Shown piece by piece: positions 1 through 64,000 of a DNA stretch of 64,000 bases. The stretch is from a bacterium (GTDB lineage: Bacteria; Auribacterota; Tritonobacteria; UBA1439). Position 1 is the first letter of the stretch, and each line of letters starts with the position of its first letter. The stretch is taken from assembly GCA_028716845.1 (NCBI GenBank), contig JAQUPF010000002.1, forward strand, positions 1 to 64,000, in the 5' to 3' direction. The notes under the pieces are model-generated. The model saw only the letters and a program-made list of their open reading frames with translations. It made no database searches and was not told the DNA's origin. Position numbers and translations under genes: made by a program.

Positions 1-558
1 GGCGTCGTTGCGGGCGACGTCGAGGACGTGGCGGGGCGCCTCGCCGGCCCCGACGTCATCCCGAGCGCCGTCGTCGGGTTCCCGCACGGCCAGATGACGC
101 CGGTGGCGAAGGCGTTCGAGGCGCGCGACGCCATCGTCCGGCGGTGGGCGCAGGAGATCGACATGGTCATCAACGTGAGCGCCCTGAAGAGCAGGCACTA
201 CATCCTCGTCCTCCAGGACATCCAGGAGGTGGTGCGGGCCTGCGAGGAGAAGCCGGTCAAGGTCATCATCGAGACCGGGCTCCTGACGGACACCGAGAAG
301 GTGTGCGCCTGCTGCCTGGCGAAGACCGCGGGCGCCCGCTTCATCAAGACCTCCACGGGCAAGGAGGGGGGGGGCGCCACGGTCGAGGACGTCCGGCTCA
401 TGCGGGAGGTCGTGGGCGACGAGGTGCTCATCAAGGCGAGCGGCGGCGTCAGGACGAGGGAGTTCGCCCTCGCCCTCCTCGCGGCGGGGGCCGACAGGAT
501 CGGCACGAGCAACTCGGTGGCGATCGTCACGGGAGGGACCGCCGGGGGGGGCTACTGA
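1..558 (+). CDS. deoC: Deoxyribose-phosphate aldolase, 5' end outside window
   Basis: Cleaves 2-deoxyribose-5-phosphate to acetaldehyde and glyceraldehyde-3-phosphate in the cytoplasm. The frame is open from base 1, so the N-terminus is missing; about 185 residues are visible of a family usually near 220. Seen in the sequence: the IDMVIN strand (Asp codon 160-162), the Schiff-base lysine in FIKTSTGK (codon 346-348) and the second active-site lysine in IKASGGVR (433-435). The Gly-rich end is normal for the family. It may serve nucleoside salvage. Some microcompartment loci also carry deoC, but the pduT/pduS genes in this window are 60 kb away, so a link is only inference. Confidence 0.93.
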
Positions 559-578
559 CGTCGGCGGAGGGACGCGGG

Positions 579-1070
579 ATGAGGAGATGGATGCTCGCCG
601 GCGCCGCGGCGCTCTTCGCGGCCGCGTGCGCGGGCGCCGGAGGCGGGGAGATGGCGGAACCGGGGGACGGGGCGGCCGCGGGTCGGGCGCGGGTCGGCGG
701 CCCCTGCGAGTACGACGACTACCCGGGGACGGCGGTCATCACGAGGATCATCCGGACACCCCGGTCGCGCGCGCAGGCGGCGGCGAAGGGGGGGGCCGGC
801 TATGAGGGGGTCGAGGTCTGGTTCGCCTTCACGCCGGACGGCGAGATCGCCGAGGACTGGGCCCGGAAGGCCGCCGGGCGCGAGCAGCTGTTCCAGCTCG
901 CCAACTCCTGGTATCCGGGCGAGCGCTATCTCCTCAAGTACGGGATCGAACCGGAGAAGAGCTTCCGGTGCGTCTACAGGGTGATCAGGAAGGGGACCTG
1001 CACCCCCGCCCTCTTCGAATTCACGGATCCCAGGCAGGACGACTACTTCGAATCGCTCCCCGAGGAGTAA
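579..1070 (+). CDS. Predicted lipoprotein, unknown function
   Basis: A 163-residue predicted lipoprotein. Residues 1-16 form a short charged and hydrophobic leader followed by a lipobox-like AAAC, so Cys17 is the likely lipidated residue and the protein should be membrane anchored in the envelope. The ATG at 579 is preceded by GGAGG at 566-570. The mature part has an Ala/Gly-rich linker, then a mixed alpha/beta region with three cysteines (in GGPCEYDD, FRCVYR and GTCTP) and an acidic end. I do not recognise the family. It follows deoC by 20 bases and precedes the PHP-kinase gene by 21, so the three may be co-transcribed. The longer frame from base 144 is a shadow of deoC. Confidence 0.7.
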   Translation: MRRWMLAGAAALFAAACAGAGGGEMAEPGDGAAAGRARVGGPCEYDDYPGTAVITRIIRTPRSRAQAAAKGGAGYEGVEVWFAFTPDGEIAEDWARKAAGREQLFQLANSWYPGERYLLKYGIEPEKSFRCVYRVIRKGTCTPALFEFTDPRQDDYFESLPEE

Positions 1071-1091
1071 CGGGGGGGAGGCGGCCGCCGT

Positions 1092-2597
1092 ATGCTCCTC
1101 GAGCTCCACTGCCATTCCTCGGCCCGCTCCGCGTGCAGCGCCGCTTCCCCGCTGGAGCTCGTGCGCCTCGCGCGTTCGAAATCGCTCCAGGGGATCGTCC
1201 TCACCGAGCACCACGACCTCTGGCCGGGCGACGATCTCCGCGCCCTGCGCCGGGAGGCGGAGGTCGAGGAGCATTTCCTCATCCTCGCGGGGCAGGAGGT
1301 CTCCACCGACGTCGGCCACGTGCTCGTCTACGGGGCGGCGGCGCCGGTGCGCGAGGCCCTCCCGGTCGCCGCCCTCAGGGCCCTGCACCCGTCGGCCGCC
1401 CTCGTCCTCGCCCACCCGTACCGCGGCGGACGGTCGCCCGGCGCGGGGGACCTCCTCCACCCCTGCCTCGACGGCGTCGAGATCCTCAGCGGCAACCACA
1501 CCGTCCGTGAGAACTGCCGCGGCCTCCGTGACTGGCACCGGCACCGGTTCACCGCGATCGCCGGCACCGACGCGCACGGACGCGCCCCGGGGATGATCTA
1601 TCCGACGCAGTTCGACCACCCGGTCGCGACGATCGGGGAGGTCGCCGCCGAGATCCGCGCGGGACGGTGCAGGCCGTTCTACAAGGAGATCCCGAAGGCG
1701 GGCGCGCACATGGCGGTGACCGAGATCACGATCGGCACGAAGGGGGAGGACGAGATCCGCCCGCGGCTCATCTTCAGGCGCTACGACTCCACGGGGTCGT
1801 GGGAGCGGGCGCTCAGGGCGTTCCGCATCGTCGAGACGATCCACGCGCGCGGGTTCGACCGCGGGCCGTGCCGGGTCCCGGCCCCGTTCGACCGGGACGA
1901 CGAATCGCGCACGCTCATCGAAGAGGGGCTGCGGGCGCGGCTGCTGATCGACCGGCTGCGGGCGGAGGACCCGGCAGACGGGCGCGCGCTCCTCGCCCTC
2001 GCCGCCCGCTGGCTCGCGCGCCTCCACGGCCTCCGCCTGCGCCTCACCTCCCCGGATGCCTTTCTCGCCCACGAGCGCCGCCGGCTCGGCCGCTACGCGG
2101 AGCGGTTCGCCCGCGCCGGCCATCCCCTCGCGGGGAGGGTCGAATCGATCGCCGCGGCGGTCGGGGCCCGGGAGGAGGAGCTCGCCGCCGCGCGCCCCGG
2201 CGACTGCGTGCAGTGCCACGGCGACTACCACCCGAAGAACATCCTCATCGGGAGGGACCGGATCGAGGAGCCGGCGACGCAGTTCGTCGCCGCCGTCGAT
2301 TTCGAAGGCTCGCACGCCGCCCCGCCGGCGTTCGACGTCGGCACCTTCGCCGCCCAATACCGCAGCCAGTGCGCGGCGGTCCCGGGACTCCTCGAGGCGT
2401 GCCCGCCCGGTGCGTTCGTAGAGGCGTACGCGGCGGCCGCGGGCGGCCTCCCGGCGGATTTCGCCGCGCAGGTCGGCCTGTTCCAGGCGCGCGGCGACCT
2501 GAGCATCGCCTCCCACCTCTTCGCCGTCGGCAAGGGAGAGGGCGACGAGGTGCGGGCGGTCATCGGAGACGCGGAGGAGGCGCTCGCCGGCGCGTGA
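1092..2597 (+). CDS. PHP phosphoesterase domain fused to an APH-type kinase domain
   Basis: A 501-residue two-domain protein. Residues 1 to about 200 are a PHP metal-dependent phosphoesterase: HCHSS (6-10), TEHHD (38-42), AHPY (107-110) and GTDAHG (158-163) supply the usual metal ligands. Residues from about 225 to 490 resemble the aminoglycoside phosphotransferase/choline kinase fold: a nucleotide-lobe stretch near 226-290, the catalytic loop CHGDYHPKN (375-383) and a metal-binding VDFEG (402-406). No signal peptide, so cytoplasmic. Hydrolysis and phosphoryl transfer in one chain suggest a linked phosphorylation/dephosphorylation or a small-molecule salvage role, but the substrate is unknown. 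The domain calls are firm; the joint function is inference. Confidence 0.8.
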   Translation: MLLELHCHSSARSACSAASPLELVRLARSKSLQGIVLTEHHDLWPGDDLRALRREAEVEEHFLILAGQEVSTDVGHVLVYGAAAPVREALPVAALRALHPSAALVLAHPYRGGRSPGAGDLLHPCLDGVEILSGNHTVRENCRGLRDWHRHRFTAIAGTDAHGRAPGMIYPTQFDHPVATIGEVAAEIRAGRCRPFYKEIPKAGAHMAVTEITIGTKGEDEIRPRLIFRRYDSTGSWERALRAFRIVETIHARGFDRGPCRVPAPFDRDDESRTLIEEGLRARLLIDRLRAEDPADGRALLALAARWLARLHGLRLRLTSPDAFLAHERRRLGRYAERFARAGHPLAGRVESIAAAVGAREEELAAARPGDCVQCHGDYHPKNILIGRDRIEEPATQFVAAVDFEGSHAAPPAFDVGTFAAQYRSQCAAVPGLLEACPPGAFVEAYAAAAGGLPADFAAQVGLFQARGDLSIASHLFAVGKGEGDEVRAVIGDAEEALAGA

Positions 2598-2624
2598 GCG
2601 GCGGGGGCGCGGAAGGAGGGAGGC

Positions 2625-2990
2625 ATGAAGATCGTGTTCGCGGCGGAATCGGCCACGTTTGAGGCGGTCCTGAACGACAGCCCGGCGGCGAGGGAGATCG
2701 CGCGGCGCCTGCCGATCGCCTCGGAGGCGCACACCTGGGGCGACGAGATCTACTTCGACACGGGGATCGACTGCCCGCGCGGCGGAGAGACCATGGCGCT
2801 CGAGCCGGGCGACATCGGCTACTGGCCGCGGGGGCGGAGCCTCTGCGTCTTCTTCGGCCCGACGCCGGCATCGAGCGGCGACGAGCCGGTCCCCGCCGGC
2901 CCCGTCGCCGTCATCGGGAGGACGGCGGCCCCCGCGAACCTCCTCAAGGGCATCAGGGACGGCGAGCGGATCAGCGTCTCGGCGGCCTGA
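2625..2990 (+). CDS. Cyclophilin-like fold protein (TM1367/DUF3830 type)
   Basis: A 121-residue protein matching the small cyclophilin-like family typified by Thermotoga TM1367. Features seen: a short N-terminal strand (MKIVF), AHTWGDEIYF near 35-44, an ALEPGDIGYWP segment and a C-terminal VIGR-type strand, in the order expected for this beta-barrel. Family members lack clear prolyl isomerase residues and have no established biochemical role. The ATG follows an AAGGAGGGAGG Shine-Dalgarno. It lies 27 bases after the PHP-kinase gene and 27 before the molybdopterin enzyme gene, consistent with one operon. Confidence 0.72.
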   Translation: MKIVFAAESATFEAVLNDSPAAREIARRLPIASEAHTWGDEIYFDTGIDCPRGGETMALEPGDIGYWPRGRSLCVFFGPTPASSGDEPVPAGPVAVIGRTAAPANLLKGIRDGERISVSAA

Positions 2991-3017
2991 CCGGAGCCGG
3001 GCGGAGGGAGGCGGCGC

Positions 3018-3698
3018 ATGGACGCGGAACGGCGGTTGAACAGGCGCGGATTCCTCGCCGCGCTCGCCGGGGCGGCGGGCGCGGGGGCGATATGGAAGCT
3101 CCGGCCGCGGGCGGGGGGAGGGGAGGGCGGCCGCCTCCCGCCCGGCCAGCGGTGGGTGGATGACCTGATCGAGTACAGCGCGGGGGGCCGCCCCGGGATC
3201 GACGAGGGGGCGTGGCGGCTGACCGTCGGCGGCCTCGTCGGCGGGCCGCTCTCCCTCACGCTCGAGGAGTTCCGCTCCCTCCCCCACGTCGACTCGACGA
3301 GCGATTTCCACTGCGTCACGACCTGGAGCGTGCCGGACTGCCGGTGGCGCGGGGTGCGGCTCGCCGACCTCCTCGCGATGGCGGCGCCCCTGCCCGCCGC
3401 GGCCTTCGTCGCCGTGGGCTGCCACGGCGGCTACTCGACCAACTTCCCGCTCGCCGTGGGACGCCTCCCGGATGTCCTCCTCGCCGACGGCTACCGCGGC
3501 GCGCCGCTCGAGCGCCGGTTCGGGGGGCCGGTGCGGCTCGTCGTCCCCTCCCTCTACGCCTACAAGTCGGCTAAGTGGGTGCGGGAGATCACGCTCCTCG
3601 ATGCGGACCGGCCGGGGTTCTGGGAGTCGGCCGGCTACAGCAACCGGGCCGATCCCTGGAAGGAGCAGCGCTGGGCGCGGGACGACGCGCGCGGGTGA
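3018..3698 (+). CDS. Exported molybdopterin-dependent oxidoreductase (sulfite oxidase/MsrP fold)
   Basis: A 226-residue protein of the sulfite oxidase-type molybdopterin domain family. The N-terminus LNRRGFLAALAGAAGAG looks like a twin-arginine leader, implying export of a folded cofactor-bearing enzyme. The core holds TSDFHCVTTWSV, whose Cys is the expected molybdenum ligand, then CRWRGVRLADLL and a C-terminal RLVVPSLYAYKSAKWV segment typical of the domain. It is short because it lacks the C-terminal dimerisation domain of true sulfite oxidases, as MsrP-like proteins do. It may reduce oxidised methionine or another S/N-oxide; the substrate is unknown. Last gene of the plus-strand run, convergent with the primase-like pair. 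Confidence 0.82.
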   Translation: MDAERRLNRRGFLAALAGAAGAGAIWKLRPRAGGGEGGRLPPGQRWVDDLIEYSAGGRPGIDEGAWRLTVGGLVGGPLSLTLEEFRSLPHVDSTSDFHCVTTWSVPDCRWRGVRLADLLAMAAPLPAAAFVAVGCHGGYSTNFPLAVGRLPDVLLADGYRGAPLERRFGGPVRLVVPSLYAYKSAKWVREITLLDADRPGFWESAGYSNRADPWKEQRWARDDARG

Positions 3699-3714
3699 GG
3701 GCGCGCGACCGCGG

Positions 3715-5175
3715 CTACTCCAGGTACCGTCCGAGCCGCCCGCGGAGGGCGTCGCGGCGTTCCGCCAGGTTGAAGCCACACCAGGGCCGCGGACAGAACC
3801 CCTTCTCGGCGTGCGAGACGCAGTTCATGTCGACGAGCTCGTCCGTCCCCGTCTCGATCAGCCCGCAGTAGACCCGGGCCCAGAAGTTCGCCCGCGTCTC
3901 GGCGTGGTATTTCCCCCAGTCCGTCCCCCAGTCGAGCGGCCGCTCGTAGTGCGACCGGATGAGCCCGCCGATGTGCTTCGGGTGCCAGCCGTGGCTGAGG
4001 AGGACGCGGCAGACCGTCTGGATGCAGCTCGGGACGGCGAGCGCCGGGTTCGCGTTGCGGATGGCGTTCCCCGCGCACGGCGGGAGCGACGCGAGATCGA
4101 GCCGCCAGTACGTCTGCGGCCACCGGTCCGGCGGCTCATGCTCGACCGAGTCGAACTCCCGGTGGAAGGCGGCGAGCGGCGAGGCGGCGTAGTCCGCGAT
4201 CACCCGCCCCCACCCCTCCGCCGCGTCGGGGATCTTCGAGGAGGCCGACCGGGCGTGGCGGGCGGCGCGGGCGAGGTCGCGCCGTATTTCGAACAGCTCC
4301 CCGATGCCGAGCTCCCCCCGCGGCACGGTGGCGAAGACCGGCAGCTCCCGGGCGGCCGCCTCCCCGACGAGGCCGACGTACACCTTGTGCTTCTGGTGCG
4401 TGGAGAAGGAGGTGCGGATGTCGCGCATGTAGAGCGGATCGGCGTACTGGGTGATGTCGAGGTTCATCCCCTCCCTCCCCCGCTCTCCGCGCGCGGTCGC
4501 GACGTCGGAGACCATGATGGGGAGGGGGCTCTCTCGACGCGCATCCCGCATGACGCGGTGGCAGAGGAACTCCATGAGCCGGCCGACGGCGCTGTAGCCG
4601 AGGCCCTCGCGTTCCGGGACCGGCCGGCGGCGCTTGCTGTCGCCGCCGGGGACGCTCAGGTACTTCTCGGCGAGTCCCGGCTCGACATGGCCGACCGCCT
4701 CGAGCCGCCGATGCACCGGCGACGAGAAGGGGATGCGCGAGACGAAATGGTAGCCGGAGGCGGTCGCGTCGTCGAGGTGGGGGATCCGGTAGCCGTCGAG
4801 GATGCGCCGGATCGACCGGTGGACGGGCTCCATCAGTTCGAAGTGGGGGACCTGTCGCCGGTACAGGTCGGTCCAGGAGTCGAGGTTGAAATACTCGATG
4901 TCCCAGACGGCGAGCGTCGCCCTGCTGTCCCAGACCGCGCGGAACAGGTCGAGCCCCTCCTCCATGAGGCCGCCGAGCCCGTCCCGGTCGGCCAGCCGGA
5001 GGGGGCGCCGGTAGCCCCGCCGGACGAGGGACTCGCCGAAACCGACGCAGTACTCGCAGGTGAACCGGCGGCCGCCGCAGAACTCCTGGATACGGGCCCG
5101 CACCGCCTCGTCCCGGTAGTACGCGAGGACGGCATCGAACTGCTCCTCCGACATGACCGGGCTGAGCATGCGCAT
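3715..5175 (-). CDS. PriS-like (AEP superfamily) protein, second tandem copy
   Basis: A 486-residue paralogue of the gene just upstream. Shared blocks run the whole length: an N-terminal YYRD..VR.RI..(F/Y)CGG, then WDIEYFNLD (D92, E94), SGYHF (141-143), GRLMEFL, SDVA, LDITQYADPLYMRDIR and FSTHQKHKV, and a C-terminal block ending NCVSHAEKGFC...C. The order D-x-E, then small-x-H, then h-D followed by R-rich and S-x-H-x-K resembles the catalytic layout of archaeo-eukaryotic primases, especially PriS (D...RLIR.P.SLHGK). Assignment is by motif pattern only. It starts 10 bases after the upstream copy ends, so both are surely one operon. Function could be primer synthesis, repair or a degenerate accessory subunit. 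Confidence 0.62.
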   Translation of the reverse strand: MRMLSPVMSEEQFDAVLAYYRDEAVRARIQEFCGGRRFTCEYCVGFGESLVRRGYRRPLRLADRDGLGGLMEEGLDLFRAVWDSRATLAVWDIEYFNLDSWTDLYRRQVPHFELMEPVHRSIRRILDGYRIPHLDDATASGYHFVSRIPFSSPVHRRLEAVGHVEPGLAEKYLSVPGGDSKRRRPVPEREGLGYSAVGRLMEFLCHRVMRDARRESPLPIMVSDVATARGERGREGMNLDITQYADPLYMRDIRTSFSTHQKHKVYVGLVGEAAARELPVFATVPRGELGIGELFEIRRDLARAARHARSASSKIPDAAEGWGRVIADYAASPLAAFHREFDSVEHEPPDRWPQTYWRLDLASLPPCAGNAIRNANPALAVPSCIQTVCRVLLSHGWHPKHIGGLIRSHYERPLDWGTDWGKYHAETRANFWARVYCGLIETGTDELVDMNCVSHAEKGFCPRPWCGFNLAERRDALRGRLGRYLE

Positions 5176-5185
5176 CGGGGGAGGG

Positions 5186-6682
5186 TCAGAACTTCCCGTT
5201 CCAGCGGTACATGCCGAGGCTGTAGCCGCAGTTCGGCTGCCAGCAGTACCCCTTCTCGAGGTGGGAGACGCAGTTGTGGTCGATCATCTGGTCGGTGCCG
5301 TCGGCGATGAGGCCGGCGAAGAGTCGGATGTAGAACGAGGAGCGGGATCCGGCGTCGAAGTGCGCCCACCGGTCGGAGCCCCAGCCGTAGTCCCCCTCCC
5401 ACTTCGACCGGACGAGGCCGGCGACGTGCTGCGGGTGCCAGCCGAGGGCGAGGAGGCAGCGGGTGAGCGTCTGGAGGTTGGTGGGCTTCAGGAGGTGGTC
5501 GTTCGGGATCTGGAGGCCGTGCTGGACGCACGGCGGCAGGACGCGCGCGTCGAAGGCGCGGTAGGTGGCGTCCCACTTGCTCCAGGGGTCCTGCCGCACG
5601 CCGTCGTACCACTGGTGGAAGCGGAAGAGCGTCGACTTCTGGTAGTCCGCGATGACCTTCTTGAAGTTGACGCTGAAATCGGGGATGAAGCAGTACGTCC
5701 GCGCGGCGTACTCGGCGCACCGCCGGAAGTGGCGCCGCATGCCGAGGCACTCGTCGAGGTCGAGGGAGCCGCGCGGGATGGCGACCTGGACCGGCGTCCG
5801 GCTCGCGATCTCCTCCCCCACCTTCGCCCGCTGGACCTTGTGCTTCTGGTGGGTGGAGAAGGCGCAGCGGAGGTCGCGCATGTAGATCGGGTCGCCGAAG
5901 CAGGAGAGGTCGATCGAGACGGCCTCGCGGGCGCCGCGCCCGCTCCGCCCGACCGCGACGTCGGTGAGCATGACGGGGATGCGGGATGCCTTCGCCGCCT
6001 CCCGGACGATCTCGTGGGCGAGGAACTCCATGACCCTCCCCATCCCGTCGAACGAGCGGCCGTGGCGGAGCGAGACCTTTCGGTGCCGCTTGCTCAGCTC
6101 CACGCCGTACTTCCCCTCGAGGGAGTCGATGAGGCGGCCGAAGCCCTCGAGCATGAGGTCGGTCTTCGTCCCGGACTGCACCTGGAAGGAGAAATGGTAC
6201 CCCTGCCCGGTCATGATGACGAGCGGCTGGATGCCGTACTTCCCGTACACCTTGAGGATGGCCCGGTAGACCGGCTCGAGCTTCCTGAAGACGCCGGCCT
6301 GATTGAGGTACACCTCGCCGGGATAATCGATGTTGAAATACTCCACGTCGAGGACGCCGAGGGTGTGGACCCGGTCCCAGAGCGAGCGGAAGATGTCGAG
6401 GCCGCGCTCGAGGATGGAGCCGAAGCCCGCCTTCGGCGTGGAGATGTACGGCTCGGGCGCGGGCGTCCCGATGAGCGCCTCGCCGTAGCCGACGAGGTAC
6501 TCGGCAGTGCAGAGCTCGGGCTCCTGGGCGCTGCCGCCGCAGTACTCGGCGATGCGCTCCCTGACCTCGGGGTCGCGATAGTATTCGACCGGCGTCAGCA
6601 CGGGTGTTCTCCTCGACGCGCGCCGCGGCCGCACGGCGGGAATCGCGCGTCCGGCCCGCGGGGGATTTTCATTATCCCGCAT
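5186..6682 (-). CDS. PriS-like (AEP superfamily) protein, first tandem copy
   Basis: A 498-residue protein. Candidate AEP motifs: LDVEYFN (D112, E114) for the acidic motif, TGQGYHF (159-164) for small-x-H, and SIDLSCFGDP (D258) leading into YMRDLRCAFSTHQKHKV (267-283), close to the PriS block with RLIR and SLHGKTG. The C-terminus has an LL.LGWHP.HVAGL helix and a possible metal site C471, H474, C480, C485. The ATG at 6682 is chosen because GGAGG lies 11 bases upstream; an in-frame extension to 6898 runs through intergenic repeat DNA and shows no homology to the paralogue. No Ku, ligase, integrase or helicase gene adjoins. The AEP call is inference from motifs, not alignment. Confidence 0.62.
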   Translation of the reverse strand: MRDNENPPRAGRAIPAVRPRRASRRTPVLTPVEYYRDPEVRERIAEYCGGSAQEPELCTAEYLVGYGEALIGTPAPEPYISTPKAGFGSILERGLDIFRSLWDRVHTLGVLDVEYFNIDYPGEVYLNQAGVFRKLEPVYRAILKVYGKYGIQPLVIMTGQGYHFSFQVQSGTKTDLMLEGFGRLIDSLEGKYGVELSKRHRKVSLRHGRSFDGMGRVMEFLAHEIVREAAKASRIPVMLTDVAVGRSGRGAREAVSIDLSCFGDPIYMRDLRCAFSTHQKHKVQRAKVGEEIASRTPVQVAIPRGSLDLDECLGMRRHFRRCAEYAARTYCFIPDFSVNFKKVIADYQKSTLFRFHQWYDGVRQDPWSKWDATYRAFDARVLPPCVQHGLQIPNDHLLKPTNLQTLTRCLLALGWHPQHVAGLVRSKWEGDYGWGSDRWAHFDAGSRSSFYIRLFAGLIADGTDQMIDHNCVSHLEKGYCWQPNCGYSLGMYRWNGKF

Positions 6683-6711
6683 CCCGCCCGATTCCTCCAG
6701 CACTTTCTCCC

Positions 6712-6837
6712 GGCCGGACACGAAGCAGGAATCCACCGCGGATGTGCACGGATTCCTGCGGATTATCGCGGATTCACGATCTTCCTGCCGCGGATTTCCG
6801 CAGATAAACGCTGATCGAATAATTGAAGGCGGACAGG
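6712..6837 (-). repeat. Dispersed CGGAT-type intergenic element, reverse orientation
   Basis: Copy of the dispersed element family in the opposite orientation to the rest. It begins with CGGACACGAAG and GAATCCACCGCGGAT, the reverse complement of the conserved right arm of the 56451-56565 copy, and continues with spaced CGGAT half-sites (CACGGATTC, GCGGATTATCGCGGAT, CCGCGGATTTCCG). It lies in the 420-base gap between the divergent primase-like and lemA genes; apart from this and the adjoining repeat the gap holds no gene I can support. Confidence 0.75.
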
Positions 6838-6852
6838 ATTGGATCGTGTTTT

Positions 6853-6961
6853 GCCACGGAGTGCACAGAGAACACGGAGGATGTTTGTCCTGCTGCACGT
6901 TCGCGCGGTTTCAACGGGGAGGACTCTCCGGATTCTCTGTGATCTCTGTGATCTCCGTGGC
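6853..6961. repeat. Palindromic element with GCCACGGAG termini
   Basis: A 109-base element with perfect 9-base inverted ends, GCCACGGAG at 6853-6861 and CTCCGTGGC at 6953-6961. Inside, the left half carries CACAGAGAACACGGAGG and the right half CTCTGTGATCTCTGTGATC, so tandem CACRGAG half-sites on the left face their complements on the right and could fold into a long imperfect hairpin. It is related in style but not identical to the CACGGAT family. A solo right-arm-like stretch follows at about 6975-7032 (ATCCGTGGAGTTCCGTGGTG). Confidence 0.75.
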
Positions 6962-7102
6962 AGAAGGCATACTCCGCGGCAATCCGTCAAGAATCCGTGG
7001 AGTTCCGTGGTGTGGAGTTCATTATGCCGCAGCCGGGGCCCCGCCGATTGCTGCTGCGCGGGCGGGGCCGTTTCGGTATCATCGCCCAGGGAGGGTCACG
7101 CC

Positions 7103-7660
7103 ATGGCCGCCGCGGCCGCAGTCGTTCTGGGAGCCGTCCTCGCCTGGGGGATCGTCGCCTTCAACCGCCTCGTCCGCGCCCGCAACCTCGTGCGCGAGGC
7201 CTGGAGCGGGATCGACGTCCAGCTCCGGAGGCGGGCCGACCTCGTCCCCGCGCTCGTGGAGGCGGTGAAGGGCTACCGGGAGCACGAGCGCGGGCTCCTG
7301 GAGGAGATCGCCGAGAAGCGGGCGAGGTGCATGCGGAGCGGGTCGGTCGCGGAGCGCGGGCCGGCGGAGGGGGAGCTCTCCCGGTCGATCCGATCCCTCT
7401 TCGCCGTGGCGGAGGCGTATCCCGACCTCCGGGCGAGCCGGCACTTCCTCGACCTGCAGCGGAACCTCTCGGCGATCGAGGACGATCTCCAGCACGCGCG
7501 CCGCTACTACAACGGGACGGTGCGCGACTACAACATCGCCGTCGAGTCGTTCCCGAGGACGCTCGTGGCGAGGCTCTGCGGTTTCGGCCGGGAGGAGTTC
7601 TTCGAGATCGAGCTCGCCACCCGGCGGGAGGCGCCGGATGTCGGCTTCAGCCGGCCGTGA
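7103..7660 (+). CDS. lemA: LemA family protein
   Basis: A 185-residue LemA-family protein: one N-terminal membrane helix (residues 1-20), then a long helical domain with the family hallmarks [32 protein letters not shown] and the C-terminal [10 protein letters not shown] followed by FPRTLVA. LemA proteins are envelope-associated and of unclear biochemical role. The ATG at 7103 has GGGAGGG at 7089-7094, and a -10-like TATCAT lies at 7077-7082 without a convincing -35. The 3' end overlaps the DUF2207 gene by 23 bases, the usual pairing, which suggests the two products act together at the membrane. Confidence 0.93.
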
Positions 7661-9599
7661 GGCGCGCGCGCCCATCCCGTCCGCCGTCCGCCCCTTCGCC
7701 CTCCTCTCCCTCCTCTCCCTGGTCGCCCTCCCCTGCCGGGCGGAGGAGCGGATCCTGGCCTTCCACAGCGACATCGCCGTCCGCGAGGACGGCTCCCTGC
7801 GGGTGACGGAGACGATCCGCGTGCAGAGCGAGGGGCGGGGGATCCGGCGCGGCATCTGGAGGGATTTCCCCACCGCCTACCGCGACGCGCACGGCAACCG
7901 GCGCCGGGTGGGCTTCCGCGTCGCCGGGGTCCTCCGGAACGGGGCGCCCGAGGGCCACCGCCTCCAGTCGATACGGAACGGCACGCGCGTCTACATCGGC
8001 CGGGAGGACGCGTTCATTCCCCCCGGCGAGCACACCTACGCCCTTACCTACGAGACCGACCGGCAGATCGGCTTCTTCGACGACCACGACGAGCTCTACT
8101 GGAACGTGACGGGCACCGACTGGGTCTTCCCGATCGATTCGGCCTCGGCGGCGGTCTCCCTCCCCGTCCCGCCGCCGGCAGCGGCGCTGCGGCTCCACGG
8201 CTACACCGGACCCGAGGGTGCGCGCGGGAGGGATTTCGTCTCCTCCGCGGACGCCGGCGGGAACGCCCGCTTCTCCACGACCGCACCGCTCCTCGCCGGC
8301 GAGGGGCTCACCATCGTCGTCGGCTGGCCGAAGGGGATCGTCCGGCCGCCGACGCCGCGGCGGGAGGCCGCGCTCTTCATGCGGGACAACAGGTCCGCCG
8401 CCGTCGGCATCATCGGCGCCGCGCTGGTCCTCGTCTACTACCTCGCCGTCTGGGCGGCCGTCGGCAGGGACCCGTCGCGCGGCACCGTCATCCCGCTCTA
8501 CGGCCCGCCCGAGGGAGTGAGCCCCGCCGTCGCGCGCGCCATCGCGAGGATGGGTTACGACTCGAGAGCGTTCGCCGCCGCCGTCATCAGCATGGCGGTG
8601 AAGGGCTTCCTCGCCATACGGGAGGAGAAGGGCGTCTACACGCTCGAGCGCCGGCGGGAGGATGCGGCGGAGCTCCCGCCGGAGGAGCAGGCGATCGCGG
8701 CGGCCCTATTCAAGACGGGGGAGCGCCTGAAGCTGGAGAGCGCCAGCCACGCCGCCGTGAGCGCCGCCGTCGCGGCGCTCAGGGAATCGATCAGGGGGCA
8801 GTGCGAGCGGATCCATTTCCGCACGAATCGGGGCCACTTCATCGTCGGCGTCCTCCTCTCCGCCGCCGTCATCATCTGCGCGGGGCTTCTCGAGTCGGTG
8901 CCGGAGGCGGCGGCCGCCATCCTCTTCATGGGGGCGTGGCTCACCGGCTGGACGGTCGGCGTCGTCGTCCTCCTCTCGATCGTCGTCGCCGCCTGGCGGC
9001 GGATCTCGGCGGGAACGGCGCGGCCGGGCGACCGGGTGCAGGCGGTCTTCCTCACCCTCTTCTCGCTCCCCTTCCTCGCCGGCGAGGCGGTGGGGATCGT
9101 GTTCCTGGCGAGGATCGCCTCGCCGCTCACGGTCGCCCTCTTCCTCCTGATCGCGGGCCTCAACGTCCTCTTCTACCGGCTCCTCAAGGCGCCGACGCTC
9201 CACGGCAGGGGGGTCATGGACCGGATCGACGGGTTCCGGATGTTCCTCTCCGTCGCCGAGCGGGACCGCCTCGCCTTCCTCGCGCCGCCCGACCGCACCC
9301 CCGAGCTGTTCGAGCGGTTCCTCCCCTACGCCCTCGCCCTCGGCGTCGAGCAGCCGTGGGCGGAGCAGTTCTCGGACGTCCTCGCCCGCGCCGCCGACGG
9401 CGGAGCGGCGTACAGCCCCGCCTGGTATTCGGGCGGCGGCTGGAGCCCGTCACGCCCGGGGACGTTCGCCTCCTCGCTCGGCGGCTCCTTCTCGTCCGCC
9501 ATCGCCTCCTCCTCCCGCGCGCCCGGCTCGAGCTCGGGGTTCGGGGGGGGGGGCTCCTCCGGCGGCGGCGGCGGGGGAGGGGGGGGAGGGGGGTGGTGA
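7638..9599 (+). CDS. DUF2207 membrane protein with Gly/Ser-rich tail
   Basis: A 653-residue membrane protein. A Sec-type leader ending near CRAEE is followed by a beta-rich extracytoplasmic DUF2207 domain (from [19 protein letters not shown] to about residue 235), a membrane helix near 255-275, a cytoplasmic winged-helix-like region ([20 protein letters not shown]), further helices around 390-510, and a tail of almost only Gly and Ser after a run GGGWSPS. This architecture and the Gly-rich end are standard for the family, whose function is unknown. It starts inside lemA and is therefore co-expressed with it. The start at ATG 7638 is the first in the frame and gives a plausible leader. Confidence 0.9.
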
Positions 9600-9602
9600 A
9601 CT

Positions 9603-9655
9603 ACAGTTCAAAGTGGAAAGTTTAAAGTTCAAAGCCGATGATTCAAGGCTCAAAG
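9603..9655. repeat. TTCAAAG-type short repeats
   Basis: Between the DUF2207 stop and the methyltransferase start lies an AT-richer stretch of degenerate TTCAAAG units: AGTTCAAAGTGGAAAG, then TTTAAAGTTCAAAG, ATTCAAGG and CTCAAAGCG. Its composition differs sharply from both flanking genes and it resembles low-complexity intergenic repeats rather than coding DNA. No promoter or hairpin is obvious. Confidence 0.5.
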
Positions 9656-9685
9656 CGAAGGGGCGGGGGCGGGTCAGGGGGGGGG

Positions 9686-10444
9686 ATGGACGCGGCGGAG
9701 TATGACCGGCAGATCGACTGGGAGAAGCGGCTCGCGAACGAGTGGCCGTTCTACCGAGACCTCTTCGCCGGCCGCCGCGTCCGAACCGTCCTCGACTGCG
9801 CCTGCGGAACGGGACGGCACGCCGTCCTCTTCGCCCGGAACGGCTATGCGGTCAGCGGATCCGACATCGACGCCGGCATGATCGCCGTCGCCCGGGAGAA
9901 CGCGGCGCGGGCAGGGGCGGCCGTCCGGTTCGTCACCGCCGCCTTCTCCGATCTCCCGCGCGCCTTCGCCGACGACCGGTTCGACGCCGTCATCTGCACC
10001 GGCAACTCGCTCTCCCAGCTCGCCTCGCTCGGGGAGGTCGGCGAGGCCGTCGCCGCCATGGCGGCGGTCTGCCGGCCGGGCGGGACAGCGGTCCTCCACA
10101 TCCTGAACTACCGGCCGATCCTGGAGCGGCCGGCCGTCGCCCGGCCCGTACGGATCGTCGGCGCCCAGGGGCGGCGCGAGTTCTTCCAGAAGATCTTCAT
10201 CCCCGGCCCCGCGGGCGTCGAGGCGCTCATGGTGCGCGTGGCGGAGGAGGACGGCGGATGGAGATCGAGCGTGTCGGGGGGGACCCTCCTCCCCATACCG
10301 GAGGAGGAGCTCGGGGCGCGTGTCCGGGCGGCGGGCTTCGACATCCTCGCCCGGAACGGGAACTACGCCGGCGCTCCGTTCGACGCCGCCGGGAGCGCTG
10401 ATCTCATCCTCACCTGCGAGCGGCGCCACGGGCCGGGCGCCTGA
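9686..10444 (+). CDS. SAM-dependent class I methyltransferase
   Basis: A 252-residue methyltransferase of the Methyltransf_11/25 type. Motif I is VLDCACGTGRHAVLFA (about residues 36-51), followed by the acidic motif II SGSDIDAGMI and a post-motif strand FDAVICTGNSLSQL; the C-terminal half is the beta-rich region seen in small-molecule methyltransferases. Soluble, cytoplasmic. The start at ATG 9686 gives a normal N-terminus (DAAEYDRQIDWEKR); the in-frame ATG at 9638 would add a Gly-rich stretch encoded by repeat DNA. Substrate unknown. Confidence 0.85.
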   Translation: MDAAEYDRQIDWEKRLANEWPFYRDLFAGRRVRTVLDCACGTGRHAVLFARNGYAVSGSDIDAGMIAVARENAARAGAAVRFVTAAFSDLPRAFADDRFDAVICTGNSLSQLASLGEVGEAVAAMAAVCRPGGTAVLHILNYRPILERPAVARPVRIVGAQGRREFFQKIFIPGPAGVEALMVRVAEEDGGWRSSVSGGTLLPIPEEELGARVRAAGFDILARNGNYAGAPFDAAGSADLILTCERRHGPGA

Positions 10445-10563
10445 CGAACGTCCTCCGCCCTGACGATGGCCACCATCTTCGCGCGGGATTCCCCGCGGAA
10501 GATTCCATATCTCTCTGTATGGCAGTATGTTATGATTCGGCCGGACGGATGCCGTTATCTCTC

Positions 10564-10592
10564 TTGCAATCCGGCTTCAAATGTACTATATT
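10564..10592 (+). promoter_or_regulatory. Sigma-70-type promoter, TTGCAA-17-TATATT
   Basis: In an AT-rich island of otherwise GC-rich DNA, TTGCAA at 10564-10569 and TATATT at 10587-10592 are separated by 17 bases, a near-consensus housekeeping promoter. Transcription would begin near 10600 and run into the repeat protein at 10679 with a leader of about 80 bases. The rest of the 234-base gap from 10445 holds no gene I can support. Confidence 0.7.
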
Positions 10593-10678
10593 ATGACAGC
10601 TTTAAAAAGCGCGGTCCTCGATGGTCCTCCCGGTGGAGGACGGAGGGCGGCGCGCATCATGGGAGGGAGGTGCGTTTC

Positions 10679-11095
10679 GTGAGAGGCTTTGTTGTTGCGA
10701 TGGTGATCGCGGGGTTGGTCCTCGCGGTCGGGATCGCCGCCGCCCAGGAGGGCGGAACCGGCATCATGGAGAAGATGAAGGGGATGATGCCCGGGACCGG
10801 CGAGAAAGAGGCCGCCGAGAAGGAAGGCACCGGCATGCTCGAGAAGGTGAAGGGCGTCCTGCCCGGCGCCGGCGAGAAAGAGGCCGCCGAGAAGGAAGGC
10901 ACCGGCATGCTCGAGAAGGTGAAGGGCGTCCTGCCCGGCGCCGGCGAGAAAGAGGCCGCCGAGAAGGAAGGCGCCGGCATGCTCGAGAAGATGAAGGGCG
11001 TCCTGCCCGGCGCCGGCGAGAAGGAGGCGACCGAGAAGGAAGGCGCCGGCATGCTCGAGAAGATGAAGAAGATGGTGCCGGGAACCGGCAACTAG
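10679..11095 (+). CDS. Exported protein of 24-residue tandem repeats
   Basis: A 138-residue protein of unknown function. GTG at 10679 is chosen because GGGAGGGAGG lies 8 bases upstream and it gives a clean signal peptide ([22 protein letters not shown]). The mature protein is four 24-residue repeats and a partial fifth, each built as [24 protein letters not shown]-like units split into an amphipathic helix ([11 protein letters not shown]) and an acidic/basic linker (EKEAAEKEG). It has no cysteine and looks like a small extracytoplasmic helical or filament-like protein. It forms an isolated transcription unit, with its own strong promoter and terminator, which suggests high expression. Confidence 0.75.
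10754..11092 (+). repeat. 72-base in-frame tandem repeat, 4.7 units
   Basis: Units begin at 10754, 10826, 10898, 10970 and 11042 (the last is 51 bases). The second and third units are almost identical in DNA, including synonymous positions, while the first and last have diverged most. This suggests recent unit duplication by slippage or recombination inside the coding frame. Unit length is a multiple of three, so copy changes keep the frame. Confidence 0.9.
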
Positions 11096-11126
11096 GACCG
11101 CACCTCTTCCGAAACCGAGTGAAACG

Positions 11127-11161
11127 GGGGAAGGGCCGCGACAGCGGCCCTTCCCCTTTTT
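11127..11161 (+). terminator. Rho-independent terminator
   Basis: A perfect 13-base-pair stem, GGGGAAGGGCCGC at 11127-11139 and GCGGCCCTTCCCC at 11144-11156, closes a four-base GACA loop and is followed by five T (11157-11161). It ends the repeat-protein transcript 31 bases after its stop. Confidence 0.93.
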
Positions 11162-11186
11162 CCCGCGGCGTCCCTTCGCGTATAAT
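11158..11186 (+). promoter_or_regulatory. Possible hisF promoter with perfect TATAAT
   Basis: TATAAT lies at 11181-11186, 26 bases before the hisF ATG. Seventeen bases upstream is TTTTCC (11158-11163), a poor -35 that overlaps the T-run of the preceding terminator. The -10 is strong; the -35 is not. Confidence 0.45.
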
Positions 11187-11211
11187 GAGGGCGCGCGCGG
11201 CGGAGGCCCGC

Positions 11212-11976
11212 ATGACGTACCGACGAATCATCCCGTGCCTCGACACGAAGGACGGCCGTCTGGTCAAGGGCGTCCATTTCGCCGACCTGCGGGACCTCGG
11301 CGACCCGGCCGAGGCGGGCGCGGCCTACAGCGAGGCGGGGGCGGATGAACTCGTCCTCCTCGACATCACGGCGACCGACGAGGGGAGGAAGACGCTCCTC
11401 TCCGTCGTCCGGCGCACGGCGGCCGCCGTGTCGGCGCCGTTCACCGTCGGCGGCGGCGTCGGGGGGCTCGACGACATCCGCGCCCTCCTCGACGCGGGCG
11501 CGGCGCGGGTCTCGATCAACACGGCGGCGGTGCGGCGTCCCGACCTCGTCGGGGAGGCGGCCGCCGAGTTCGGGAGCGGGCGGGTCGTCGTGGCGATCGA
11601 CACGCGGCGTTCGAAGGCCGTCCCCTCCGGCTTCGAGGCCGTGGTGCGCGGGGGGCGGGAGCCGACGGGCCTCGATGCCGTCAAGTGGGCGAGGCGGGTC
11701 GTGGCGCTCGGCGCGGGGGCGATCCTCCCCACGAGCATGGACGCCGACGGCACCCGCGCCGGTTACGACATCCCGATGACGAGGGCCGTCGCCGACGCCG
11801 TCCGCGTGCCCGTGATCGCCTCCGGGGGCGCCGGGACGCTCGAGCACCTCCGCGAGGCGATCGTCGAGGGGCATGCCGACGCCGTCCTCGTCGCCTCCAT
11901 CGCGCACTACGGCACCTACACCATCCGGCAGATGAAGGAGTACCTGGCCTCGGAGGGGATCCCCGTCCGGCTCTAG
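11212..11976 (+). CDS. hisF: Imidazole glycerol phosphate synthase, cyclase subunit
   Basis: A 254-residue HisF of normal length. It uses ammonia from the HisH glutaminase to convert PRFAR into imidazole glycerol phosphate and AICAR in histidine synthesis, in the cytoplasm. The two catalytic aspartates are visible: IIPCLD near residue 11 and VVAIDTRR near 130. Other barrel motifs are [22 protein letters not shown] and [11 protein letters not shown] 11212 is preceded by CGGAGG at 11201-11206; an upstream in-frame ATG at 11185 overlaps the -10 box. No other his gene lies in the window, so the pathway genes must be dispersed. Confidence 0.95.
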
Positions 11977-12000
11977 GGCGCCCGGCAGGCGGATCGAGCG

Positions 12001-12144
12001 ATGCCCGCGAACCTCCCCCCGCAGTACGTCGTCGCGGGAAAGCGGCTCAGGGCGGCGAGAGACCTCGAGGAGAAGATCGCCGTCCTCGGGGAGATGTGGT
12101 CGCTCCTCCCGAAACACAAGGGGACCGTCAAGGTCCAGGCCGTG
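12001..12144 (+). pseudogene. N-terminal remnant of a TGS-domain (DRG/Obg-like) GTPase
   Basis: The first 48 codons read MPANLPPQYVVAGKRLRAAR then a DLEEKIAVLGEM...LLPKHKGT block. From memory this is the highly conserved N-terminal helix of the bacterial/archaeal TGS-containing GTPase family related to DRG and Obg (MPANLPPQY, EEKI..LEEM, PKHKGT). After PKHKGT the match stops: no G1-G5 GTPase motifs follow, and within 75 bases the promoter of the next gene appears. The frame stays open by chance into the next gene. It reads as a truncated remnant, or less likely a short stand-alone peptide gene. Confidence 0.55.
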
Positions 12145-12216
12145 CGCGGGGATTCCGTCATGATCAGCGGCAATCGGTGCGAAATCGGTTCTTCTGATCC
12201 GGGGCGGAGGGGGCGG

Positions 12217-12245
12217 TTGCTCCCCCTCCCGCGCCGTGGTATGCT
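12217..12245 (+). promoter_or_regulatory. Sigma-70-type promoter, TTGCTC-17-TATGCT
   Basis: TTGCTC at 12217-12222 and TATGCT at 12240-12245 with a 17-base spacer, 41 bases before the lipoprotein ATG at 12286. It supports that start over the long in-frame extension to 12001. Confidence 0.6.
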
Positions 12246-12285
12246 TGTGGGGCAATCCGCCGTTCGGCGGGCGAAGGAGGGGACC

Positions 12286-12783
12286 ATGAAGGCGCTCATT
12301 GCGGCCGCCGCCCTCTGCGCGGGCGGCTGCATGCTCGTGCCGGGCGGCCTCGGCGCGGCCGAGGAGACGGACCCCGGCCGGATCGTCGCCAACCCGGGCT
12401 CGTTCATCAACCGGAACGTGACGATCACGGTCGGATTCGGCAAGATCAGCAACGTCTTCCACGGCTGGGAGGGCGAGGCCAACCTGAACCGGAAGATCAA
12501 GTTCCTCGTCCAGCCGCTCGGCCGGATCGCCTGCTACGCCGACCAGACGAGGGAGAACGAGAAGCTGCTGGGCAACCTCTCGCCCGGCCAGGAGCTGACG
12601 ATCACCGGGAACGTGCGGAAGTACAAGTTCGAGGCGAAGATCAAGGGCGAGCGGCGGACGGTGAAGCGGACAGTGAAGGGGTCCGAGATCTACGGCTTCA
12701 TCGTCAGGAAGATCGACCGCGTCGGGGCAGCCCCCGGCGGGTCGGGGCTGCCGGGGCTGCTGCAGGAAATGATGGAGCCCTGA
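12286..12783 (+). CDS. Predicted lipoprotein, possible OB-fold
   Basis: A 165-residue predicted lipoprotein. The leader MKALIAAAALCAGGCMLVPG has a lipobox AGGC, so Cys15 is the likely lipidation site. The mature region runs INRNVTITVGFGKISNVF, then GRIACYADQT, GQELTITGNVRKYKFEAK and EIYGFIVRKIDRV, an alternation of short strands and turns that resembles OB-fold lipoproteins, though I cannot prove the fold. ATG 12286 has GGAGG ten bases upstream and a promoter 40 bases upstream. The frame continues upstream into the GTPase remnant, which should not be joined to it. Confidence 0.7.
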   Translation: MKALIAAAALCAGGCMLVPGGLGAAEETDPGRIVANPGSFINRNVTITVGFGKISNVFHGWEGEANLNRKIKFLVQPLGRIACYADQTRENEKLLGNLSPGQELTITGNVRKYKFEAKIKGERRTVKRTVKGSEIYGFIVRKIDRVGAAPGGSGLPGLLQEMMEP

Positions 12784-12817
12784 CGCCGGCGCCCGCCGGC
12801 ATTCCGTGGAGGCACGC

Positions 12818-13807
12818 ATGAAACGGACAATCGCGATCATCATCGCCCTCGCCGCCGCAGCGGCGGCCGAGCCCCCCGTTCCCGGGGAGGGGCGCACGCT
12901 CCGCCTCATCACCGATTTCAACTCGCCCCCGTTCTCGTACAAGGAGGGGATGAAGCGGACCGGCTTCGAGATCGACCTCGGCGAGGCGATCGCGAAGGAG
13001 CTCGGCGCGAAGGCGGAGTGGATCCAGCGAAGCTTCAACATCGCCGCCGTCGCGAGCTCCCTCGACGCCGACGCGGCGGACGCGGCCATCATGAGCATCT
13101 CCATCACCGAGCCGAGGAAGCGGCAGCTCGCCTTCTCCGTCCCGTACTACCGCTCCTCCCTCGCCCTCGCCGTGCAGCACGACGTGCACTGGCGGCGGGA
13201 CTGGATGCGGGGCGGCATGAAGCACTGGGAGATCGGCGTCATGCGGGGCACGACGGCGGAGAAGTGGGCGCGGAAGAATCTCACCGGCAGGATCAAGACC
13301 TACGCCACCCCCGAGCGCCTCGTCCAGGCCCTCCGCGACTCCCGGCACCACGAGGCGATGGAGGAGCTGGGCGCCGACGAGCGCCGGAGCGGCTTCTGCA
13401 TCATCATCGACGAGGACATCCTCGCGCACCTCCTCGCGAAGCACGGCTACCGGTTCCGGATCGCCGAGCGGCGCATCCACGACGAGGACTACGGCATCGC
13501 CGTCTCGCGGGAGGACCCGGAACTGCTCGCGGAGATCAACGCGGCCCTCCGCCGGCTCGACCAAAGCGGCGTCTACGACACGCTCCACGAGAAATGGTTC
13601 ATGCGCCGCACGGACCTGCCCTCCCTCCGCCGCGCCGCGACGCCGCGTCCCGCGACGCCGCGCCCCTCACGCCCCCGCAGGGGCGTGACGGACGCCGGAG
13701 GCGGAGACGGGGGCGGCGACGAGTACGAGGGGGGCGGCGATTTCGAGCGTGACGCCGGACCGGCCGGCGACGGCGGGGACGGCGGCGGCGGCGACTGGGG
13801 CTGGTGA
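12818..13807 (+). CDS. Solute-binding protein (family 3) with Gly/Asp-rich tail
   Basis: A 329-residue extracytoplasmic solute-binding protein of the amino-acid (SBP_bac_3) type. A Sec leader (MKRTIAIIIALAAAAAA) precedes TLRLITDFNSPPFSYKEG, GFEIDLGEAIAKELGAK and an ISITEPRKRQLAFSVPYY motif, all typical of the fold; ending near MRRTD. About 65 residues follow that are not part of the family, rich in Pro/Arg and then Gly/Asp (GDGGGDEYEGGGDF). No permease or ATPase gene is near, so it may serve as an orphan receptor or a ligand sensor. GGAGG at 12808-12812 supports ATG 12818. Confidence 0.85.
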   Translation: MKRTIAIIIALAAAAAAEPPVPGEGRTLRLITDFNSPPFSYKEGMKRTGFEIDLGEAIAKELGAKAEWIQRSFNIAAVASSLDADAADAAIMSISITEPRKRQLAFSVPYYRSSLALAVQHDVHWRRDWMRGGMKHWEIGVMRGTTAEKWARKNLTGRIKTYATPERLVQALRDSRHHEAMEELGADERRSGFCIIIDEDILAHLLAKHGYRFRIAERRIHDEDYGIAVSREDPELLAEINAALRRLDQSGVYDTLHEKWFMRRTDLPSLRRAATPRPATPRPSRPRRGVTDAGGGDGGGDEYEGGGDFERDAGPAGDGGDGGGGDWGW

Positions 13808-13849
13808 GGGACCCCGCCCCGGCGGGCGGCCACGAGGGAGGGCGGACGA

Positions 13850-14902
13850 ATGGTGCGTCGGACGGGCGTCATCCTCTGGGCGTGCGCGTCGGTCCTGCTC
13901 GCCGCGGAGCCCCGGACGCCCGCGCCGGCGCCGGCGCAGGAGATCGTCCCGGTCGTCAACGCCGAGTACCTGCCGGCCCTCCTCGCGATCATCGGGAGGG
14001 CGCGGACGGGCATCGACTTCATCCAGCTCATGTTCCACTACGACCCCGCCGTCCGGCAGGTGCAGGACGCCCTCCGGGAGGCGCACGGGCGGGGCGTGCG
14101 GGTGCGCGGGCTCATCGACGACGGGATCGGCTTCAACGCCACGAGCGTGAAATACCTCCGGGAGTTCGGCATCGACGCGAAGCTCGACACCCCGGAGAAG
14201 ATGACCCACAACAAGCTCTTCATCGTGGACGGGGAGTGCGTCCTCCTCGGGTCGAGCAACCTCTCCCGGAACTCCATGGAGCGGAACAACGAGACGAACG
14301 TCCTCATCCGCGACCGGGCGGTCGGCGGGTTCTTCGGTCGCTACTTCGAGCGGCTCTGGGAGGATTCGGCGCGCGAGCCGGGCCTCGAGCCGCTCGCCGT
14401 CGGCGCCCTCCGGATCGTCACGAACCGCGACTTCTTCCCGGAGGTGCACCGCCTCTTCTCCGAGGCGAAGGATTCGATCGAGGTGCTGATGTACGGCGTG
14501 AACTACTCGCCGGGATCGCCCGACTCCAAGGCGAACCGGCTCGTGGACGCCCTCGCGGACGCCGCCCGCCGGAAGGTGAAGGTGCGGGTCATGCTCGACA
14601 AGAGCGACTACAACGAGGCGATCAACGAGGTGAACCGGCGGACGAGGGAGCGCCTCGACGGGAGCGGGGTCGAGGTGCGATGGGACGACGAGCACGTCAC
14701 GACCCACGCGAAGCTCCTCATCGTCGACGGCCTGGTCGTCATCGGATCCTACAACTGGGGCTACGACGCCCTCGAGCGGCGGAACGAGTGCGCGGTCGTC
14801 ATCCGGGACGATTCGGTGCGCCGCTTCTTCTCGGATTACTTCACCACGCTCTGGGAGGGGCGGCGCTGGCGCCCTCCCGCGGAGGGCCGCGCCGAGCCGT
14901 GA
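13850..14902 (+). CDS. Exported phospholipase D-like protein, two HKD motifs
   Basis: A 350-residue PLD-superfamily protein. A signal peptide (to about residue 25) precedes two PLD domains with HKD motifs MTHNKLFIVDGE and TTHAKLLIVDGL, each followed by GSxN and a conserved NE (RNNE, RRNE). Such proteins act as phosphodiesterases, nucleases or cardiolipin synthases; export and lack of membrane helices favour a secreted nuclease or phospholipase. Its GTGA overlap with the next gene, an S1/P1-like zinc enzyme, suggests a coupled pair of secreted phosphodiesterases. Confidence 0.88.
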   Translation: MVRRTGVILWACASVLLAAEPRTPAPAPAQEIVPVVNAEYLPALLAIIGRARTGIDFIQLMFHYDPAVRQVQDALREAHGRGVRVRGLIDDGIGFNATSVKYLREFGIDAKLDTPEKMTHNKLFIVDGECVLLGSSNLSRNSMERNNETNVLIRDRAVGGFFGRYFERLWEDSAREPGLEPLAVGALRIVTNRDFFPEVHRLFSEAKDSIEVLMYGVNYSPGSPDSKANRLVDALADAARRKVKVRVMLDKSDYNEAINEVNRRTRERLDGSGVEVRWDDEHVTTHAKLLIVDGLVVIGSYNWGYDALERRNECAVVIRDDSVRRFFSDYFTTLWEGRRWRPPAEGRAEP

Positions 14903-15819
14903 CCGTCCGCCCCGCCCGACTGGCGGCGCTCGCCGTCGCCCTCGCCGCCCTCGCGCGCCCCGCCTTCCCGTGGGGCTCGTTCGGCCACCGGCTCGTGAAC
15001 CGCGCCGCCGTGGACACCCTCCCCGCGGAGATGGCGGACGACGGGTCGGGGTTCGCCTTCGGCGACATGAAGGACGAGCTCGAGTACCGCTCGCTCGAGC
15101 CGGACCGGCGGAAGCGGACCGACTGGCGCGAGCACGCCCGCCACTGGTGCGACATCGACGCGAAGGTCGAGCGACACCCCCCGCCGTTCGACACCGTTCC
15201 CCGCGACTACGACGCCTACGTCCGCGAGTTCGGCCGGCCGAACGGCGTCATCCAGTGGGAGGGGATCCTCGACACGTGGGAGCGCCTCGGGCTCCTCATG
15301 GCCGCGGGGCACTGGCCGCTCGCCTACCGCGCCGCCGCCGAACTCGGCCACTACGTCGGCGACGCGGCATGCCCGCTCCACTGCACCGCCAACCACGACG
15401 GCGAGCGCTCCGCCGACCCGCGGAACGCCGGCATCCACTCCCGGTACGAATCCGGCATGGTGAACCGGTACATCACCCGGATCGACGCCGTTCCCGGATC
15501 CGCCCTCCCCGTCGACGACCCGATCGAGCTCGGCTTCTCCCTCGTCGCGACGGGGCAGGCCCTCGTCGCCGGCATCATGGAGGCGGACCTGTCGGCGCAG
15601 GACGCCGGCGGCGGCGCCTTCGACCGAGACTACTACCGCGAGCTGTACGCCCTCCTCGGGAGGGAGGCGCGCGGGAGGCTCGAGCTCGCCTCCCGCGCCC
15701 TCGCCGGATTGTGGCTCGCCGCGTGGGAGGCCGCGGGCCGCCCGGCGTTCGGCGCGGGCGCGATGCTGCTCGAGATCCCGCCGCCGCGGCCGTTCGGCGG
15801 CGCCCCGGCGGCGCGGTGA
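14899..15819 (+). CDS. Exported S1/P1 nuclease or zinc phospholipase C-like protein
   Basis: A 306-residue predicted zinc-dependent phosphodiesterase. The signal peptide ends just before WGSFGHRLVNRAA, and in this fold the mature N-terminal Trp itself ligates zinc. Further ligand-like motifs are HARHWCDID and ELGHYVGDAACPLHCTANHDG, matching the HY..D...PLH...D pattern of S1/P1 nucleases and zinc phospholipase C. It starts at GTG 14899, overlapping the stop of the PLD-like gene by four bases. Which substrate (nucleic acid or phospholipid) cannot be told. Confidence 0.78.
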   Translation: MTVRPARLAALAVALAALARPAFPWGSFGHRLVNRAAVDTLPAEMADDGSGFAFGDMKDELEYRSLEPDRRKRTDWREHARHWCDIDAKVERHPPPFDTVPRDYDAYVREFGRPNGVIQWEGILDTWERLGLLMAAGHWPLAYRAAAELGHYVGDAACPLHCTANHDGERSADPRNAGIHSRYESGMVNRYITRIDAVPGSALPVDDPIELGFSLVATGQALVAGIMEADLSAQDAGGGAFDRDYYRELYALLGREARGRLELASRALAGLWLAAWEAAGRPAFGAGAMLLEIPPPRPFGGAPAAR

Positions 15820-15830
15820 GGGGGGGGGAG

Positions 15831-15974
15831 ATGGAGCGGAGGCGGACGTGGGCGTTCTGGATCGCGGTGGCGCTCATGCTCATCGCCGTCGCCGCGTACC
15901 TCGCCTCGCTCGATGAATCGGAGCCGCTCGACGCGGCCCTCTCCGGCCGCCCCGGCGCGGGCGCGGGGCCCTGA
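15831..15974 (+). CDS. Small single-helix membrane protein
   Basis: A 47-residue predicted membrane peptide: MERRRTW, one hydrophobic helix (AFWIAVALMLIAVAAYLA), then an acidic and Gly/Pro-rich tail. The ATG at 15831 follows a run of nine G that includes a GGAG. It lies 11 bases after the S1/P1-like gene and 16 before the photolyase. Family not recognised; coding is supported by position and leader-like composition only. Confidence 0.5.
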   Translation: MERRRTWAFWIAVALMLIAVAAYLASLDESEPLDAALSGRPGAGAGP

Positions 15975-15990
15975 GGAGCGCGGAGATCCC

Positions 15991-17349
15991 ATGGACAGCC
16001 GGAGGGTTCGTCCGCTCAACGACGCCCGCCCCGCCGCCGGCCCCGTCGTCTACTGGATGCAGCGCGACCAGCGCGCCCGCGACAACTGGGCGCTGCTCCA
16101 CGCGCAGCGCCTCGCCCTCGACCTCCGATCGCCCCTCGCCGTCGTCTTCTGCCTCGTCCCGGCGTTCCTCGGCGCGACGATGCGGCAGTACCGCTTCATG
16201 CTCGGCGGCCTCCGCGAAACGGAGGCATCGCTCCGCGAGAAGGGGATCCCGTTCTTCCTCCTCGCCGGCAATCCCCCCGACGAGATCCCCGCCTTCCTGG
16301 CCCGGCGCCGGGCCGGGGCCCTCGTCGTCGATTTCAATCCGCTCCGCATCGCCGCGGAATGGCGGCGGGAGGTCGCCGCGCGGGCGGCCGTGCCGGTGGT
16401 CGAGGTCGACGCCCACAACATCGTGCCGTGCCGTGTCGCCTCCGAAAAGGCGGAGGTCGGCGCCCGCACCTTCCGGCCGAAGATCGCCCGGCTCCTCCCC
16501 TCCTTCCTCACCGACATCCCGGCGCTCGCGCCCCACCCGTTCCCGTGGAGCGGCGCGGTCGAGGCGCCGGACTGGCGGTCGGCCGAGCGGAGGATCCGCG
16601 CGGACCGCGGCGTCCCCGAGGTGGGGTGGATCCGGCCGGGGGAACGGGCGGCCGCCCGGGCGCTGCGGGAGTTCGCCTCCGAGCGCCTTCCCCTCTACGA
16701 GGAGCGGCGGAACGACCCCGCCGAGGAATGGACCTCCCGCCTCTCCCCGTACCTGCACTTCGGGCAGATCTCGGCCCAGCGCGTCGCCCTCGAGGCGAAG
16801 CGGAGCCCCGCCCGGAAAGGCTCCCGCGAGGCGTTCCTCGAGGAGCTCGTCGTGCGGCGCGAGCTCGCCGACAACTTCTGCCGCTACACCGAACACTACG
16901 ACGGCGTGGACGGCTTCCCGGCGTGGGCCCGGAAGAGCCTCGACCGCCACGCCGGCGACCGGCGGCCGTTTCTCTACACGTTCGAGCGGCTCGAGCGGGG
17001 CGGGACGCACGATGAGATCTGGAACGCCGCGCAGCGCGAGATGGTCGCGCGCGGCTTCATGCACGGCTACATGCGGATGTACTGGGGCAAGAAGCTGCTC
17101 GAGTGGACGGCATCGCCCGCCGAGGCGCTCGAAATCGCCATCCGGCTCAACGACCGATACGAGCTCGACGGGCGGGACCCGAACGGCTACGCGGGGATCG
17201 CCTGGTGCATCGGCGGCGTCCACGACCGCCCGTGGCCGGAGCGGCCGGTCTTCGGTATAATCCGTTCCATGAGCGCGGGCGGCTGCCGGTCGAAGTTCAG
17301 TGTCGGAGCATACATCAGGATGGTGGACGGCCGGCGCGGGGGAGGATGA
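15991..17349 (+). CDS. phrB: Class II CPD photolyase
   Basis: A 452-residue deoxyribodipyrimidine photolyase of class II, which uses FAD and blue light to split cyclobutane pyrimidine dimers in DNA. Hallmarks: N-terminal [20 protein letters not shown], a central [13 protein letters not shown], and the C-terminal FAD region [20 protein letters not shown] then YWGKKLLEW, with [23 protein letters not shown] 15991 (GGAG five bases upstream) gives the expected N-terminus; the earlier frame start at 15913 lies inside the small membrane gene. Its stop overlaps the start of the alcohol dehydrogenase (ATGA). Confidence 0.95.
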
Positions 17350-18380
17350 AGGCGATGTGCGCGAAGATGCGGGCCGCGATGGTGCGCGCGTTCGGGAGGC
17401 CGCTCGCGCTGGAGCAGGTGCCCGTCCCCGAGCCGGGACCGGGCGAGGTGCTCGTCCGCGTCGCCGCCAGCGGCGTCTGCCACACCGACCTCCACGCCGC
17501 GGACGGCGACTGGCCCGTGAAGCCCTCGCTCCCGTTCATCCCGGGACACGAGGGGGCGGGCCGGGTCGCCGCCGTCGGCCCCGGCGTGACATCCCGGAAG
17601 GAGGGAGACCGGGTCGGCGTGGCATGGCTCCACGGGGCATGCGGCGCCTGCGAGTACTGCCTCACCGGGTGGGAGACGCTCTGCCCCCGCCAGCGGAACA
17701 GCGGCTACTCGGCGAACGGCTCCCACGCCGAGTACGTCGCCGTCCCCGCCGACTTCGCCTCCCCGCTGCCGGAGGGGCTCCCGTTCGTCGAGGCCGCCCC
17801 CGTCCTCTGCGCCGGCGTGACCACCTACAAGGGGCTGAAGGAGACCGGCGCGCGGCCCGGCGAGTGGGCGGCGGTGGTGGGGGTCGGGGGGCTCGGGCAC
17901 CTGGCCGTCCAGTACGCCCGTGCGATGGGGATGCGCGTCGCCGCCGTTGACATCGCCGACGACAAGCTCTCGCTCGCCCGCGGGCTCGGCGCGGAGCTCG
18001 CGGTCAATGCCGCCCGGGAGAACCCCGTCGCCGAAGTCGTGCGTGAGACCGGCGGCGTGCACGCCGCGCTCGTCACGGCCGTCTCGCCCGAGTCCTTCCG
18101 CCAGGGTGTCGCCATGCTCCGGCGGGGCGGGACCTGCGTCCTCGTCGGCCTCCCGCCGGGAGACTTCCCCCTCCCGATCTTCGACGTGGTGCTCAAGCGG
18201 CTCACCGTCCGCGGCTCCATCGTCGGCACGAGGCAGGACCTCGCCGAGGCGCTCCGGTTCGCCGCCGCGGGGAAGGTGCGGGCGACGATCGAGACGCACC
18301 CGCTCGAGGCGATCAACGAGGTGTTCGGCCGCCTCAGGCGGGGGGAGGTTCGGGGGCGGGCGGTCCTCGCCCTCGAGTGA
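17346..18380 (+). CDS. Zinc-dependent alcohol dehydrogenase (AdhP/AdhA type)
   Basis: A 344-residue medium-chain dehydrogenase, NAD(P)-linked alcohol/aldehyde interconversion in the cytoplasm. Catalytic zinc ligands lie in GVCHTDLH and PGHEGAG, structural zinc in [15 protein letters not shown], and the Rossmann nucleotide loop is [15 protein letters not shown]. The sequence style ([13 protein letters not shown]) is that of AdhP. It overlaps the photolyase gene by four bases; the functional link is not evident. Alternative starts at the methionines of MKAMCAKM are possible but the coupled ATG is preferred. Confidence 0.93.
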
Positions 18381-18430
18381 GGCGCCGGGCGGGGGGTGAC
18401 GGCGGTGCGCGCGAAGAAGAGGGCCCCATA

Positions 18431-20335
18431 GTGAGACGGAGATCGTTTCTCCTCGCCGCGCTCATCGCCGTCCCGATCCCGGGGGCGGCGGGCGCGGACG
18501 GCACGCCGCCGGCCGGGGCGGAGCGGACGAACAATGCCTTCACATTCGCCGTCCTCGGCGACAACCAGCCGAGCAGCATGTACGCCCGGCAACCCAAGGT
18601 GTACGGCATGATCATCGAGCGGATCAACGAACTCATGCCCGACTTCGCCGTCAACTGCGGCGACCTCGTCTTCGGCTACACCACGCCCATGGCCCTCAAG
18701 CGGCAGCTCTTCGAATTCATCGAGTTCACCTCGGCGCTCCGGCTCCCCTGCTACTACGCCTTCGGCAACCATGATATGTCGAGCCCGGGGGCGGCCGACA
18801 TCCTGAGCAGGCTGTTCGGCAGGTTGTACTCCTCGTTCGATCACAAGGGGTCGCATTTCATCCTCCTCAACACCCACCTGACGGGCGAGAAGGCCACCGT
18901 CGATGGGGAGCAGCTTGCGTGGCTGGAGCGGGAGCTCTCGGAGAACGCCGACAGCGAGAACGTGTTTGTGTTCATGCATCGACCGATGTTCTCCGTCATC
19001 CCTGATTGGGAATGTGAATTCGACCGCCCCGTGCGGGACATGCTCCACGCTCTCTTCCGCAGGCACGGGGTGCGGGCCGTCTTTGCCGGTCATCAGCACC
19101 TCTGCCACGCCGAGAACAGGGACGGCGTCATGTACTACATCACGGGCGGGGCGGGCGGCTCCCTCTTCCTCGATCGCGAGGACAGCTTCCATCACTATCT
19201 CCTCGTTTCCGTCGACGGTTCCCTGATCGACGTGACTGTCGAGAGGATCAAGTCGATCGGCACGGACGTCTTCGGGGCGGGGACGCCGTTCCTCTATGCC
19301 ATCCCCCGCGAGCCGGTCCTCATCCCCCTCTCCGGCGCCGCCGGCAGGGCGGGACGGATCGCGGCCGATGGGCACCGGCTCGCGTCGGAGGGGAGGCGGG
19401 AGGAGGCGCGGGCGAGGTACGAGGAGGCGCTGAAGGCGTGCGCGGAGCGCATCGAGGAGCGGAGGGATGACGGCGACGCCTGGTTCCTCATGGGGGATCT
19501 GCACGCCCTCCTGCAGCGCCCCGCCGAGGCGAGGGACTGCTACAGGCGCGCGGTGGGCCTCGGCGCCGAGAGCCCCGTCCTCTGGAACAACCTCGGCGGC
19601 GCCTGCCTCTCACTGCGGGATCCCGACTCGGCGATCAGCGCCTTCAAGCGGGCGCTCGAGATGAGCCCGTCCTGTAGTGAGGCGCGCCTGAACCTCGCCC
19701 ACGCCCTCACGGAAATTGAGTTTGAACACTTCGCGCGGTCCAACTTTGAGTGGTTCGACACACCATTATTGGACGAAGCGATCAGGGAACTCAACACACT
19801 CATCGCGAAAAGCCTCCCGCCGTGGATGAGGGCGCAGGCTCTGAACGCCATGGGGGTGATCTACTCCGTGATCGGCGCCGCGGACCTGAATTCCGTCAGG
19901 ACGCATTTCGAGGATGCGATCGCCGCCGATCCCGGTCTCGCCGAGGCCCACGTGAACCTCGGGAACATCCACCGCGAGAGCGGGAGGACCGGCCTCGCGG
20001 GTCTCTCCTACCTCAAGGCGCTCGAGTTCGACGCCGACTGCCCCGCGGCCGCGTGCAACCTCGCCTCGCTGCTCGTCGCGGAGGGGAAAACGAACGAGGC
20101 CGTCAGGATGTACAGGGAAATCCTCTCGCGGGACCCCTCGAACGACGATGCCCTCACCGGCCTCGGCGCGGCGTACCTCCACATGCACCGGGAGAACCCC
20201 TCGGCCGAAACCTACTTCTCCGTTGCGCTGGAGACCTGGGAGCGGTCGCTCGCCCTTAACCCGAACCGGCCCGTCCTGCGGCGGACGGTGGAGGGGATGC
20301 GGGCGCGGGCGGGCAGGGGCGGTTCACCTCCTTGA
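18431..20335 (+). CDS. Exported calcineurin-like phosphoesterase fused to TPR repeats
   Basis: A 634-residue two-part protein. After a signal peptide (VRRRSFLLAALIAVPIPGAAGA) comes a metallophosphoesterase domain with GDNQ, NCGDLVFG, AFGNHD, FMHRP and AGHQH in the right order, ending near residue 290. The rest is about seven TPR-like repeats (for example AWFLMGDLHALLQRPAEARD and AEAHVNLGNIHRESGRTGLA). The phosphatase and protein-interaction halves suggest a scaffolded extracytoplasmic enzyme. The start is uncertain: GTG 18431 gives the best leader but its ribosome site is weak, and the frame opens at 18377. The next gene overlaps by TTGA. Confidence 0.82.
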   Translation: MRRRSFLLAALIAVPIPGAAGADGTPPAGAERTNNAFTFAVLGDNQPSSMYARQPKVYGMIIERINELMPDFAVNCGDLVFGYTTPMALKRQLFEFIEFTSALRLPCYYAFGNHDMSSPGAADILSRLFGRLYSSFDHKGSHFILLNTHLTGEKATVDGEQLAWLERELSENADSENVFVFMHRPMFSVIPDWECEFDRPVRDMLHALFRRHGVRAVFAGHQHLCHAENRDGVMYYITGGAGGSLFLDREDSFHHYLLVSVDGSLIDVTVERIKSIGTDVFGAGTPFLYAIPREPVLIPLSGAAGRAGRIAADGHRLASEGRREEARARYEEALKACAERIEERRDDGDAWFLMGDLHALLQRPAEARDCYRRAVGLGAESPVLWNNLGGACLSLRDPDSAISAFKRALEMSPSCSEARLNLAHALTEIEFEHFARSNFEWFDTPLLDEAIRELNTLIAKSLPPWMRAQALNAMGVIYSVIGAADLNSVRTHFEDAIAADPGLAEAHVNLGNIHRESGRTGLAGLSYLKALEFDADCPAAACNLASLLVAEGKTNEAVRMYREILSRDPSNDDALTGLGAAYLHMHRENPSAETYFSVALETWERSLALNPNRPVLRRTVEGMRARAGRGGSPP

Positions 20336-21162
20336 GGCGCCCCGGGGCGATCACGACGGCGGAGGCGCGCGCCTTCCGGCGCCTCGTCCGCGGTCACTAC
20401 ACCGCACGCGGCAGGCGGCTGCCCTGGCGGCGGACGCGGGACCCGTACCGGATCCTCGTCTCGGAGGTCATGCTCCAGCAGACGCAGGTGGAGCGGGTCG
20501 TGCGGAAGTACCGGGAATTCACCGCCGCGTTCCCCGATTTCCGGTCCCTCGACCGCGCGCCGCTCCGCGAGGTCCTCCGCGTCTGGTCCGGTCTCGGCTA
20601 CAACCGTCGGGCGCTCGCCCTCAAGCGGATCGCCCGCCGCGTCGTCCGGGAACACGCCGGTTCCCTCCCGTCCTCCCCCGATCTGCTCGCGGCCCTCCCC
20701 GGCATCGGGCCGGCGACCGCCGCCTCGATCGCCGCCTTCGCCTTCGGGAGGCCGACCGTCTTCGTGGAGACGAACATACGCGCGGCGTTCATCCACCGCT
20801 TCTTCCCCCGCCGGAACGCCGTGCCGGACAGCGAGATCCTCCCCCTCGTCGAGCGGACGCTCGACGCGTCGGACCCCCGGACATGGTACTCGGCCCTCAT
20901 GGACTACGGCGCGGCGGTCCGCAGGCGGCACGGCAATCCGCAGCGTCGGAGCGCGCGGTACCGGCGGCAGCCGCCGTTCGAGGGGTCCCGGCGGCAGCTC
21001 CGGGGACGGATCGTGCGCGCCTGCCTCGCGCGCCGCGGGCGGACGGGGCGGGGGCTGGCCCGGTTGCTCGGCGAGCGGGAGGAGCGGGTGCGGGATTGTC
21101 TCGAGGGCCTCGCCCGCGACGGCCTCGTCACCGAGCGGCGGGGGCGGTACGCGGCGGGGTGA
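20332..21162 (+). CDS. MutY-like HhH-GPD DNA glycosylase without Fe-S cluster
   Basis: A 276-residue relative of A/G-specific adenine glycosylase. Seen: LPWRRTRDPYRILVSEVMLQ then QTQVERV, and the helix-hairpin-helix LPGIGPATAASI. At the place of the catalytic Asp strand the sequence reads FVETNIRAAF, with Glu where MutY has Asp. The C-terminus has NPQRRSARYRRQPPFEGSRR and no four-cysteine cluster or NUDIX domain, followed by a small winged-helix-like end. This matches a short cluster-less subfamily. It should remove damaged or mispaired bases, but activity is inferred. Start is TTG 20332 overlapping the previous stop. Confidence 0.82.
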   Translation: MRRPGAITTAEARAFRRLVRGHYTARGRRLPWRRTRDPYRILVSEVMLQQTQVERVVRKYREFTAAFPDFRSLDRAPLREVLRVWSGLGYNRRALALKRIARRVVREHAGSLPSSPDLLAALPGIGPATAASIAAFAFGRPTVFVETNIRAAFIHRFFPRRNAVPDSEILPLVERTLDASDPRTWYSALMDYGAAVRRRHGNPQRRSARYRRQPPFEGSRRQLRGRIVRACLARRGRTGRGLARLLGEREERVRDCLEGLARDGLVTERRGRYAAG

Positions 21163-21163
21163 C

Positions 21164-21193
21164 TGGACACGGCGGCGGCCGAACGGCTATCAT
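21164..21193 (+). promoter_or_regulatory. Probable promoter, TGGACA-18-TATCAT
   Basis: TGGACA at 21164-21169 and TATCAT at 21188-21193 with an 18-base spacer, directly after the glycosylase stop and 44 bases before the Rossmann-protein ATG. Confidence 0.5.
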
Positions 21194-21237
21194 CTGTGCC
21201 GTGGATGGGGAGGCGGCGGGATGAACGGAGGTGGATG

Positions 21238-22371
21238 ATGACCGACACGAGGCCGAGCCCGTTCGCGAGGCCGTGGCCGGGCCTCCCGGTGCGGAAGGGG
21301 AGCCCGCCGATCCACATGCCGACGGTCGAGGAGGCGTCGTCGTACCCCGCGGACGCCGAACGGCTCCTCGACGGGATCCGCGCGGCGCAGGGGCGCGCGG
21401 CGCGGGATGGCGCGTACCGGCTCGATTGGATCGAGGGGCGCCACTTCCTCGTCGCCGGCGGGACAGGATCGGGGCTCGGCGGGTGCGTCGCCGCCGCGCT
21501 CCTCGACCGGATCGGGCCCGCGGGGTCGCTCACGGTGGTGTCGCGCGACCCCTCGCGCTCCGTCGCGTACGAAACCGGCGCCCTCATGCAGGCGCGCGCG
21601 GCGGCCGGGGGCCGGTTCCACTGGCTCAACTACGGCGTCGCGATCGAGGGGCGGAAGTTCGGCAATATCCTGACGGCGCTCCGGGAGGCGTCGGCGGACC
21701 GCGTCATCTACGTGAACACCGTCGCGGCGGCGCACTCGGGACTCCTGCCTGGGCACCCACCGGTCTACGTCAAGGACTGCGACGAGGAGGGGCTCTTCCA
21801 GTGGCAGCTCCTCCCGCTCCTCGAGGGGGCGGTCGAGACGACGAGGTCCGCGATGGGCGCCCTCGCCGCGGCGTTCCCGCGCCGGCTCGAGGAGGCCGGC
21901 GTCGGGATCGAGGCGACCGTCTTCTCCGACTGGCGCGGCAGCCTGGATTTCGCGAGCCGCGACCCGTCCAGCCCCGCCTACGGGAGGCAGGGCCCCTACT
22001 CGACGAGCCTCTACCTGCCGAAGGACATCGTCAGGGAGGAGACCGCGCGGGCGATCGGCACGGGGAGGGTCGTCATCGACGCGTTCCTGCCGGTGATGCA
22101 CACGCGCGCCCTCTCCCTCATCCCGGGCGGCCGTCTCCTCTACGGGTTGTTCGGCACGCTCATGGAGCGGGAGGGGGTGCGCCGCGTCGAGACCCCCGAA
22201 CTCGCCCTCGGCCTGCTCGACCGGGTCGGGCGGGCGCTCGGCGGCCGCCCGGCGAACCCGTTCCCCCGCCTCGACATGCACGAGGCGCAGCTCGATCTCT
22301 GGTTCGTGGAGGTCCTCACCCGCCTCGGCAACGACCCGGCGAGCGACTTCCACTACCTGAAGTGGCTTTGA
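21238..22371 (+). CDS. Rossmann-fold NAD(P)-binding protein, FabV-like
   Basis: A 377-residue soluble protein. A nucleotide-binding strand-loop (FLVAGGTGSGLGGCVAAALL, residues near 68-87) is followed by LTVVSRDPSRSVAYETG, then DRVIYVNTVAAAHSG and VVIDAFLPVMHTRALSLIPGG. The layout recalls trans-2-enoyl-CoA reductase (FabV), where a large Rossmann domain carries an inserted lid, but the typical FabV signatures are not all there. A reductase of an acyl or polyketide-like substrate is a guess. Of the adjacent ATGs at 21235 and 21238, the second has better spacing to GGAGG at 21227-21231. Confidence 0.5.
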   Translation: MTDTRPSPFARPWPGLPVRKGSPPIHMPTVEEASSYPADAERLLDGIRAAQGRAARDGAYRLDWIEGRHFLVAGGTGSGLGGCVAAALLDRIGPAGSLTVVSRDPSRSVAYETGALMQARAAAGGRFHWLNYGVAIEGRKFGNILTALREASADRVIYVNTVAAAHSGLLPGHPPVYVKDCDEEGLFQWQLLPLLEGAVETTRSAMGALAAAFPRRLEEAGVGIEATVFSDWRGSLDFASRDPSSPAYGRQGPYSTSLYLPKDIVREETARAIGTGRVVIDAFLPVMHTRALSLIPGGRLLYGLFGTLMEREGVRRVETPELALGLLDRVGRALGGRPANPFPRLDMHEAQLDLWFVEVLTRLGNDPASDFHYLKWL

Positions 22372-22380
22372 AGGCGCCGA

Positions 22381-22524
22381 TCACCACCGGCCCCCACGGA
22401 TCATTGACGGATTCCCGCGGATGATTATTGTTCCACTCGCCGCTCGTCCCTCCCCGGCGGTATCCGCGATGATCCGTAAGAATCCGTGCCCATCAGTGGT
22501 GAACTGGTGCTTGTTGCGGCGGGA
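22381..22524 (+). repeat. Dispersed CACGGAT intergenic element
   Basis: Left arm CCACGGATCATTGACGGATTC and CCGCGGATGATTATTG; right arm ATCCGCGATGATCCGTAAG, AATCCGTGCCCATCAGTGGTG and AACTGGTGCTTGTTGCGGC. The left CGGAT units face ATCCG units across about 50 bases, so the whole can fold as a long interrupted hairpin. It fills most of the 247-base gap between the FabV-like and hydrolase genes. Confidence 0.75.
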
Positions 22525-22618
22525 CAACGGCCGCGGAAGGGCGCGGAAAGGCGTTGCCGCCGGCGGCGGCGTATGCAAGAATACCGCCGGAAGGAGCAGG
22601 GGGCTTGAGGGAGAGACG

Positions 22619-23986
22619 ATGAGCGCGATCGGGCGGCTCGCGTGCGGTGTCGCGGCCGCCGCCCTCCTCTGCGGGGCGGGCGCGGTCGGGGCGACGGATC
22701 CCGGGTCGGCCGGCCGGGAGTTCGTCACGCTCCTCTCCGACGGGCGGTTCGGCGCCGCGATCGAGCGGCTGGACGACGCGCTGCGCTCCTCGACGACGAT
22801 CGGAGGCCTCGCGGACACCTGGATGACGTTCGTCGCGCGCCTCGGCGATTTCCGGGGGATCGCCGGGACACGGACCGAGGCGGGGGAAGAGGGCGACACC
22901 GTCTTCGTCACCTGCGAGTTCCAGAGGGCGTGCGTCGATGCGAAGGTCGTCCTGGACCGGGGCGGGCGGGTTGCGGGGCTCGAATTCCTCCCCTCCCCCG
23001 TCCCGCCGCGCGACGTGCCCCCGCTGCACCCGATGCCCGGCCGCTTCGTGGAGCGGGAGGTGGCGATCGGGACGGGGGAATGGGAGTTCCCCGGGACGCT
23101 CGCGACCCCCGTGGGGGAGAAGGCCTGCTGCGGCGTGGTCCTCGTGCACGGTTTCGGCGCCCAGGACCGGGATGAATCCTTCGGCCCGAACAGGCCCTTC
23201 AGGGACATCGCCTGGGGGCTCGCCGCGCGCGGGATCGCCGTCCTCCGGTACGAGAAACGGCTACGGCACCACGCGGGGAAGATCGAGCCGGTCCGGGAGC
23301 GGATCACCGCCCGGGAGGAGACGATCGACGACGCCCTCGCGGCCGTCCGGTTCCTGCGGGGGGTGGAGGGGGTCGACCCGCGGAGGATCTTCGTCCTCGG
23401 CCACGGCCTCGGCGGCATGCTCCTCCCGAGGATCGGCGCGAGCGACCGGGAGATCGCCGGCTTCGTGATCCTCGCCGGCACGGCGAGGCCGCTGGAGGAT
23501 GTCCTCCTCGAGCAGATGACGTACATCCTGTCGCTCAGGGAGGCGCCCGCGGGCGAGAGCGAGGCGGCGCTCGAGCGCTTCAGGGCGCAGGTCGCGAAGG
23601 TCAAGGACCAGGCGCTCTCGGCCGAGACGCCCTCTTCGGCGCTCCCGCTCGACATCCCCGCGGGGTACTGGCTCGACCTCCGGGGCTACGATCCGCCCGC
23701 GGCGGCCGCGCGGCTCGGCCGGCCGCTCCTCGTCGTGCAGGGCGGGAGGGATTACCTCTCCACGGTGAAGGATTTCGAGGCCTGGCGGGGGGCGCTCGAC
23801 GCCGCGCCGGGCGCCCGGCTGCGCCTCTACCCGCGGCACAACCACCTGTTCGTGGACGGCGAGGGGAAGTGCACGCCGGACGACCTGCTCGTGCCGCGGA
23901 AGATGGACGACGCCGTCCTCGACGACATCGCCTCCTGGATCAGGGAGGCGGCCGCGCGCGCCGGAACGGGAGCGGAACGGCCATGA
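22619..23986 (+). CDS. Exported alpha/beta hydrolase, nucleophile Ser replaced by Gly
   Basis: A 455-residue protein: signal peptide (to GAVGA), an N-terminal DUF3887-type small domain (about 25-125), then an alpha/beta hydrolase domain with [15 protein letters not shown], the elbow [23 protein letters not shown] (Asp) and LYPRHNHLF (His). In this family the elbow is normally GHSLGG; here codon 23405-23407 is GGC (Gly) rather than the expected AGC (Ser), a one-base difference. Asp and His are kept. Either activity is lost or another residue serves. GAGGGAG at 22607-22613 supports ATG 22619. ATGA overlap with the next gene. Confidence 0.83.
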
Positions 23987-25518
23987 GCGAGATCGACCTC
24001 GCCCGTTTCGAGAGAAAGATCGTCGTCCGCCGGCTCCGGCCGGATGACTTCGAGCAGATCGTCGCCCTCGGGGCGGGATGCTTCCCGGGGATGAAGACCT
24101 GGACGCGGGAGCAGATCGAGAGCCAGATCAGGATCTTCCCGGAGGGGCAGATCGGCGTCGAGTGCAACGGGCGCCTCGTCGCCTCGTCCTGCAGCGTCAT
24201 CATCGATTTCGACGAGTACGCCGAGGGGCACACCTGGCACGAGGTCGCCGACCACGGCTTCATCCGCAACCACAACCCCGCCGGCGACACCCTCTACGGC
24301 ATCGAGATCATGGTCGACCCCGCACACCGCGGCATGAAGCTCGCCCGGCGCATCTACAACGCGCGGAAGAGGCTCTGCCGGGAGCGAAACCTGAAGCGGA
24401 TCGTCGTCGGCGGCAGGATCCCCGGCTACGCCGCGCACCGGGACGAGATGTCGGCCCGAGACTACGTGGAGAAGGTGACGCGGAAGATCCTGTACGACCC
24501 GGTGCTCACCACCCAGCTCTCGAACGGCTTCGTCCTCAAGCGCATCATCCGCGCCTACCTCGATTCCGACGCCGACTCCTCCGGCTACGCGACGCTGCTC
24601 GAGTGGACGAACCTCGACTACCGCCCCGAGGCCGACCGGCGGACCCTCGCCTCGCGCCCCGTGCGGATCTGCGTCGTGCAGTACCAGATGCGGCCCATCA
24701 AGGGCTTCGACGATTTCGCCCAGCAGTGCGCCTATTTCGTCGACGTCGCCTCCGACTACCGCTCCGACTTCATCCTCTTCCCGGAGATCTTCACCACGCA
24801 GATGCTCTGCTTCATCCGGGCGAAGCGGCCCGGCCTGGCGGTCCGCGAGCTCGCCTCCTTCACGGCGCGCTACCTCGAGTTCTTCTCCACGCAGGCGGTC
24901 AGGTACAACATCAACATCATCGGCGGGTCGCACTTCGTCCTCGAGGACGACCACCTCTACAACATCTCCTACCTCTTCAAGCGGAACGGGGAGATCGGCA
25001 AGCAGTACAAGCTCCACATCACGCCGGGGGAGCGGCACTGGTGGGGGGTCGAGCCGGGGACGCGGATCGAGGTGTTCGACACCGACCGGGGGAAGATCTC
25101 CATCCAGATCTGCTACGACGTGGAGTTCCCCGAGGTGAGCCGCATCGCGGTGGAGCGCGGGGCGCGCATCATCTTCGTCCCCTTCTGCACCGACACGCGG
25201 CACGGCTACCTGCGGGTGCGGCACTGCGTCCAGGCGCGCTGCGTCGAGAACCAGGTCTACGCCGCCATGGCCGGGACGGTGGGGAACCTCCCGTTCGCCG
25301 AGAACATGGACATCCAGTACGCCCAGTCGGGCATCTTCACCCCGTCGGACTTCTGCTTCTCGCGGGACGCCATCGCCGCCGAGTGCACGCCCAACATCGA
25401 GACCGTCGTCCTCCACGACGTCGATCTCGAGATCCTCAACCGCTACCGGCAGAGCCCGACCGCCCTCACCCTCCGCCACCGCAGGACCGACCTCTACGAG
25501 GTCAGCGCGAAGGCCTGA
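23983..25518 (+). CDS. GNAT acetyltransferase-nitrilase fusion
   Basis: A 511-residue fusion of a known type. Residues 1 to about 210 are a GNAT domain ([15 protein letters not shown], then [20 protein letters not shown], the acetyl-CoA loop). Residues 225-510 are a carbon-nitrogen hydrolase: Glu in [10 protein letters not shown], Lys in [12 protein letters not shown] and Cys in [12 protein letters not shown] form the expected triad. Proteins with this fusion are common but their natural amide substrate is not settled. Cytoplasmic. It overlaps the hydrolase gene by ATGA, and its 3' end overlaps the convergent DnaE-like gene by 17 bases. Confidence 0.93.
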
Positions 25519-27121
25519 CGCCGTCCACGAGCTCCAGGGTCGCCAGCCCCGCAAGGCGCGCCCCCGCCACGTCGTACTGCGCCATGACCTTCGCGCCGTG
25601 CCGCTTAAGCGGGACGAGCTCCCGGAGCGGGCCGTCCGTCATGACGATCGCGCCGGCGGCGGGGCGGGAGCGGCGCGGGATCCCCTCGATCCGCCTCGCC
25701 CAGCGGAGGACCGCCGGGCGGGCGTCGCAGAGGCGGCGGAGCGGCGCCGAGCGCCGGAGATTCGCCTCGACCGAATCGGCCCGGTCCGCGCCGGCGAGGC
25801 CGCGCCGTCGCTCGGGCTCGGGCACGCCGCCGACCTCGGCGGCGAAGCGGAGCGCCTCGCCGCCTCCGATCGGGACCATCTCGGCGGCCCTGCACGCCCG
25901 CTCCCCGCCGAGCGCGTCCAGAACGTGCCGTGCCGCCGCCGCCGCGTCGGGGCAGCGGAGGCGGATCGAGGAGAAGGCGTCGGCGTCGGGCGCCCCACGC
26001 GGGGGGCGCTCCGGGTCCGAGAGGCCGAGCGCGGCGGCGATGGCGGTCCCCCCGAACCGGTCCCCCGGCCCGACCGCCCGCACCCCCCCCCGCCGGCGGA
26101 AGCGGTCCGCGACGGAGGCGGCGGCGAGGATGGCGCCGGCGAGGCCGCGGCGGCCGACCAGCCGCAGCTCCTCCCCCAGGCGCCGCTCCCGGGCGCCCCG
26201 CCGCCGGCCGGAGCGGGAGCGGCAGCGCGCGGCGAGGAGGCGGAGGTCCTCCGCGGGCGATCCGTGGAGGACCGGCGGCGAGACGGGGGGCCCGGGCAGC
26301 CGGAGGTCGCACTTCCCGGCGACGGCCGCGGCATTGCGGAGGTGCGCGTCGTCGAAGCCGAGGCCGAGCATCTCGCCGGCGCTCTTCAGCCAGATCGACC
26401 TCGTCACGACGCTGAAGTCCGTCACCCTCCCGAACCGCGTCTTGGAGATTATGTCGTGGGCGATCCAGTCCTCGGGATGGGGGTAGTGGACGTCGTTCGT
26501 CGCGACGGGCCGGAGGCCGTAGCGCGGGGCGAGGGCGACGATGGCGGCGTTCGAGATCTCCTGCTCCTCGAAGCCGAGCCGCGACAGCTCGGGGTGGAAA
26601 TCCCCGCCGAAGAGGTCGAGGTAGCGCCGGAGCTCCCGCAGCCCCGCCGCGAGGCCCCGGCGGATGATCGCGAGCGGGAACGAGCCGTAGTAGCACGCGC
26701 TCAGGCAGACGAGCCCCTCGTGGTGCCGCTCGAGGAGCGCCCAGTCCACGAGGCCGCGCGCGCCCCGGAAGCAGTTGTCGAGCCAGGCCGCGCTCGTGAG
26801 CGAGACGAGGTTGCGCCAGCCGCGGGCGTCCTTCGCGATGAGGACGAGGTGGTTCCGGTGCGCGTCGTCCCGCTCGATGCTCTCGCGCGCGTCGCGGACG
26901 AAGTAGCACTCGCAGCCGAGGAGCGGCCGCATCCCCCGCTCGAGGCAGGCGCGGTAAAAACGGGGGGCGAAGGCGAGCTCCCCGTGGTCGGTGACCGCCA
27001 TCGCCGTCTGGCCCAGCTCGGAGGCGCGGTCGAGCCCCTCCGGGATGGAGAGGGCGCTGTCCGAGTAGGAGCCCCAGAAGTGGCTGTGGAGGTGGACGAA
27101 CGGAATCGGTTCGGCGGTCAT
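25502..27121 (-). CDS. Truncated DnaE-like protein: PHP domain plus degenerate palm
   Basis: A 539-residue relative of DNA polymerase III alpha, about half its normal size. The PHP domain looks intact: HLHSH (10-14), YSD, TDHGE (44-48) and NDVHYP (209-214). What follows tracks the DnaE palm: VGPGDRFGG (350-358) in place of GPGRGSAAG, and APDADAF (377-383) in place of PDIDIDF. Near the end [17 protein letters not shown] matches RHASTHAAG, and [10 protein letters not shown] replaces the GLLKFDFLGL motif, losing its Lys and Asp. The chain then stops, with no fingers, beta-binding or OB regions. Polymerase activity is unlikely; PHP nuclease or structural roles remain possible. Start ATG 27121. 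Confidence 0.72.
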
Positions 27122-27129
27122 GCGGCGGC

Positions 27130-27158
27130 GCGGGCACCCCACAGGGGCGCGTGCCCGC
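27130..27158. repeat. Inverted repeat in leader of DnaE-like gene
   Basis: GCGGGCAC (27130-27137) and GTGCCCGC (27151-27158) form a perfect 8-base inverted repeat with a 13-base loop, located between the minus-strand start codon at 27121 and a candidate -10 box. It could be an operator or leader hairpin. Confidence 0.4.
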
Positions 27159-27164
27159 TCCCGC

Positions 27165-27170
27165 AGTATA
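27165..27170 (-). promoter_or_regulatory. Candidate -10 box TATACT for DnaE-like gene
   Basis: The minus strand reads TATACT at 27170-27165, about 44 bases before the ATG at 27121. No matching -35 hexamer is visible, so this is tentative. Confidence 0.35.
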
Positions 27171-27217
27171 CCACATCCGGCCCCCCTCCCCGGTGGCGCG
27201 CGTCCCGGAATCTGTGG

Positions 27218-27223
27218 TATGAT
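27218..27223 (+). promoter_or_regulatory. Candidate extended -10 box, TGTGGTATGAT
   Basis: TATGAT at 27218-27223, with a TG-rich extension upstream, lies 14 bases before the lipoprotein ATG at 27238. Transcription would begin near 27230, giving a leader of under 10 bases. No -35 is evident. Confidence 0.4.
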
Positions 27224-27237
27224 GCGGCGGGGTCGGG

Positions 27238-27801
27238 ATGACGGACAACGGACGGATCGCGGCGGCCGCCTCCCTCGCCCTCGCCTGCGCGATCGCGGCG
27301 GGGTGCCTCGGGGGGGAGCGGGCGATGTACCGGTACTACCGGAATCACCCCGCCATGCTCCGGCGGCTCCTCGCGGTGCGGACGATCCACATCGAGGACG
27401 TCCGGGACGCCGCCGACGGGGAGGAGGCGCTCCTCGTGAAGGACGCCCTCGCCGCCGAGCTCGACCGCCGGGGGAAGGGCAGGTTCCGCCTCGCCGCGGA
27501 CGCCGCGGACGCGGACGCGGTCCTCCAGGCGGAGATGACGGAGGCGCTCGGCCCCGTCACGGAGGAGGAGCCGCTCCCGTTCGAGATCGAGCCGAGGATG
27601 GTGGTGCGGCGCGGCGTCTTCCTCAGGATCCGCCTCGTCGACCCGAAGACGGGGGACCTCATCTACAAGACCGACACGAGGGAGTTCTCCGAGATCGCCG
27701 TGGACTCCGTCGAGAAGGCCGCCTTCACCGTCGTCAGCAACCTCATGCGGGAGATCGGCCTGGCCCGCCGGGCCCTCCGCCCGCACCCCCCCGCGCCCTG
27801 A
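27238..27801 (+). CDS. Predicted lipoprotein, unknown function
   Basis: A 187-residue predicted lipoprotein: leader to AIAAGC, so Cys23 is the likely lipid-attachment residue. The mature part has a helix (AMYRYYRNHPAMLRRLL), then IHIEDVRDAADGEEALLVKD and a strand pair ending GVFLRIRLVDPKTGDLIYKT, which resembles periplasmic lipoproteins that accompany envelope assembly systems, but I cannot name the family. It is transcribed divergently from the DnaE-like gene. Its last 59 bases lie antisense to the 3' end of mpl. Confidence 0.65.
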   Translation: MTDNGRIAAAASLALACAIAAGCLGGERAMYRYYRNHPAMLRRLLAVRTIHIEDVRDAADGEEALLVKDALAAELDRRGKGRFRLAADAADADAVLQAEMTEALGPVTEEEPLPFEIEPRMVVRRGVFLRIRLVDPKTGDLIYKTDTREFSEIAVDSVEKAAFTVVSNLMREIGLARRALRPHPPAP

Positions 27802-29182
27802 GCGCCTCCAGCAGGCGCTCGTGGATGCGGCCAAACGAGCCGTTCGACATGACGAGGACGACGTCCCCCGCCGCGCACTCCCCCGCGAGGAGGTCCGCGA
27901 TCGCTCCCGGATCCCCGACGTGCCGGGCGTCCACCCCCCGCGCCCGGAGGGCGGCGACGAGCGCGCCGGGCGAGAAGCGGCGCCCCGCCTCAATCTGTTC
28001 GGCGAGGTAGACGTCCGCCACGACGACCCGGTCGGCGAGGTCGAACGCCGCCGGGTAATTCTCCTGGAAGACGTTCCGCCTGCTCGAGTTCGTGCGCGGC
28101 TCCCACACCGCCCAGAGCCGCCGCCCCGGGTACCGTTCCCGCACGGCGGCGATCGTCTCGGCCACCTCGGTGGGATGATGGGCGAAGTCGTCGATGACCG
28201 CGACGCCGCCGACGACGCCCCGCACCTCCTGCCGACGCCTGACCCCCCTGAAGGCCTCGATCCCCGCCGCGATCACCGCCGGCGGGAGGCCGAGCGAACG
28301 GGCGGCGGCGAAGGCGGCGGCCGCGTTCCGGGCGTTGTGGCGGCCGGCGAGCGGGGAGCGGAGGGCGCATGATTCCCCCCCCCGCCGGGCGACCGTGAAC
28401 CGGGCGCCGCCGCCGCCGGCCTCGTAGTCGAGGATGCGCCACCGCGCCCCGGCGGCGAAGCCGTACGTCTCCACGGGGGCGGCCGACGCCGCGCTGACCT
28501 CCCGGACGCGGTCGTCGTCCGCGCAGGCGATCAGGCGGCCGTCCGCCGGGATGAGGGCGGCGAAGCCGCGGAACGCCGCCGCGCACTCCTCGATCCCGCT
28601 GAAGATGTCGGCGTGGTCGAAGTCGACGCTCGTGAGGACGCCGATCCGGGGGCGGTAGTGCATGAACTTCGGCCGCCGGTCGAACGGCGCGGCGTGGTAC
28701 TCGTCCCCCTCCACGACGAAATGCGGCCCGCCGCCCGGCGCGCTCGAGGCGTCGAAGTTGCAGAGGACGCCGCCGATGAGGAACCCCGGGGCGAGCCCCG
28801 CGTGGTGGAGGATCCAGGCGATGAGGGCGCAGGTGGTCGTCTTCCCGTGGGTGCCGGCGACCACGACGCTCGTCCTGCCGGCGAGGAACATCTCAGCGAG
28901 CGCCTGCGGGAAGGAGACGGAGCGTATGCCGCGACGGGCGGTCTCGAGGACCTCGGGGTTGTCGCTCCGGACGGCGTTGCCGACGATGACGAGGTCTGTG
29001 TCGGGCGGGATGTGGGAGGGGCAGAAGCCGCCCATGACCGCGATGCCGAGCCGCTCGAGCTGCGTCGACATGGGGGGGTAGCAGTTCGCGTCCGATCCGC
29101 TCACGCGGTGGCCGGTCGCGCGGAGGAGGCCCGCGAGCGAGCCCATGCCCATCCCGCAGACGGCGGTCATGTGGATGTTCAT
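27743..29182 (-). CDS. mpl: Murein tripeptide ligase
   Basis: A 479-residue Mur ligase-family enzyme that attaches recycled L-Ala-gamma-D-Glu-mDAP tripeptide to UDP-MurNAc. Motifs: VCGMGMGSLAGLL with SGSDANCYPPMST at the N-terminus, ATP loop VVAGTHGKTTTCALIAW, then EGDEYHAAPFD, TSVDFDHADIF and DDFAHHPTEV, with RTNSSRRNVFQ. This NxS/RRNVFQ set is Mpl rather than MurC. Start ATG 29182 overlaps the ldcA stop by four bases. A Gly/Pro-rich tail of about 15 residues extends into the antisense overlap with the lipoprotein gene. With ldcA it makes a murein peptide recycling operon. Confidence 0.93.
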   Translation of the reverse strand: MNIHMTAVCGMGMGSLAGLLRATGHRVSGSDANCYPPMSTQLERLGIAVMGGFCPSHIPPDTDLVIVGNAVRSDNPEVLETARRGIRSVSFPQALAEMFLAGRTSVVVAGTHGKTTTCALIAWILHHAGLAPGFLIGGVLCNFDASSAPGGGPHFVVEGDEYHAAPFDRRPKFMHYRPRIGVLTSVDFDHADIFSGIEECAAAFRGFAALIPADGRLIACADDDRVREVSAASAAPVETYGFAAGARWRILDYEAGGGGARFTVARRGGESCALRSPLAGRHNARNAAAAFAAARSLGLPPAVIAAGIEAFRGVRRRQEVRGVVGGVAVIDDFAHHPTEVAETIAAVRERYPGRRLWAVWEPRTNSSRRNVFQENYPAAFDLADRVVVADVYLAEQIEAGRRFSPGALVAALRARGVDARHVGDPGAIADLLAGECAAGDVVLVMSNGSFGRIHERLLEALRARGGAGGGPGGPGRSPA

Positions 29183-30126
29183 GCGGCGGTGCCCCCGCGG
29201 CCCGAGAGGCACGGCTCCAGGACCGTGACGGTGCCCGCCTCGCCGTCGATCGCCGCCCGGACGCCGAGCGGCACGCAGCGGTTCGGCCCCGCGTGCCCCG
29301 CCGGGAAGCGGGAGAGAACAGGAAAACACAGCCCGCCGACCGCGTCAAGGGCGATCCGTCGCACCTCGGCCCCGTAGGCGTCCGCGGGATATCCCGCCGG
29401 CGGGACGAAGCGGCCGAGGACGAGGCCGCGCGCCCGCTCGAGAGCCCCGGCAAGCCGGAGCTGCGTGAAGAGCCGGTCGACGGCGTGGGGCCGCTCGTTC
29501 CGGTCCTCGAGGAGGAGGATGGCCTCCCGGGTGTCCGCCGCGTACGGCGTGCCGAGCGTGGCGCAGAGGACCGAGAGGCTCCCGCCCGAGAGCACCCCCT
29601 CCCCGCGCCCCCCCCGCAGGGCCTCGAGCGCCGGCGCGGGGAGGGCGCCCCACGGGTCGCTCCGCCCCAGCGACCGGAAGAGGGAGGCGAGGTCGCCGCC
29701 GTCCATCCGGCCGATCTCGGTCACGAGCGGTCCGTGGAACGTGACGAGGCCCGCCGCGCGGCGGAGGAAGGCGTGGAGGGCGGTGATGTCGCTGTAGCCC
29801 ATGAAGATCTTTGGGTCGGCCCGCACGACGGCGGGATCGAGGAGGGGAAGGATGCGGGCCGATCCCCAGCCGCCACGGGCGCAGAAGATCGCCCTGACCG
29901 ATCCGTCCGAGAAGAGCGCCATGAGCTCTCCCGCGCGGCGCTCGTCGGGGCCCGCGAGCGGGCCGGAGCGCTCGAATATGTCCGGCCGGAAGAGGGGGCG
30001 GTAGCCGGCCGCGCGGATCCGGGCGGCGCCGGCGAGGAACGCCTCCCGGTCGAACGCCCCGGCGGGGGCGGCGATGCCGATCGTGTCGCCCGGCAGGAGG
30101 GCGGGGGGCCGTATCGCGGTGGTCAT
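29179..30126 (-). CDS. ldcA: LD-carboxypeptidase (peptidase S66)
   Basis: A 315-residue cytoplasmic LD-carboxypeptidase that trims the terminal D-Ala from murein tetrapeptide. The S66 signature is plain: IFCARGGWGSARILPLLD holds the nucleophile region, FMGYSDITALH follows, LLEDRNERPHAVDRL carries the Glu, and RFPAGHAGPNRCVPLG holds the catalytic His. It releases tripeptide, the substrate of Mpl encoded immediately downstream (ATGA overlap). No signal peptide, as expected for the recycling enzyme. Confidence 0.95.
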   Translation of the reverse strand: MTTAIRPPALLPGDTIGIAAPAGAFDREAFLAGAARIRAAGYRPLFRPDIFERSGPLAGPDERRAGELMALFSDGSVRAIFCARGGWGSARILPLLDPAVVRADPKIFMGYSDITALHAFLRRAAGLVTFHGPLVTEIGRMDGGDLASLFRSLGRSDPWGALPAPALEALRGGRGEGVLSGGSLSVLCATLGTPYAADTREAILLLEDRNERPHAVDRLFTQLRLAGALERARGLVLGRFVPPAGYPADAYGAEVRRIALDAVGGLCFPVLSRFPAGHAGPNRCVPLGVRAAIDGEAGTVTVLEPCLSGRGGTAA

Positions 30127-30148
30127 GGGCGGTGCCTGGTGCTACAAT
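30120..30148 (+). promoter_or_regulatory. Probable promoter, TGGTCA-17-TACAAT
   Basis: TGGTCA at 30120-30125 and TACAAT at 30143-30148 with a 17-base spacer, in the 69-base divergent gap between ldcA and amgK; it would read the kinase gene starting at 30196. The -35 overlaps the ldcA start codon on the other strand. Confidence 0.5.
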
Positions 30149-30195
30149 CGGGTGAACGCCGCGCGCGAGGAACCGCACCATCATAGGGATCGGTC

Positions 30196-31212
30196 GTGCC
30201 GCAGTCAAAAGAAAACAGGGTCGCGCGCTACCTCCGGGAGCGGATCGGCTCCGCCGCCCCGCCCCTCCCGCTTCGCGGGGACGCCTCCGCCCGGTCTTTC
30301 TTCCGGCTGCCGTACGGGGGCGGCACCGCCGTGGCGATGGTCGGGGAGACGGGCGGCGAGGACGCGGACAATTTCCTCGAGACGCGTGCCCTCCTCGCCT
30401 CGTGCGGCGCCGCCGTGCCGGCGGTGTACGACATCGACCGGCCGGGCGGCGTCATCCTGCTCGAGGACCTCGGCGACTGCACGCTCGAGGAGCGGCTCCG
30501 GCGGCCCGGCGCCGATGTCCGCGGCCTCTACCGCCGGGCGATCGACCAGCTCCTCGCCGTCCACCTGCTCGGCACGGTCGCGCCCCGTGACGCCGCCGCC
30601 TTCCGGCGGGCGTTCGACCGGGAGAAGCTCGTGGAGGAACTCGATTTCTTCCTCCTCAACACGGTCGAGGGGCTCTTCCGCACGCGGCTCTCCGGCGGCG
30701 AGCGCGAGGCCGTCCGGGGCGGCTTCGCCGCGCTCGCCGGTGCCCTCGCGGACCTCCCCCGCGTCCTCTGCCACCGCGACTACCACAGCCGCAACCTGAT
30801 GGTGACGGACGGACGGATCCGGATCCTCGATTTCCAGGACGCCCGCATGGGGCCGTGCCAGTACGACCTCGTCTCGCTCCTCCGGGACTCGTACACGGTC
30901 CTCGACGCCGGCCTCAGGGAGGAGCTGCTCGACTACTACCTCGACCGGAGCGCCTCGATGGGCGTCGCGTGGCGCGACCGGGGCGAGTTCATCCGCCGGT
31001 TCGACCTGGCGGGCGTCCAGCGGAATCTCAAGGCGTGCGGGACATTCGGCCACATGGCGACCGCGCGCGGCCTCGACCGGTATCTCCCCTCGCTCGCGCC
31101 GACGTTCGCCTACGTGCGGGAGACCGCCCCGCGCCTCCCCGAGATCGACGCCTGGGTGCGCGTCCTCGCGCGGCATCTGCCCCCCCTCCGGGGCGACGGG
31201 GAGGCGCGATGA
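30196..31212 (+). CDS. amgK: Anomeric sugar kinase, AmgK-like
   Basis: A 338-residue aminoglycoside phosphotransferase-fold kinase. Key parts: RGDASARSFFRL (N-lobe), GGVILLEDLGDCTL (hinge), LCHRDYHSRNLMV (catalytic loop) and ILDFQDARMGPCQYDLVSLL (metal-binding Asp). The DASxRxFFR and DFQDA..GP..YDL signatures match AmgK, which phosphorylates MurNAc/GlcNAc at C1 for cell-wall salvage. The next gene is a MurU-like nucleotidyltransferase overlapping by ATGA, the pairing expected for this pathway. GTG start at 30196. Substrate is inferred from family and neighbours. Confidence 0.87.
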   Translation: MPQSKENRVARYLRERIGSAAPPLPLRGDASARSFFRLPYGGGTAVAMVGETGGEDADNFLETRALLASCGAAVPAVYDIDRPGGVILLEDLGDCTLEERLRRPGADVRGLYRRAIDQLLAVHLLGTVAPRDAAAFRRAFDREKLVEELDFFLLNTVEGLFRTRLSGGEREAVRGGFAALAGALADLPRVLCHRDYHSRNLMVTDGRIRILDFQDARMGPCQYDLVSLLRDSYTVLDAGLREELLDYYLDRSASMGVAWRDRGEFIRRFDLAGVQRNLKACGTFGHMATARGLDRYLPSLAPTFAYVRETAPRLPEIDAWVRVLARHLPPLRGDGEAR

Positions 31213-32186
31213 AGGCGATGATCCTCGCGGCGGGCCTCGGCACGCGCCTCCGGCCGCTCACCGACGAACTCCCGAAGGCGCTCCTGCCGGTCGCCAACCG
31301 CCCGGTCATAGAGTACGTCCTCGAGATGCTGCGCCGCGCCGGCGTGGACGAGGTCGTCGTCAACCTCCACCATCTCGGCGGGGCGATCCGCGACGCCCTC
31401 GGAGACCGCTACGCGGGCCGGGTGACGATCAGGTACTCGGTCGAGCCGGAGATCCTCGGGACCGGGGGCGGCATCCGGAAGGTCCAGCGGTTCTTCGACG
31501 ACGAACCGTTCCTCGTCGCGAACGCCGACACGCTGATGGACGTCGACCTCGCCGCCGCCGTCCGGTCGCACCGCCGCGCGGGGGCTGCCGCGACGATGGT
31601 CGTGCGGGAGGGGGAATCGCCGTACGGCGGCGTCGAGACGGACGGGGGCGGGATGGTGCGGCGCGTTCTCGGCCGCGGCGCCGGCGGCGATCTCCGCAAC
31701 GTCATGTTCGCCGGCGTCCATGTCCTCGGCAGGGCGCTGTTCCGGCACCTGCCCGACCGCCCCTTCTCCTGCATCAACAGGGACGGCTACGGCGCGATGC
31801 TCGAGGCGGGGGAGCGCGTCGCCTCGTTCGCCGCGCGGGGCTACTGGCGGGAGATCGGCACCGCCGGGGATTACTTCGCGGCCAACATGGATTTCCTCCG
31901 CGGCCTCATGCCGGCGCACTGCCGGCGGATGACGGGCGCCGGTCGCCCGCCGGCGCGCGGGGCGCGGGGGGCGACCTTCGTCGAGCCGGTCCTCATCGGC
32001 AGGGGGTGCGTCATCGGGGAGGGGGCGCGGATCGGCCCCGAGGCGGTCCTCGGGGCCGGATGCGAGGTCGGGCGGGGCTGCGCCCTCGAGCGGATCGTTG
32101 CGCTCCCCGGGGCGCGCTTCGGCGAGGGCGAGGCCGTGAGCGGCCGCATCAGGACGGCGCGGTCGGAGCTGCGGCTCCCCGCGTGA
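31209..32186 (+). CDS. murU: Nucleotidyltransferase, MurU-like, with hexapeptide-type tail
   Basis: A 325-residue NDP-sugar pyrophosphorylase. N-terminal AGLGTRLRPLTDELPKALLP is the nucleotide-binding loop; EILGTGGGIRK and NADTLMDVDL follow, with a catalytic-domain end at about residue 235. After a Pro/Arg/Ala linker comes a short left-handed beta-helix-like segment (LIGRGCVIGEGARIGPEAVL then GAGCEVGRGCALERIVALPG). MurU, which makes UDP-MurNAc from MurNAc-1-phosphate, normally lacks this tail, so specificity could differ (for example GDP-mannose or dTDP-glucose). Coupling to amgK by ATGA overlap favours the MurU role. Confidence 0.75.
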   Translation: MKAMILAAGLGTRLRPLTDELPKALLPVANRPVIEYVLEMLRRAGVDEVVVNLHHLGGAIRDALGDRYAGRVTIRYSVEPEILGTGGGIRKVQRFFDDEPFLVANADTLMDVDLAAAVRSHRRAGAAATMVVREGESPYGGVETDGGGMVRRVLGRGAGGDLRNVMFAGVHVLGRALFRHLPDRPFSCINRDGYGAMLEAGERVASFAARGYWREIGTAGDYFAANMDFLRGLMPAHCRRMTGAGRPPARGARGATFVEPVLIGRGCVIGEGARIGPEAVLGAGCEVGRGCALERIVALPGARFGEGEAVSGRIRTARSELRLPA

Positions 32187-32220
32187 CGGGACGTGGCGCA
32201 TCGGGGAAGGTTCACCGCCC

Positions 32221-32847
32221 ATGGACGAGGCGACGGGCAGGGTCGCGGCGGCGGGGGAGGAGCGGCTGCTCGTCTCGCGGTGCGCCGCGGGCGATTCCCG
32301 GGCGTGGGACCGCCTCCTCGAGGATTACGGCGGCCTCCTCTACGGGATCGCCGCCCGGTACTGCCCGGGGCCCGACGCGGCGCGCGAGCTCTTCGTCCAC
32401 GTCATCGAGCGGCTCTGGGAGGACGAGGCGCGCCGCCTCAGGGCATGGGAGGGCCGTGCGAAGCTCTCCTCGTTCCTCGCCGCCGTCGCCGCGCGGGTCT
32501 GCGCCGACTACCGGCGGGGGCGGTACTGGAGGGAGGGGGAGCGCTCCAGGGAGTTCGAGCGGGACGGGCGGGAACGCACCCCGCCCGGCGGGGGGACGGC
32601 GCGGCCCGATCGGGTCCTCCGCCGCGAGTGCGAGGGGATCCTCCGCGACCTGCTCGGCGGCCTGGAGCCGCCGGAGCGGGCGGCGATCGAGCTCTTCTAC
32701 TGGCAGGGGCTGAAATACCGCGAGATCGCCGCGGTCCTCCGGGTATCCGCGTCGGAGGTGGGGAAGATCCTGCTCCGGTCCCGCGCGAGGATGGGGGAGA
32801 TGCTCGCGGCGCGGGGCATACGGAATCTTTCGGACATCTTGGAATAA
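32221..32847 (+). CDS. ECF-type RNA polymerase sigma factor
   Basis: A 208-residue sigma-70 family factor with only regions 2 and 4. Region 2 covers about residues 30-100 (LLEDYGGLLYGIAARYCPGP, AKLSSFLAAVAARVCADYRR); a variable linker rich in Arg and Glu follows; region 4 is GGLEPPERAAIELFYWQGLK, YREIAAVLRVSASEVGKIL. ATG 32221 is the first in frame. The next gene encodes a two-zinc-finger protein of anti-sigma type. Two matching promoter motifs, one after this gene and one after the next, fit an ECF regulon and are described separately. Confidence 0.9.
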   Translation: MDEATGRVAAAGEERLLVSRCAAGDSRAWDRLLEDYGGLLYGIAARYCPGPDAARELFVHVIERLWEDEARRLRAWEGRAKLSSFLAAVAARVCADYRRGRYWREGERSREFERDGRERTPPGGGTARPDRVLRRECEGILRDLLGGLEPPERAAIELFYWQGLKYREIAAVLRVSASEVGKILLRSRARMGEMLAARGIRNLSDILE

Positions 32848-32871
32848 ACATGCCGCCGTCTTCGTCTTATA
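32841..32871 (+). promoter_or_regulatory. ECF-type promoter motif 1, GGAATAAA-N14-CGTCTTATA
   Basis: GGAATAAA at 32841-32848 and CGTCTTATA at 32863-32871, 14 bases apart, located at the end of the sigma gene and 50 bases before the zinc-finger gene. GGAAT and CGTC elements about 16 bases apart are typical of ECF sigma promoters. The same pair with the same spacing recurs at 33358-33388. Confidence 0.65.
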
Positions 32872-32920
32872 CTGTGCGGGGCGACGCCGCGGGGGCGGCC
32901 GGCCGACGCGGGAGGCGGCC

Positions 32921-33364
32921 ATGAGGGGGAGGGATACCGTGCACTGTCCCGATCGGGCGCTGATCGCGCGCGTGCTCGACGGCGAGGAGACGCCGGGGGC
33001 GGGGGGGATCCTCGACCACCTGCGCCGCTGCGGCCGCTGCGCACGGATCGCGCGGGAGCAGGGGGAAATGGGCGAGGCGATGCGCGCGTTCCTCGCCGGC
33101 GGGGCTGCGGGGGAACTCCGGGACGGCTCGCCGTGCCCCACGGCGGAGGAGATCGCCCTCTACGCGGAGGGCCGCCTCCCGCTCTACGATCGGAATCGCC
33201 TCCTCCGCCATTTCTGCGCCTGTCCCGCCTGCGCGCGCGCCGTCATCGGCGCCGGCGACGCGGCGGCCGGGGGGGCGCAGCCCCCTCCCGAACGGGCGGT
33301 CCGGGAGGCGGGGGGGATCTACGGCACCCCGCGCGGAGAAAATAAATCGCCGCCGACGGAATAA
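32921..33364 (+). CDS. Zinc-finger anti-sigma factor-like protein, two HX3CX2C motifs
   Basis: A 147-residue soluble protein with two zf-HC2-type zinc-binding motifs, HLRRCGRCAR (around 37-46) and HFCACPACAR (around 94-103), each with an upstream Cys/His that could complete the site. Such domains bind and hold ECF sigma factors. Directly downstream of the sigma gene, it is the likely cognate anti-sigma. It lacks a membrane helix, so it would sense a cytoplasmic cue or act with a partner. The Pro/Gly-rich tail is unstructured. GGAGG five bases upstream supports ATG 32921. Confidence 0.75.
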   Translation: MRGRDTVHCPDRALIARVLDGEETPGAGGILDHLRRCGRCARIAREQGEMGEAMRAFLAGGAAGELRDGSPCPTAEEIALYAEGRLPLYDRNRLLRHFCACPACARAVIGAGDAAAGGAQPPPERAVREAGGIYGTPRGENKSPPTE

Positions 33365-33388
33365 ATCGCGCGCCCGCCTCGTCTTATA
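33358..33388 (+). promoter_or_regulatory. ECF-type promoter motif 2, GGAATAAA-N14-CGTCTTATA
   Basis: GGAATAAA at 33358-33365 and CGTCTTATA at 33380-33388, again 14 bases apart, lie between the zinc-finger gene and the unknown gene at 33408. Outside the two boxes the sequences of motif 1 and motif 2 differ, so shared function rather than duplication is the better reading. The TAA in each first box is also the stop codon of the preceding gene. Confidence 0.65.
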
Positions 33389-33407
33389 GGGTGAGAGGAG
33401 GTGGCGC

Positions 33408-33920
33408 ATGGAGACGAATCCGGCGGTCGGTGGGCGCGTCCGGCACCCGTGCCACGGCGACGGCGAGGTGCTCGGCGTGGACGAGCGGCGCGGGGTCGTG
33501 CGGATCCGCTTCCCGGGGGCGGGGGTGAAGGAGCTGCCGTATCCGTTCCGCGACGGCGGCGTCCCTCCCGGTGCGGCCGGGGGCGCGGTGCTCGTGATGG
33601 GGTTCGCCGGGAGGCCGCCGTGCGGGCCGGGCTGCCGCTGGCGGCTCCTCCTCGGGACGGCCCCGCTCGCGCCGCTCGTCCGCGACATCGGCAGGTGGGC
33701 GAGCGGGAAGGCACGGCTCGAGGGGGCCGACGTCAGCCTGAAGGCGGTGGGCCGGGGGGAGATGGAGCTCCTGATCGCCGGCCGCGGCCGCGACGGCCGC
33801 TGCCGGTGGTGCAGGACCTTCCGCTCGGGCCTGAAGACGGCGATGGGGAGGACCTATGGGAGAGAGGCGCTCCGCGTCGAACGGTCATGCGATTTCGAGA
33901 CGCCGCGACCCGGCGGGTGA
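33408..33920 (+). CDS. Unknown protein with SH3-like N-terminus
   Basis: A 170-residue soluble protein I do not recognise. The N-terminus (GGRVRHPCHGDGEVLGVDER, then RGVVRIRFP) resembles the small barrel found at the start of CarD-type and Tudor-like RNA polymerase or nucleic-acid binding proteins. The rest holds Cys-rich PPCGPGCRWR and CRWCRTFRS, which might bind a metal. A perfect AGGAGGTG Shine-Dalgarno precedes ATG 33408, and an ECF-type promoter motif lies just upstream, so it is a likely sigma target. Its last 65 bases overlap the flippase-like gene in another frame. Confidence 0.6.
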   Translation: METNPAVGGRVRHPCHGDGEVLGVDERRGVVRIRFPGAGVKELPYPFRDGGVPPGAAGGAVLVMGFAGRPPCGPGCRWRLLLGTAPLAPLVRDIGRWASGKARLEGADVSLKAVGRGEMELLIAGRGRDGRCRWCRTFRSGLKTAMGRTYGREALRVERSCDFETPRPGG

Positions 33921-34962
33921 ACCGGAGGCCGCGCGCCGGACGGCGCAGCCGCGCCGGACCGCCCTGTACATCGGGGTGTCGATCATCCTGAGCGTCGGAG
34001 TCCTCGGCTACCTTTTCAGCAAGGTGGGCCCGGGGGAGGTCCTGCGCGCCATCAGGAACGCCTCGCCCGCGGGCCTGCTCGCCTACATGGTCGTGAGCAT
34101 GGTCTCGACGATCCTGCGCAACATCAGGTACCTGGATCTCGTGCGGGGGACGGGGACCGACATCCCCATCACCGGCTGGCAGATGTTCCTCGTGACGCTC
34201 GTCCGGAACCTGTTCTCCGACCTCCTCCCCGCGCGGGTCGGGACGCTCGTCTACGTCGTGCTCCTCAAGGCCCGCTTCGGCTTCCCCGTCGAGATCGGCA
34301 CCTCGGTCTGGGCGATCGCCTTCGTCCTGGACCTCGTCGTGATGGTGCCCCTCATGGCGGTCGGGATCGGGGTGGTCGGCGCCGTGCGGCTCGGCGTCTC
34401 CCCCCCCCTCCTCTGGAGCGTCGCCGGCGCCTTCTTCCTCCTTACCGTCCTCGCCTACCGCTACCTCCCCGGCATCATGCGCCTCGCGGGGCGGCTCGCG
34501 CGCCGGCTGCGCCGGGCGGCCAGCCTCGGCGACAAGCTCGTCCTGACGGCGTCCGAGATCGAGACCATCCACCGCGCGGGCATCTTCTGGCGGGTGATCA
34601 TCCTCTCCGTCTTCGTGCGCGTGCTCAAGTACGCCTGCATCGCGTTCCTCGTCTACGCGATCCTCAACCCGATCGACCCGGAGACGTACACGCTGCGCGG
34701 CATCGGCTACTGGCCGGTCTTCGTCGGCGCGTCGCTCGCCGAACTTTCCGCGAGCACCCCGATGAGCGGCATCGGCGGATTCGGCGCCTATGAGGGCGTC
34801 TGGACGGGGGCCTTCCACCTCCTGGGCTACCCGAAGGGCCTCGCCTTCCTCTCCGGCATCTCCGCGCACGTCATCACGCAGGTGTTCGGCTACTCGATCG
34901 GCGCCGTCGCGATGCTCATCCTCGCGGCCCCCCTCATCCGCCGGAGGAGGCGGCGCGGCTGA
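33856..34962 (+). CDS. Flippase-like membrane protein (LPG synthase TM/UPF0104 fold)
   Basis: A 368-residue integral membrane protein of the lysylphosphatidylglycerol-synthase transmembrane/AglD family, with about eight helices. Recognisable parts: YIGVSIILSVGVLGYLFSKV, LRNIRYLDLVRGTGTDI, NLFSDLLPARVGTL (the family PxRxG-type loop) and a C-terminal SGIGGFGAYEGVWTGAFHLL. These proteins are thought to move or modify lipid-linked molecules. It starts inside the previous gene and is co-transcribed, so an envelope output of the ECF system is likely. A second member of the family lies at 51168-52142. Confidence 0.82.
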   Translation: MGERRSASNGHAISRRRDPAGEPEAARRTAQPRRTALYIGVSIILSVGVLGYLFSKVGPGEVLRAIRNASPAGLLAYMVVSMVSTILRNIRYLDLVRGTGTDIPITGWQMFLVTLVRNLFSDLLPARVGTLVYVVLLKARFGFPVEIGTSVWAIAFVLDLVVMVPLMAVGIGVVGAVRLGVSPPLLWSVAGAFFLLTVLAYRYLPGIMRLAGRLARRLRRAASLGDKLVLTASEIETIHRAGIFWRVIILSVFVRVLKYACIAFLVYAILNPIDPETYTLRGIGYWPVFVGASLAELSASTPMSGIGGFGAYEGVWTGAFHLLGYPKGLAFLSGISAHVITQVFGYSIGAVAMLILAAPLIRRRRRRG

Positions 34963-34994
34963 GCCCCCCGCGCCCCGCACCGGCGACGGGGGAC

Positions 34995-35110
34995 GAATCA
35001 ACCGCTGATGGGCACGGATCATCACGGATGTGCGCCGATCCCGCAGAAGAATAATCCGGGAATATCCGCCCGGAATCCGTGAAGATCCGCGGCGAGTAAT
35101 CCCTCATCAC
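34995..35110 (+). repeat. Dispersed CACGGAT intergenic element
   Basis: Left arm GCTGATGGGCACGGATCATC then ACGGATGTGCGCCGATC; right arm AATATCCGCCCGGAATCCGT then GAAGATCCGCGGCGAG. It occupies the first part of the 308-base gap after the flippase-like gene; the remainder (35111-35270) holds an AT-rich promoter region and no gene I can support. Confidence 0.72.
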
Positions 35111-35194
35111 ATGCGGCGGATTGTCGTGCGCGCCCCCGGCCCTGCGTCATTTCGACATCCCGGCCCCGGGCTTCTTATATAGTAATAATTATTG

Positions 35195-35223
35195 TTGACA
35201 TTAATCCGACCCGATGATACATT
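35195..35223 (+). promoter_or_regulatory. Sigma-70-type promoter, TTGACA-17-TACATT
   Basis: A consensus TTGACA at 35195-35200 and TACATT at 35218-35223, spacer 17, follow an AT-rich tract (35173-35194) that may act as an UP element. It should drive the DUF362 operon starting at 35271. Confidence 0.72.
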
Positions 35224-35270
35224 TCCCTTCGTGCATGAGGATTGTTCGCACCTGACCTGAGGATCGCCGG

Positions 35271-36602
35271 ATGAAGGGGATGTGCCCGTGGGGCGGGCGT
35301 GGGATGACGCGGCGCGAGTTCATCCGTACCGCCGGGGCGGGGACGGCCGGCCTCGCCCTCTCCCTGAAGGCCGGCCTTGTCCGGAACGCCTGGGCCGACG
35401 ATGCCGAGCAGTCGCTCGTCCTGCGGGTCGCCAACATACCCGAGAACCCGTTCGTGCTCGGCGGGAATCACCACGCCGGCCTCGACACCCTCCTCCACGT
35501 CTTCTCGGCCGGGGAGCGGCGTCTCTACCGCTCGGTGGAGTCGCTCGACCTCCTCGCCGGCCCGGACGGGATCATCCGCGCGGACGACGTTGTCGTCATC
35601 AAGGTCAACGCACAGTGGTGCTACCGCGGGGCCACGAACACCGACGTCCTCCGCGGCCTCATCCAGCGGATCATCGAGCACCCGGACGGCTTCACCGGCG
35701 AGATCGTCATCATCGAGAACGGCCAGGGGCGCGGCAGCTTCGATTGCGACCAGGACGCCGGCGACCTCGGCCCCGGCGTCCACGCGAACGCCCTCGACCC
35801 GTCCCAGTCGTTCAACGCGGTCATCGCCATGTTCGCCCCGCATGTCCCCATCAGCGCCTACCTCCTCGACGGCATCAGCGGCGTCGAACTCGGCGCCGAC
35901 GACCAGGTGAACGACGGCTACGTGCGCATGGGCTTCGTCACCTACCCGAGGATCACGACGGCGTTCGGCACGAGGATCGACCTGAAGAACGGGATCTGGA
36001 ACGGGAGCGCCTACGAGGACCGCCTCCGGCTCATCAGCATCCCGGTCCTGAAGGACCACGGCGGCGCGTGGGTGACCGCCGCCCTCAAGCTCTCCTACGG
36101 CATCCTCTCGATGCACCTCGCCCCGAGCGGCGGCGGCCCCTACCATTACGACGAACTGGGGACGGCGACCGGGACGATCTGGTCGGCGGTGCGCCCGGCC
36201 GACATGCACATCCTCGACGCCATCTACTCCGTGAAGGGCGGAGGCCCGTACTGCGGCACCTACAACGAGTCGCTCGCGCCCCGGACGGCGACGCTCATGG
36301 CATCCGTCGACCCGGTCGCCCTCGACTACGTCGCCTCCAAGTACGTCCTCCATCCGGTCACCGGGAATCCGCTGCACCACCCCGACGGCGCCGGCCGGTT
36401 CAGCGCGGCGCTCGCGCAGGCGGAGTCCGTCATCCGCGCGAACGGCCGCCTCGCCAACGCCCGGGAGCAGTCCATCGCGAGGGCGGACGGCGTGCGGGGG
36501 ACGATCAACCTGCTGGGAAAACGGCACCGGGAGGGGAAGGCGACGGCGGAGGATGTCCGCCGTCTCCTCGGCTACTACCACGGCGGGGGCTGGGTGTCAT
36601 GA
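35271..36602 (+). CDS. Tat-exported DUF362 protein
   Basis: A 443-residue DUF362 protein. The leader contains a twin-arginine motif, TRREFIRTAGAGTAGLALS, ending near AWA, so a folded, possibly cofactor-binding protein is exported. The DUF362 core includes DDVVVIKVNAQWCYRGATNT, LISIPVLKDHGGAWVTAALK and ASVDPVALDYVASKYV. Unlike the paralogue at 44012 it has no ferredoxin domain. Function of the family is unclear, with redox roles suspected. ATG 35271 (GAGG upstream) or 35304, just before the Tat motif, may be the start. ATGA overlap with the calcium-repeat gene suggests that the two secreted products work together. Confidence 0.83.
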   Translation: MKGMCPWGGRGMTRREFIRTAGAGTAGLALSLKAGLVRNAWADDAEQSLVLRVANIPENPFVLGGNHHAGLDTLLHVFSAGERRLYRSVESLDLLAGPDGIIRADDVVVIKVNAQWCYRGATNTDVLRGLIQRIIEHPDGFTGEIVIIENGQGRGSFDCDQDAGDLGPGVHANALDPSQSFNAVIAMFAPHVPISAYLLDGISGVELGADDQVNDGYVRMGFVTYPRITTAFGTRIDLKNGIWNGSAYEDRLRLISIPVLKDHGGAWVTAALKLSYGILSMHLAPSGGGPYHYDELGTATGTIWSAVRPADMHILDAIYSVKGGGPYCGTYNESLAPRTATLMASVDPVALDYVASKYVLHPVTGNPLHHPDGAGRFSAALAQAESVIRANGRLANAREQSIARADGVRGTINLLGKRHREGKATAEDVRRLLGYYHGGGWVS

Positions 36603-37453
36603 GGACGGCGCGCCTCGCTGCCGCGATTTTCCTCCTCGCCGCGGCCGCCGCCCGAGGCGCCGACCTCGTCTTCCCGTCGGGCGCGGCGATCTCCGTGTCG
36701 AGGTCCCCTTCCTCGCTCCTGCTCGTGCCGGGAGAGCCGATCGACGTCCGCGTCGAGATCCTGAACGACACCGACGCGCCACTCCGCGGCGTCTACCACG
36801 CCGAGCATCTGCCCGCCTGGACCGGTCTCGAGACGATCGCCGTCACGATGAACGGCCTCCCGGTCGATGATTACCTGTACGAGCACTCCGTCCACGACAT
36901 CCACCCGGGCGCGCGCCTCCACGGCTGGATCATGGAGGAGCCGGGCCGCTACGACGGGATGGACAATCCGCTGCCGGCCGGCGGCGTGCTCGTCATCGAC
37001 TACCGCCTCACCGCGGCCTCCGCCGAGGCGGGCGCGGACTGGCCGCCCTACTTCTTCTCCGCCGAGCGCCTCGCGGACGCGCCCGAGCTGTACTTCGGCT
37101 ACTGCGACGCGACGCTCCTCATCAACGAGGACGCCGACGCCGACGGCATGGCCGACGAATGGGAGCTCCGCCACTTCGGCGACCTCTCCCGCGACGGAAC
37201 CGGCGACGGGGACGGGGACGGCGTCACCGACGCCGAGGAGTTCCGCCTCGACCTGGACCCTTGGAACGACGACACCGACGGCGACGGCGTCACGGACGGC
37301 CTCGAGATCCTCTTCGGCACAGATCCGCGGGACGGGGGTTCGAGGCCCTCCGCCATCGGCGTCAACTTCCAGCCCCCTCCGGGCCGCGTCCCGGCCGGTT
37401 TCCTCCCCTGGGGCGTCGAACCCTACCGGACCGGCCTCTTCGGCTGGCGGTAG
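36599..37453 (+). CDS. Exported protein with thrombospondin type 3-like calcium repeats
   Basis: A 284-residue secreted protein: signal peptide (to AAARG), a beta-sandwich-like region (PGEPIDVRVEILNDTDAPLR, then VLVIDYRLTAAS), and a C-terminal run of Asp-rich calcium loops, NEDADADGMADEWE, GTGDGDGDGVTDAEE and DDTDGDGVTDGLE, characteristic of thrombospondin type 3 repeats. The calcium loops are probably a stiff spacer or adhesion element. It overlaps the DUF362 stop by four bases. Confidence 0.8.
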   Translation: MRTARLAAAIFLLAAAAARGADLVFPSGAAISVSRSPSSLLLVPGEPIDVRVEILNDTDAPLRGVYHAEHLPAWTGLETIAVTMNGLPVDDYLYEHSVHDIHPGARLHGWIMEEPGRYDGMDNPLPAGGVLVIDYRLTAASAEAGADWPPYFFSAERLADAPELYFGYCDATLLINEDADADGMADEWELRHFGDLSRDGTGDGDGDGVTDAEEFRLDLDPWNDDTDGDGVTDGLEILFGTDPRDGGSRPSAIGVNFQPPPGRVPAGFLPWGVEPYRTGLFGWR

Positions 37454-37480
37454 CCGCCCCCCGCTTTCTTATCCGCACAC

Positions 37481-37592
37481 ATTTATGCCGCGGATGAACG
37501 CGGATCCACGCGGATTAAATGAAGGACAAGGAAGGGTGTTGATCGGACGCATGCCTGATCAGCGATAATCCGCGTCAATCCGCGGCAAGGCA
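37481..37592 (+). repeat. Dispersed element with perfect inverted ends
   Basis: TGCCGCGGAT at 37486-37495 and ATCCGCGGCA at 37578-37587 are exact inverted copies, with CGCGGATCCACGCGGATT inside the left arm and AATCCGCGTCAATCC in the right. It sits in the 183-base gap before the MBL-fold gene and could fold as a hairpin of about 100 bases. Confidence 0.8.
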
Positions 37593-37620
37593 CGCCGTCC
37601 CGCGGCCCCGGCCGGTGTGC

Positions 37621-37626
37621 TACAAT
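37621..37626 (+). promoter_or_regulatory. Candidate -10 box TACAAT
   Basis: TACAAT at 37621-37626 lies 10 bases before ATG 37637, so transcription would begin within a few bases of the start codon. No -35 hexamer is visible. Confidence 0.4.
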
Positions 37627-37636
37627 GCCGCCTGAC

Positions 37637-38287
37637 ATGAAGGCGCCGATCGTCATGGGCCTGGTCGTCGGCCCGCTCCAGGTCAACTGCTACATCGTCG
37701 GCTGTCCCGACACGGCCGCCGCCGCCGTCATCGACCCCGGCGGGGACGCCGACGCCGTCGCCCGGCGCCTGGAGTCGTCGGGCCTCGCCCTCCGCGCCGT
37801 CATCAACACCCACGCCCATCCGGACCACACGGGGGGGAACGCCGCCCTCGTGGCCCGGACCGGCGCCCCGCTCCTCATCCACGAGGCGGACGCCCCGCTC
37901 CTCGCCGGCGCCGCGGACCTCGCCGCGATGCTCGGCCTCCCATCCCCGCCGTCGCCGCCGCCGGACCGCCTCCTCCGGGACGGGGACGAAATCGCCGTGG
38001 GCGGAGTTGCGCTCCGCGTCATCCACACCCCGGGCCACACCCCCGGGAGCATCTGCCTGTGGCACCCCGGCGGCGCGGGCGCGTCGCCCCTCCTCTTCAC
38101 CGGCGACACCGTCTTCGCCGGCGGCGCGGGGAGGACCGACCTGCCCGGCGGATCCCAGGCGCGGCTCCTGGCCTCGATCAGGGACAGGATCATGCCGCTC
38201 CCGGCCGGGACGAGGGTCCTGCCGGGCCACGGCCCGGCGTCGACGCTCCGTCGCGAGCTGCGCGAGAACCCGTTCCTCCTCCCATGA
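37637..38287 (+). CDS. MBL-fold hydrolase, glyoxalase II-like
   Basis: A 216-residue cytoplasmic metallo-beta-lactamase-fold hydrolase. The metal motif INTHAHPDHTGGNAAL carries the HxHxDH set, and HTPGHTPGSICLW, FTGDTVF and VLPGHGPAS give the remaining ligands. NCYIVG and AGRTDLPGGS place it in the small glyoxalase II/YcbL group, acting on thioesters or similar substrates. The frame also offers ATG 37625, which overlaps the -10 box, and ATG 37655; 37637 is preferred. ATGA overlap with the recombinase gene. Confidence 0.9.
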   Translation: MKAPIVMGLVVGPLQVNCYIVGCPDTAAAAVIDPGGDADAVARRLESSGLALRAVINTHAHPDHTGGNAALVARTGAPLLIHEADAPLLAGAADLAAMLGLPSPPSPPPDRLLRDGDEIAVGGVALRVIHTPGHTPGSICLWHPGGAGASPLLFTGDTVFAGGAGRTDLPGGSQARLLASIRDRIMPLPAGTRVLPGHGPASTLRRELRENPFLLP

Positions 38288-39204
38288 CGACCCGCGGCGA
38301 CAAGCGGCCGGACGCGATCCCGGCCATCCTCGGCGAGTTCATGAACTACCTCGAGGTGGAGCGGGGGCTCTCCCCGCACACGGTCGCCGCCTACCGCCGC
38401 GACCTCTCGCGCTTTGTCGGCTTCCTCTCGCGGAGGGGGATCGGCACGATGGACGACGCCTCGAGGGCCGACATCGGGGAGCACCTCCTCGCCGAGAAGG
38501 AGCGGGGCCAGTCCCCCGCCTCGCTCGCCCGGGCGCTCGCGGCCGTCAAGGCGTTCTTCCGCTTCCTCGCGGCGCACCGCTTCGTGCGCGCGGACATCGC
38601 CGACGTCCTCGAGGCGCCGAAGAAGTGGCGGCACCTGCCGGAGGTGCTCACCGTGGACGAGGCCGGCCGGCTCCTCGCCGCCCCGGACGCCGCGACCCTC
38701 TACGGCCGCAGGGACAGGGCCCTCCTCGAGGTGATGTACGCCACCGGTGTGCGGGTCTCCGAGGCGGCGGGGCTGCGCCTCCCGGACGTGAACCTGGACG
38801 GCGGCTACCTGCGCTGCATGGGGAAGGGATCCCGCGAGCGGATCGTCCCGCTCGGCCGGGAGGCGCGGCGGGCGATCGAGGAGTACCTCGCCGAGGGCAG
38901 GCCGCGCCTCGCCCGCGGGCGCGCGGCCGAGGAGCTCTTCCTCACGCGGCGCGGGAGGCCGTTCACGCGGCTCGGCATCTGGAAGGTCGTCAAGGGATAC
39001 GCGGCGAAGGCCGGGATCGGGAAGGAGGTCACCCCCCACACCCTCCGCCACTCCTTCGCCACGCACCTCCTCTCGCGCGGCGCCGACCTGCGAGTCGTGC
39101 AGGAGATGCTCGGCCACGCGGACATCGCGACGACGCAGACCTACACGCACGTCGACAGGGACCGGCTCAAGAGCGTCCACAAGAAATACCACCCGAGGGG
39201 GTGA
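38284..39204 (+). CDS. xer: Tyrosine recombinase, XerC/XerD type
   Basis: A 306-residue site-specific recombinase of normal Xer length. The N-terminal SAM-like domain (MNYLEVERGLSPHTVAAYRR) is followed by the catalytic domain with Arg in YATGVRVSEAAGL, Lys in GKGSRERIVPL, HTLRHSFATHLL, and Tyr in HADIATTQTYTHV. It most likely resolves chromosome dimers at dif; no dif site is visible nearby and no phage or integron genes flank it, so a chromosomal rather than mobile role is favoured. I cannot tell XerC from XerD. Confidence 0.93.
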   Translation: MTTRGDKRPDAIPAILGEFMNYLEVERGLSPHTVAAYRRDLSRFVGFLSRRGIGTMDDASRADIGEHLLAEKERGQSPASLARALAAVKAFFRFLAAHRFVRADIADVLEAPKKWRHLPEVLTVDEAGRLLAAPDAATLYGRRDRALLEVMYATGVRVSEAAGLRLPDVNLDGGYLRCMGKGSRERIVPLGREARRAIEEYLAEGRPRLARGRAAEELFLTRRGRPFTRLGIWKVVKGYAAKAGIGKEVTPHTLRHSFATHLLSRGADLRVVQEMLGHADIATTQTYTHVDRDRLKSVHKKYHPRG

Positions 39205-39256
39205 CGGCGGAGGGGCGGGCCGGGCGGGCCCGCGGCAACGGGAGGGAGGCGGCGAC

Positions 39257-39820
39257 ATGATTCGGATCGGCCAGACGATTCCCGACCTCGAGGTCGAGGC
39301 GTACCAGGATGACGAGATCAGGAAGATCAGGCTCGCCGGATACCGCGGCAGGTGGCTCATCCTCATCTTCTACCCGGCGGATTTCACCTTCGTCTGCCCG
39401 ACCGAGCTCGAGGAGGCGGCGAACTACCACGACGAGTTCCGCAGGCTCGGGGCGGAGATCATGAGCGTGAGCACCGACACGGCGTTCGTCCACAAGGCGT
39501 GGCACGACCACTCCCCCGCGATCGGAAAGATCAGATTCCCCATGATCGCCGACCCCACCGGGGCGATGTGCAGGGCCTTCGGCACCCTCATCGAGGAGGA
39601 GGGGCTCTCGCTCAGGGGGAGCTTCGTCGTCGATCCCCAGGGCGTCCTCCGGGCGTTCGAGATGCACGACAACGCCATCGGCCGCAGCGCCGCGGAGCTC
39701 CTCCGGAAGCTCCAGGCGGCGAAGTTCGTCAGCGAGCACGCAGGGAAGGTCTGCCCGGCGAGCTGGAAGCCCGGCCAGGAGCCGCTCACCCCGGGGATGG
39801 ACCTCGTGGGGAAGATCTGA
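39257..39820 (+). CDS. Peroxiredoxin, AhpC/Prx1 type
   Basis: A 187-residue typical 2-Cys peroxiredoxin that reduces hydrogen peroxide and alkyl peroxides. The peroxidatic cysteine lies in FYPADFTFVCPTELEE (residue about 47) and the resolving cysteine in GKVCPASWKPG near the C-terminus. GRSAAELLRKLQA is also typical. A GGGAGG site upstream supports ATG 39257. No dedicated reductase gene (AhpF or AhpD) adjoins, so thioredoxin is the likely reductant. Confidence 0.95.
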   Translation: MIRIGQTIPDLEVEAYQDDEIRKIRLAGYRGRWLILIFYPADFTFVCPTELEEAANYHDEFRRLGAEIMSVSTDTAFVHKAWHDHSPAIGKIRFPMIADPTGAMCRAFGTLIEEEGLSLRGSFVVDPQGVLRAFEMHDNAIGRSAAELLRKLQAAKFVSEHAGKVCPASWKPGQEPLTPGMDLVGKI

Positions 39821-39839
39821 ACGGCCGGAGCGGGACGGC

Positions 39840-41003
39840 ATGGACGTGAAGACGGCGATGCGTGGCGCGGCCGCGGCGGGCAGCCGCCTCCCGGCCGGGC
39901 CCGCCGCGCTCCTCCTCGCCGCGGGCCTCCTCGCCCTCCTTGCCCTCGATCCGCCCCCCCTCGACGGGTGGGGGCGCCGGATCGAGGACGCCGTCGCGCG
40001 CCTTCTCACCCCCCCGCCGGGAGAGCCCGCCGCCTGCGTCGTCACGCTCGACGGCGTCTCCCCCTGGCCGCCGGCCGACACGGCCCTCCTCATCGACCGG
40101 ATCGCGGACGCGGCGCCGCGGGCGATCGGCATCGCCGCCTGCGCGGAGGCGCCGCCGGACGCCGCCCTCGAGGAGGCCGTCCGCCGCGCCGGGAACGTGG
40201 CGACCGGCTACGAGTTCCGGTTCGGAGGCGCGGGCGGCGGGGACGCGGCACCGATCGAGGGGTCGAGGATTGTCTTCATCACCGATCCGTGGGGCGCGCA
40301 CGTCCGCCGCATCCCGCGGGCCGCGGGCATCGCGTGTGCGCCGGCGGCCTCGACTGCGGCGGCGGCGACCGGCTTCACCAACCCTGCGGCGGGGGCGACG
40401 GACGCGAGGGGCGGCATCCCGCTCGTCTGCGCCATGGGGGACGGGGTCTACCGCAATCTCGCCCTCTCGCTCGCCGCCCTCGCCGCCGGCTCCCCGCGCC
40501 TCACGCTCCGGTTGAGCGGCGGCGCCGTCACCGGGATCGACATCGGCGGCCGGCTCGTGAAGACCGGCCCCGGAGGGGAGATGCGGCCCCGGCCGTCGCG
40601 GCGGGAAGAGGCCCCCCCGGTGCTGCCGGCCTCGGACATCCTCTCGGGCGCCGCGGGGGCCGACCGGCTCTGCGGCAGGATCGTCCTCATCGGCGGCGCC
40701 CGGCCGGGGGAGGCCTCCGCCGCCGAGGCCCAGGCGGCGGCGGCCGCGTGCATCCTCCGCGGCAGGGCGATCGGGAGCTCCCGCCTCGCGGCGGCGGTCG
40801 CGGCGGCCCTCACGGCGCTCATCCCGGCGGCCGCGTGGCTCGCCGGCGGGGGTATGCGGCGGAGGGGGCTCGTTGCGGCGGGGGGGGCGGCGGCGGCCGT
40901 CGCGGCGGCGATCCTGTTCCTCGAACTGCGGGACGAGGCGGTGAACCTCCTCTACCCCCTCGCGGCCGCGCTCCTCGCGCTCGCGCTCCCGCCGTGGCGA
41001 TGA
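39840..41003 (+). CDS. CHASE2-like sensor protein without an output domain
   Basis: A 387-residue membrane protein. One N-terminal helix (PAALLLAAGLLALLAL) leads to an extracytoplasmic domain of about 250 residues that resembles CHASE2: an early DGVSPWPPADTALLIDRI, a mid-region ATGFTNPAAG and then GDGVYRNLALSLAALAAG. Three C-terminal helices follow and the protein ends at PPWR. CHASE2 proteins normally continue into a cyclase, kinase or phosphatase; none is here and the next gene is on the other strand. It could signal through a partner. Confidence 0.6.
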   Translation: MDVKTAMRGAAAAGSRLPAGPAALLLAAGLLALLALDPPPLDGWGRRIEDAVARLLTPPPGEPAACVVTLDGVSPWPPADTALLIDRIADAAPRAIGIAACAEAPPDAALEEAVRRAGNVATGYEFRFGGAGGGDAAPIEGSRIVFITDPWGAHVRRIPRAAGIACAPAASTAAAATGFTNPAAGATDARGGIPLVCAMGDGVYRNLALSLAALAAGSPRLTLRLSGGAVTGIDIGGRLVKTGPGGEMRPRPSRREEAPPVLPASDILSGAAGADRLCGRIVLIGGARPGEASAAEAQAAAAACILRGRAIGSSRLAAAVAAALTALIPAAAWLAGGGMRRRGLVAAGGAAAAVAAAILFLELRDEAVNLLYPLAAALLALALPPWR

Positions 41004-41016
41004 CGCGGGCGGGAGG

Positions 41017-42345
41017 CTACAGGATCGACAGGTACTTGTCGAGCTCGAAGCGGGAGACGTGGATCCGGTACTGGTCCCACTCGATCTTCTTGTTCTCGAT
41101 GAACTTGGCGAAGATGTGGTCGCCGAGCGTCCTTCGGAGGAGCGCGCTCTTCCGCGCCTCGAGGAGGGCGGCGTAGAGGCTCCCCGGCAGCGTCTCGATG
41201 CCCGCCGCCTCCCGCTTCTCCTCGCTGAACTCGAAGATGTCCTCCTCGACGGGCGGCGGGAGCGGGTACTTCCCCTCGACCCCCTCCAGCCCCGCCGCGA
41301 GCATCACCGCGAAGGCGAGGTACGGGTTGCAGGCGGGGTCGGGGGCGCGGAACTCGACCCGCGTGGCGTTCTCCTTCCCCGGCTTGTAGAGCGGCACCCG
41401 GATCATCGTGGAGCGGTTGCGCCGGGCCCATGAGACGTAGACGGGGGCCTCGTAGCCGGGGACGAGCCGCTTGTAGGAGTTGACCCACTGGTTGGTGACG
41501 ATGCAGATCTCCTTCGCGTGGCGGAGCAGCCCCGCGATGAACGATTTCGCGACCGCGGAGAGGCCGTACGGGTCCTTCGCGTCGAAGAAGGCGTTCCGGC
41601 CGTTCCGGTAGAGCGACTGGTGCGTGTGCATGCCGCTCCCGTTCTCCCCCTGGAGCGGCTTCGGCATGAAGGTGGCGTAGACGCCCCGCTTCCGGGCGAC
41701 GTCCTTCACGACGAGGCGGTAGGTCATCGCGTTGTCCGCCATGGCGAGGGCGTCGCCGTAGCGCAGGTCGATCTCCTGCTGGCTCGGGGCGACCTCGTGG
41801 TGATCGTACTCCACCTGGATCCCCATGTCCTCGAGGATCTGGATGGTCTCGCGCCGCAGGTCCGCCCCCAGGTCGGTGGGGGCCATGTCGAAGTAGCCGC
41901 CGCGGTCGAGCGTCGTGAGCCCCTCTTCGTCCTGGAAGTAGAAATACTCGAGCTCCGGCCCCACCATGTACGTGAATCCCATCTTCGCGGCGCGGTCGAG
42001 CGCCTTCCGGAGGACCTGGCGGGGATCGCCCTCGTACGGCGTCCCGTCGGGGTTGAGGATGTCGCAGAACATGCGCGCCTCCGCCCCTCCCTCCTGCGGC
42101 CGCCACGGCAGGACGGCGAAGGTGTTCGGATCGGGCATCGCGACCATGTCGCTCTCCTCGATGCGGGCAAACCCCTCGATCGACGAGCCGTCGAACCCCA
42201 TGCCGCTGTCGAGCGCCTCCTCGAGCTCCGACCGCGTGATGGCGAAGCCCTTCAGGCGCCCCAGGATGTCGGTGAACCAGAGCCGGATGAACCTGACGTT
42301 CCGCTCGCGGGCGAGCTTGCGCACATCCTCCTTCTTCATCGGCAT
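41017..42345 (-). CDS. glnA: Glutamine synthetase type I (alpha)
   Basis: A 442-residue glutamine synthetase forming glutamine from glutamate, ammonia and ATP. Motifs: GFDGSSIEGFARIEESDM, VGPELEYFYFQ, ENGSGMHTHQSL with the metal and glutamate site, YVSWARRNRSTMIRVP and VEFRAPDPACNPYLAFAVML. It lacks the extra insert and adenylylation Tyr loop of the GSI-beta class, so control should be by feedback or transcription. Start ATG 42345 has GGAG upstream. Its own promoter lies at 42409-42437. Convergent with the CHASE2-like gene, 13 bases apart, with no visible terminator. Confidence 0.97.
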   Translation of the reverse strand: MPMKKEDVRKLARERNVRFIRLWFTDILGRLKGFAITRSELEEALDSGMGFDGSSIEGFARIEESDMVAMPDPNTFAVLPWRPQEGGAEARMFCDILNPDGTPYEGDPRQVLRKALDRAAKMGFTYMVGPELEYFYFQDEEGLTTLDRGGYFDMAPTDLGADLRRETIQILEDMGIQVEYDHHEVAPSQQEIDLRYGDALAMADNAMTYRLVVKDVARKRGVYATFMPKPLQGENGSGMHTHQSLYRNGRNAFFDAKDPYGLSAVAKSFIAGLLRHAKEICIVTNQWVNSYKRLVPGYEAPVYVSWARRNRSTMIRVPLYKPGKENATRVEFRAPDPACNPYLAFAVMLAAGLEGVEGKYPLPPPVEEDIFEFSEEKREAAGIETLPGSLYAALLEARKSALLRRTLGDHIFAKFIENKKIEWDQYRIHVSRFELDKYLSIL

Positions 42346-42408
42346 CGCGATCTCCTCCCCACGGCCGCCGGGGGCGGGCGATCCCTCATCCGCTCGGCGG
42401 CTCGGGGC

Positions 42409-42437
42409 AGTGTACTACGGCGGCGGCACCGCCGCAA
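42409..42437 (-). promoter_or_regulatory. glnA promoter, TTGCGG-17-TACACT
   Basis: On the minus strand TTGCGG (42437-42432) and TACACT (42414-42409) are 17 bases apart, 64 bases upstream of the glnA ATG. Confidence 0.6.
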
Positions 42438-42480
42438 CGCGAAAAAGCGGCGGAATCGGGAGTGCGGGAGATGAGAAGCA

Positions 42481-42580
42481 CCACTTCACCACGGATGAAC
42501 ACGGATCATTACAGATCTTCACGGATCCCTCTGAATCAAATCCGCGCGGATCCGCGGTGAATTATCGCTTCGTCTCTGCG
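42481..42580 (+). repeat. Dispersed CACGGAT intergenic element
   Basis: Left arm CTTCACCACGGATGAACACG followed by a second CGGATC and TTCACGGATCC; right arm ATCCGCGCGGATCCGCGGTG, then AATTATCGCTTCGTCTCTGC. The ends TTCACCACGGAT (42485-42496) and ATCCGCGGTGAA (42550-42561) are inverted with one mismatch. The conserved right tail runs into the last codons of the HEAT gene, whose stop is at 42562-42564. Confidence 0.8.
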
Positions 42581-43650
42581 GCGGAGGGGGCCGGCGTCGC
42601 TTGGCAGAGGGAGCGCAACCCGAGGATCGCCTCCTCCCGGTCTGCCGCGGGGGCGGTCCGCGGGAACGCAGGCATGCGCCCTGTGATCCGGGCGAGCGCC
42701 TCCGCGGCCTCCTCGCGCACCTCGGTCTCCCGGTACGGCTCGAGGACGGAGACGCCGCTCGGCGCCCGGTCGTCGAGGAGGGCGCAGAGCGCGGGGACGG
42801 CCCGCTCCGCCCCCAGCGCGCCGAGGGCCGCCGCCGCTGAGGCGCGGACGTAGGAACTTCGATCGGCCGCGGCCTCCATGAGCGGCATCACAGCCTCCCC
42901 GTCATGCATGGAGCCGAGCGCCGACGCCGCCGAGCTCCGCACCCACTCGTCCGGGTCGGCGAGCGCGCGCCGGAGGGCGGGGAGCGCCGACCGGTCGCCG
43001 AGCCGCCCGAGCGCCATGACCGCCTTGTTGCGGACTGCGGCGGAGGGTGATTCGAGCGCGCGCAGCACGGCCGGCACCGCCGCCCGGTCGCCGATGGAGC
43101 CCACGGCCTGGAGCGCCCCCTCCCGAACCCGCTCGCTCGGGTCGAAGAGGAGCCGCTCGATCTGCCCGAGCTGCTCCCCCGCCCCGAGCTCCCCGAGAAC
43201 GCGGACGCTCGCCGCCCTGACCCCCTCGTCCGGGTCGGCGAGGAGCGGCGCGAGGCGGGGGGCGTGGGCGGGTTCGCCGAACTTGCCGAGGGCCGAGACC
43301 GCGGCCGCCCGCACCGCCGGGTCGGCGTCTCCGAGTGCGTCAACGAGGGGGGGCGCCCCGGCGGGATCCCCCATCTCCCCGAGGACGAGGGCCGCGTCGA
43401 CGCGCCGGCCGGCGTCCGCCGAGGAGAGCTCCGCGCGGAGGTACTGCAGGACCGGCTCCCCCATGCCGCGGAGGAGCCGGGCGGTCGTCCGGCGCGTCTC
43501 CATGTCGCCCCGCGCAACCCTCGCCGCGAGCGCGCGTATCCGCGCCACGAACGCCGCCGCCTCGTCGGCGGCCGGGGAGGAGGGGGCGGCGAGGAGCAGC
43601 GCGGCGAGGAGGAGGGCGGCGCGCGCCCCGCGGCGGGGGGACTGCCTCAT
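42562..43650 (-). CDS. Exported HEAT-repeat protein
   Basis: A 362-residue protein with a signal peptide (RAALLLAALLLAAPSSPAA) and about nine HEAT/PBS-lyase-type repeats, each like AVRAAAVSALGKFGEPAHAP or WVRSSAASALGSMHDGEAVM. The repeats form a curved helical solenoid for protein binding; partner unknown. ATG 43650 is chosen because it overlaps the queD stop by four bases and starts the leader. The final six or so codons (AAETKR) coincide with the tail of a dispersed repeat, so the C-terminus may have been replaced by element insertion. Confidence 0.85.
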   Translation of the reverse strand: MRQSPRRGARAALLLAALLLAAPSSPAADEAAAFVARIRALAARVARGDMETRRTTARLLRGMGEPVLQYLRAELSSADAGRRVDAALVLGEMGDPAGAPPLVDALGDADPAVRAAAVSALGKFGEPAHAPRLAPLLADPDEGVRAASVRVLGELGAGEQLGQIERLLFDPSERVREGALQAVGSIGDRAAVPAVLRALESPSAAVRNKAVMALGRLGDRSALPALRRALADPDEWVRSSAASALGSMHDGEAVMPLMEAAADRSSYVRASAAAALGALGAERAVPALCALLDDRAPSGVSVLEPYRETEVREEAAEALARITGRMPAFPRTAPAADREEAILGLRSLCQATPAPSAAETKR

Positions 43651-44015
43651 CCGCCGCCGCCCCCCCTGCAGGTGACGGAGAAGGACGGGGTCTCCCAGAG
43701 GCGCACCTCGACGACGCCGAGCGGGGCGAGCCGCTCCCATATCCACCGGCAGATGAGCTCCGTCGTCGGGTTCTCGAAGATGTCGTTCAGGTCCGAGTGG
43801 TCGAGCGTCGCGACCACGCGTCTCTCCATCTCCCGCTCGAGGTCGAGAAAATCGCGCACCATCCCCGAGGGACCGAGGTCGCCGCCGAAGGTCGCCTCGA
43901 GCCTCCAGCTGTGGCCGTGGAGGCGCTCGCAGCGCCCGCCGGCGTCACGGATGCGGTGGGCGGCGTCGAAGACGGCCGAGACGGTGAGGAGGAACCGCTC
44001 CGCGCCGTCCGTCAC
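43647..44015 (-). CDS. queD: 6-carboxytetrahydropterin synthase (QueD/PTPS family)
   Basis: A 122-residue member of the 6-pyruvoyl-tetrahydropterin synthase family. Zinc ligands are the His of FDAAHRI and the two in CERLHGHSW, whose Cys (CxxxHGH) is the catalytic residue; DHSDLND and ENPTTELICRWIW complete the signature. QueD makes 6-carboxytetrahydropterin for queuosine and other deazapurines. No queC, queE or queF is in the window, so the pathway is split or the protein serves a pterin role. Four-base overlaps with both neighbours. Confidence 0.93.
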   Translation of the reverse strand: MTDGAERFLLTVSAVFDAAHRIRDAGGRCERLHGHSWRLEATFGGDLGPSGMVRDFLDLEREMERRVVATLDHSDLNDIFENPTTELICRWIWERLAPLGVVEVRLWETPSFSVTCRGGGGG

Positions 44016-45136
44016 GGGGCGCCTCCGCCGGGCGCGCTGCAGTCGACGAGGTCGTACCGCCTCGTCCCGATGCCGGCCGATTCGGCGTACTCGAGGAGCA
44101 GCCGCCAGTCCGCCACGCCGGTCGCCGCGGCGATGAGATCTCCCGCGGCGCCGTCCGCCTTGGAGCCGGCGAGCGCGGCGCCCCTATTCACGAGGTCGGC
44201 CGAGGCCTGGTCGACGGCGACTGGGTCGAGGGAGGCGAGGATGCCCCGGTCGGCCACGAACGGCGCGTCGTTCCAGCCGTAGCAGTCGCACTCCGGCGAC
44301 ACGTTGATGACGAAGTTGATGAAGGCGCAGCGCCCCCCCTTCGGGCCGAGCACCGCCTTCACGTAGTCGGCGGTCTTCTCCACGAGCGGCCGCATGGCGG
44401 TCTGCCAGTTGATCGGGATGGCGCCCTCCGGGCAGACGGTGGTGCACTCCGCGCAGCCGATGCAGGCGGCCGCGTCGATGACCGCCGCCCCTCCCTCGCC
44501 GATCCGGACGGCGCCGGCGGGGCAGACCGCGACGCAGGCGCCGCAGCCGGCGCACCGCTCCGCCAGGACGGCGGGCCGGACGTCGGAGTGGAGGATCTGC
44601 TTCCCCGCGGGCGTGGCGCAGCCCATCGCGAGGTTCTTGAGCGCCCCCCCGAATCCGTAGAGCTCGTGCCCCTTGAAGTGGGCGAGGGAGAGGAGCGCGT
44701 CGGCGTGGTGGATGGCGCCGGCGATCCTGGCCGCCGCGACCCGCCCGCCCTCGACGGGGACCTCGACGCCGTCGTGCCCCGTGAGGCCGTCGGCGATGAC
44801 GACCGGCGCCCCCGCCGCCTCGAGCGAGAAGCCGTTCTTGAGGGCGGTCAGGGTGTTGTCGACGGCGTTCCGCCGGCCGCCGGCGTAGAGGGTGTTCGTG
44901 TCGGTGAGGAACGGCTTCGCCCCGGTCTCCCGGATCCTGTCCACCGCGCACCGGACGAACGGCGGCGGCAGGAAGGCGACGTTCCCCCACTCCCCCCAGT
45001 GGAACTTCACCGCCACCAGATCGCCCTTCCCGATCGAGCCGAGGAAGCCGGTCCGCTCGAGCAGCCGGGCGGTCTTGTCGAGGATGGAGTTGGATGCCTT
45101 CGCCCGCAGGTCCGCGTAGTACACCTTCGCCGTCAT
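44012..45136 (-). CDS. DUF362 protein with 2[4Fe-4S] ferredoxin domain
   Basis: A 374-residue cytoplasmic protein. DUF362 segments (GDLVAVKFHWGEWGNVAFLP, ADALLSLAHFKGHELYGFGG) enclose a two-cluster ferredoxin domain, CAGCGACVAVCPAGAV and CIGCAECTTVCPEGAI; DUF362 resumes with GILASLDPVAVDQASADLVN. An electron-transfer role is likely, partner unknown. ATG 45136 overlaps the PHP gene stop (ATGA); the frame upstream of it is open by chance. It is the paralogue of the Tat-exported protein at 35271. Confidence 0.92.
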   Translation of the reverse strand: MTAKVYYADLRAKASNSILDKTARLLERTGFLGSIGKGDLVAVKFHWGEWGNVAFLPPPFVRCAVDRIRETGAKPFLTDTNTLYAGGRRNAVDNTLTALKNGFSLEAAGAPVVIADGLTGHDGVEVPVEGGRVAAARIAGAIHHADALLSLAHFKGHELYGFGGALKNLAMGCATPAGKQILHSDVRPAVLAERCAGCGACVAVCPAGAVRIGEGGAAVIDAAACIGCAECTTVCPEGAIPINWQTAMRPLVEKTADYVKAVLGPKGGRCAFINFVINVSPECDCYGWNDAPFVADRGILASLDPVAVDQASADLVNRGAALAGSKADGAAGDLIAAATGVADWRLLLEYAESAGIGTRRYDLVDCSAPGGGAP

Positions 45137-45975
45137 TGCCCCTCCACCGGAGGGCGCGGCGTGCCGGCGCGCCGCGCGGCCTCCTCCAGGCGCGCGAACT
45201 CCTCCGGGGGCGTGGACACCCCCCCGATGACGTCCCGCGGGTTGTCGCTCCAGCCGTGATAGTCGCTCCCGCCGGTCATGATGAGGCCCAGGCGCCGGGC
45301 GATGTCCCGGTATTTCACCACGTCCCGCTCCGAGTGGTTGTTCGCATACACCTCGATGCCCTCGATCCCCTCGCCGGCGAGCTGCTCGACGAGGCCGTCG
45401 GCCCCCCACAGCCCGGGGTGGGCGAGGACGGCGACCCCCCCCGCCCGACGGACGAGGCCGATCGCTTCGGCGGGCGTCATCTTCGACCGGGGCGCGTAGG
45501 CCGGCTTCCCGTCGCCGATGTACCGGTCGAAGGCCTCCCTGATCGACGCGGCGTGGCCGCGGCCGACGAGGGCGCGCGCGATATGGGGCCGGCCGACGGT
45601 CCCGGCCCCGGCGAGCGCGAGGATCTCCTCGGCCCTCACCTCGACGCCGAGGAGGCCGAGCTTCTCGACGATCAGCCGCATGCGCCGGAGCCGCGCCTCC
45701 CGCAGCGCCGCGAGCGCCCGCCGGAGGGCGGGGTCGCGGTGGGAGATGAAATAGCCGAGGATGTGGCACTCGACGTCGCCGCTGTAGGCGTTGATCTCCA
45801 CGGCGGGGACCACCCGCACGCCCCCGGCGGCGACCGCCTCGTCGATGCCGTCGACCGTGTCGTGGTCCGCCACGGCGACGACCCCGACCCCCAGCTGCCC
45901 GGCCATGCGGACGATCCCGGCGGGGCCGTGGAGGCCGTCGGAGGCGTTCGTGTGGACATGGAGGTCGATGATCAT
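45133..45975 (-). CDS. PHP-domain phosphoesterase (YciV/RNase AM type)
   Basis: A 280-residue PHP protein close in layout to YciV (RNase AM/TrpH): DLHVHTNASDG at the N-terminus, VADHDTVDG, then VEINAYSGDVECHILGYF, VLAHPGLWG and GSDYHGWSDN supplying the metal ligands. YciV is a 5'-3' exonuclease maturing rRNA ends and removing 3'-phosphoadenosine 5'-phosphate; a similar RNA or nucleotide phosphodiesterase role is probable. Cytoplasmic. Follows the small exported gene by 28 bases, and overlaps the DUF362 gene. Confidence 0.9.
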   Translation of the reverse strand: MIIDLHVHTNASDGLHGPAGIVRMAGQLGVGVVAVADHDTVDGIDEAVAAGGVRVVPAVEINAYSGDVECHILGYFISHRDPALRRALAALREARLRRMRLIVEKLGLLGVEVRAEEILALAGAGTVGRPHIARALVGRGHAASIREAFDRYIGDGKPAYAPRSKMTPAEAIGLVRRAGGVAVLAHPGLWGADGLVEQLAGEGIEGIEVYANNHSERDVVKYRDIARRLGLIMTGGSDYHGWSDNPRDVIGGVSTPPEEFARLEEAARRAGTPRPPVEGQ

Positions 45976-46003
45976 CGGCGCGGGCGGTGCGCTCCCCCCC
46001 CGG

Positions 46004-46372
46004 TCAACGCGGCGCGGGGACGGGCGGTTTGGGGCGGGTGATGGTGCAGCGGAGACCGCCGTCGACCCGCTCGAACAGGATCCCGCCCTTCTTCATCGTC
46101 TCGATGGCGTAGCGCTCCGACGGCGGCTCGAGGCCGAGGAGCACCTCGTGCGCCTTCACCCTGATCTCGCCGAGTGAGAGGCCCGCGTAGTCGTCCCGCC
46201 ACTTGAGGAGCATGTCCCGCACGAACCGCTCCTGGCTGCCGCGCCAGGGCTCCTCCGCGCTCAGGTACCGCTCCGCGCCCTCCCCCCCCGGCGGGTCCGC
46301 GGGGGCCGCGTGGAGACCGACGGCGAGGAGAAGGAGGAGGAGCGCGACCGCCGTCCTACTGCTGATAGGCAT
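46004..46372 (-). CDS. Small exported protein, unknown function
   Basis: A 122-residue protein with a signal peptide (MPISSRTAVALLLLLLAVGLHA). The mature part is helical (GSQERFVRDMLLKWRDDYAG, SLGEIRVKAHEVLLGLEP) and ends in GGLRCTITRPKPPVPAPR. Family not recognised. The start at ATG 46372 overlaps the upstream small gene by 17 bases, so it is part of the same operon. Confidence 0.65.
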   Translation of the reverse strand: MPISSRTAVALLLLLLAVGLHAAPADPPGGEGAERYLSAEEPWRGSQERFVRDMLLKWRDDYAGLSLGEIRVKAHEVLLGLEPPSERYAIETMKKGGILFERVDGGLRCTITRPKPPVPAPR

Positions 46373-46559
46373 GGTCGATGATCTCCTCGATCCTCCGCTC
46401 CAGGGCGGCCGACGGGGCGTGCCCGAACTCCCACCGGATGTTCTGGAGGATGCGCTCGCGCGCGCGCCGCTTCCCGTACCGCAGCCCGAACAGGAGCGAT
46501 GCCCGCTGCTCGATCTCCCGGAGCGGCATCTCCGTGCATGCGTCCTTCCTCGCCGCCAT
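46356..46559 (-). CDS. Small helical protein, unknown function
   Basis: A 67-residue highly charged protein (LREIEQRASLLFGLRYGKRR, then RERILQNIRWEFGH) predicted to be all-helical, with no signal or zinc site. AAGGGGG lies six bases before ATG 46559 and a good promoter lies 50 bases upstream, so it is the first gene of the operon running to 42562. Family not recognised. Confidence 0.65.
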   Translation of the reverse strand: MAARKDACTEMPLREIEQRASLLFGLRYGKRRARERILQNIRWEFGHAPSAALERRIEEIIDHAYQQ

Positions 46560-46609
46560 GCATTCCCCCTTCCGCCCGCGCCGGCGCCGAGGCGCCCGGC
46601 CGGACCTCT

Positions 46610-46637
46610 AGTATAGCGCATCCGGCCGCCGGGTCAA
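46610..46637 (-). promoter_or_regulatory. Promoter, TTGACC-16-TATACT
   Basis: On the minus strand TTGACC (46637-46632) and TATACT (46615-46610) are 16 bases apart, about 50 bases before ATG 46559. It is the only convincing promoter for the seven-gene run down to 42562. Confidence 0.65.
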
Positions 46638-46662
46638 TGCCGCCGCCGATCCGGGGGACCGC

Positions 46663-46784
46663 TCCACCGCGGATTGTCACGGACCCTCACCGGTTTTCAC
46701 GCATGGTTCCGCGATGCAATCCGTGCATATCCGTGAATAATCAGTGGGGATCAGTGGTGAATTTGTGCGTCATATCCGCGGCCG
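46663..46784 (+). repeat. Dispersed CACGGAT intergenic element
   Basis: Left arm CCACCGCGGATTGTCACGGA then CCCTCACCGG; right arm ATCCGTGCATATCCGTGAAT, then ATCAGTGGTGAATTTG and TCATATCCGCGGCC. It sits in the 325-base divergent gap between the small operon and the nucleotidyltransferase gene; the rest of that gap holds promoter sequence and no gene I can support. Confidence 0.75.
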
Positions 46785-46884
46785 GCGGCCGCCTCCCGGC
46801 CGCGGGGCTTTTCGCTTCCGCCCCCGGAGCGGCTTCTGGTAGCATAGTCCGCATCGCTGCCGCAGAACCGACGGAGGGGACGAC

Positions 46885-47919
46885 ATGACTGACAGCTTCG
46901 AGGATGCGGTCCGGGACCTGCTCTGCCCGCTCGACGACCTGGGGCCGAGCATCCTCGACACGACCTACTTCCTCAAGGACACCGGGAGCCTCGTCTACGC
47001 GGAGGGGTACTGGCACCCCCCGGGGCGGTTCTACGGCAAGATCATCAACTACCCGAACCCGAAGGGGACGCTCACCATCCACGGCCGCCGGTACGAGAGC
47101 ATCACGAAGGGCTGGGAGGCGGGGGAGCGGGTCATGATCCCGCACGACAAGCAGATCGAGTACCACTACCGGGTGGATCCGTCCCTCGCCCCACCGCGGG
47201 AGCGGCCGGTCATCACGGAGTTCCACTACCCGTTCGACCTCGGGACGATGCGGGGTTGGTTCTGCAACAACCGGTCGATGCGGTACGCCATGGAGCGCTA
47301 CCCGATGGTGGGGGCGCGCATCCGCGAGGTGGGCGACCTTCTCGGCGTCCCCCTCGAGCGGATGGGGGTCACCGGCTCCCTCGCCTACGGCCACATGGAG
47401 GACGACGAGGACATCGACCTCGTCTTCTCCGGCTCGCCCGGGGAGAACATGGAGGTCGCCCAGAAGATCTGGCGCTTCACCTACACCGACCCGAAGCGCC
47501 GCTGCGTCGAGTTCGGGCGCTTCTGGCCGCTCCGCTTCATCCACGAGGGGATCATCATCTGCTGCTTCTTCGTCTATTCGGACCGGGCGTCCATCCCGGT
47601 CTACCGGCAGGAGGTCTCGATCGTCCGCGAGCCGGTCCAGGCGTTCGGCACCGTCGCCGACAACCTCCACTCGATCTACATGCCGCTCGTAATGCGGCTC
47701 CGGGATGTCTACATCGACGGGGCGCGGGCCGACGACATCGACCTCATCATCTCCGACAGCTCGCTCCGGGGCGAGTTCTACAAGGGCGAGCGGCTCCGCA
47801 TCACGAAGGGGCGCCTCGTCCGGCTGGCCGAGGCCGGGGAGGCTCGGGAGGCGATCGTCGTCGTGGACGCGGGCGACATTGAGAAGGAGCGCTTCGTGCG
47901 GGGCGTGCCCGCGTTCTGA
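46885..47919 (+). CDS. Predicted nucleotidyltransferase-fold protein
   Basis: A 344-residue soluble protein. The central GVTGSLAYGHMEDDEDIDLV is the pol beta-type nucleotidyltransferase pattern (GS, then D-x-D), and WRFTYTDPKRRCVEFGRFWP and DDIDLIISDSS could supply the third acidic residue. The N-terminal 120 residues (DTTYFLKDTGSLVYAEGYWH, GRRYESITKGW) are distinctive and may bind a partner or substrate. Stand-alone rather than in a toxin-antitoxin pair. A -10-like TAGCAT lies at 46840-46845. Substrate unknown. Confidence 0.65.
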   Translation: MTDSFEDAVRDLLCPLDDLGPSILDTTYFLKDTGSLVYAEGYWHPPGRFYGKIINYPNPKGTLTIHGRRYESITKGWEAGERVMIPHDKQIEYHYRVDPSLAPPRERPVITEFHYPFDLGTMRGWFCNNRSMRYAMERYPMVGARIREVGDLLGVPLERMGVTGSLAYGHMEDDEDIDLVFSGSPGENMEVAQKIWRFTYTDPKRRCVEFGRFWPLRFIHEGIIICCFFVYSDRASIPVYRQEVSIVREPVQAFGTVADNLHSIYMPLVMRLRDVYIDGARADDIDLIISDSSLRGEFYKGERLRITKGRLVRLAEAGEAREAIVVVDAGDIEKERFVRGVPAF

Positions 47920-47971
47920 ACCGGTCGTTCCGCCCGCCGCCCCGCGCGGCGTCCATATCGGGAGGTGGATG

Positions 47972-48580
47972 ATGAGAACGGTGCGCCGTGTCGTGTCCCG
48001 CGCCGCCGTCGCCGCGGCGCTCGCCGGCGGGCAGTGCCTCGCGATGGCGCAGCCCGCCCCGCCGCCGGCGGCCGGGCCCCGTGCCGAGGAGCCCGCCGTC
48101 CGGCCGAGGATGGAGGATCGGTGGGGATTGTTCCACTCGGATCCGTGGTGGGAGGAACTGCGGGAGATGCGCGAGCGGATGGACCGCGTGATGGCGGACG
48201 CCTACGGCCGCTTCGGCCCGGGGATCTGGGCGCCGCACCGCCCGCCCGGCTTCCACCCCGAGATCGACGTGCGGGAGACCGAGACGGCGATCGTCGTCTC
48301 CTGCGACCTGCCGGGCATGGAGAAGGACAAGATCGAGGTCGCCTTCAGGGACGGCAACCTCGTCATCGGCGGCGAGCGGGAGAGCGTCGTCGAGAGGGCC
48401 GGCGACGCGGGCTGGTACGTGGCCGAGCGGAGCTTCGGCCGCTTCGAGCGAATCATCCCCGTCGGGGCCGAGGTGAAGGAGGACGAGATCAGCGCCGACT
48501 ACCGGGACGGCGTCCTGACCGTCACGCTGCCGAAGGCGGAGCCCGCCGCGAGGCCCGGCAGGAAGATCCGGATCCTCTAG
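47972..48580 (+). CDS. Hsp20-family chaperone with signal peptide
   Basis: A 202-residue small heat-shock protein. The alpha-crystallin domain (about 110-195) is intact: PEIDVRETETAIVVSCDLPG, KIEVAFRDGNLVIGGERE, RSFGRFERIIPVG and DGVLTVTLPKAEP. Unusually it begins with MRTVRRVVSRAAVAAALAGG and QCLAMAQPAP, a Sec-type or lipoprotein-like leader, followed by a Pro-rich stretch, so it is predicted to be extracytoplasmic. GGAGG at 47961-47965 fits ATG 47972. Its TAG stop shares the CTAG at 48577-48580 with the stop of the convergent gene. Confidence 0.87.
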   Translation: MRTVRRVVSRAAVAAALAGGQCLAMAQPAPPPAAGPRAEEPAVRPRMEDRWGLFHSDPWWEELREMRERMDRVMADAYGRFGPGIWAPHRPPGFHPEIDVRETETAIVVSCDLPGMEKDKIEVAFRDGNLVIGGERESVVERAGDAGWYVAERSFGRFERIIPVGAEVKEDEISADYRDGVLTVTLPKAEPAARPGRKIRIL

Positions 48581-51171
48581 CGGCGGGGCTCGAGCGGCAG
48601 GTCGGCGACCTCGATCTTGTCGAGGAACAGGAACGCCCTGTTGAAGTGGCGCACGACGAAATTGAGCGGTGTCGGCTTCGAGAGGATGAAGTCGATCCCG
48701 CAGGGCGTGTAGCCGCCCTCCCCCGCGAGCTCCGCGGGATCGACGTCGCGGCCGGCGATCGGCCCGCCGAACGTCGAGGCGACCCCGATCCGCGCGACCG
48801 TCCCCGGCTCGACCTCCTCCGCCCGGAGGAAGAACGACGCCCGGTACCGCCCCGGCGGGTAGAGGCGGTCTGGCCCGCTCGCCATCGGCATGAAAAGGTC
48901 CTCGTCCTTGCCGACCGCCGCGGCGTGCCCCCCCGACGCCCGCGGGTCCTCCGCGCAGGTCCCGATGTGGTACAGGTCCTCCGCCTCGTACGACGCCCGC
49001 GGGTCCTCCTCCCCGCGGAAGAGGACGTAGGCGAAATCGGCCCGCAGGAGCGCCCGCCCGTGCGAGATGACGCGGAAATCGACTCGCCGCGGGGCGGGGT
49101 TGTCGAAATCGATCGTGAGGAGCCGGTAGCCGCCCCCCTCGAAGTCCCCCGGGGCGAGCTCCCGGCTCGCGATCGCCGCCTCCTCGGCGGGCGCGTACGC
49201 CTCCAGCCGCGCCACCGGCCCGTCGCCCTCGACGTCGTCCGCACGCAGGTGGAAGCCGACCCGGAAGGCGCCGGTCGGGTAGAAGCGCGCCGGCCCCCGC
49301 ACGAGGACCCCCGCCGCGGCGCCGGGCCCCGCCTTCACCGCCATGCCGGAAGAGGCGCTTCCGTCGCGGACGCGGATGCCGACGTCGCTCGCCATCCTGT
49401 GCGACGGGTAGAGATTGCCGACCGGGCTCGTCAGGTCGAAGCGCGGCTCCTCCCCCCCCGGCTCCTCCCGGAGGAGGAAGAGCGTGTGGGGACCGTCCCG
49501 CCGGGAGAGCTCGAGGTAGGGGGAGCGGAGGAGGTTGAGGAAGGTGAAGCGGAACGGGTACCGGCTCACCTTCCGGGGGAACAGGTCCTGGTGAAGGACG
49601 ATGCAGGGAACGTCCCATTCCCGGAGGAGATCGTACTGGGGGCGGCGCATCTCGCCCATGTTCATGCTCCGGAGCGTCTCGAAGACGCGTTCGATGTAGA
49701 CGAGCTGGGGGGCGGGGTTGTAGCCGTTGACGATGGGGACGCCGGTGAGCGTGACGTAGTACTCGTAGATGGCCGAATGGGCGGAGTCGCCCGGCCAGAT
49801 CGGCAGCTCCAGGAGCCGCCGGCCCGCCGCGACCCGCGCCACCTCCTCGTAGACCGAGTCCATCCCGCGGAGGAGGCTCACGCCGATCGGCCGCCGGGGG
49901 TGGTACTCGGCGAGGACGAGGAGGGCGAGGACGAGGACGGCCGCGCGGCCCCGGCGCCCCCGCGCGAGGGCGGCCCGCGCCCCCCAGGTGCAGAGGATGA
50001 AGAAGCCGGCGAGCGCCACGACCATGACGCGGCTCGACGTCCGGGAGTAGAGGAGGAACGGGACGGAGCGGTGCAGCCAGGCGTAGCCCGGGACGTAGGC
50101 GTCGAGCGTCGTGCCGAAGGCGATGAGGTACGCGGCGGCGAAGAGCACCGTCCAGAAGTAGAGCCAGAGGAGCGCCCCCGGCTCCGCCCGCCGGCGCCTG
50201 ATCTCCATCCGCCGGGCCCCGAGGCCGTAGAGGGCGAGGAGGGAGGCGAAGAGGCCGAGGCAGACGTTCTTCTCGGCGTTCGCGCTCTTCCGGAGGATGT
50301 CGCGGAGGCCGGGGCTGTACGCCTGGACGGTCCGGAGGCTCCTCCCGCCCCGCATCGCCGAGGTGTCGAGGAAGAAGTATTTCACCCAGAGGAGGTAGGC
50401 GGCGGCGGCGACGGCGACGACGGAAAAGCCGATGAGCGGCCGGCGGGCCCGCGCGAGCGCCGCCGGGATCCCCTCCCGCGCGGCGAGGGCGGCGAAGCTG
50501 ACCGCGGTGAAGACGGCGAGCGTCGCCGCGAGGTAGAAGGCGATGTGGAGGTCGAGGAGCGACGTGCAGAGGAGGACCGTCCCGCAGCCGAGGCCCCAGG
50601 AGAACCCCGCGCGCCGCCCGCCGAGGCGCCAGGCGCGCTCCATGCAGAAGAGGGCGAGCGGGAGGAGGAAGAAGACGAAGCCGCCGATGTGGCCGCCGAG
50701 GAGATGGCCGAGCCGGTAGGGGGCGCAGGCGTAGAGGAGGCCGGCGACCAGGGCCGCGGGGGCGCTCCCGGTGCAGGCGCGCGCGAGCAGGGCCATCGAG
50801 ACGCCCGCCGCGACGAACGACAGGAGGACGAGGGCGTTGTAGGCGGTGATGTTGCCGAGCGGCATGAAGAGCATGAAGACGAAGGAGACGGGGATCCCCT
50901 GCGTGGTGAAGAGCGGCGGCGTGAGGGGGGTCGAGAATTCGTAGGCGTTGGTGAAGAACGGCGTCCGCCCCGCGAGCGCCTCCTCGAAGAGCCAGAAGCG
51001 GTACATGAGCTGGATGTAGTCGCCGGGATGCTGGTGGATCACCTCGAGGCCGGGCACCGGCTTGAACGAGTACGGCATCCCGTCCGCGAAATGGAGGGCG
51101 AGCGGCCAGGAGAAGACGACCCCCGCCGCGAGGAGCGCCGCGCAGTAGCCGAGCCAGCGCCTCGCGCTCAT
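48577..51171 (-). CDS. Large GT-C-like membrane protein with C-terminal beta domains
   Basis: An 864-residue protein. Residues 1 to about 400 carry roughly ten membrane helices typical of GT-C glycosyltransferases or YfhO-like proteins, with a first loop FADGMPYSFKPVPG and the helix pair LLYACAPYRLGHLLGGHIGG. After the last helices (ALLVLAEYHPRR) come a soluble region (about 430-580) and two related beta-rich domains (ARFYPTGAFRVGFHLRADDV and DRLYPPGRYRASFFLRAEEV) that look like carbohydrate-binding modules. A lipid-linked sugar transfer in cell-surface glycan assembly is the probable role. ATG 51171 overlaps the flippase-like gene by four bases. Confidence 0.68.
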   Translation of the reverse strand: MSARRWLGYCAALLAAGVVFSWPLALHFADGMPYSFKPVPGLEVIHQHPGDYIQLMYRFWLFEEALAGRTPFFTNAYEFSTPLTPPLFTTQGIPVSFVFMLFMPLGNITAYNALVLLSFVAAGVSMALLARACTGSAPAALVAGLLYACAPYRLGHLLGGHIGGFVFFLLPLALFCMERAWRLGGRRAGFSWGLGCGTVLLCTSLLDLHIAFYLAATLAVFTAVSFAALAAREGIPAALARARRPLIGFSVVAVAAAAYLLWVKYFFLDTSAMRGGRSLRTVQAYSPGLRDILRKSANAEKNVCLGLFASLLALYGLGARRMEIRRRRAEPGALLWLYFWTVLFAAAYLIAFGTTLDAYVPGYAWLHRSVPFLLYSRTSSRVMVVALAGFFILCTWGARAALARGRRGRAAVLVLALLVLAEYHPRRPIGVSLLRGMDSVYEEVARVAAGRRLLELPIWPGDSAHSAIYEYYVTLTGVPIVNGYNPAPQLVYIERVFETLRSMNMGEMRRPQYDLLREWDVPCIVLHQDLFPRKVSRYPFRFTFLNLLRSPYLELSRRDGPHTLFLLREEPGGEEPRFDLTSPVGNLYPSHRMASDVGIRVRDGSASSGMAVKAGPGAAAGVLVRGPARFYPTGAFRVGFHLRADDVEGDGPVARLEAYAPAEEAAIASRELAPGDFEGGGYRLLTIDFDNPAPRRVDFRVISHGRALLRADFAYVLFRGEEDPRASYEAEDLYHIGTCAEDPRASGGHAAAVGKDEDLFMPMASGPDRLYPPGRYRASFFLRAEEVEPGTVARIGVASTFGGPIAGRDVDPAELAGEGGYTPCGIDFILSKPTPLNFVVRHFNRAFLFLDKIEVADLPLEPRR

Positions 51172-52142
51172 CCGCCCCCCTCCATCCGGCGCAGCTCCCT
51201 CCCCGACAGGGCGTAGAAGACCCCGCCGAGGAGGGCGACGACGATGTTCTTCCCCCGCAGGACGAGGGCGATGTTCGCCGCGTCCGCCCGCGAAAGGCCG
51301 AGCCGCGAGAAGAAGAGCGTGAAGGCGACCTCCCAGACCCCGATCGCGCTCGGCGTGACCGGGACCGTGCAGATGAGGAGGATGATGGGGACGACGACCA
51401 TGATGTCGAGGAACCGGACGTCGAGGCCGAGGGCGAGGCAGACGACGTAGGTGTTCACGCTCGTGAAGAGCTGGAAGAGGACCGAGTAGGCGAGGGCCTT
51501 CGCCACCACCCGCGGCTCGGATCGGAACGAGCAGACGGCGTCGTGGAACTGGAGGACCTTCTCCTTCAGCAGTGCGGCCCGCCGCCAGCGCACCGCCCGT
51601 CCGAGGCGCTCGACGAGCGGCCGGTTGAAGAGGAGAACGAGGAAGAGGACGAAGCCGGCGAAGACGGCCGCCATGAGCGGCGCGAGCCCGGCGCGGGAGA
51701 CCGTCTCCCAGTTGAAGAGCGAGGCGACGGCGGCCACGGCCACGAGGCCGACGAGCCCCGAGAGCCGCTCCATGAAGACGGAGGCGAACGACTCGACCTG
51801 GCTCCGGATCCGCTTCCCGAAGACGTAGCTGCGGACGATGTCCCCCCCGAACATCCCCGGCAGGAAGCTCGAGAAGAAGTAGCCCATGATGTAGTAGAAG
51901 ACGAGACGGTGGACGGAGACGGCGATCCCGCGCGCCGCGAGGAGGACTCGCCAGCGGACGCAGGAGATCGCGATCCCGACGTAGGCGACGCCGAAGATGG
52001 GGAAGAGCCAGAGCGGGTGGATCCGCGCGAGGCCCTCGGCCACCTTGCCGATCCCCACCCACCAGACGACGAAGGCGAGGAGGGCGACGCCGATCGCCAT
52101 CCGCGCCGCCGCCCCCCTAGCGGCGCCGTGTCCGCTCGACAT
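51168..52142 (-). CDS. Flippase-like membrane protein (LPG synthase TM/UPF0104 fold)
   Basis: A 324-residue integral membrane protein of the same family as 33856-34962, with about eight helices. Seen: [36 protein letters not shown] (the family PGxxGGDxxR loop), ERLSGLVGLVAVAAV and TPSAIGVWEVAFTLFFSRLG near the end. Between a glycosyltransferase and the GT-C-like gene, it probably acts on or moves a lipid-linked glycan. The start overlaps the GT4 gene by 26 bases. Confidence 0.85.
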   Translation of the reverse strand: MSSGHGAARGAAARMAIGVALLAFVVWWVGIGKVAEGLARIHPLWLFPIFGVAYVGIAISCVRWRVLLAARGIAVSVHRLVFYYIMGYFFSSFLPGMFGGDIVRSYVFGKRIRSQVESFASVFMERLSGLVGLVAVAAVASLFNWETVSRAGLAPLMAAVFAGFVLFLVLLFNRPLVERLGRAVRWRRAALLKEKVLQFHDAVCSFRSEPRVVAKALAYSVLFQLFTSVNTYVVCLALGLDVRFLDIMVVVPIILLICTVPVTPSAIGVWEVAFTLFFSRLGLSRADAANIALVLRGKNIVVALLGGVFYALSGRELRRMEGGG

Positions 52143-53304
52143 GGTCGTAGAGCTCCTTCACCCTGCGCAGGTAGCGCTCGTCGGTGTACTCCCGTTCCGC
52201 CAGGCGCCGGGCGTTCCTGCCGAGCCGCCGCCGCAGGCCGGTGTCGGCGGCGAGCGCCGCGACGCCCCGGGCGAACGCCTCCGGCGTCGGCTCCGTCAGG
52301 ATCGCCACCTCGGGAGTGAGCACCTGCGTGTGCACGAGCCGGTCGGTCGCCACCGTCGGCCTTCCGGACCAGAGGTACGAGTAGAGCTTCAGCGGCGTGT
52401 TCGTGCCCGCCTGCCGGTACGAGAGGAGCATGTCGCACGCCGCCATGTAGGCCGGCATCCGCTCGAGCGGCCGCCGCCCCGGGAGGCGCACCGATCCCTC
52501 GACGCCGAGCGCCGCGGCGAGCGCCCGGGCGGCCTCGACCTGTTCGGGCTCCCCGCCGACGAGGACGAAGAGCAGGTCCGGGCGCTCCCGGACGGCGATC
52601 GCGGCGGCCCGGATGATCTCGCCGATCCCCTGGTTGTGCTCGAACGTTCCCGTGTAGAGGGCGACGATCCTCCCCCCGGCGCCGAGGGCGCGCCGGACCT
52701 CCTCCGCCTCCCCCGGGGCGAGGGCGGCGTCCGCCGCCATGACCGGGGGGTTCTCGATCGTCGCGACCGTCCCGCGGGCGCCGTTCGCCTCGGCGACCGT
52801 CTTGAGGTGCGGACAGATGGCGATGACCGCGGTCGAGTTCCTGAGGACGAACGCCTCGACGAGGCGGGCGGCGGCCGCCGCCGGCCCCCGGAGGAGCCGC
52901 ATGAAGTCGTAGTTGGAGAGCTGCTCCGGAAGGCTCGAGTGCATGTCGTAGACGTGGGGGGTCCCGAAGGCGCGGTGGAGGAGCGCGCCGAGGACGGCCG
53001 CCTCCTCGTGCGTGTGGAGGCAGTCGTGGCGGCCGGCGAGGAACATGCGGGCGGCCTGCGCGAAGAGGAGGGCGTCGAGCGGGAGCTTCCTGCACGACGG
53101 CCCGATCGGCACTCGCCGGATGAGCGGGACCGGGGGGATCCGCCGGATGGCGAGGCCGGGGAAGGAGACGTCCTCCCCGAGATGGTAGGTGGCCAGGTCG
53201 ACCTCGTGCCCGAGGCGCGAGAGGGCGCGGAGGCGGTGGTAGATGCTGAACGGCGTGCCGCGGAGGCCGAAGAACGGCTCCGGCGCGATCATCAGGATCC
53301 TCAT
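52117..53304 (-). CDS. Glycosyltransferase family 4
   Basis: A 395-residue GT-B glycosyltransferase. The N-terminal domain starts MRILMIAPEPFFGLRGTPFS and HEEAAVLG; the C-terminal nucleotide-sugar domain has LYTGTFEHNQGIGEII, RRPLERMPAYMAACDMLLS and the family Glu-type region replaced by QAGTNTPLKLYSYLWSGRPT. This GTPFS/ENPP/TNTPLKLYEY set is typical of group 1 transferases acting on exopolysaccharide. Cytoplasmic face of the membrane. Donor and acceptor unknown. Confidence 0.93.
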   Translation of the reverse strand: MRILMIAPEPFFGLRGTPFSIYHRLRALSRLGHEVDLATYHLGEDVSFPGLAIRRIPPVPLIRRVPIGPSCRKLPLDALLFAQAARMFLAGRHDCLHTHEEAAVLGALLHRAFGTPHVYDMHSSLPEQLSNYDFMRLLRGPAAAAARLVEAFVLRNSTAVIAICPHLKTVAEANGARGTVATIENPPVMAADAALAPGEAEEVRRALGAGGRIVALYTGTFEHNQGIGEIIRAAAIAVRERPDLLFVLVGGEPEQVEAARALAAALGVEGSVRLPGRRPLERMPAYMAACDMLLSYRQAGTNTPLKLYSYLWSGRPTVATDRLVHTQVLTPEVAILTEPTPEAFARGVAALAADTGLRRRLGRNARRLAEREYTDERYLRRVKELYDHVERTRRR

Positions 53305-53330
53305 TCCCTCATCCCCCGCCGTAGATCATG

Positions 53331-53467
53331 ACAATGCACCACCAGCCGCGGATCCGCACGGATCATCACGGATTCACACGGATAATCCCGGGGAAGGATC
53401 CGTGCATATCCGTCGATACATCCGTGGAGATCCGTGGTGAATTGGTTCATCCTGTCCGCGGCATACC
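53331..53467 (+). repeat. Dispersed CACGGAT intergenic element (best preserved copy)
   Basis: Starts ACAATGCACCACCAGCCGCG, with left half-sites GGATCCGCACGGATCATCAC and GGATTCACACGGAT; right half-sites ATCCGTGCATATCCGTCG, ATCCGTGGAGATCCGTGG and the tail TGAATTGGTTCATCCTGTCC. Four CGGAT units face four ATCCG units, giving a long imperfect hairpin. It fills the 171-base gap between the GT4 and pyruvyltransferase genes. Confidence 0.85.
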
Positions 53468-53475
53468 CAAAGCCC

Positions 53476-54651
53476 TCAGGCGAGGTAGGGCCGGAGGAGC
53501 GCCGCGCTCCGCCGCGCCTTCGCCTTCTCCCGCTCGACGGCGGGAACGAGCCGCTCCCTGAGCGCCGCCCGCTCCCGCCAGGTCCGCTCGACGAGCCGCC
53601 AGAGGTTCTCCTCCGTGAAATCGGCCAGCTCGATGAGCTGGCCGCCCATCCCGATGGAGCGGAGGTAGCCCCGGTTCTTCGGGTAGGCCGCGATCCCCGC
53701 CACCGGCGTCCCGACGGCCGTGGCGAGGATGAGCGAGTGCGTCCGCATCCCCGTGAAGATCTCGAGGCGCGAGAGGACGGCGGCGAGGTCGGCGTGCGAC
53801 CAGTCCCGGTTCGAGACGAGGCGGACGCGCCCCCGCTCCCGCAGCCGCCCGAGGAGCTCCGCGGCGATCCCGAGGTCCATCGGCTGCGTGATGACGAGCA
53901 CCGCCTCCGCGCCGAACGCCCCGACCGCCCGGTCGATCACCGCGGCCATGACGCGGAGGAAGTCGCCGCGGTCGAGGCGGGCGCCCTCCGCCCGCACGAA
54001 GGCGTCGATGTAGGCGTTGACGTTGAATCCGACGGCGGGCCGCCCGCCGGAGAGGATCCCCTCCCTCCGCCTGATCTCCTCCAGGCGCGCCGCCCCGGAC
54101 GGGACGACGTTGAGGGCGCAGTCCGCCCCCTCGCGGAGCCGCTCCGGCGGCACGCCGAGCCGGCGGGCGAGGTCGAGCGACTCCGTGTCGCGCGTGATGA
54201 CGAGGTCGGCGCAGTCGAGGATGCGGCGGAGGCAGCGCTCGCCGCGGGGCGTCCGCACGGGGCCGAGGCTCATGTTGTAGAGGACCACCGGCACGCCGCG
54301 GCGCCGGGCGAGCGGGAGGACGAGGGAGAGGGTGAGCAGGTAGTTGTGGAGCGGGTTGAACAGCCCCCGGTCGAAGAGGATCGCGTCGGTGACGAGGACG
54401 AGGTCGGCGCCGAGCGTGGCGGCGAGGACCGGCAGGCCGAATATCTTGAGGCTGAGCCGCCACGGCATGAGCGACACCGGCTCCACCGGGAAGCGGGCGA
54501 AGGTGCGGGAGACGAACGACGGCTTGATCGTGGGGACGAGATAGCGGAGGTCCCGCGAGACCGCCGAGACGTCCTCGAGGAGCCCGCCGAGGATGGCGGC
54601 GTCGCCGGCGTTCCGCCCCGAGAAGTTGCCGAGCACGCAGACCTTCTTCAT
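53476..54651 (-). CDS. Polysaccharide pyruvyl transferase family protein
   Basis: A 391-residue member of the CsaB/WcaK-type family, GT-B-like proteins that add pyruvate ketals to surface polysaccharide. Seen: VCVLGNFSGRNAGDAAILGG at the N-terminus, YNMSLGPVRTPRGERCLRRI, DLVITRDTESLDLARRLG and FTGMRTHSLILATAVGTPVA near the end. ATG 54651 is chosen because the stop of this region overlaps the epimerase gene by four bases and homology starts at once. Soluble. Confidence 0.9.
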   Translation of the reverse strand: MKKVCVLGNFSGRNAGDAAILGGLLEDVSAVSRDLRYLVPTIKPSFVSRTFARFPVEPVSLMPWRLSLKIFGLPVLAATLGADLVLVTDAILFDRGLFNPLHNYLLTLSLVLPLARRRGVPVVLYNMSLGPVRTPRGERCLRRILDCADLVITRDTESLDLARRLGVPPERLREGADCALNVVPSGAARLEEIRRREGILSGGRPAVGFNVNAYIDAFVRAEGARLDRGDFLRVMAAVIDRAVGAFGAEAVLVITQPMDLGIAAELLGRLRERGRVRLVSNRDWSHADLAAVLSRLEIFTGMRTHSLILATAVGTPVAGIAAYPKNRGYLRSIGMGGQLIELADFTEENLWRLVERTWRERAALRERLVPAVEREKAKARRSAALLRPYLA

Positions 54652-55646
54652 CGCGGCGCCTCCAGGAGCCCCTCGGCGACGTACCATTCGGCGGTCCGGC
54701 GCAGCCCCTCCTCGGGTGCGACCTTCGGGGCGTAGCCGAGTTCGCGCCGGGCCTTGGAAATGTCGAACGCCCTGTCCTTCCTGAAGAAATCCACGCGCCG
54801 CCGGTAGAGGGGCGGCTCGAGGCCGAGCGGCTTGAACGTCTTCTCGCAGAGGAAGGCGGCGGCGTACACCGGCCGGAACGGGAGCCGGAGGCGCGAGACC
54901 CGCACCCCGAGGACCCGCGCGATCGTCGCCGCAAGCTCGTTGAGCGTCATGTACCCCTCCCCGCCGAGGATGTAGGTGTTCCCGACCGCCTCGGGCCTCG
55001 TTCCGCAGAGGACGATGCCGTCCACGAGGTCGTCGATGTAGGTGAGGTGGTAGAGCGCCCGCCCGCTGCCGATCATCCGGAACCTGCCGGACCTGATGTG
55101 CCTGAACAGCTTGAGGAACCTGGTGTCGCCGGGGCCGTAGATGCCCACGGGGCGGAAGATGACGCCGGGGAGGCCGCGGTCGCGGAAGAACGCCGCCGCG
55201 AGCCGCTCCCCCGCCGCCTTCGTCGCCTGGTAGACGTCGCCGGGGCTGAACGGCGCCGACTCGTCGGCGGGCGGCCGGGCGACGTGGCCGTGGACGCCCA
55301 CGGTGCTGCAGTGGACGAAGCGCGCGGCGCCGGCCGCGCGCGCCGCCTCGAGCATCCGCCCCGTCCCCTCCACGTTCACCGCCGCGAACTCGGCGTCGGT
55401 GAGGTTCTCCTGCCGGTACGCGGCGGCGATGTGGTAGACGACCTCGCAGCCGGCGGCGGCGGCGGCGAGCGACCGGCCGTCGCCGAGGTCGCCCGGGACG
55501 ACCTCGACGCCGGCCTCCCGCAGCGGGGCGGCCCGCTCCGGCGACCGCACGACCGCCCGCACCCGGTGGCCGAGCGCCGCGAGCCGGCGGCAGAGCCGCC
55601 CGCCGGTGAAGCCGGTCCCCCCCGTCACGAGCACGCGCGCCCCCAT
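54648..55646 (-). CDS. NAD-dependent sugar epimerase/dehydratase (extended SDR)
   Basis: A 332-residue extended short-chain dehydrogenase. The Rossmann loop VLVTGGTGFTGGRLCRRL is near the N-terminus; HCSTVGVHG and the catalytic YQATKAAGE (YxxxK) follow, with FRPVGIYGPGDTRFLKLF and YIDDLVDGIVLC. Members epimerise or dehydrate NDP-sugars or act on steroid/hopanoid-like substrates. ATG 55646 has GGAGGTGAG nine bases upstream. Part of the glycan block by context. Confidence 0.92.
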   Translation of the reverse strand: MGARVLVTGGTGFTGGRLCRRLAALGHRVRAVVRSPERAAPLREAGVEVVPGDLGDGRSLAAAAAGCEVVYHIAAAYRQENLTDAEFAAVNVEGTGRMLEAARAAGAARFVHCSTVGVHGHVARPPADESAPFSPGDVYQATKAAGERLAAAFFRDRGLPGVIFRPVGIYGPGDTRFLKLFRHIRSGRFRMIGSGRALYHLTYIDDLVDGIVLCGTRPEAVGNTYILGGEGYMTLNELAATIARVLGVRVSRLRLPFRPVYAAAFLCEKTFKPLGLEPPLYRRRVDFFRKDRAFDISKARRELGYAPKVAPEEGLRRTAEWYVAEGLLEAPR

Positions 55647-55651
55647 GCGGC

Positions 55652-56416
55652 TCACCTCCGTGCGAAGATCATGATGTGCCAGCCCCAGCGCCGCACGAGC
55701 GGGCGGGGGACGGCGTCGAAGCACCGGACGAAGGCGGCGTTGTAGAGCGCCCCCTTCCAGCCGCCGTGGAGCCGCGTCCGCACCGGGAAGCGCTCCGGCA
55801 GGATGCGCACCGACCCGAAGGCGCCGAAAAGCCGCCGCGCCTCGCGGATCGTGTACAGCCGCAGGACGGGGGCGTCCTCGTGCTCGAGCTCCACCTTCAT
55901 GATCCTGGAGAGGACGCTCAGCCAGGAGCGCCGGTTGTAGAGCATCGCGATCGCCTCGCCGCCCGGGACGAGCACCCGCCGCATCTCGGCGACGATCCGG
56001 CCGGGGTCGGCGGCGTACTGGAGCGTGCCGTGGGCGTACGCAACGTCGAAGGAGCCGTCCGGGAACTCGAGCGCCGCGCCGTCCATGACCCTGAGGTCCC
56101 CCTCGAGTCCGCGCTGCCGGAAGAGCGTCCTCGCCAGCTCGATCGAGCGCGGCGCCAGGTCGACGCCCGTCACGCGGGCGCCCCCCGTGGCGAAGCGGGC
56201 GAGGTCGAGGCCGATGCCGCACCCGATCTCGAGGACGCGCCTCCCCGCGTAGCCGTCGAAGCGGACGGCGCGGGGGAGGTAGTCGAGCTTCTCGAACCGG
56301 TATGCCTCCAGCTCGCGGAAGAAGCCCTCGCTGCCGGGCGGGCTCGTCGCCACGGCGAGGTCGTGGATCCGCTCGTTCCAGTAGGCGCGGATGCGCTCGT
56401 TCAGTTCGTCGTGCAT
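55652..56416 (-). CDS. SAM-dependent methyltransferase
   Basis: A 254-residue class I methyltransferase. Motif I VLEIGCGIGLDLARFA, motif II TGVDLAPRSIELAR, motif DLRVMDGAALEFPDGSFDVA and the VLVPGGEAIAMLYNRRSWLS segment are seen. The C-terminal third (RLFGAFGSVRILPERFP) is seen in enzymes acting on lipid or sugar intermediates. ATG 56416 is used because upstream codons come from repeat DNA. First gene of this part of the glycan block, five bases before the epimerase gene. Confidence 0.9.
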   Translation of the reverse strand: MHDELNERIRAYWNERIHDLAVATSPPGSEGFFRELEAYRFEKLDYLPRAVRFDGYAGRRVLEIGCGIGLDLARFATGGARVTGVDLAPRSIELARTLFRQRGLEGDLRVMDGAALEFPDGSFDVAYAHGTLQYAADPGRIVAEMRRVLVPGGEAIAMLYNRRSWLSVLSRIMKVELEHEDAPVLRLYTIREARRLFGAFGSVRILPERFPVRTRLHGGWKGALYNAAFVRCFDAVPRPLVRRWGWHIMIFARR

Positions 56417-56450
56417 GCCGTTGTCCCGCGTCCGAACACCATGTACCCCC

Positions 56451-56565
56451 CCGCCGCGGATCTTCACTGATTCCAGACGGATATCCACGGATCCGCGTCT
56501 ATCCGCGTTCATCTGCGGCAAAGTGGCATCCGCGGTCGATTCGTTCTTCGTGTCCGCGGCGGAGG
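56451..56565 (+). repeat. Dispersed CACGGAT intergenic element
   Basis: Left arm CCGCCGCGGATCTTCACTGA then CAGACGGATATCCACGGATC; right arm CGCGTCTATCCGCGTTCATC and GCATCCGCGGTCGATTCG, with the tail TTCTTCGTGTCCGCGGCGG. Its tail is the best match to the reversed copy at 6712. It lies in the 177-base gap between asnB and the methyltransferase gene. Confidence 0.78.
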
Positions 56566-56593
56566 CGCCTGCCCGTCCGGCCTGCGGCCCCCG

Positions 56594-58498
56594 TCATCGG
56601 TCGAGGAACTCCCGCGCCCAGCGCTCGAACAGCATGAGCGCCCAGAGGCGGTGCGAGTGGTTCGCGCGGCCCTCGAGATGCTCGCGGACGAGGCGGGCGA
56701 CCGCCGCGGGGCGGAAGTACCCCCTCCTCCGGAGGGCGGCGTCGGAGAGGAGGTCGCACATCATCGGGCGCAGCTCCCCGCGCAGCCAGTTCTTCATGGG
56801 GATGCTGAACCCCTCCTTGCCCCGCCGGAGGATCTCCGCCGGCAGGACGCCGGACAGCGCACGGCGCAGTATATACTTCCTGCCGAGCCCCTTCAACTTC
56901 ATTCCCGGCGGGACCGTCGCCATGAACTCGATCACCGCGTGGTCGAGGAGGGGCACGCGCACCTCGAGGGAGCAGGCCATGCTCATCCGGTCCACCTTGA
57001 CGAGGCAGTTGTCCGTCAGGTAGGTCTTGAGGTCGGCGTAGAGCTGCCGGTCGAGCTCGCCGGCCCCCGGCGCCTCCGCGAGGTGCCGCCGGATCGGGGC
57101 GTACGGCTCGCGCCCGCCGGCCGCGGCGAGGAGGTCGGCGGTGAAGAGCTCCTGCCGCTCGCGGGCCGAGAGGAAGACCATCCACCGGAAATGGCGGAGG
57201 TCGGGCGGGAGGGCGAGCCCCTCGGCGAACCGCTTGAGGCGGTTGACGGGCCCCTTCTTCCTCGGCGAGGGGGGGAGCGCGGCGATGAGCCGCGCGGCGG
57301 GCCCCGCCCCCAGGAGGCGGGCGGCGGGGCCGAGGGCGGCGGCGAGCCGCTGGGCCACGTAGGTGTCGTAGCCGGCGAATATCTCGTCGCCGCCGTCGCC
57401 CGTCAGCGCCACGGTGACGAACCGCCGCGCCATCCGCGAGACGAGGTAGGTGGGGAAGATCGAGAAATCGGCGATCGGGTCGTCCATCTGCCGGACGAGG
57501 GTCTCGACGAGCGAGACCGCCTCCGGCCTGATGGTGAACTCCTCGTGCGCCGTGCCGAAGGCGCGGGCGACCGTCCGGGCGTAGGAGAGCTCGTCGTACG
57601 ACCGCTCCTCGAAGCCGATGGAGAAGGTCCGCACCGGCCCCGTCGCCGTCTGCGTCATGAGGGCGACGATGGTGCTCGAGTCGAGCCCCCCGCTCAGGAA
57701 CGCGCCGAGCGGCACGTCCGAGACGAGCTGGCTCCGCACCGCGTCGCGCAGGAGGTGGAGGAGGCGCTCGGCCGCCTCCTCTTCGGTCATCCGCGCCGGC
57801 TCGTACCGGAGGGTCCAGTACGGCGCCTCGCGCGCCCGCCCCCCCTCGAGGACGAGGGTATGGGCCGGGGGGAGCTTCGAGACGCCGTCGAGGATCGTCC
57901 GCGGAAACGGGATGAACTCGTAGGCGAGGAAATCGTCGAGGCCGGCGGGGTCCACCGCGCGCGGCACGCCGGGGCAGGCGAGGATCGCCTTCAGCTCGGA
58001 GGCGAAGACGAGCCGGCCGTCCCTGAATACGTAGTAGAGCGGCTTGATCCCGGTGTGGTCGCGCGCCATGAGGAGCCGGCCCTTCCGCCGGTCCCAGAGG
58101 GCGAAGGCGAACTGTCCCCGGAGGCGCGCGACGCAGCCATCCCCGTACTCCTCGTAGGCGTGGAGGATGACCTCGGAGTCCGTCCGGGATCGGAAGCGAT
58201 GACCGCGCGCCTCGAGCGCCTGGCGGAGCTCGCGGAAGTTGAAGATCTCGCCGTTGCAGACGAGCCAGAGGGAGCCGTCCTCGTTCCCCATCGGCTGGCG
58301 GCCGTTCGGCGAGAGATCGATGATGCTCAGCCGCCGGTGGCCGAGGGCGACGCGGGGGGCGCCGGGGTCGGCGAACGCCGCGGCGCCCGCGTCGTCGGGG
58401 CCCCGGTGGACGAGCGTTCCGGCCATCGCCGAGACCGCCGCCTCGTCGCAGGGCCGTTCCCCGCCGCCGCCGTCAACGATCCCGCAGATGCCGCACAT
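56594..58498 (-). CDS. asnB: Asparagine synthetase, glutamine-hydrolysing
   Basis: A 634-residue AsnB: an N-terminal class II glutaminase domain beginning with the catalytic Cys (MCGICGIVDGG), RGPDDAG and NGEIFNF, and a C-terminal synthetase domain with the ATP loop LGAFLSGGLDSSTIVALM, then RMARRFVTVALTGDGGDEIF and SMACSLEVRVPLLDH. Many paralogues sit in polysaccharide loci and amidate sugars rather than aspartate, and the placement upstream of the glycan genes makes that possible. No clear promoter; minus-strand TAAAAT at 58525-58520 is the only -10-like box. Confidence 0.95.
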   Translation of the reverse strand: MCGICGIVDGGGGERPCDEAAVSAMAGTLVHRGPDDAGAAAFADPGAPRVALGHRRLSIIDLSPNGRQPMGNEDGSLWLVCNGEIFNFRELRQALEARGHRFRSRTDSEVILHAYEEYGDGCVARLRGQFAFALWDRRKGRLLMARDHTGIKPLYYVFRDGRLVFASELKAILACPGVPRAVDPAGLDDFLAYEFIPFPRTILDGVSKLPPAHTLVLEGGRAREAPYWTLRYEPARMTEEEAAERLLHLLRDAVRSQLVSDVPLGAFLSGGLDSSTIVALMTQTATGPVRTFSIGFEERSYDELSYARTVARAFGTAHEEFTIRPEAVSLVETLVRQMDDPIADFSIFPTYLVSRMARRFVTVALTGDGGDEIFAGYDTYVAQRLAAALGPAARLLGAGPAARLIAALPPSPRKKGPVNRLKRFAEGLALPPDLRHFRWMVFLSARERQELFTADLLAAAGGREPYAPIRRHLAEAPGAGELDRQLYADLKTYLTDNCLVKVDRMSMACSLEVRVPLLDHAVIEFMATVPPGMKLKGLGRKYILRRALSGVLPAEILRRGKEGFSIPMKNWLRGELRPMMCDLLSDAALRRRGYFRPAAVARLVREHLEGRANHSHRLWALMLFERWAREFLDR

Positions 58499-58579
58499 CG
58501 CGCCCCCCGGAAAGCCCTCATTTTATCACAGGCCGCCGGCCCCCGCCTCCGTTCTCGCGCCGGGCGCGGCGCGGCGGAA

Positions 58580-58635
58580 CAATGAACCACGAGCCACGGA
58601 TCTCCGCGGATCATTACGGATTCGTTCATTATGAG
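58580..58635 (+). repeat. Half copy of the dispersed element (left arm)
   Basis: ACAATGAACCACGAGCCACG, then GATCTCCGCGGATCATTACG and GATTCG. The left arm is clear but no right arm of ATCCG units follows, so this is a truncated copy. It lies in the divergent gap between asnB and the small membrane gene. Confidence 0.6.
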
Positions 58636-58654
58636 GCGGGTGGGGCGTTTGCCG

Positions 58655-58683
58655 TTGCCAGGCGCCGGCCGATCCGCTATAAA
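58655..58683 (+). promoter_or_regulatory. Sigma-70-type promoter, TTGCCA-17-TATAAA
   Basis: TTGCCA at 58655-58660 and TATAAA at 58678-58683, spacer 17. The expected start of transcription (near 58690) coincides with the GTG codon of the next gene, implying a leaderless message. Confidence 0.65.
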
Positions 58684-58689
58684 GCGGCC

Positions 58690-58878
58690 GTGGGCATCCT
58701 CAGGCGGACGATCCGGAAGACGTGCGGCTACACCCTCGTCGTCCTCGGCGTCATCGGCCTCTTCCTGCCCGTCCTGCAGGGCGTCGCCATGATCCTCGCC
58801 GGCGCGGCGCTCCTCGGCTGGGACCTGAAGCCGGTGAAGGATCTCGTGGCGCGCGCCCGCGCCCGGTTCCGCCGCTGA
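58690..58878 (+). CDS. Small two-helix membrane protein (PGPGW type)
   Basis: A 62-residue protein: basic start (GILRRTIRKTCGYTLV), one to two hydrophobic helices (VVLGVIGLFLPVLQGVAMIL, AGAALLGWD) and a basic end ARARARFRR. It resembles the small putative transmembrane PGPGW family, where the loop between helices is GLFLPVLQG. GTG 58690 is preferred because codons upstream derive from the repeat and promoter; a Shine-Dalgarno is absent. Function unknown. Confidence 0.65.
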   Translation: MGILRRTIRKTCGYTLVVLGVIGLFLPVLQGVAMILAGAALLGWDLKPVKDLVARARARFRR

Positions 58879-58896
58879 CCCGCCCCCGCCGGCGGC

Positions 58897-58944
58897 ACCA
58901 ATGCACCACTTCATCATGGATTGCCACGGAACTGGATTCCTCCG
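58897..58944 (+). repeat. Half copy of the dispersed element (left arm)
   Basis: ACCAATGCACCACTTCATCA then TGGATTGCCACGGAACTGGA. It matches the left end of the 53331 copy (CAATGCACCAC) but lacks the right arm. The following promoter uses its TGGATT as a -35 box. Confidence 0.5.
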
Positions 58945-58961
58945 CCCCGGCATACTATAAT
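58933..58961 (+). promoter_or_regulatory. Promoter, TGGATT-17-TATAAT
   Basis: TGGATT at 58933-58938 and a perfect TATAAT at 58956-58961 with a 17-base spacer, 30 bases before the PAP2 gene. The -35 lies inside the half-copy repeat. It would transcribe the PAP2, phosphohexomutase, pduT and pduS genes. Confidence 0.65.
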
Positions 58962-58990
58962 CGGCTCTTCCGGACGCGCCGGAACGGACC

Positions 58991-59554
58991 ATGGACACCG
59001 CCCTGCTCTTCCTGATCAACGATTCTTACAGCCCCTTCCTCGACCGGCTGATGTGGTGGGTGAGCGCCGCCGGCGATCTCTACATCGTCTGGTGGGCCGC
59101 GGGCCTCGCGGCGCTCATCGCCGACCGGCGGCGGGGGCGGTCGGTGTTCGCCTCCATCGTCCTCTCCCTCGTCCTGACGTACGTATCCGTGGACCTCGTC
59201 ATCAAGCCGATCGTCGCCCGCCCGAGGCCGCTCGACGCGCACACGGAGGTGCGGCGGCTCGAGGTCTCATGGGCCGGCAGGGCGGTCCGGAGCGTCTACT
59301 CCTTCCCCTCCGGCCACGCCGCCTCGGCGGCGGCGGCCGCCTTCGTCCTCGCCCGCGCCTACAGGCGCGCCCTGGTCCCCCTCGCCGCCGCGGTCGCCCT
59401 CACGGCCTACTCGCGCGTCTACCTCGGCATGCACTACCCGCTCGACTGCGCCGCGGGGGTCGTCATCGGGATCCTCTGCGGCGAGGCGGCGGCCCGGTTG
59501 ACTTCGTGCCCCCCTTCGGCTACCCTTGGGCGATCCGGTTCCGGCGGGGGATGA
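58991..59554 (+). CDS. PAP2-family phosphatase
   Basis: A 187-residue membrane phosphatase with five to six helices. The three PAP2 motifs are visible: KPIVARPRP, YSFPSGHAASAAA and SRVYLGMHYPLD, giving the catalytic His pair. Such enzymes hydrolyse undecaprenyl pyrophosphate or phosphatidic/phosphatidylglycerol phosphates on the outer face of the membrane. Its stop overlaps the phosphohexomutase start by ATGA. Confidence 0.93.
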   Translation: MDTALLFLINDSYSPFLDRLMWWVSAAGDLYIVWWAAGLAALIADRRRGRSVFASIVLSLVLTYVSVDLVIKPIVARPRPLDAHTEVRRLEVSWAGRAVRSVYSFPSGHAASAAAAAFVLARAYRRALVPLAAAVALTAYSRVYLGMHYPLDCAAGVVIGILCGEAAARLTSCPPSATLGRSGSGGG

Positions 59555-60933
59555 GCGCCATGGCCGCGGTTCCTGCGGGCATATTCAGGGAGTACGACAT
59601 CCGGGGCGTCGTCGGGGACGATCTCACCGGCGGGACGGTCGAGCTCCTCGGCAGGGGGGCGGGCACCTGGCTCGCCCGGCGGGGCGTCACGGCGGTGTCG
59701 GTCGGACGGGACGTGCGCCTCAGCTCGGAGGAGTACCGTGACGCCCTTGTCCGGGGCCTCGTCCGGACCGGCATGCGGGTGCTCGACCTCGGCGTCGTCA
59801 CCACCCCGATGCTTTACTACTCGCTCTTCACCCGCGAGGTGGGCGGCGGCGTCATGATCACCGGCAGCCACAACCCGCCCGACTACAACGGATTCAAGGT
59901 GGCCGAGGGGAAATCCACCATCTACGGCGACAAGATCCAGGAGATCCGGCGGATCATCGAGGCGGGCGACTTCGCCGAGGGGCCGGCCGGCGGCGTCGCG
60001 GAGGAGTCGGTCGCTGAGGAGTATTGCCGCGCCCTCGTCGAGCGGACGGCGATGGGGCCGGGGAGGATCCGGGTGGTCGTGGACGCGGGGAACGGCGCCA
60101 CCGGGCCGACGACGCCGGGCATCCTCCGGGACCTCGGCTGCGAGGTGATCCCCCTCCACTGCGAGCCCGACGGCCGGTTCCCGAACCATCACCCCGACCC
60201 GACGCTCCCGGAGGCGGTCCGGGAGCTGCGGGAGACCGTCCTCGCGCGCGGGGCCGACCTCGGCATCGGCTTCGACGGCGACGGGGACCGGATCGGCGTC
60301 GTCGACGACCGGGGGGAGATCATCTGGACGGACATGCTCCTCATCCTCTACGCCCGCGACCTGCTCGCCCGGCGGCCGGGGAGCACGGTCATCTTCGACG
60401 TGAAGTGCTCGTACCTCACGGGCCGCGAGATCGCGAAGGCGGGAGGGGTCCCGCTCATGTGGAAGACCGGCCACTCCCTCATCAAGCGGAAGATGCGCGA
60501 GGAGGGGGCGCTCCTCGCCGGCGAGATGAGCGGGCACGTCTGCTTCGCCGACGGCTACTTCGGCTACGACGACGCCGCCTTCGCCGCCTGCCGCCTCGTG
60601 CAGATCCTCTCCCGCTCCGGGCGCCCGCTCTCGGCGCTCCTGGGCGACGTTCCCCGGACCTGCGTGACGCCGGAGATACGGGCGGACTGCCCCGACGACC
60701 GGAAGTTCGGGGTCGTCAGGGAGTTGAAGGAGTACTTCTCCGGCCGCTACGAGACGCTCGACATCGACGGGGTCCGGATCGTCTTCGAGGACGGCTGGGG
60801 GCTCATCCGCGCCTCGAACACGCAGCCGGTCATCGTCCTGCGCTTCGAGGCGGAAACGCCGCAGCGGCTCGAGGAGATCAAGGGGATCGTCGCGGACAAA
60901 CTGCGGGACCACCTGCCGGGGCTCTCGATATGA
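59551..60933 (+). CDS. Phosphomannomutase/phosphoglucomutase
   Basis: A 460-residue alpha-D-phosphohexomutase. FREYDIRGVVG starts domain 1; MITGSHNPPDYNGFK carries the phosphoserine; GIGFDGDGDRIGVVD is the metal loop; LLAGEMSGHVCF selects sugar; and IRASNTQPVIVLRFEAET is the phosphate-binding loop. It interconverts the 1- and 6-phosphates of mannose or glucose and so can feed the glycan genes on the other strand. Start ATG 59551, coupled to PAP2; it overlaps pduT by ATGA. Confidence 0.94.
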   Translation: MSAMAAVPAGIFREYDIRGVVGDDLTGGTVELLGRGAGTWLARRGVTAVSVGRDVRLSSEEYRDALVRGLVRTGMRVLDLGVVTTPMLYYSLFTREVGGGVMITGSHNPPDYNGFKVAEGKSTIYGDKIQEIRRIIEAGDFAEGPAGGVAEESVAEEYCRALVERTAMGPGRIRVVVDAGNGATGPTTPGILRDLGCEVIPLHCEPDGRFPNHHPDPTLPEAVRELRETVLARGADLGIGFDGDGDRIGVVDDRGEIIWTDMLLILYARDLLARRPGSTVIFDVKCSYLTGREIAKAGGVPLMWKTGHSLIKRKMREEGALLAGEMSGHVCFADGYFGYDDAAFAACRLVQILSRSGRPLSALLGDVPRTCVTPEIRADCPDDRKFGVVRELKEYFSGRYETLDIDGVRIVFEDGWGLIRASNTQPVIVLRFEAETPQRLEEIKGIVADKLRDHLPGLSI

Positions 60934-61490
60934 ACGCCGAACCGGCGATCCTCGTCCTCGAGTGCAACAGCGTCGCCGGCGGGATCTTCGTCTCCGACCT
61001 CCTCGTGAAGGAGGCCGACGTCCGGCTCCTCGACTCCCGCACCGTCTGCCCCGGCAAGTACGTCGTCACCGTCGCCGGGGGCGTGGACGCCCTCCGGAGC
61101 TCGCTCGCCGCCGCGCTCGCCTCGCCGCTCGGCGAGACCGTCACCGAGCAGTGGCTCCTGCCGAGGGTCCACCCCCGCGTGGTCGCCGCCGTCGGCGGCG
61201 TGCCGTCGTACCCGGCGACCGCCTCGCTCGGCGTCGTCGAGACGTACGGCGTCCCCGCCTGCGTGCGGGCGGCGGACGCGGGGGCGAAGGCCGGCGGCGC
61301 GCAGGTCGTCGAGATCCGCCTTGCGAACGCGCAGGGGGGAAAGTGCATCGTCGTCTTCTCCGGCGAGCAGCACGAGGTCGAGGAGGCGCTCGCCGCGGGG
61401 CGGGCGGCGGCCGAGGAGATGCAGGGGCTCGTCAACGCGGTCATCATCGAGCGGCCGCACGAGTGCGTTTCGCGCTTCCTGGAGGAATGA
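60930..61490 (+). CDS. pduT: Microcompartment shell protein, tandem BMC (PduT-like)
   Basis: A 186-residue protein with two BMC domains: residues 5-90 (AILVLECNSVAGGIFVSDLL) and 97-180 (SLGVVETYGVPACVRAADAG, GGKCIVVFSGEQHEVEEALA). SRTVCPGKYVV places a cysteine at the position that in PduT holds a [4Fe-4S] cluster in the central pore, and it ends RPHECVSRFLEE much as PduT does. It should be a trimeric shell tile that conducts electrons. It is coupled to the phosphohexomutase gene and followed by a PduS-like gene 18 bases on. Confidence 0.93.
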   Translation: MNAEPAILVLECNSVAGGIFVSDLLVKEADVRLLDSRTVCPGKYVVTVAGGVDALRSSLAAALASPLGETVTEQWLLPRVHPRVVAAVGGVPSYPATASLGVVETYGVPACVRAADAGAKAGGAQVVEIRLANAQGGKCIVVFSGEQHEVEEALAAGRAAAEEMQGLVNAVIIERPHECVSRFLEE

Positions 61491-61508
61491 CGGGCGCCGT
61501 CGCGGAAC

Positions 61509-62822
61509 ATGGACATCGTCGAGCAGGTCAGGAGGGCGGGGGTCGTCGGCGCCGGGGGGGCGGGATTCCCCACCTGGCGGAAGATGAGCGCCCGGGCCGA
61601 GTGCGTCATCGCGAACGGCTCGGAGTGCGAGCCCCTCCTCCGCGTCGACCAGCAGCTCATGACCGTCTTCGCCTGCGAGCTCGTCGAGGGGATGCAGATC
61701 GTCATGCGCGCCACGGGGGCGGCGCGGGGGATCATCGCCCTGAAGGAGAAGTACCACCGGGCGGTCACGGCGCTCGAGGGCTGCCCGGGGAGGGACGGGA
61801 TCCTCCTCCACCTTCTGGAGAACTACTACCCCGCCGGCGACGAGCAGGCGCTCGTCTGCGACGTCCTCGGCAGGATCGTCCCGGAGGGGGGGATCCCGAT
61901 CGACATCGGCGTCGTCGTCCAGAACGTCGGCACGCTCATCAACGTCGCCCGGGCCGCGCGGGGCGAACCGGTGACGCACCGGTGGCTCACGGTGACCGGG
62001 GCGGTGCGCGAGCCGAAGACCATCGTCGCGCCGGTCGGCATGTCCGCGGCCGACGCGGTCGCGGCCGCCGGGGGGGCGACGGTCGCTCCGCACGCGGTCA
62101 TCGACGGCGGGCCGATGATGGGGATCGAGTCGGACGGCGTCGTCCGGAAGACGACGACGAGCCTCATCGTCCTCCCCGAGGACCACCGGATCATCCGGTA
62201 CAAGCGGAAGCCGATCGACCTCGACGTGAAGATCGCGCGGTCGGCCTGCGAGGGGTGCCGCTTCTGCACCGACCTGTGCCCGCGCTTCCTCCTCGGCCAC
62301 CGGCTCGAGCCCCACGCCATCATGGGGGCGGTCGCCTACGCGGACCCGGCGGAGGTCGACCCGGCCCTCGTCGCCCAGGCGTACCTCTGCTGCCAATGCG
62401 GGCTCTGCGGGATGTACGCCTGCCCGACGATGCTGTCGCCGGAGCGCGTCATCAGGGCGTTCGCTGACCGGCTGAAGGCCGCGAAGGCGCCGCCGCTCCA
62501 CCGGCGGACGCGGCTCGAGGCGCACCCCGAGCGCGACTGGCGGCGCCCGCCCGTCCCGGGCCTCGTCTCGCGCTTCGAGCTGGAGGCGTACGACGTCGAC
62601 GCCCCCCTTGCGGAGACGCCGGTCGCCGTCGGCGCCGTCTCCATCCCCCTCAAGCAGCACGTCGGCGTCCCCTGCGTCCCGCTCGTGAAGGTCGGGGACA
62701 GGGTCGCCGCGGCCCAGCCGATCGCCGACGTCCCCGAGGGGGCGCTCGGCGCGCCCCTCCACGCGAGCATCGCGGGGGTGGTGTCGGCCGTCACGGAGAA
62801 GGCGATCGCCATCCGCGCCTGA
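61509..62822 (+). CDS. pduS: PduS/RnfC-like flavin and Fe-S protein
   Basis: A 437-residue soluble oxidoreductase of the RnfC/PduS type. N-terminal GVVGAGGAGFPTWRKM is the flavin/NADH glycine-rich loop, with NGSECEPLL next. Two 4Fe-4S motifs follow near residue 250 and 300: CEGCRFCTDLCPRFL and CCQCGLCGMYACP. The C-terminal RnfC barrel-like part includes VGVPCVPLVKVGDRVAAAQP. In Pdu compartments PduS reduces cobalamin and hands electrons via PduT, encoded just upstream. Here it may link NADH pools across a shell. Start ATG 61509. Confidence 0.92.
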   Translation: MDIVEQVRRAGVVGAGGAGFPTWRKMSARAECVIANGSECEPLLRVDQQLMTVFACELVEGMQIVMRATGAARGIIALKEKYHRAVTALEGCPGRDGILLHLLENYYPAGDEQALVCDVLGRIVPEGGIPIDIGVVVQNVGTLINVARAARGEPVTHRWLTVTGAVREPKTIVAPVGMSAADAVAAAGGATVAPHAVIDGGPMMGIESDGVVRKTTTSLIVLPEDHRIIRYKRKPIDLDVKIARSACEGCRFCTDLCPRFLLGHRLEPHAIMGAVAYADPAEVDPALVAQAYLCCQCGLCGMYACPTMLSPERVIRAFADRLKAAKAPPLHRRTRLEAHPERDWRRPPVPGLVSRFELEAYDVDAPLAETPVAVGAVSIPLKQHVGVPCVPLVKVGDRVAAAQPIADVPEGALGAPLHASIAGVVSAVTEKAIAIRA

Positions 62823-62840
62823 GGCCCGCGGGCGCCCCGG

Positions 62841-63497
62841 TCAAAAGCCGAGGGGCTCGCCGACGAGGATGACCGTGATGTCCCCCCCGCCGGGGGCGCG
62901 CCGGATGACCGAAAGAACGTTGCAGATGCGGTCCGGCGCCCGGCAGGCCGGCTCGTCGCAGACGCCCGTGTCGCGGCAGGGGGTGCGCCGGTCGAGCCGC
63001 CGGCAGTTGCGGGGGGCGGCGACCGTCCTGATCCTCGCGAGCGCGGCGTGGAGGTCGGGGACGATCTTGTTCACGCCGGCGACGACGCAGACGCGGCCCG
63101 GGCCGAAGGTGAGCGCGGCGACCCGATTGCCGTAGCCGTCCACGTTCACGAGCTCGCCCGCCCGCGTGATCGCGTTCGTCCCGCTGAAGTAGAGGTCGGC
63201 AGCGAGGCTCCGGCGCCGCGCGGCGACGGACTCCTCCCGCGGCATCCCCTTCCGGTACGCGTCGAGGTACGTGACCGGCTCCCCGCGCACCCGCCCGGCG
63301 CGGAGGACGTCGACGAGGCCGATCTCGCCGAGCGTGACGGATCCGCCCGAGCCGATGACGTCGCCGGGACGGACGAGATCGAGCGCCCGCTCGAGCGCCC
63401 CGGCCCTCCCGGCCGCCCAGACCGCCTTCAGGCCGTTCGCCGCGAGCGCCTCGAGGACGGCCGCGGCGTCGCCGCCGGGAACGCGCGATTCCGTCAC
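62841..63497 (-). CDS. LUD-domain protein (DUF162)
   Basis: A 218-residue LUD/LutC-type protein. Seen: VIGSGGSVTLGEIGLVDVLR, YFSGTNAITRAGELVNVDGY, then GNRVAALTFGPG, VVAGVNKIVPDLHAALARI, and a C-terminal cysteine set in CRRLDRRTPCRDTGVCDEPA followed by CRAPDRICN, which may hold a metal or Fe-S cluster. LUD proteins join lactate oxidation and some microcompartment systems. It starts at GTG 63497, overlapping the upstream gene's stop by four bases, and is convergent with pduS. Confidence 0.9.
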   Translation of the reverse strand: MTESRVPGGDAAAVLEALAANGLKAVWAAGRAGALERALDLVRPGDVIGSGGSVTLGEIGLVDVLRAGRVRGEPVTYLDAYRKGMPREESVAARRRSLAADLYFSGTNAITRAGELVNVDGYGNRVAALTFGPGRVCVVAGVNKIVPDLHAALARIRTVAAPRNCRRLDRRTPCRDTGVCDEPACRAPDRICNVLSVIRRAPGGGDITVILVGEPLGF

Positions 63498-64000
63498 GGC
63501 GTCCGCCCTCCCCCCGCGGCCGGCGGGGCGCCCCCCGGGGTCGCCTTCGGCGGCGGTGCCTTCCCCCGGCCCGACCGCCCCCCGAAGACGGAGCGCCAGA
63601 ACGGCGCCGTCCCGGAGAGCTTCGCGTTGATCCGGAGGGCGTTCGGGAGCTCCTCGAAGGCGAGCTCGGGGCGGATCCTGCCGTCGAGGAGCTCGCCGAC
63701 CATCGCCGAGAGCGCCGGCTCGAGCCGCTCGCGGATCTCGCGGACCTGCGCGCGGCCGTCCGCGGCGAGGACGAGGACCATGTCGCTCCTGTCCCTGTCC
63801 ACCACGTCGAGGGCGATCCCCACCCGCCGCGCGGGGCGGAGGAGGGCGAGGATGAGCCGGTGCCATCCCTTCCCGGTCTCGCCGAGGAGGGCGGTGAGGG
63901 CGCCGCCGTCGTCGTGGGCGTAGGCGTAGGCGTCCCACCCCTTCGGCAGGAGGCCCATCACTTCGCCGTAGCCGGGGGTCGAGGCAACCCCCTTCTCGAC
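63494..64000 (-). CDS. Unknown protein, 5' end outside window
   Basis: The frame is open to base 64000 on the minus strand, so the N-terminus lies beyond the window; about 168 residues are visible. GTG 63961 and ATG 63958 are possible internal starts but the codons above them look equally coding (TPGYGEV). Visible features: LPKGWDAYAYAHDDGGALTA, a region RVGIALDVVDRDRSDMVLVL, helical RVREIRERLEPALS-like, and a basic, Pro/Gly-rich disordered tail. I do not recognise the family. It is coupled to the LUD gene by a GTGA overlap. Confidence 0.55.
   Translation of the reverse strand, partial: VEKGVASTPGYGEVMGLLPKGWDAYAYAHDDGGALTALLGETGKGWHRLILALLRPARRVGIALDVVDRDRSDMVLVLAADGRAQVREIRERLEPALSAMVGELLDGRIRPELAFEELPNALRINAKLSGTAPFWRSVFGGRSGRGKAPPPKATPGGAPPAAGGGRTP

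Follow-up and report, generated by a model that had tools for sequence, protein, structure and literature searches.

The PriL C-terminal domain of archaeal and eukaryotic primases binds a 4Fe-4S cluster. According to PMC5862659, PriL hardly occurs outside the primases of chromosome replication, and the bacterial primases of the PrimPol-PV1 supergroup are nearly all located on mobile elements. In the PolpTN2 protein, a form without the PriL-like domain keeps polymerase and primase activity, but primes double-stranded DNA synthesis poorly (PMC3973330). Mycobacterial Prim-PolC, another member of the archaeo-eukaryotic primases (AEPs), acts in base excision repair, where it fills short gaps (PMC5663958). 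The two adjacent genes discussed here, A and B, are most readily explained, with a probability of about 60%, as members of an apparently undescribed chromosomal family of bacterial AEPs, in which a PriS-like domain is fused to a probable PriL-like domain, and which would act as accessory primase-polymerases for repair or repriming. The window, i.e. the whole stretch of 64,000 nucleotides that was analysed, contains the following features of the pair.

5186..6601, minus strand: gene A, located upstream in the pair, 471 aa when read from GTG 6601 (498 aa if ATG 6682 is the start), with an AEP domain and a four-cysteine C-terminal domain.
3715..5175, minus strand: gene B, located downstream in the pair, 486 aa, with the same domains as A and all catalytic residues.
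5633..6610, minus strand: catalytic domain of A, predicted by AlphaFold2 and VIA-align to be an AEP (prim-pol) domain, at residues about 25-350.
6341..6349, minus strand: motif I of A, D-V-E (D112, E114), invariant in 45/45 members and in the divergent branches.
6194..6202, minus strand: motif II of A, G-Y-H (G161, H163), in which every member has the G and the H.
5837..5911, minus strand: motif III/IV of A, D258...R269..R272...S276-x-H278-x-K280-x-K282, with D258, R269, R272, S276 and K280 invariant.
5189..5671, minus strand: C-terminal helical four-cysteine domain of A, probably like the PriL C-terminal domain, residues 338-498, with C385, C471, C480 and C485.
3718..4218, minus strand: C-terminal helical four-cysteine domain of B, aligned to that of A.

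Residues of A are numbered throughout according to the 498-aa reading. The initial annotation correctly placed two open reading frames on the minus strand, 10 bases apart, and its length of 486 residues for B stands. The 498 residues given for A do not, because relatives of A start at an equivalent M-L-T/S-P (in the context M-L-T/S-P-x-x-Y-Y), a GAGGAG ribosome site is found 7 nt upstream of GTG 6601, and residues 1-24 of the longer protein have a pLDDT below 50 in the AlphaFold2 prediction, with most of the 27 extra residues disordered in the model. Gene A thus probably starts at GTG 6601 and encodes 471 residues. The two proteins share blocks along their length, as had been noted, with 42% identity over about 460 residues (E 4.5e-118, far beyond chance). 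The shared motifs LDVEYFN/WDIEYFN, GQGYHF/ASGYHF, DP(I/L)YMRD(L/I)R, FSTHQKHKV and NCVSHxEKG(Y/F)C...C are present as originally quoted.

Sequence profiles did not reveal the nature of the proteins. Neither A nor B matched Pfam or NCBIfam at E values up to 1, searches of PHROGs and PADLOC produced no AEP or PriL match of significance, and an hmmsearch of the PDB yielded none either, nor any PriS match. Structure prediction was more informative. The AlphaFold2 model of A, based on an alignment of 45 sequences (pLDDT 91.8, pTM 0.90), has the AEP fold. In VIA-align comparisons, residues 25-350 of the model were closest to Prim-PolC (Z 17.2, 256 residues, rmsd 3.5), followed by the Pseudomonas LigD polymerase (Z 15.7), CAPP (Z 13.1), P. 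furiosus PriS (Z 11.9) and human PriS (Z about 11). The best 50 matches in this comparison were AEP proteins throughout, with Z falling from 17.2 to 8.7. Foldseek alone also ranked the same AEP proteins at the top, yet with E values of only 0.007 and above, and against viral structures it found nothing beyond weak AEP-like matches. The model thus bears out the AEP assignment of the initial annotation, which was to fall if a structure model lacked the AEP core; the core is present in the model of A. For B, an AEP fold is likely as well, since it is 42% identical to A and has the motifs in common with it.

The active site motifs of AEPs (hDhD/E, sxH and hD) correspond in the family to D112-x-E114, G-x-H163 and D258, all of them invariant. 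D112, E114, G161, H163, D258, R269, R272, S276 and K280 are among the residues that do not vary between 12 representatives from three branches. In the model of A, the motif residues are on the strands expected from the AEP plan: D112 and E114 are in strand 106-117, H163 is in strand 161-169, D258 ends strand 253-258, and R272 is in strand 270-272. The resemblance to the PriS block R...S-x-H-x-K, pointed out earlier from the motif layout, is also real, as H163, R272 and H278 (replaced by Tyr in some members) form the H-R-H combination that is the nucleotide-binding signature of archaeal PriS (Kazlauskas et al., PMC5862659). The catalytic residues are complete in both A and B in every genome seen, and both proteins are presumably active.

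The C-terminal domain is more difficult to place. Residues 338-498 of A are predicted to form a helical domain with high confidence (pLDDT 93.6, AlphaFold2). The zinc or iron-sulphur site was originally described as a C-H-C-C set. This has to be revised: the conserved set consists of four cysteines, C385, C471, C480 and C485, which are kept in every complete iron-sulphur-type member, whereas H474 is replaced by Q, A, T, M, Y or L. The cysteine contexts of the family (L-P-P-C, N-C, G-Y-C and C-G-[FY]-[SN]-L) recall those of human PRIM2 (F-P-P-C, F-S-C, H-G-C and D-D-C-G-F-S-L, sequence checked against PDB chains), where the four cysteines are the ligands of the 4Fe-4S cluster. The likeness was scored for 13-residue blocks around the four cysteines against PRIM2, with p values from shuffling, in a post hoc test made when the resemblance had already been seen. 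On this basis, p was 4.5e-4 for human PRIM2, with the known ligand set scoring highest of the 15 possible choices of cysteines; for two AEP-PriL-like proteins, L057 and L060, the same post hoc test gave p values of 0.028 and 1e-4, respectively.

Other comparisons of this domain were less conclusive. The PriL profile PF04104 matched 4/43 members below its cut-off (best PriL E 0.011-0.03); L031 covers profile positions 89-175, the same region as in L057, which scores above the PriL cut-off (positions 86-205). The score of hhalign for the C-terminal domain against PriL was in the range of chance, with 4/100 and 8/100 shuffles scoring equally high. Profile-profile alignments with PRIM2 and with L057 and L060 had a plausible register and chance-level scores. 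The C-terminal domain alone had no PDB fold match in Foldseek or VIA searches, and its likeness to PriL is for this reason held to be probable only. Taken as PriL-like, the domain would make each protein a fusion of the PriS-PriL type, and judging from the cysteine pattern it probably binds a 4Fe-4S cluster. The family does not depend on such a cluster, since some Elusimicrobiota paralogues and one further branch lack the cysteines and have an intact AEP core.

In the phylum of the window, the Auribacterota, the family is present in 11/44 genomes, each of which has two copies and no more, A followed by B. One pair-bearing genome of the same taxonomic family as the window (the contig of L024) is deposited as Candidatus Auribacterota. 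A scan of public genomes identified 32 loci, which also belong to UBP18, Hydrogenedentota, Elusimicrobiota, Lindow-, Schekman- and Wallbacteria, and some MAGs labelled as Clostridia. The A-B pair recurs in both UBP18-type loci, and the spacing is mostly 2-26 bp. Outside Auribacterota and UBP18, the four-cysteine form is usually found as a single copy. In a sample of Elusimicrobiota, 20/295 genomes carry the family, many of them with a second, cysteine-less paralogue, either adjacent or elsewhere, and five genomes have only a third, divergent cysteine-less branch. In the phylogenetic tree, which is mostly consistent with lineage, A proteins fall among the single copies from other phyla and evolve more slowly than B proteins, which are confined to Auribacterota and UBP18 and set off by a fully supported branch. 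From this placement, the A/B duplication appears to be older than the phyla that carry the pair, although the deepest joins are uncertain because of long branches.

The family is chromosomal. It was not found by a pattern scan in 2.9 million viral contigs (IMG/VR), nor in 72,556 plasmids (PLSDB) or 50,697 phages (INPHARED). In the window, the neighbours of A and B are housekeeping genes: deoC, a histidine-biosynthesis gene, and genes for a phosphotransferase, a cyclophilin-like protein, a molybdopterin oxidoreductase, LemA, a DUF2207 protein, a methyltransferase, a solute-binding protein and a phospholipase D-like protein. Among the neighbours examined, no mobile-element, CRISPR/cas, ligase or helicase genes were recognised, in agreement with the earlier description of the locus. 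DnaG is found in 41/44 genomes of the phylum, on the contig of the window itself among others, and in 6/6 genomes reached through loci from elsewhere. A replacement of DnaG by the family was therefore rejected, as was a replacement of Pol I, since polA is missing from a single pair-bearing genome (G008), which is itself 75% complete. Some pair-bearing genomes have Y-family polymerases and others do not, without a clear link to the pair.

The coexistence with DnaG, and nearly always with Pol I, points to an accessory rather than a replicative primase. We propose that D112, E114 and D258 bind metal in a PriS-like two-metal catalytic domain, and that H163, R272 and H278 bind the incoming nucleotide. 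The four-cysteine helical domain, with a putative 4Fe-4S site as in the PriL C-terminal domain, would grip the 5' end or the initiating nucleotide together with the template, while the AEP domain would join nucleotides. In this way, the protein could initiate short primers or elongate them where the DNA is single-stranded or gapped, and its cellular role may be repriming past damage or gap filling, beside DnaG. A role in repair is suggested by elimination and by a weak lead from neighbouring genes. In Auribacterota and UBP18, A and B are probably made together, and the strict tandem pairing makes a heteromer plausible, possibly a heterodimer in which both subunits have an active site.

The same data could also be explained by a gap-filling AEP of base excision or other excision repair, similar to Prim-PolC, in which the C-terminal domain serves DNA binding and there is no true primase function. 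This is somewhat unlikely, but it has to be taken seriously, since Prim-PolC is the nearest fold and fills gaps in base excision repair. In several single-copy lineages (L035, L042 and L049; L044; L047; L040), moreover, the next gene encodes a TIM barrel of the AP_endonuc_2 type, similar to EndoIV and sugar isomerases. Its conserved His/Glu/Asp pattern resembles the metal site of EndoIV, and the metal-ligand pattern of E. coli Nfo can be traced in its alignment. The gene is a lead towards excision repair rather than evidence for it: it reaches 22-36 bits against cut-offs of 129 or more for deoxyribonuclease IV (nfo), too far below for a true EndoIV to be established, and it is not adjacent to the pair in Auribacterota. 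The window also has no recognised ligase gene beside the pair, and the PriS-type R..R...S.H.K block and the four-cysteine domain point to PriS-PriL, not to partners of LigC. An end-joining polymerase acting without LigD is highly improbable. It would account for the fold similarity to the LigD polymerase, but neither Ku (PF02735) nor LigD_Prim-Pol (PF21686) is found in any of the 44 genomes of the phylum, which also upholds the earlier exclusion of an NHEJ LigD.

The two copies raise the question of whether A is catalytic and B regulatory in a heterodimer. The strict tandem pairing, the slower evolution of A and the second paralogue without the four cysteines in some Elusimicrobiota would fit such an arrangement. 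In every genome, however, B has an intact set of D-x-E, G-Y-H, D, R, R, S and K, and even the cysteine-less second copies retain this set, with G-x-H as the second motif. The division of labour is thus unlikely, and the suggestion in the initial annotation of one active and one regulatory subunit is left unsupported, because both copies keep every catalytic residue. Alternatively, the family could be a domesticated mobile-element primase, akin to the plasmid and viral PriS-PriL fusions of the PrimPol-PV1/PolpTN2 kind. PolpTN2 indeed shares the layout of PriS and four-cysteine PriL (PMC3973330), and the AEP-PriL-like fusion L060 is encoded on an IMG/VR contig. This origin is nevertheless quite unlikely in view of the absence of the family from the viral, plasmid and phage collections, the housekeeping neighbours, the mostly lineage-consistent tree and the strict pairing in Auribacterota, and the His in motif II, where PolpTN2 has Gln.

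An accessory primase-polymerase of the fused PriS-PriL type is thus the preferred reading of A and B. More tentatively, and with slightly less than even odds, several bacterial candidate phyla may possess an anciently duplicated, chromosomal two-subunit primase-polymerase that combines PriS and PriL functions in each subunit, as the equivalent in one chain of the archaeal and eukaryotic primase, and acts beside DnaG in genome maintenance. No description of the family was found in the literature searched, most subscription papers being outside that search. The AEP kind is known; what appears to be new is that a chromosomal bacterial setting, a fusion of PriS-like and PriL-like four-cysteine parts, and an old tandem duplication are found in combination. 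A PriS-type site joined to a PriL-like cysteine domain, found only on chromosomes in these searches and apparently duplicated before the phyla with the family diverged, bears on the origin of archaeal and eukaryotic primases, and the single-chain A and B proteins provide material for testing the role of the iron-sulphur domain in priming.

Compared with the known systems, the catalytic domain is closest in fold to Prim-PolC, the LigC-associated AEP of mycobacteria, which however comprises about 330 residues, lacks a four-cysteine domain and acts with LigC, whereas the family of A and B has no match to a LigD-type polymerase profile. The AEP fold is shared with the LigD polymerase domain, but there is neither a ligase fusion in A and B, nor Ku or a LigD_Prim-Pol match in the phylum. 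It is also shared with the CRISPR-associated Prim-Pol CAPP, in contrast to which A and B have no CRISPR/cas gene among the neighbours examined. PolpTN2 and the PrimPol-PV1 supergroup (PMC3973330, PMC5862659) are similar in that a PriS-like AEP is fused to a four-cysteine domain, which is PriL-like there and probably so in A and B. According to its published description, PolpTN2 is borne on the Thermococcus plasmid pTN2, its motif II contains Gln, and it also has a PriCT-1 domain and a winged helix. The family of A and B, in contrast, is chromosomal and of the His type, and its C-terminal domain is shorter, at about 160 aa. Unlike PriS-PriL (PRIM1-PRIM2 in humans), A and B are bacterial, would hold both functions in one chain, and occur as two full-length paralogues side by side. 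They lack a recognisable PriL N-terminal domain, their sequences are below all profile thresholds, and they coexist with DnaG, in contrast to PriS as the sole cellular primase. With PriS-PriL they nevertheless share the predicted AEP fold, the D-x-E, x-x-H and D motifs, the R..R...S.H.K block with its H-R-H residues, and a four-cysteine C-terminal domain that probably resembles the one of PriL.

In several lineages, the gene directly downstream of the single-copy archaeo-eukaryotic primase (AEP) gene encodes an EndoIV/sugar-isomerase-like TIM-barrel protein, at these loci:

L035, 3291-4127
L042, about 11480-12312
L044, 4115-4960
L047, 8054-8911
L040, 11408-12244

It is possible that the TIM-barrel product is a functional partner of the single-copy AEP protein in excision repair. 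In some lineages, hisS comes next after the TIM-barrel gene.

In the second paralogue of Elusimicrobiota the AEP active site is still present, but the C-terminal domain no longer has its four cysteines (G130:C11:15554, G083:C6:70561, G048:C58:64048 and others; loci L082-L090).

Two further features lie in the window:

6740-6999, intergenic, on the upstream side of gene A; its inverted repeats are imperfect (arms 34 nt, 82%) and made up of words like CACGGAG/CACAGAGA
10466-11095, ORF with tandem repeats (unit of ~24 residues)

In Auribacterota, the Pol I profile DNA_pol_A had no matches in the sampled genomes of families f13-f16 (G025-G039); it is mostly present in the other families of the phylum.

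Another AEP-type protein, distinct from the gene A and B products and smaller, has a DLVLDFD motif and is fused to a PriL-like four-Cys domain:

L057, 1471-2613, minus strand, genome G025
L060, 2001-3080, IMG/VR contig

A DNA methyltransferase gene lies near the L057 fusion, and L060, a 63% relative, is carried by a predicted viral contig. The four-Cys domain of L057 scores above the cut-off of PF04104, the profile of the PriL C-terminal Fe-S domain.
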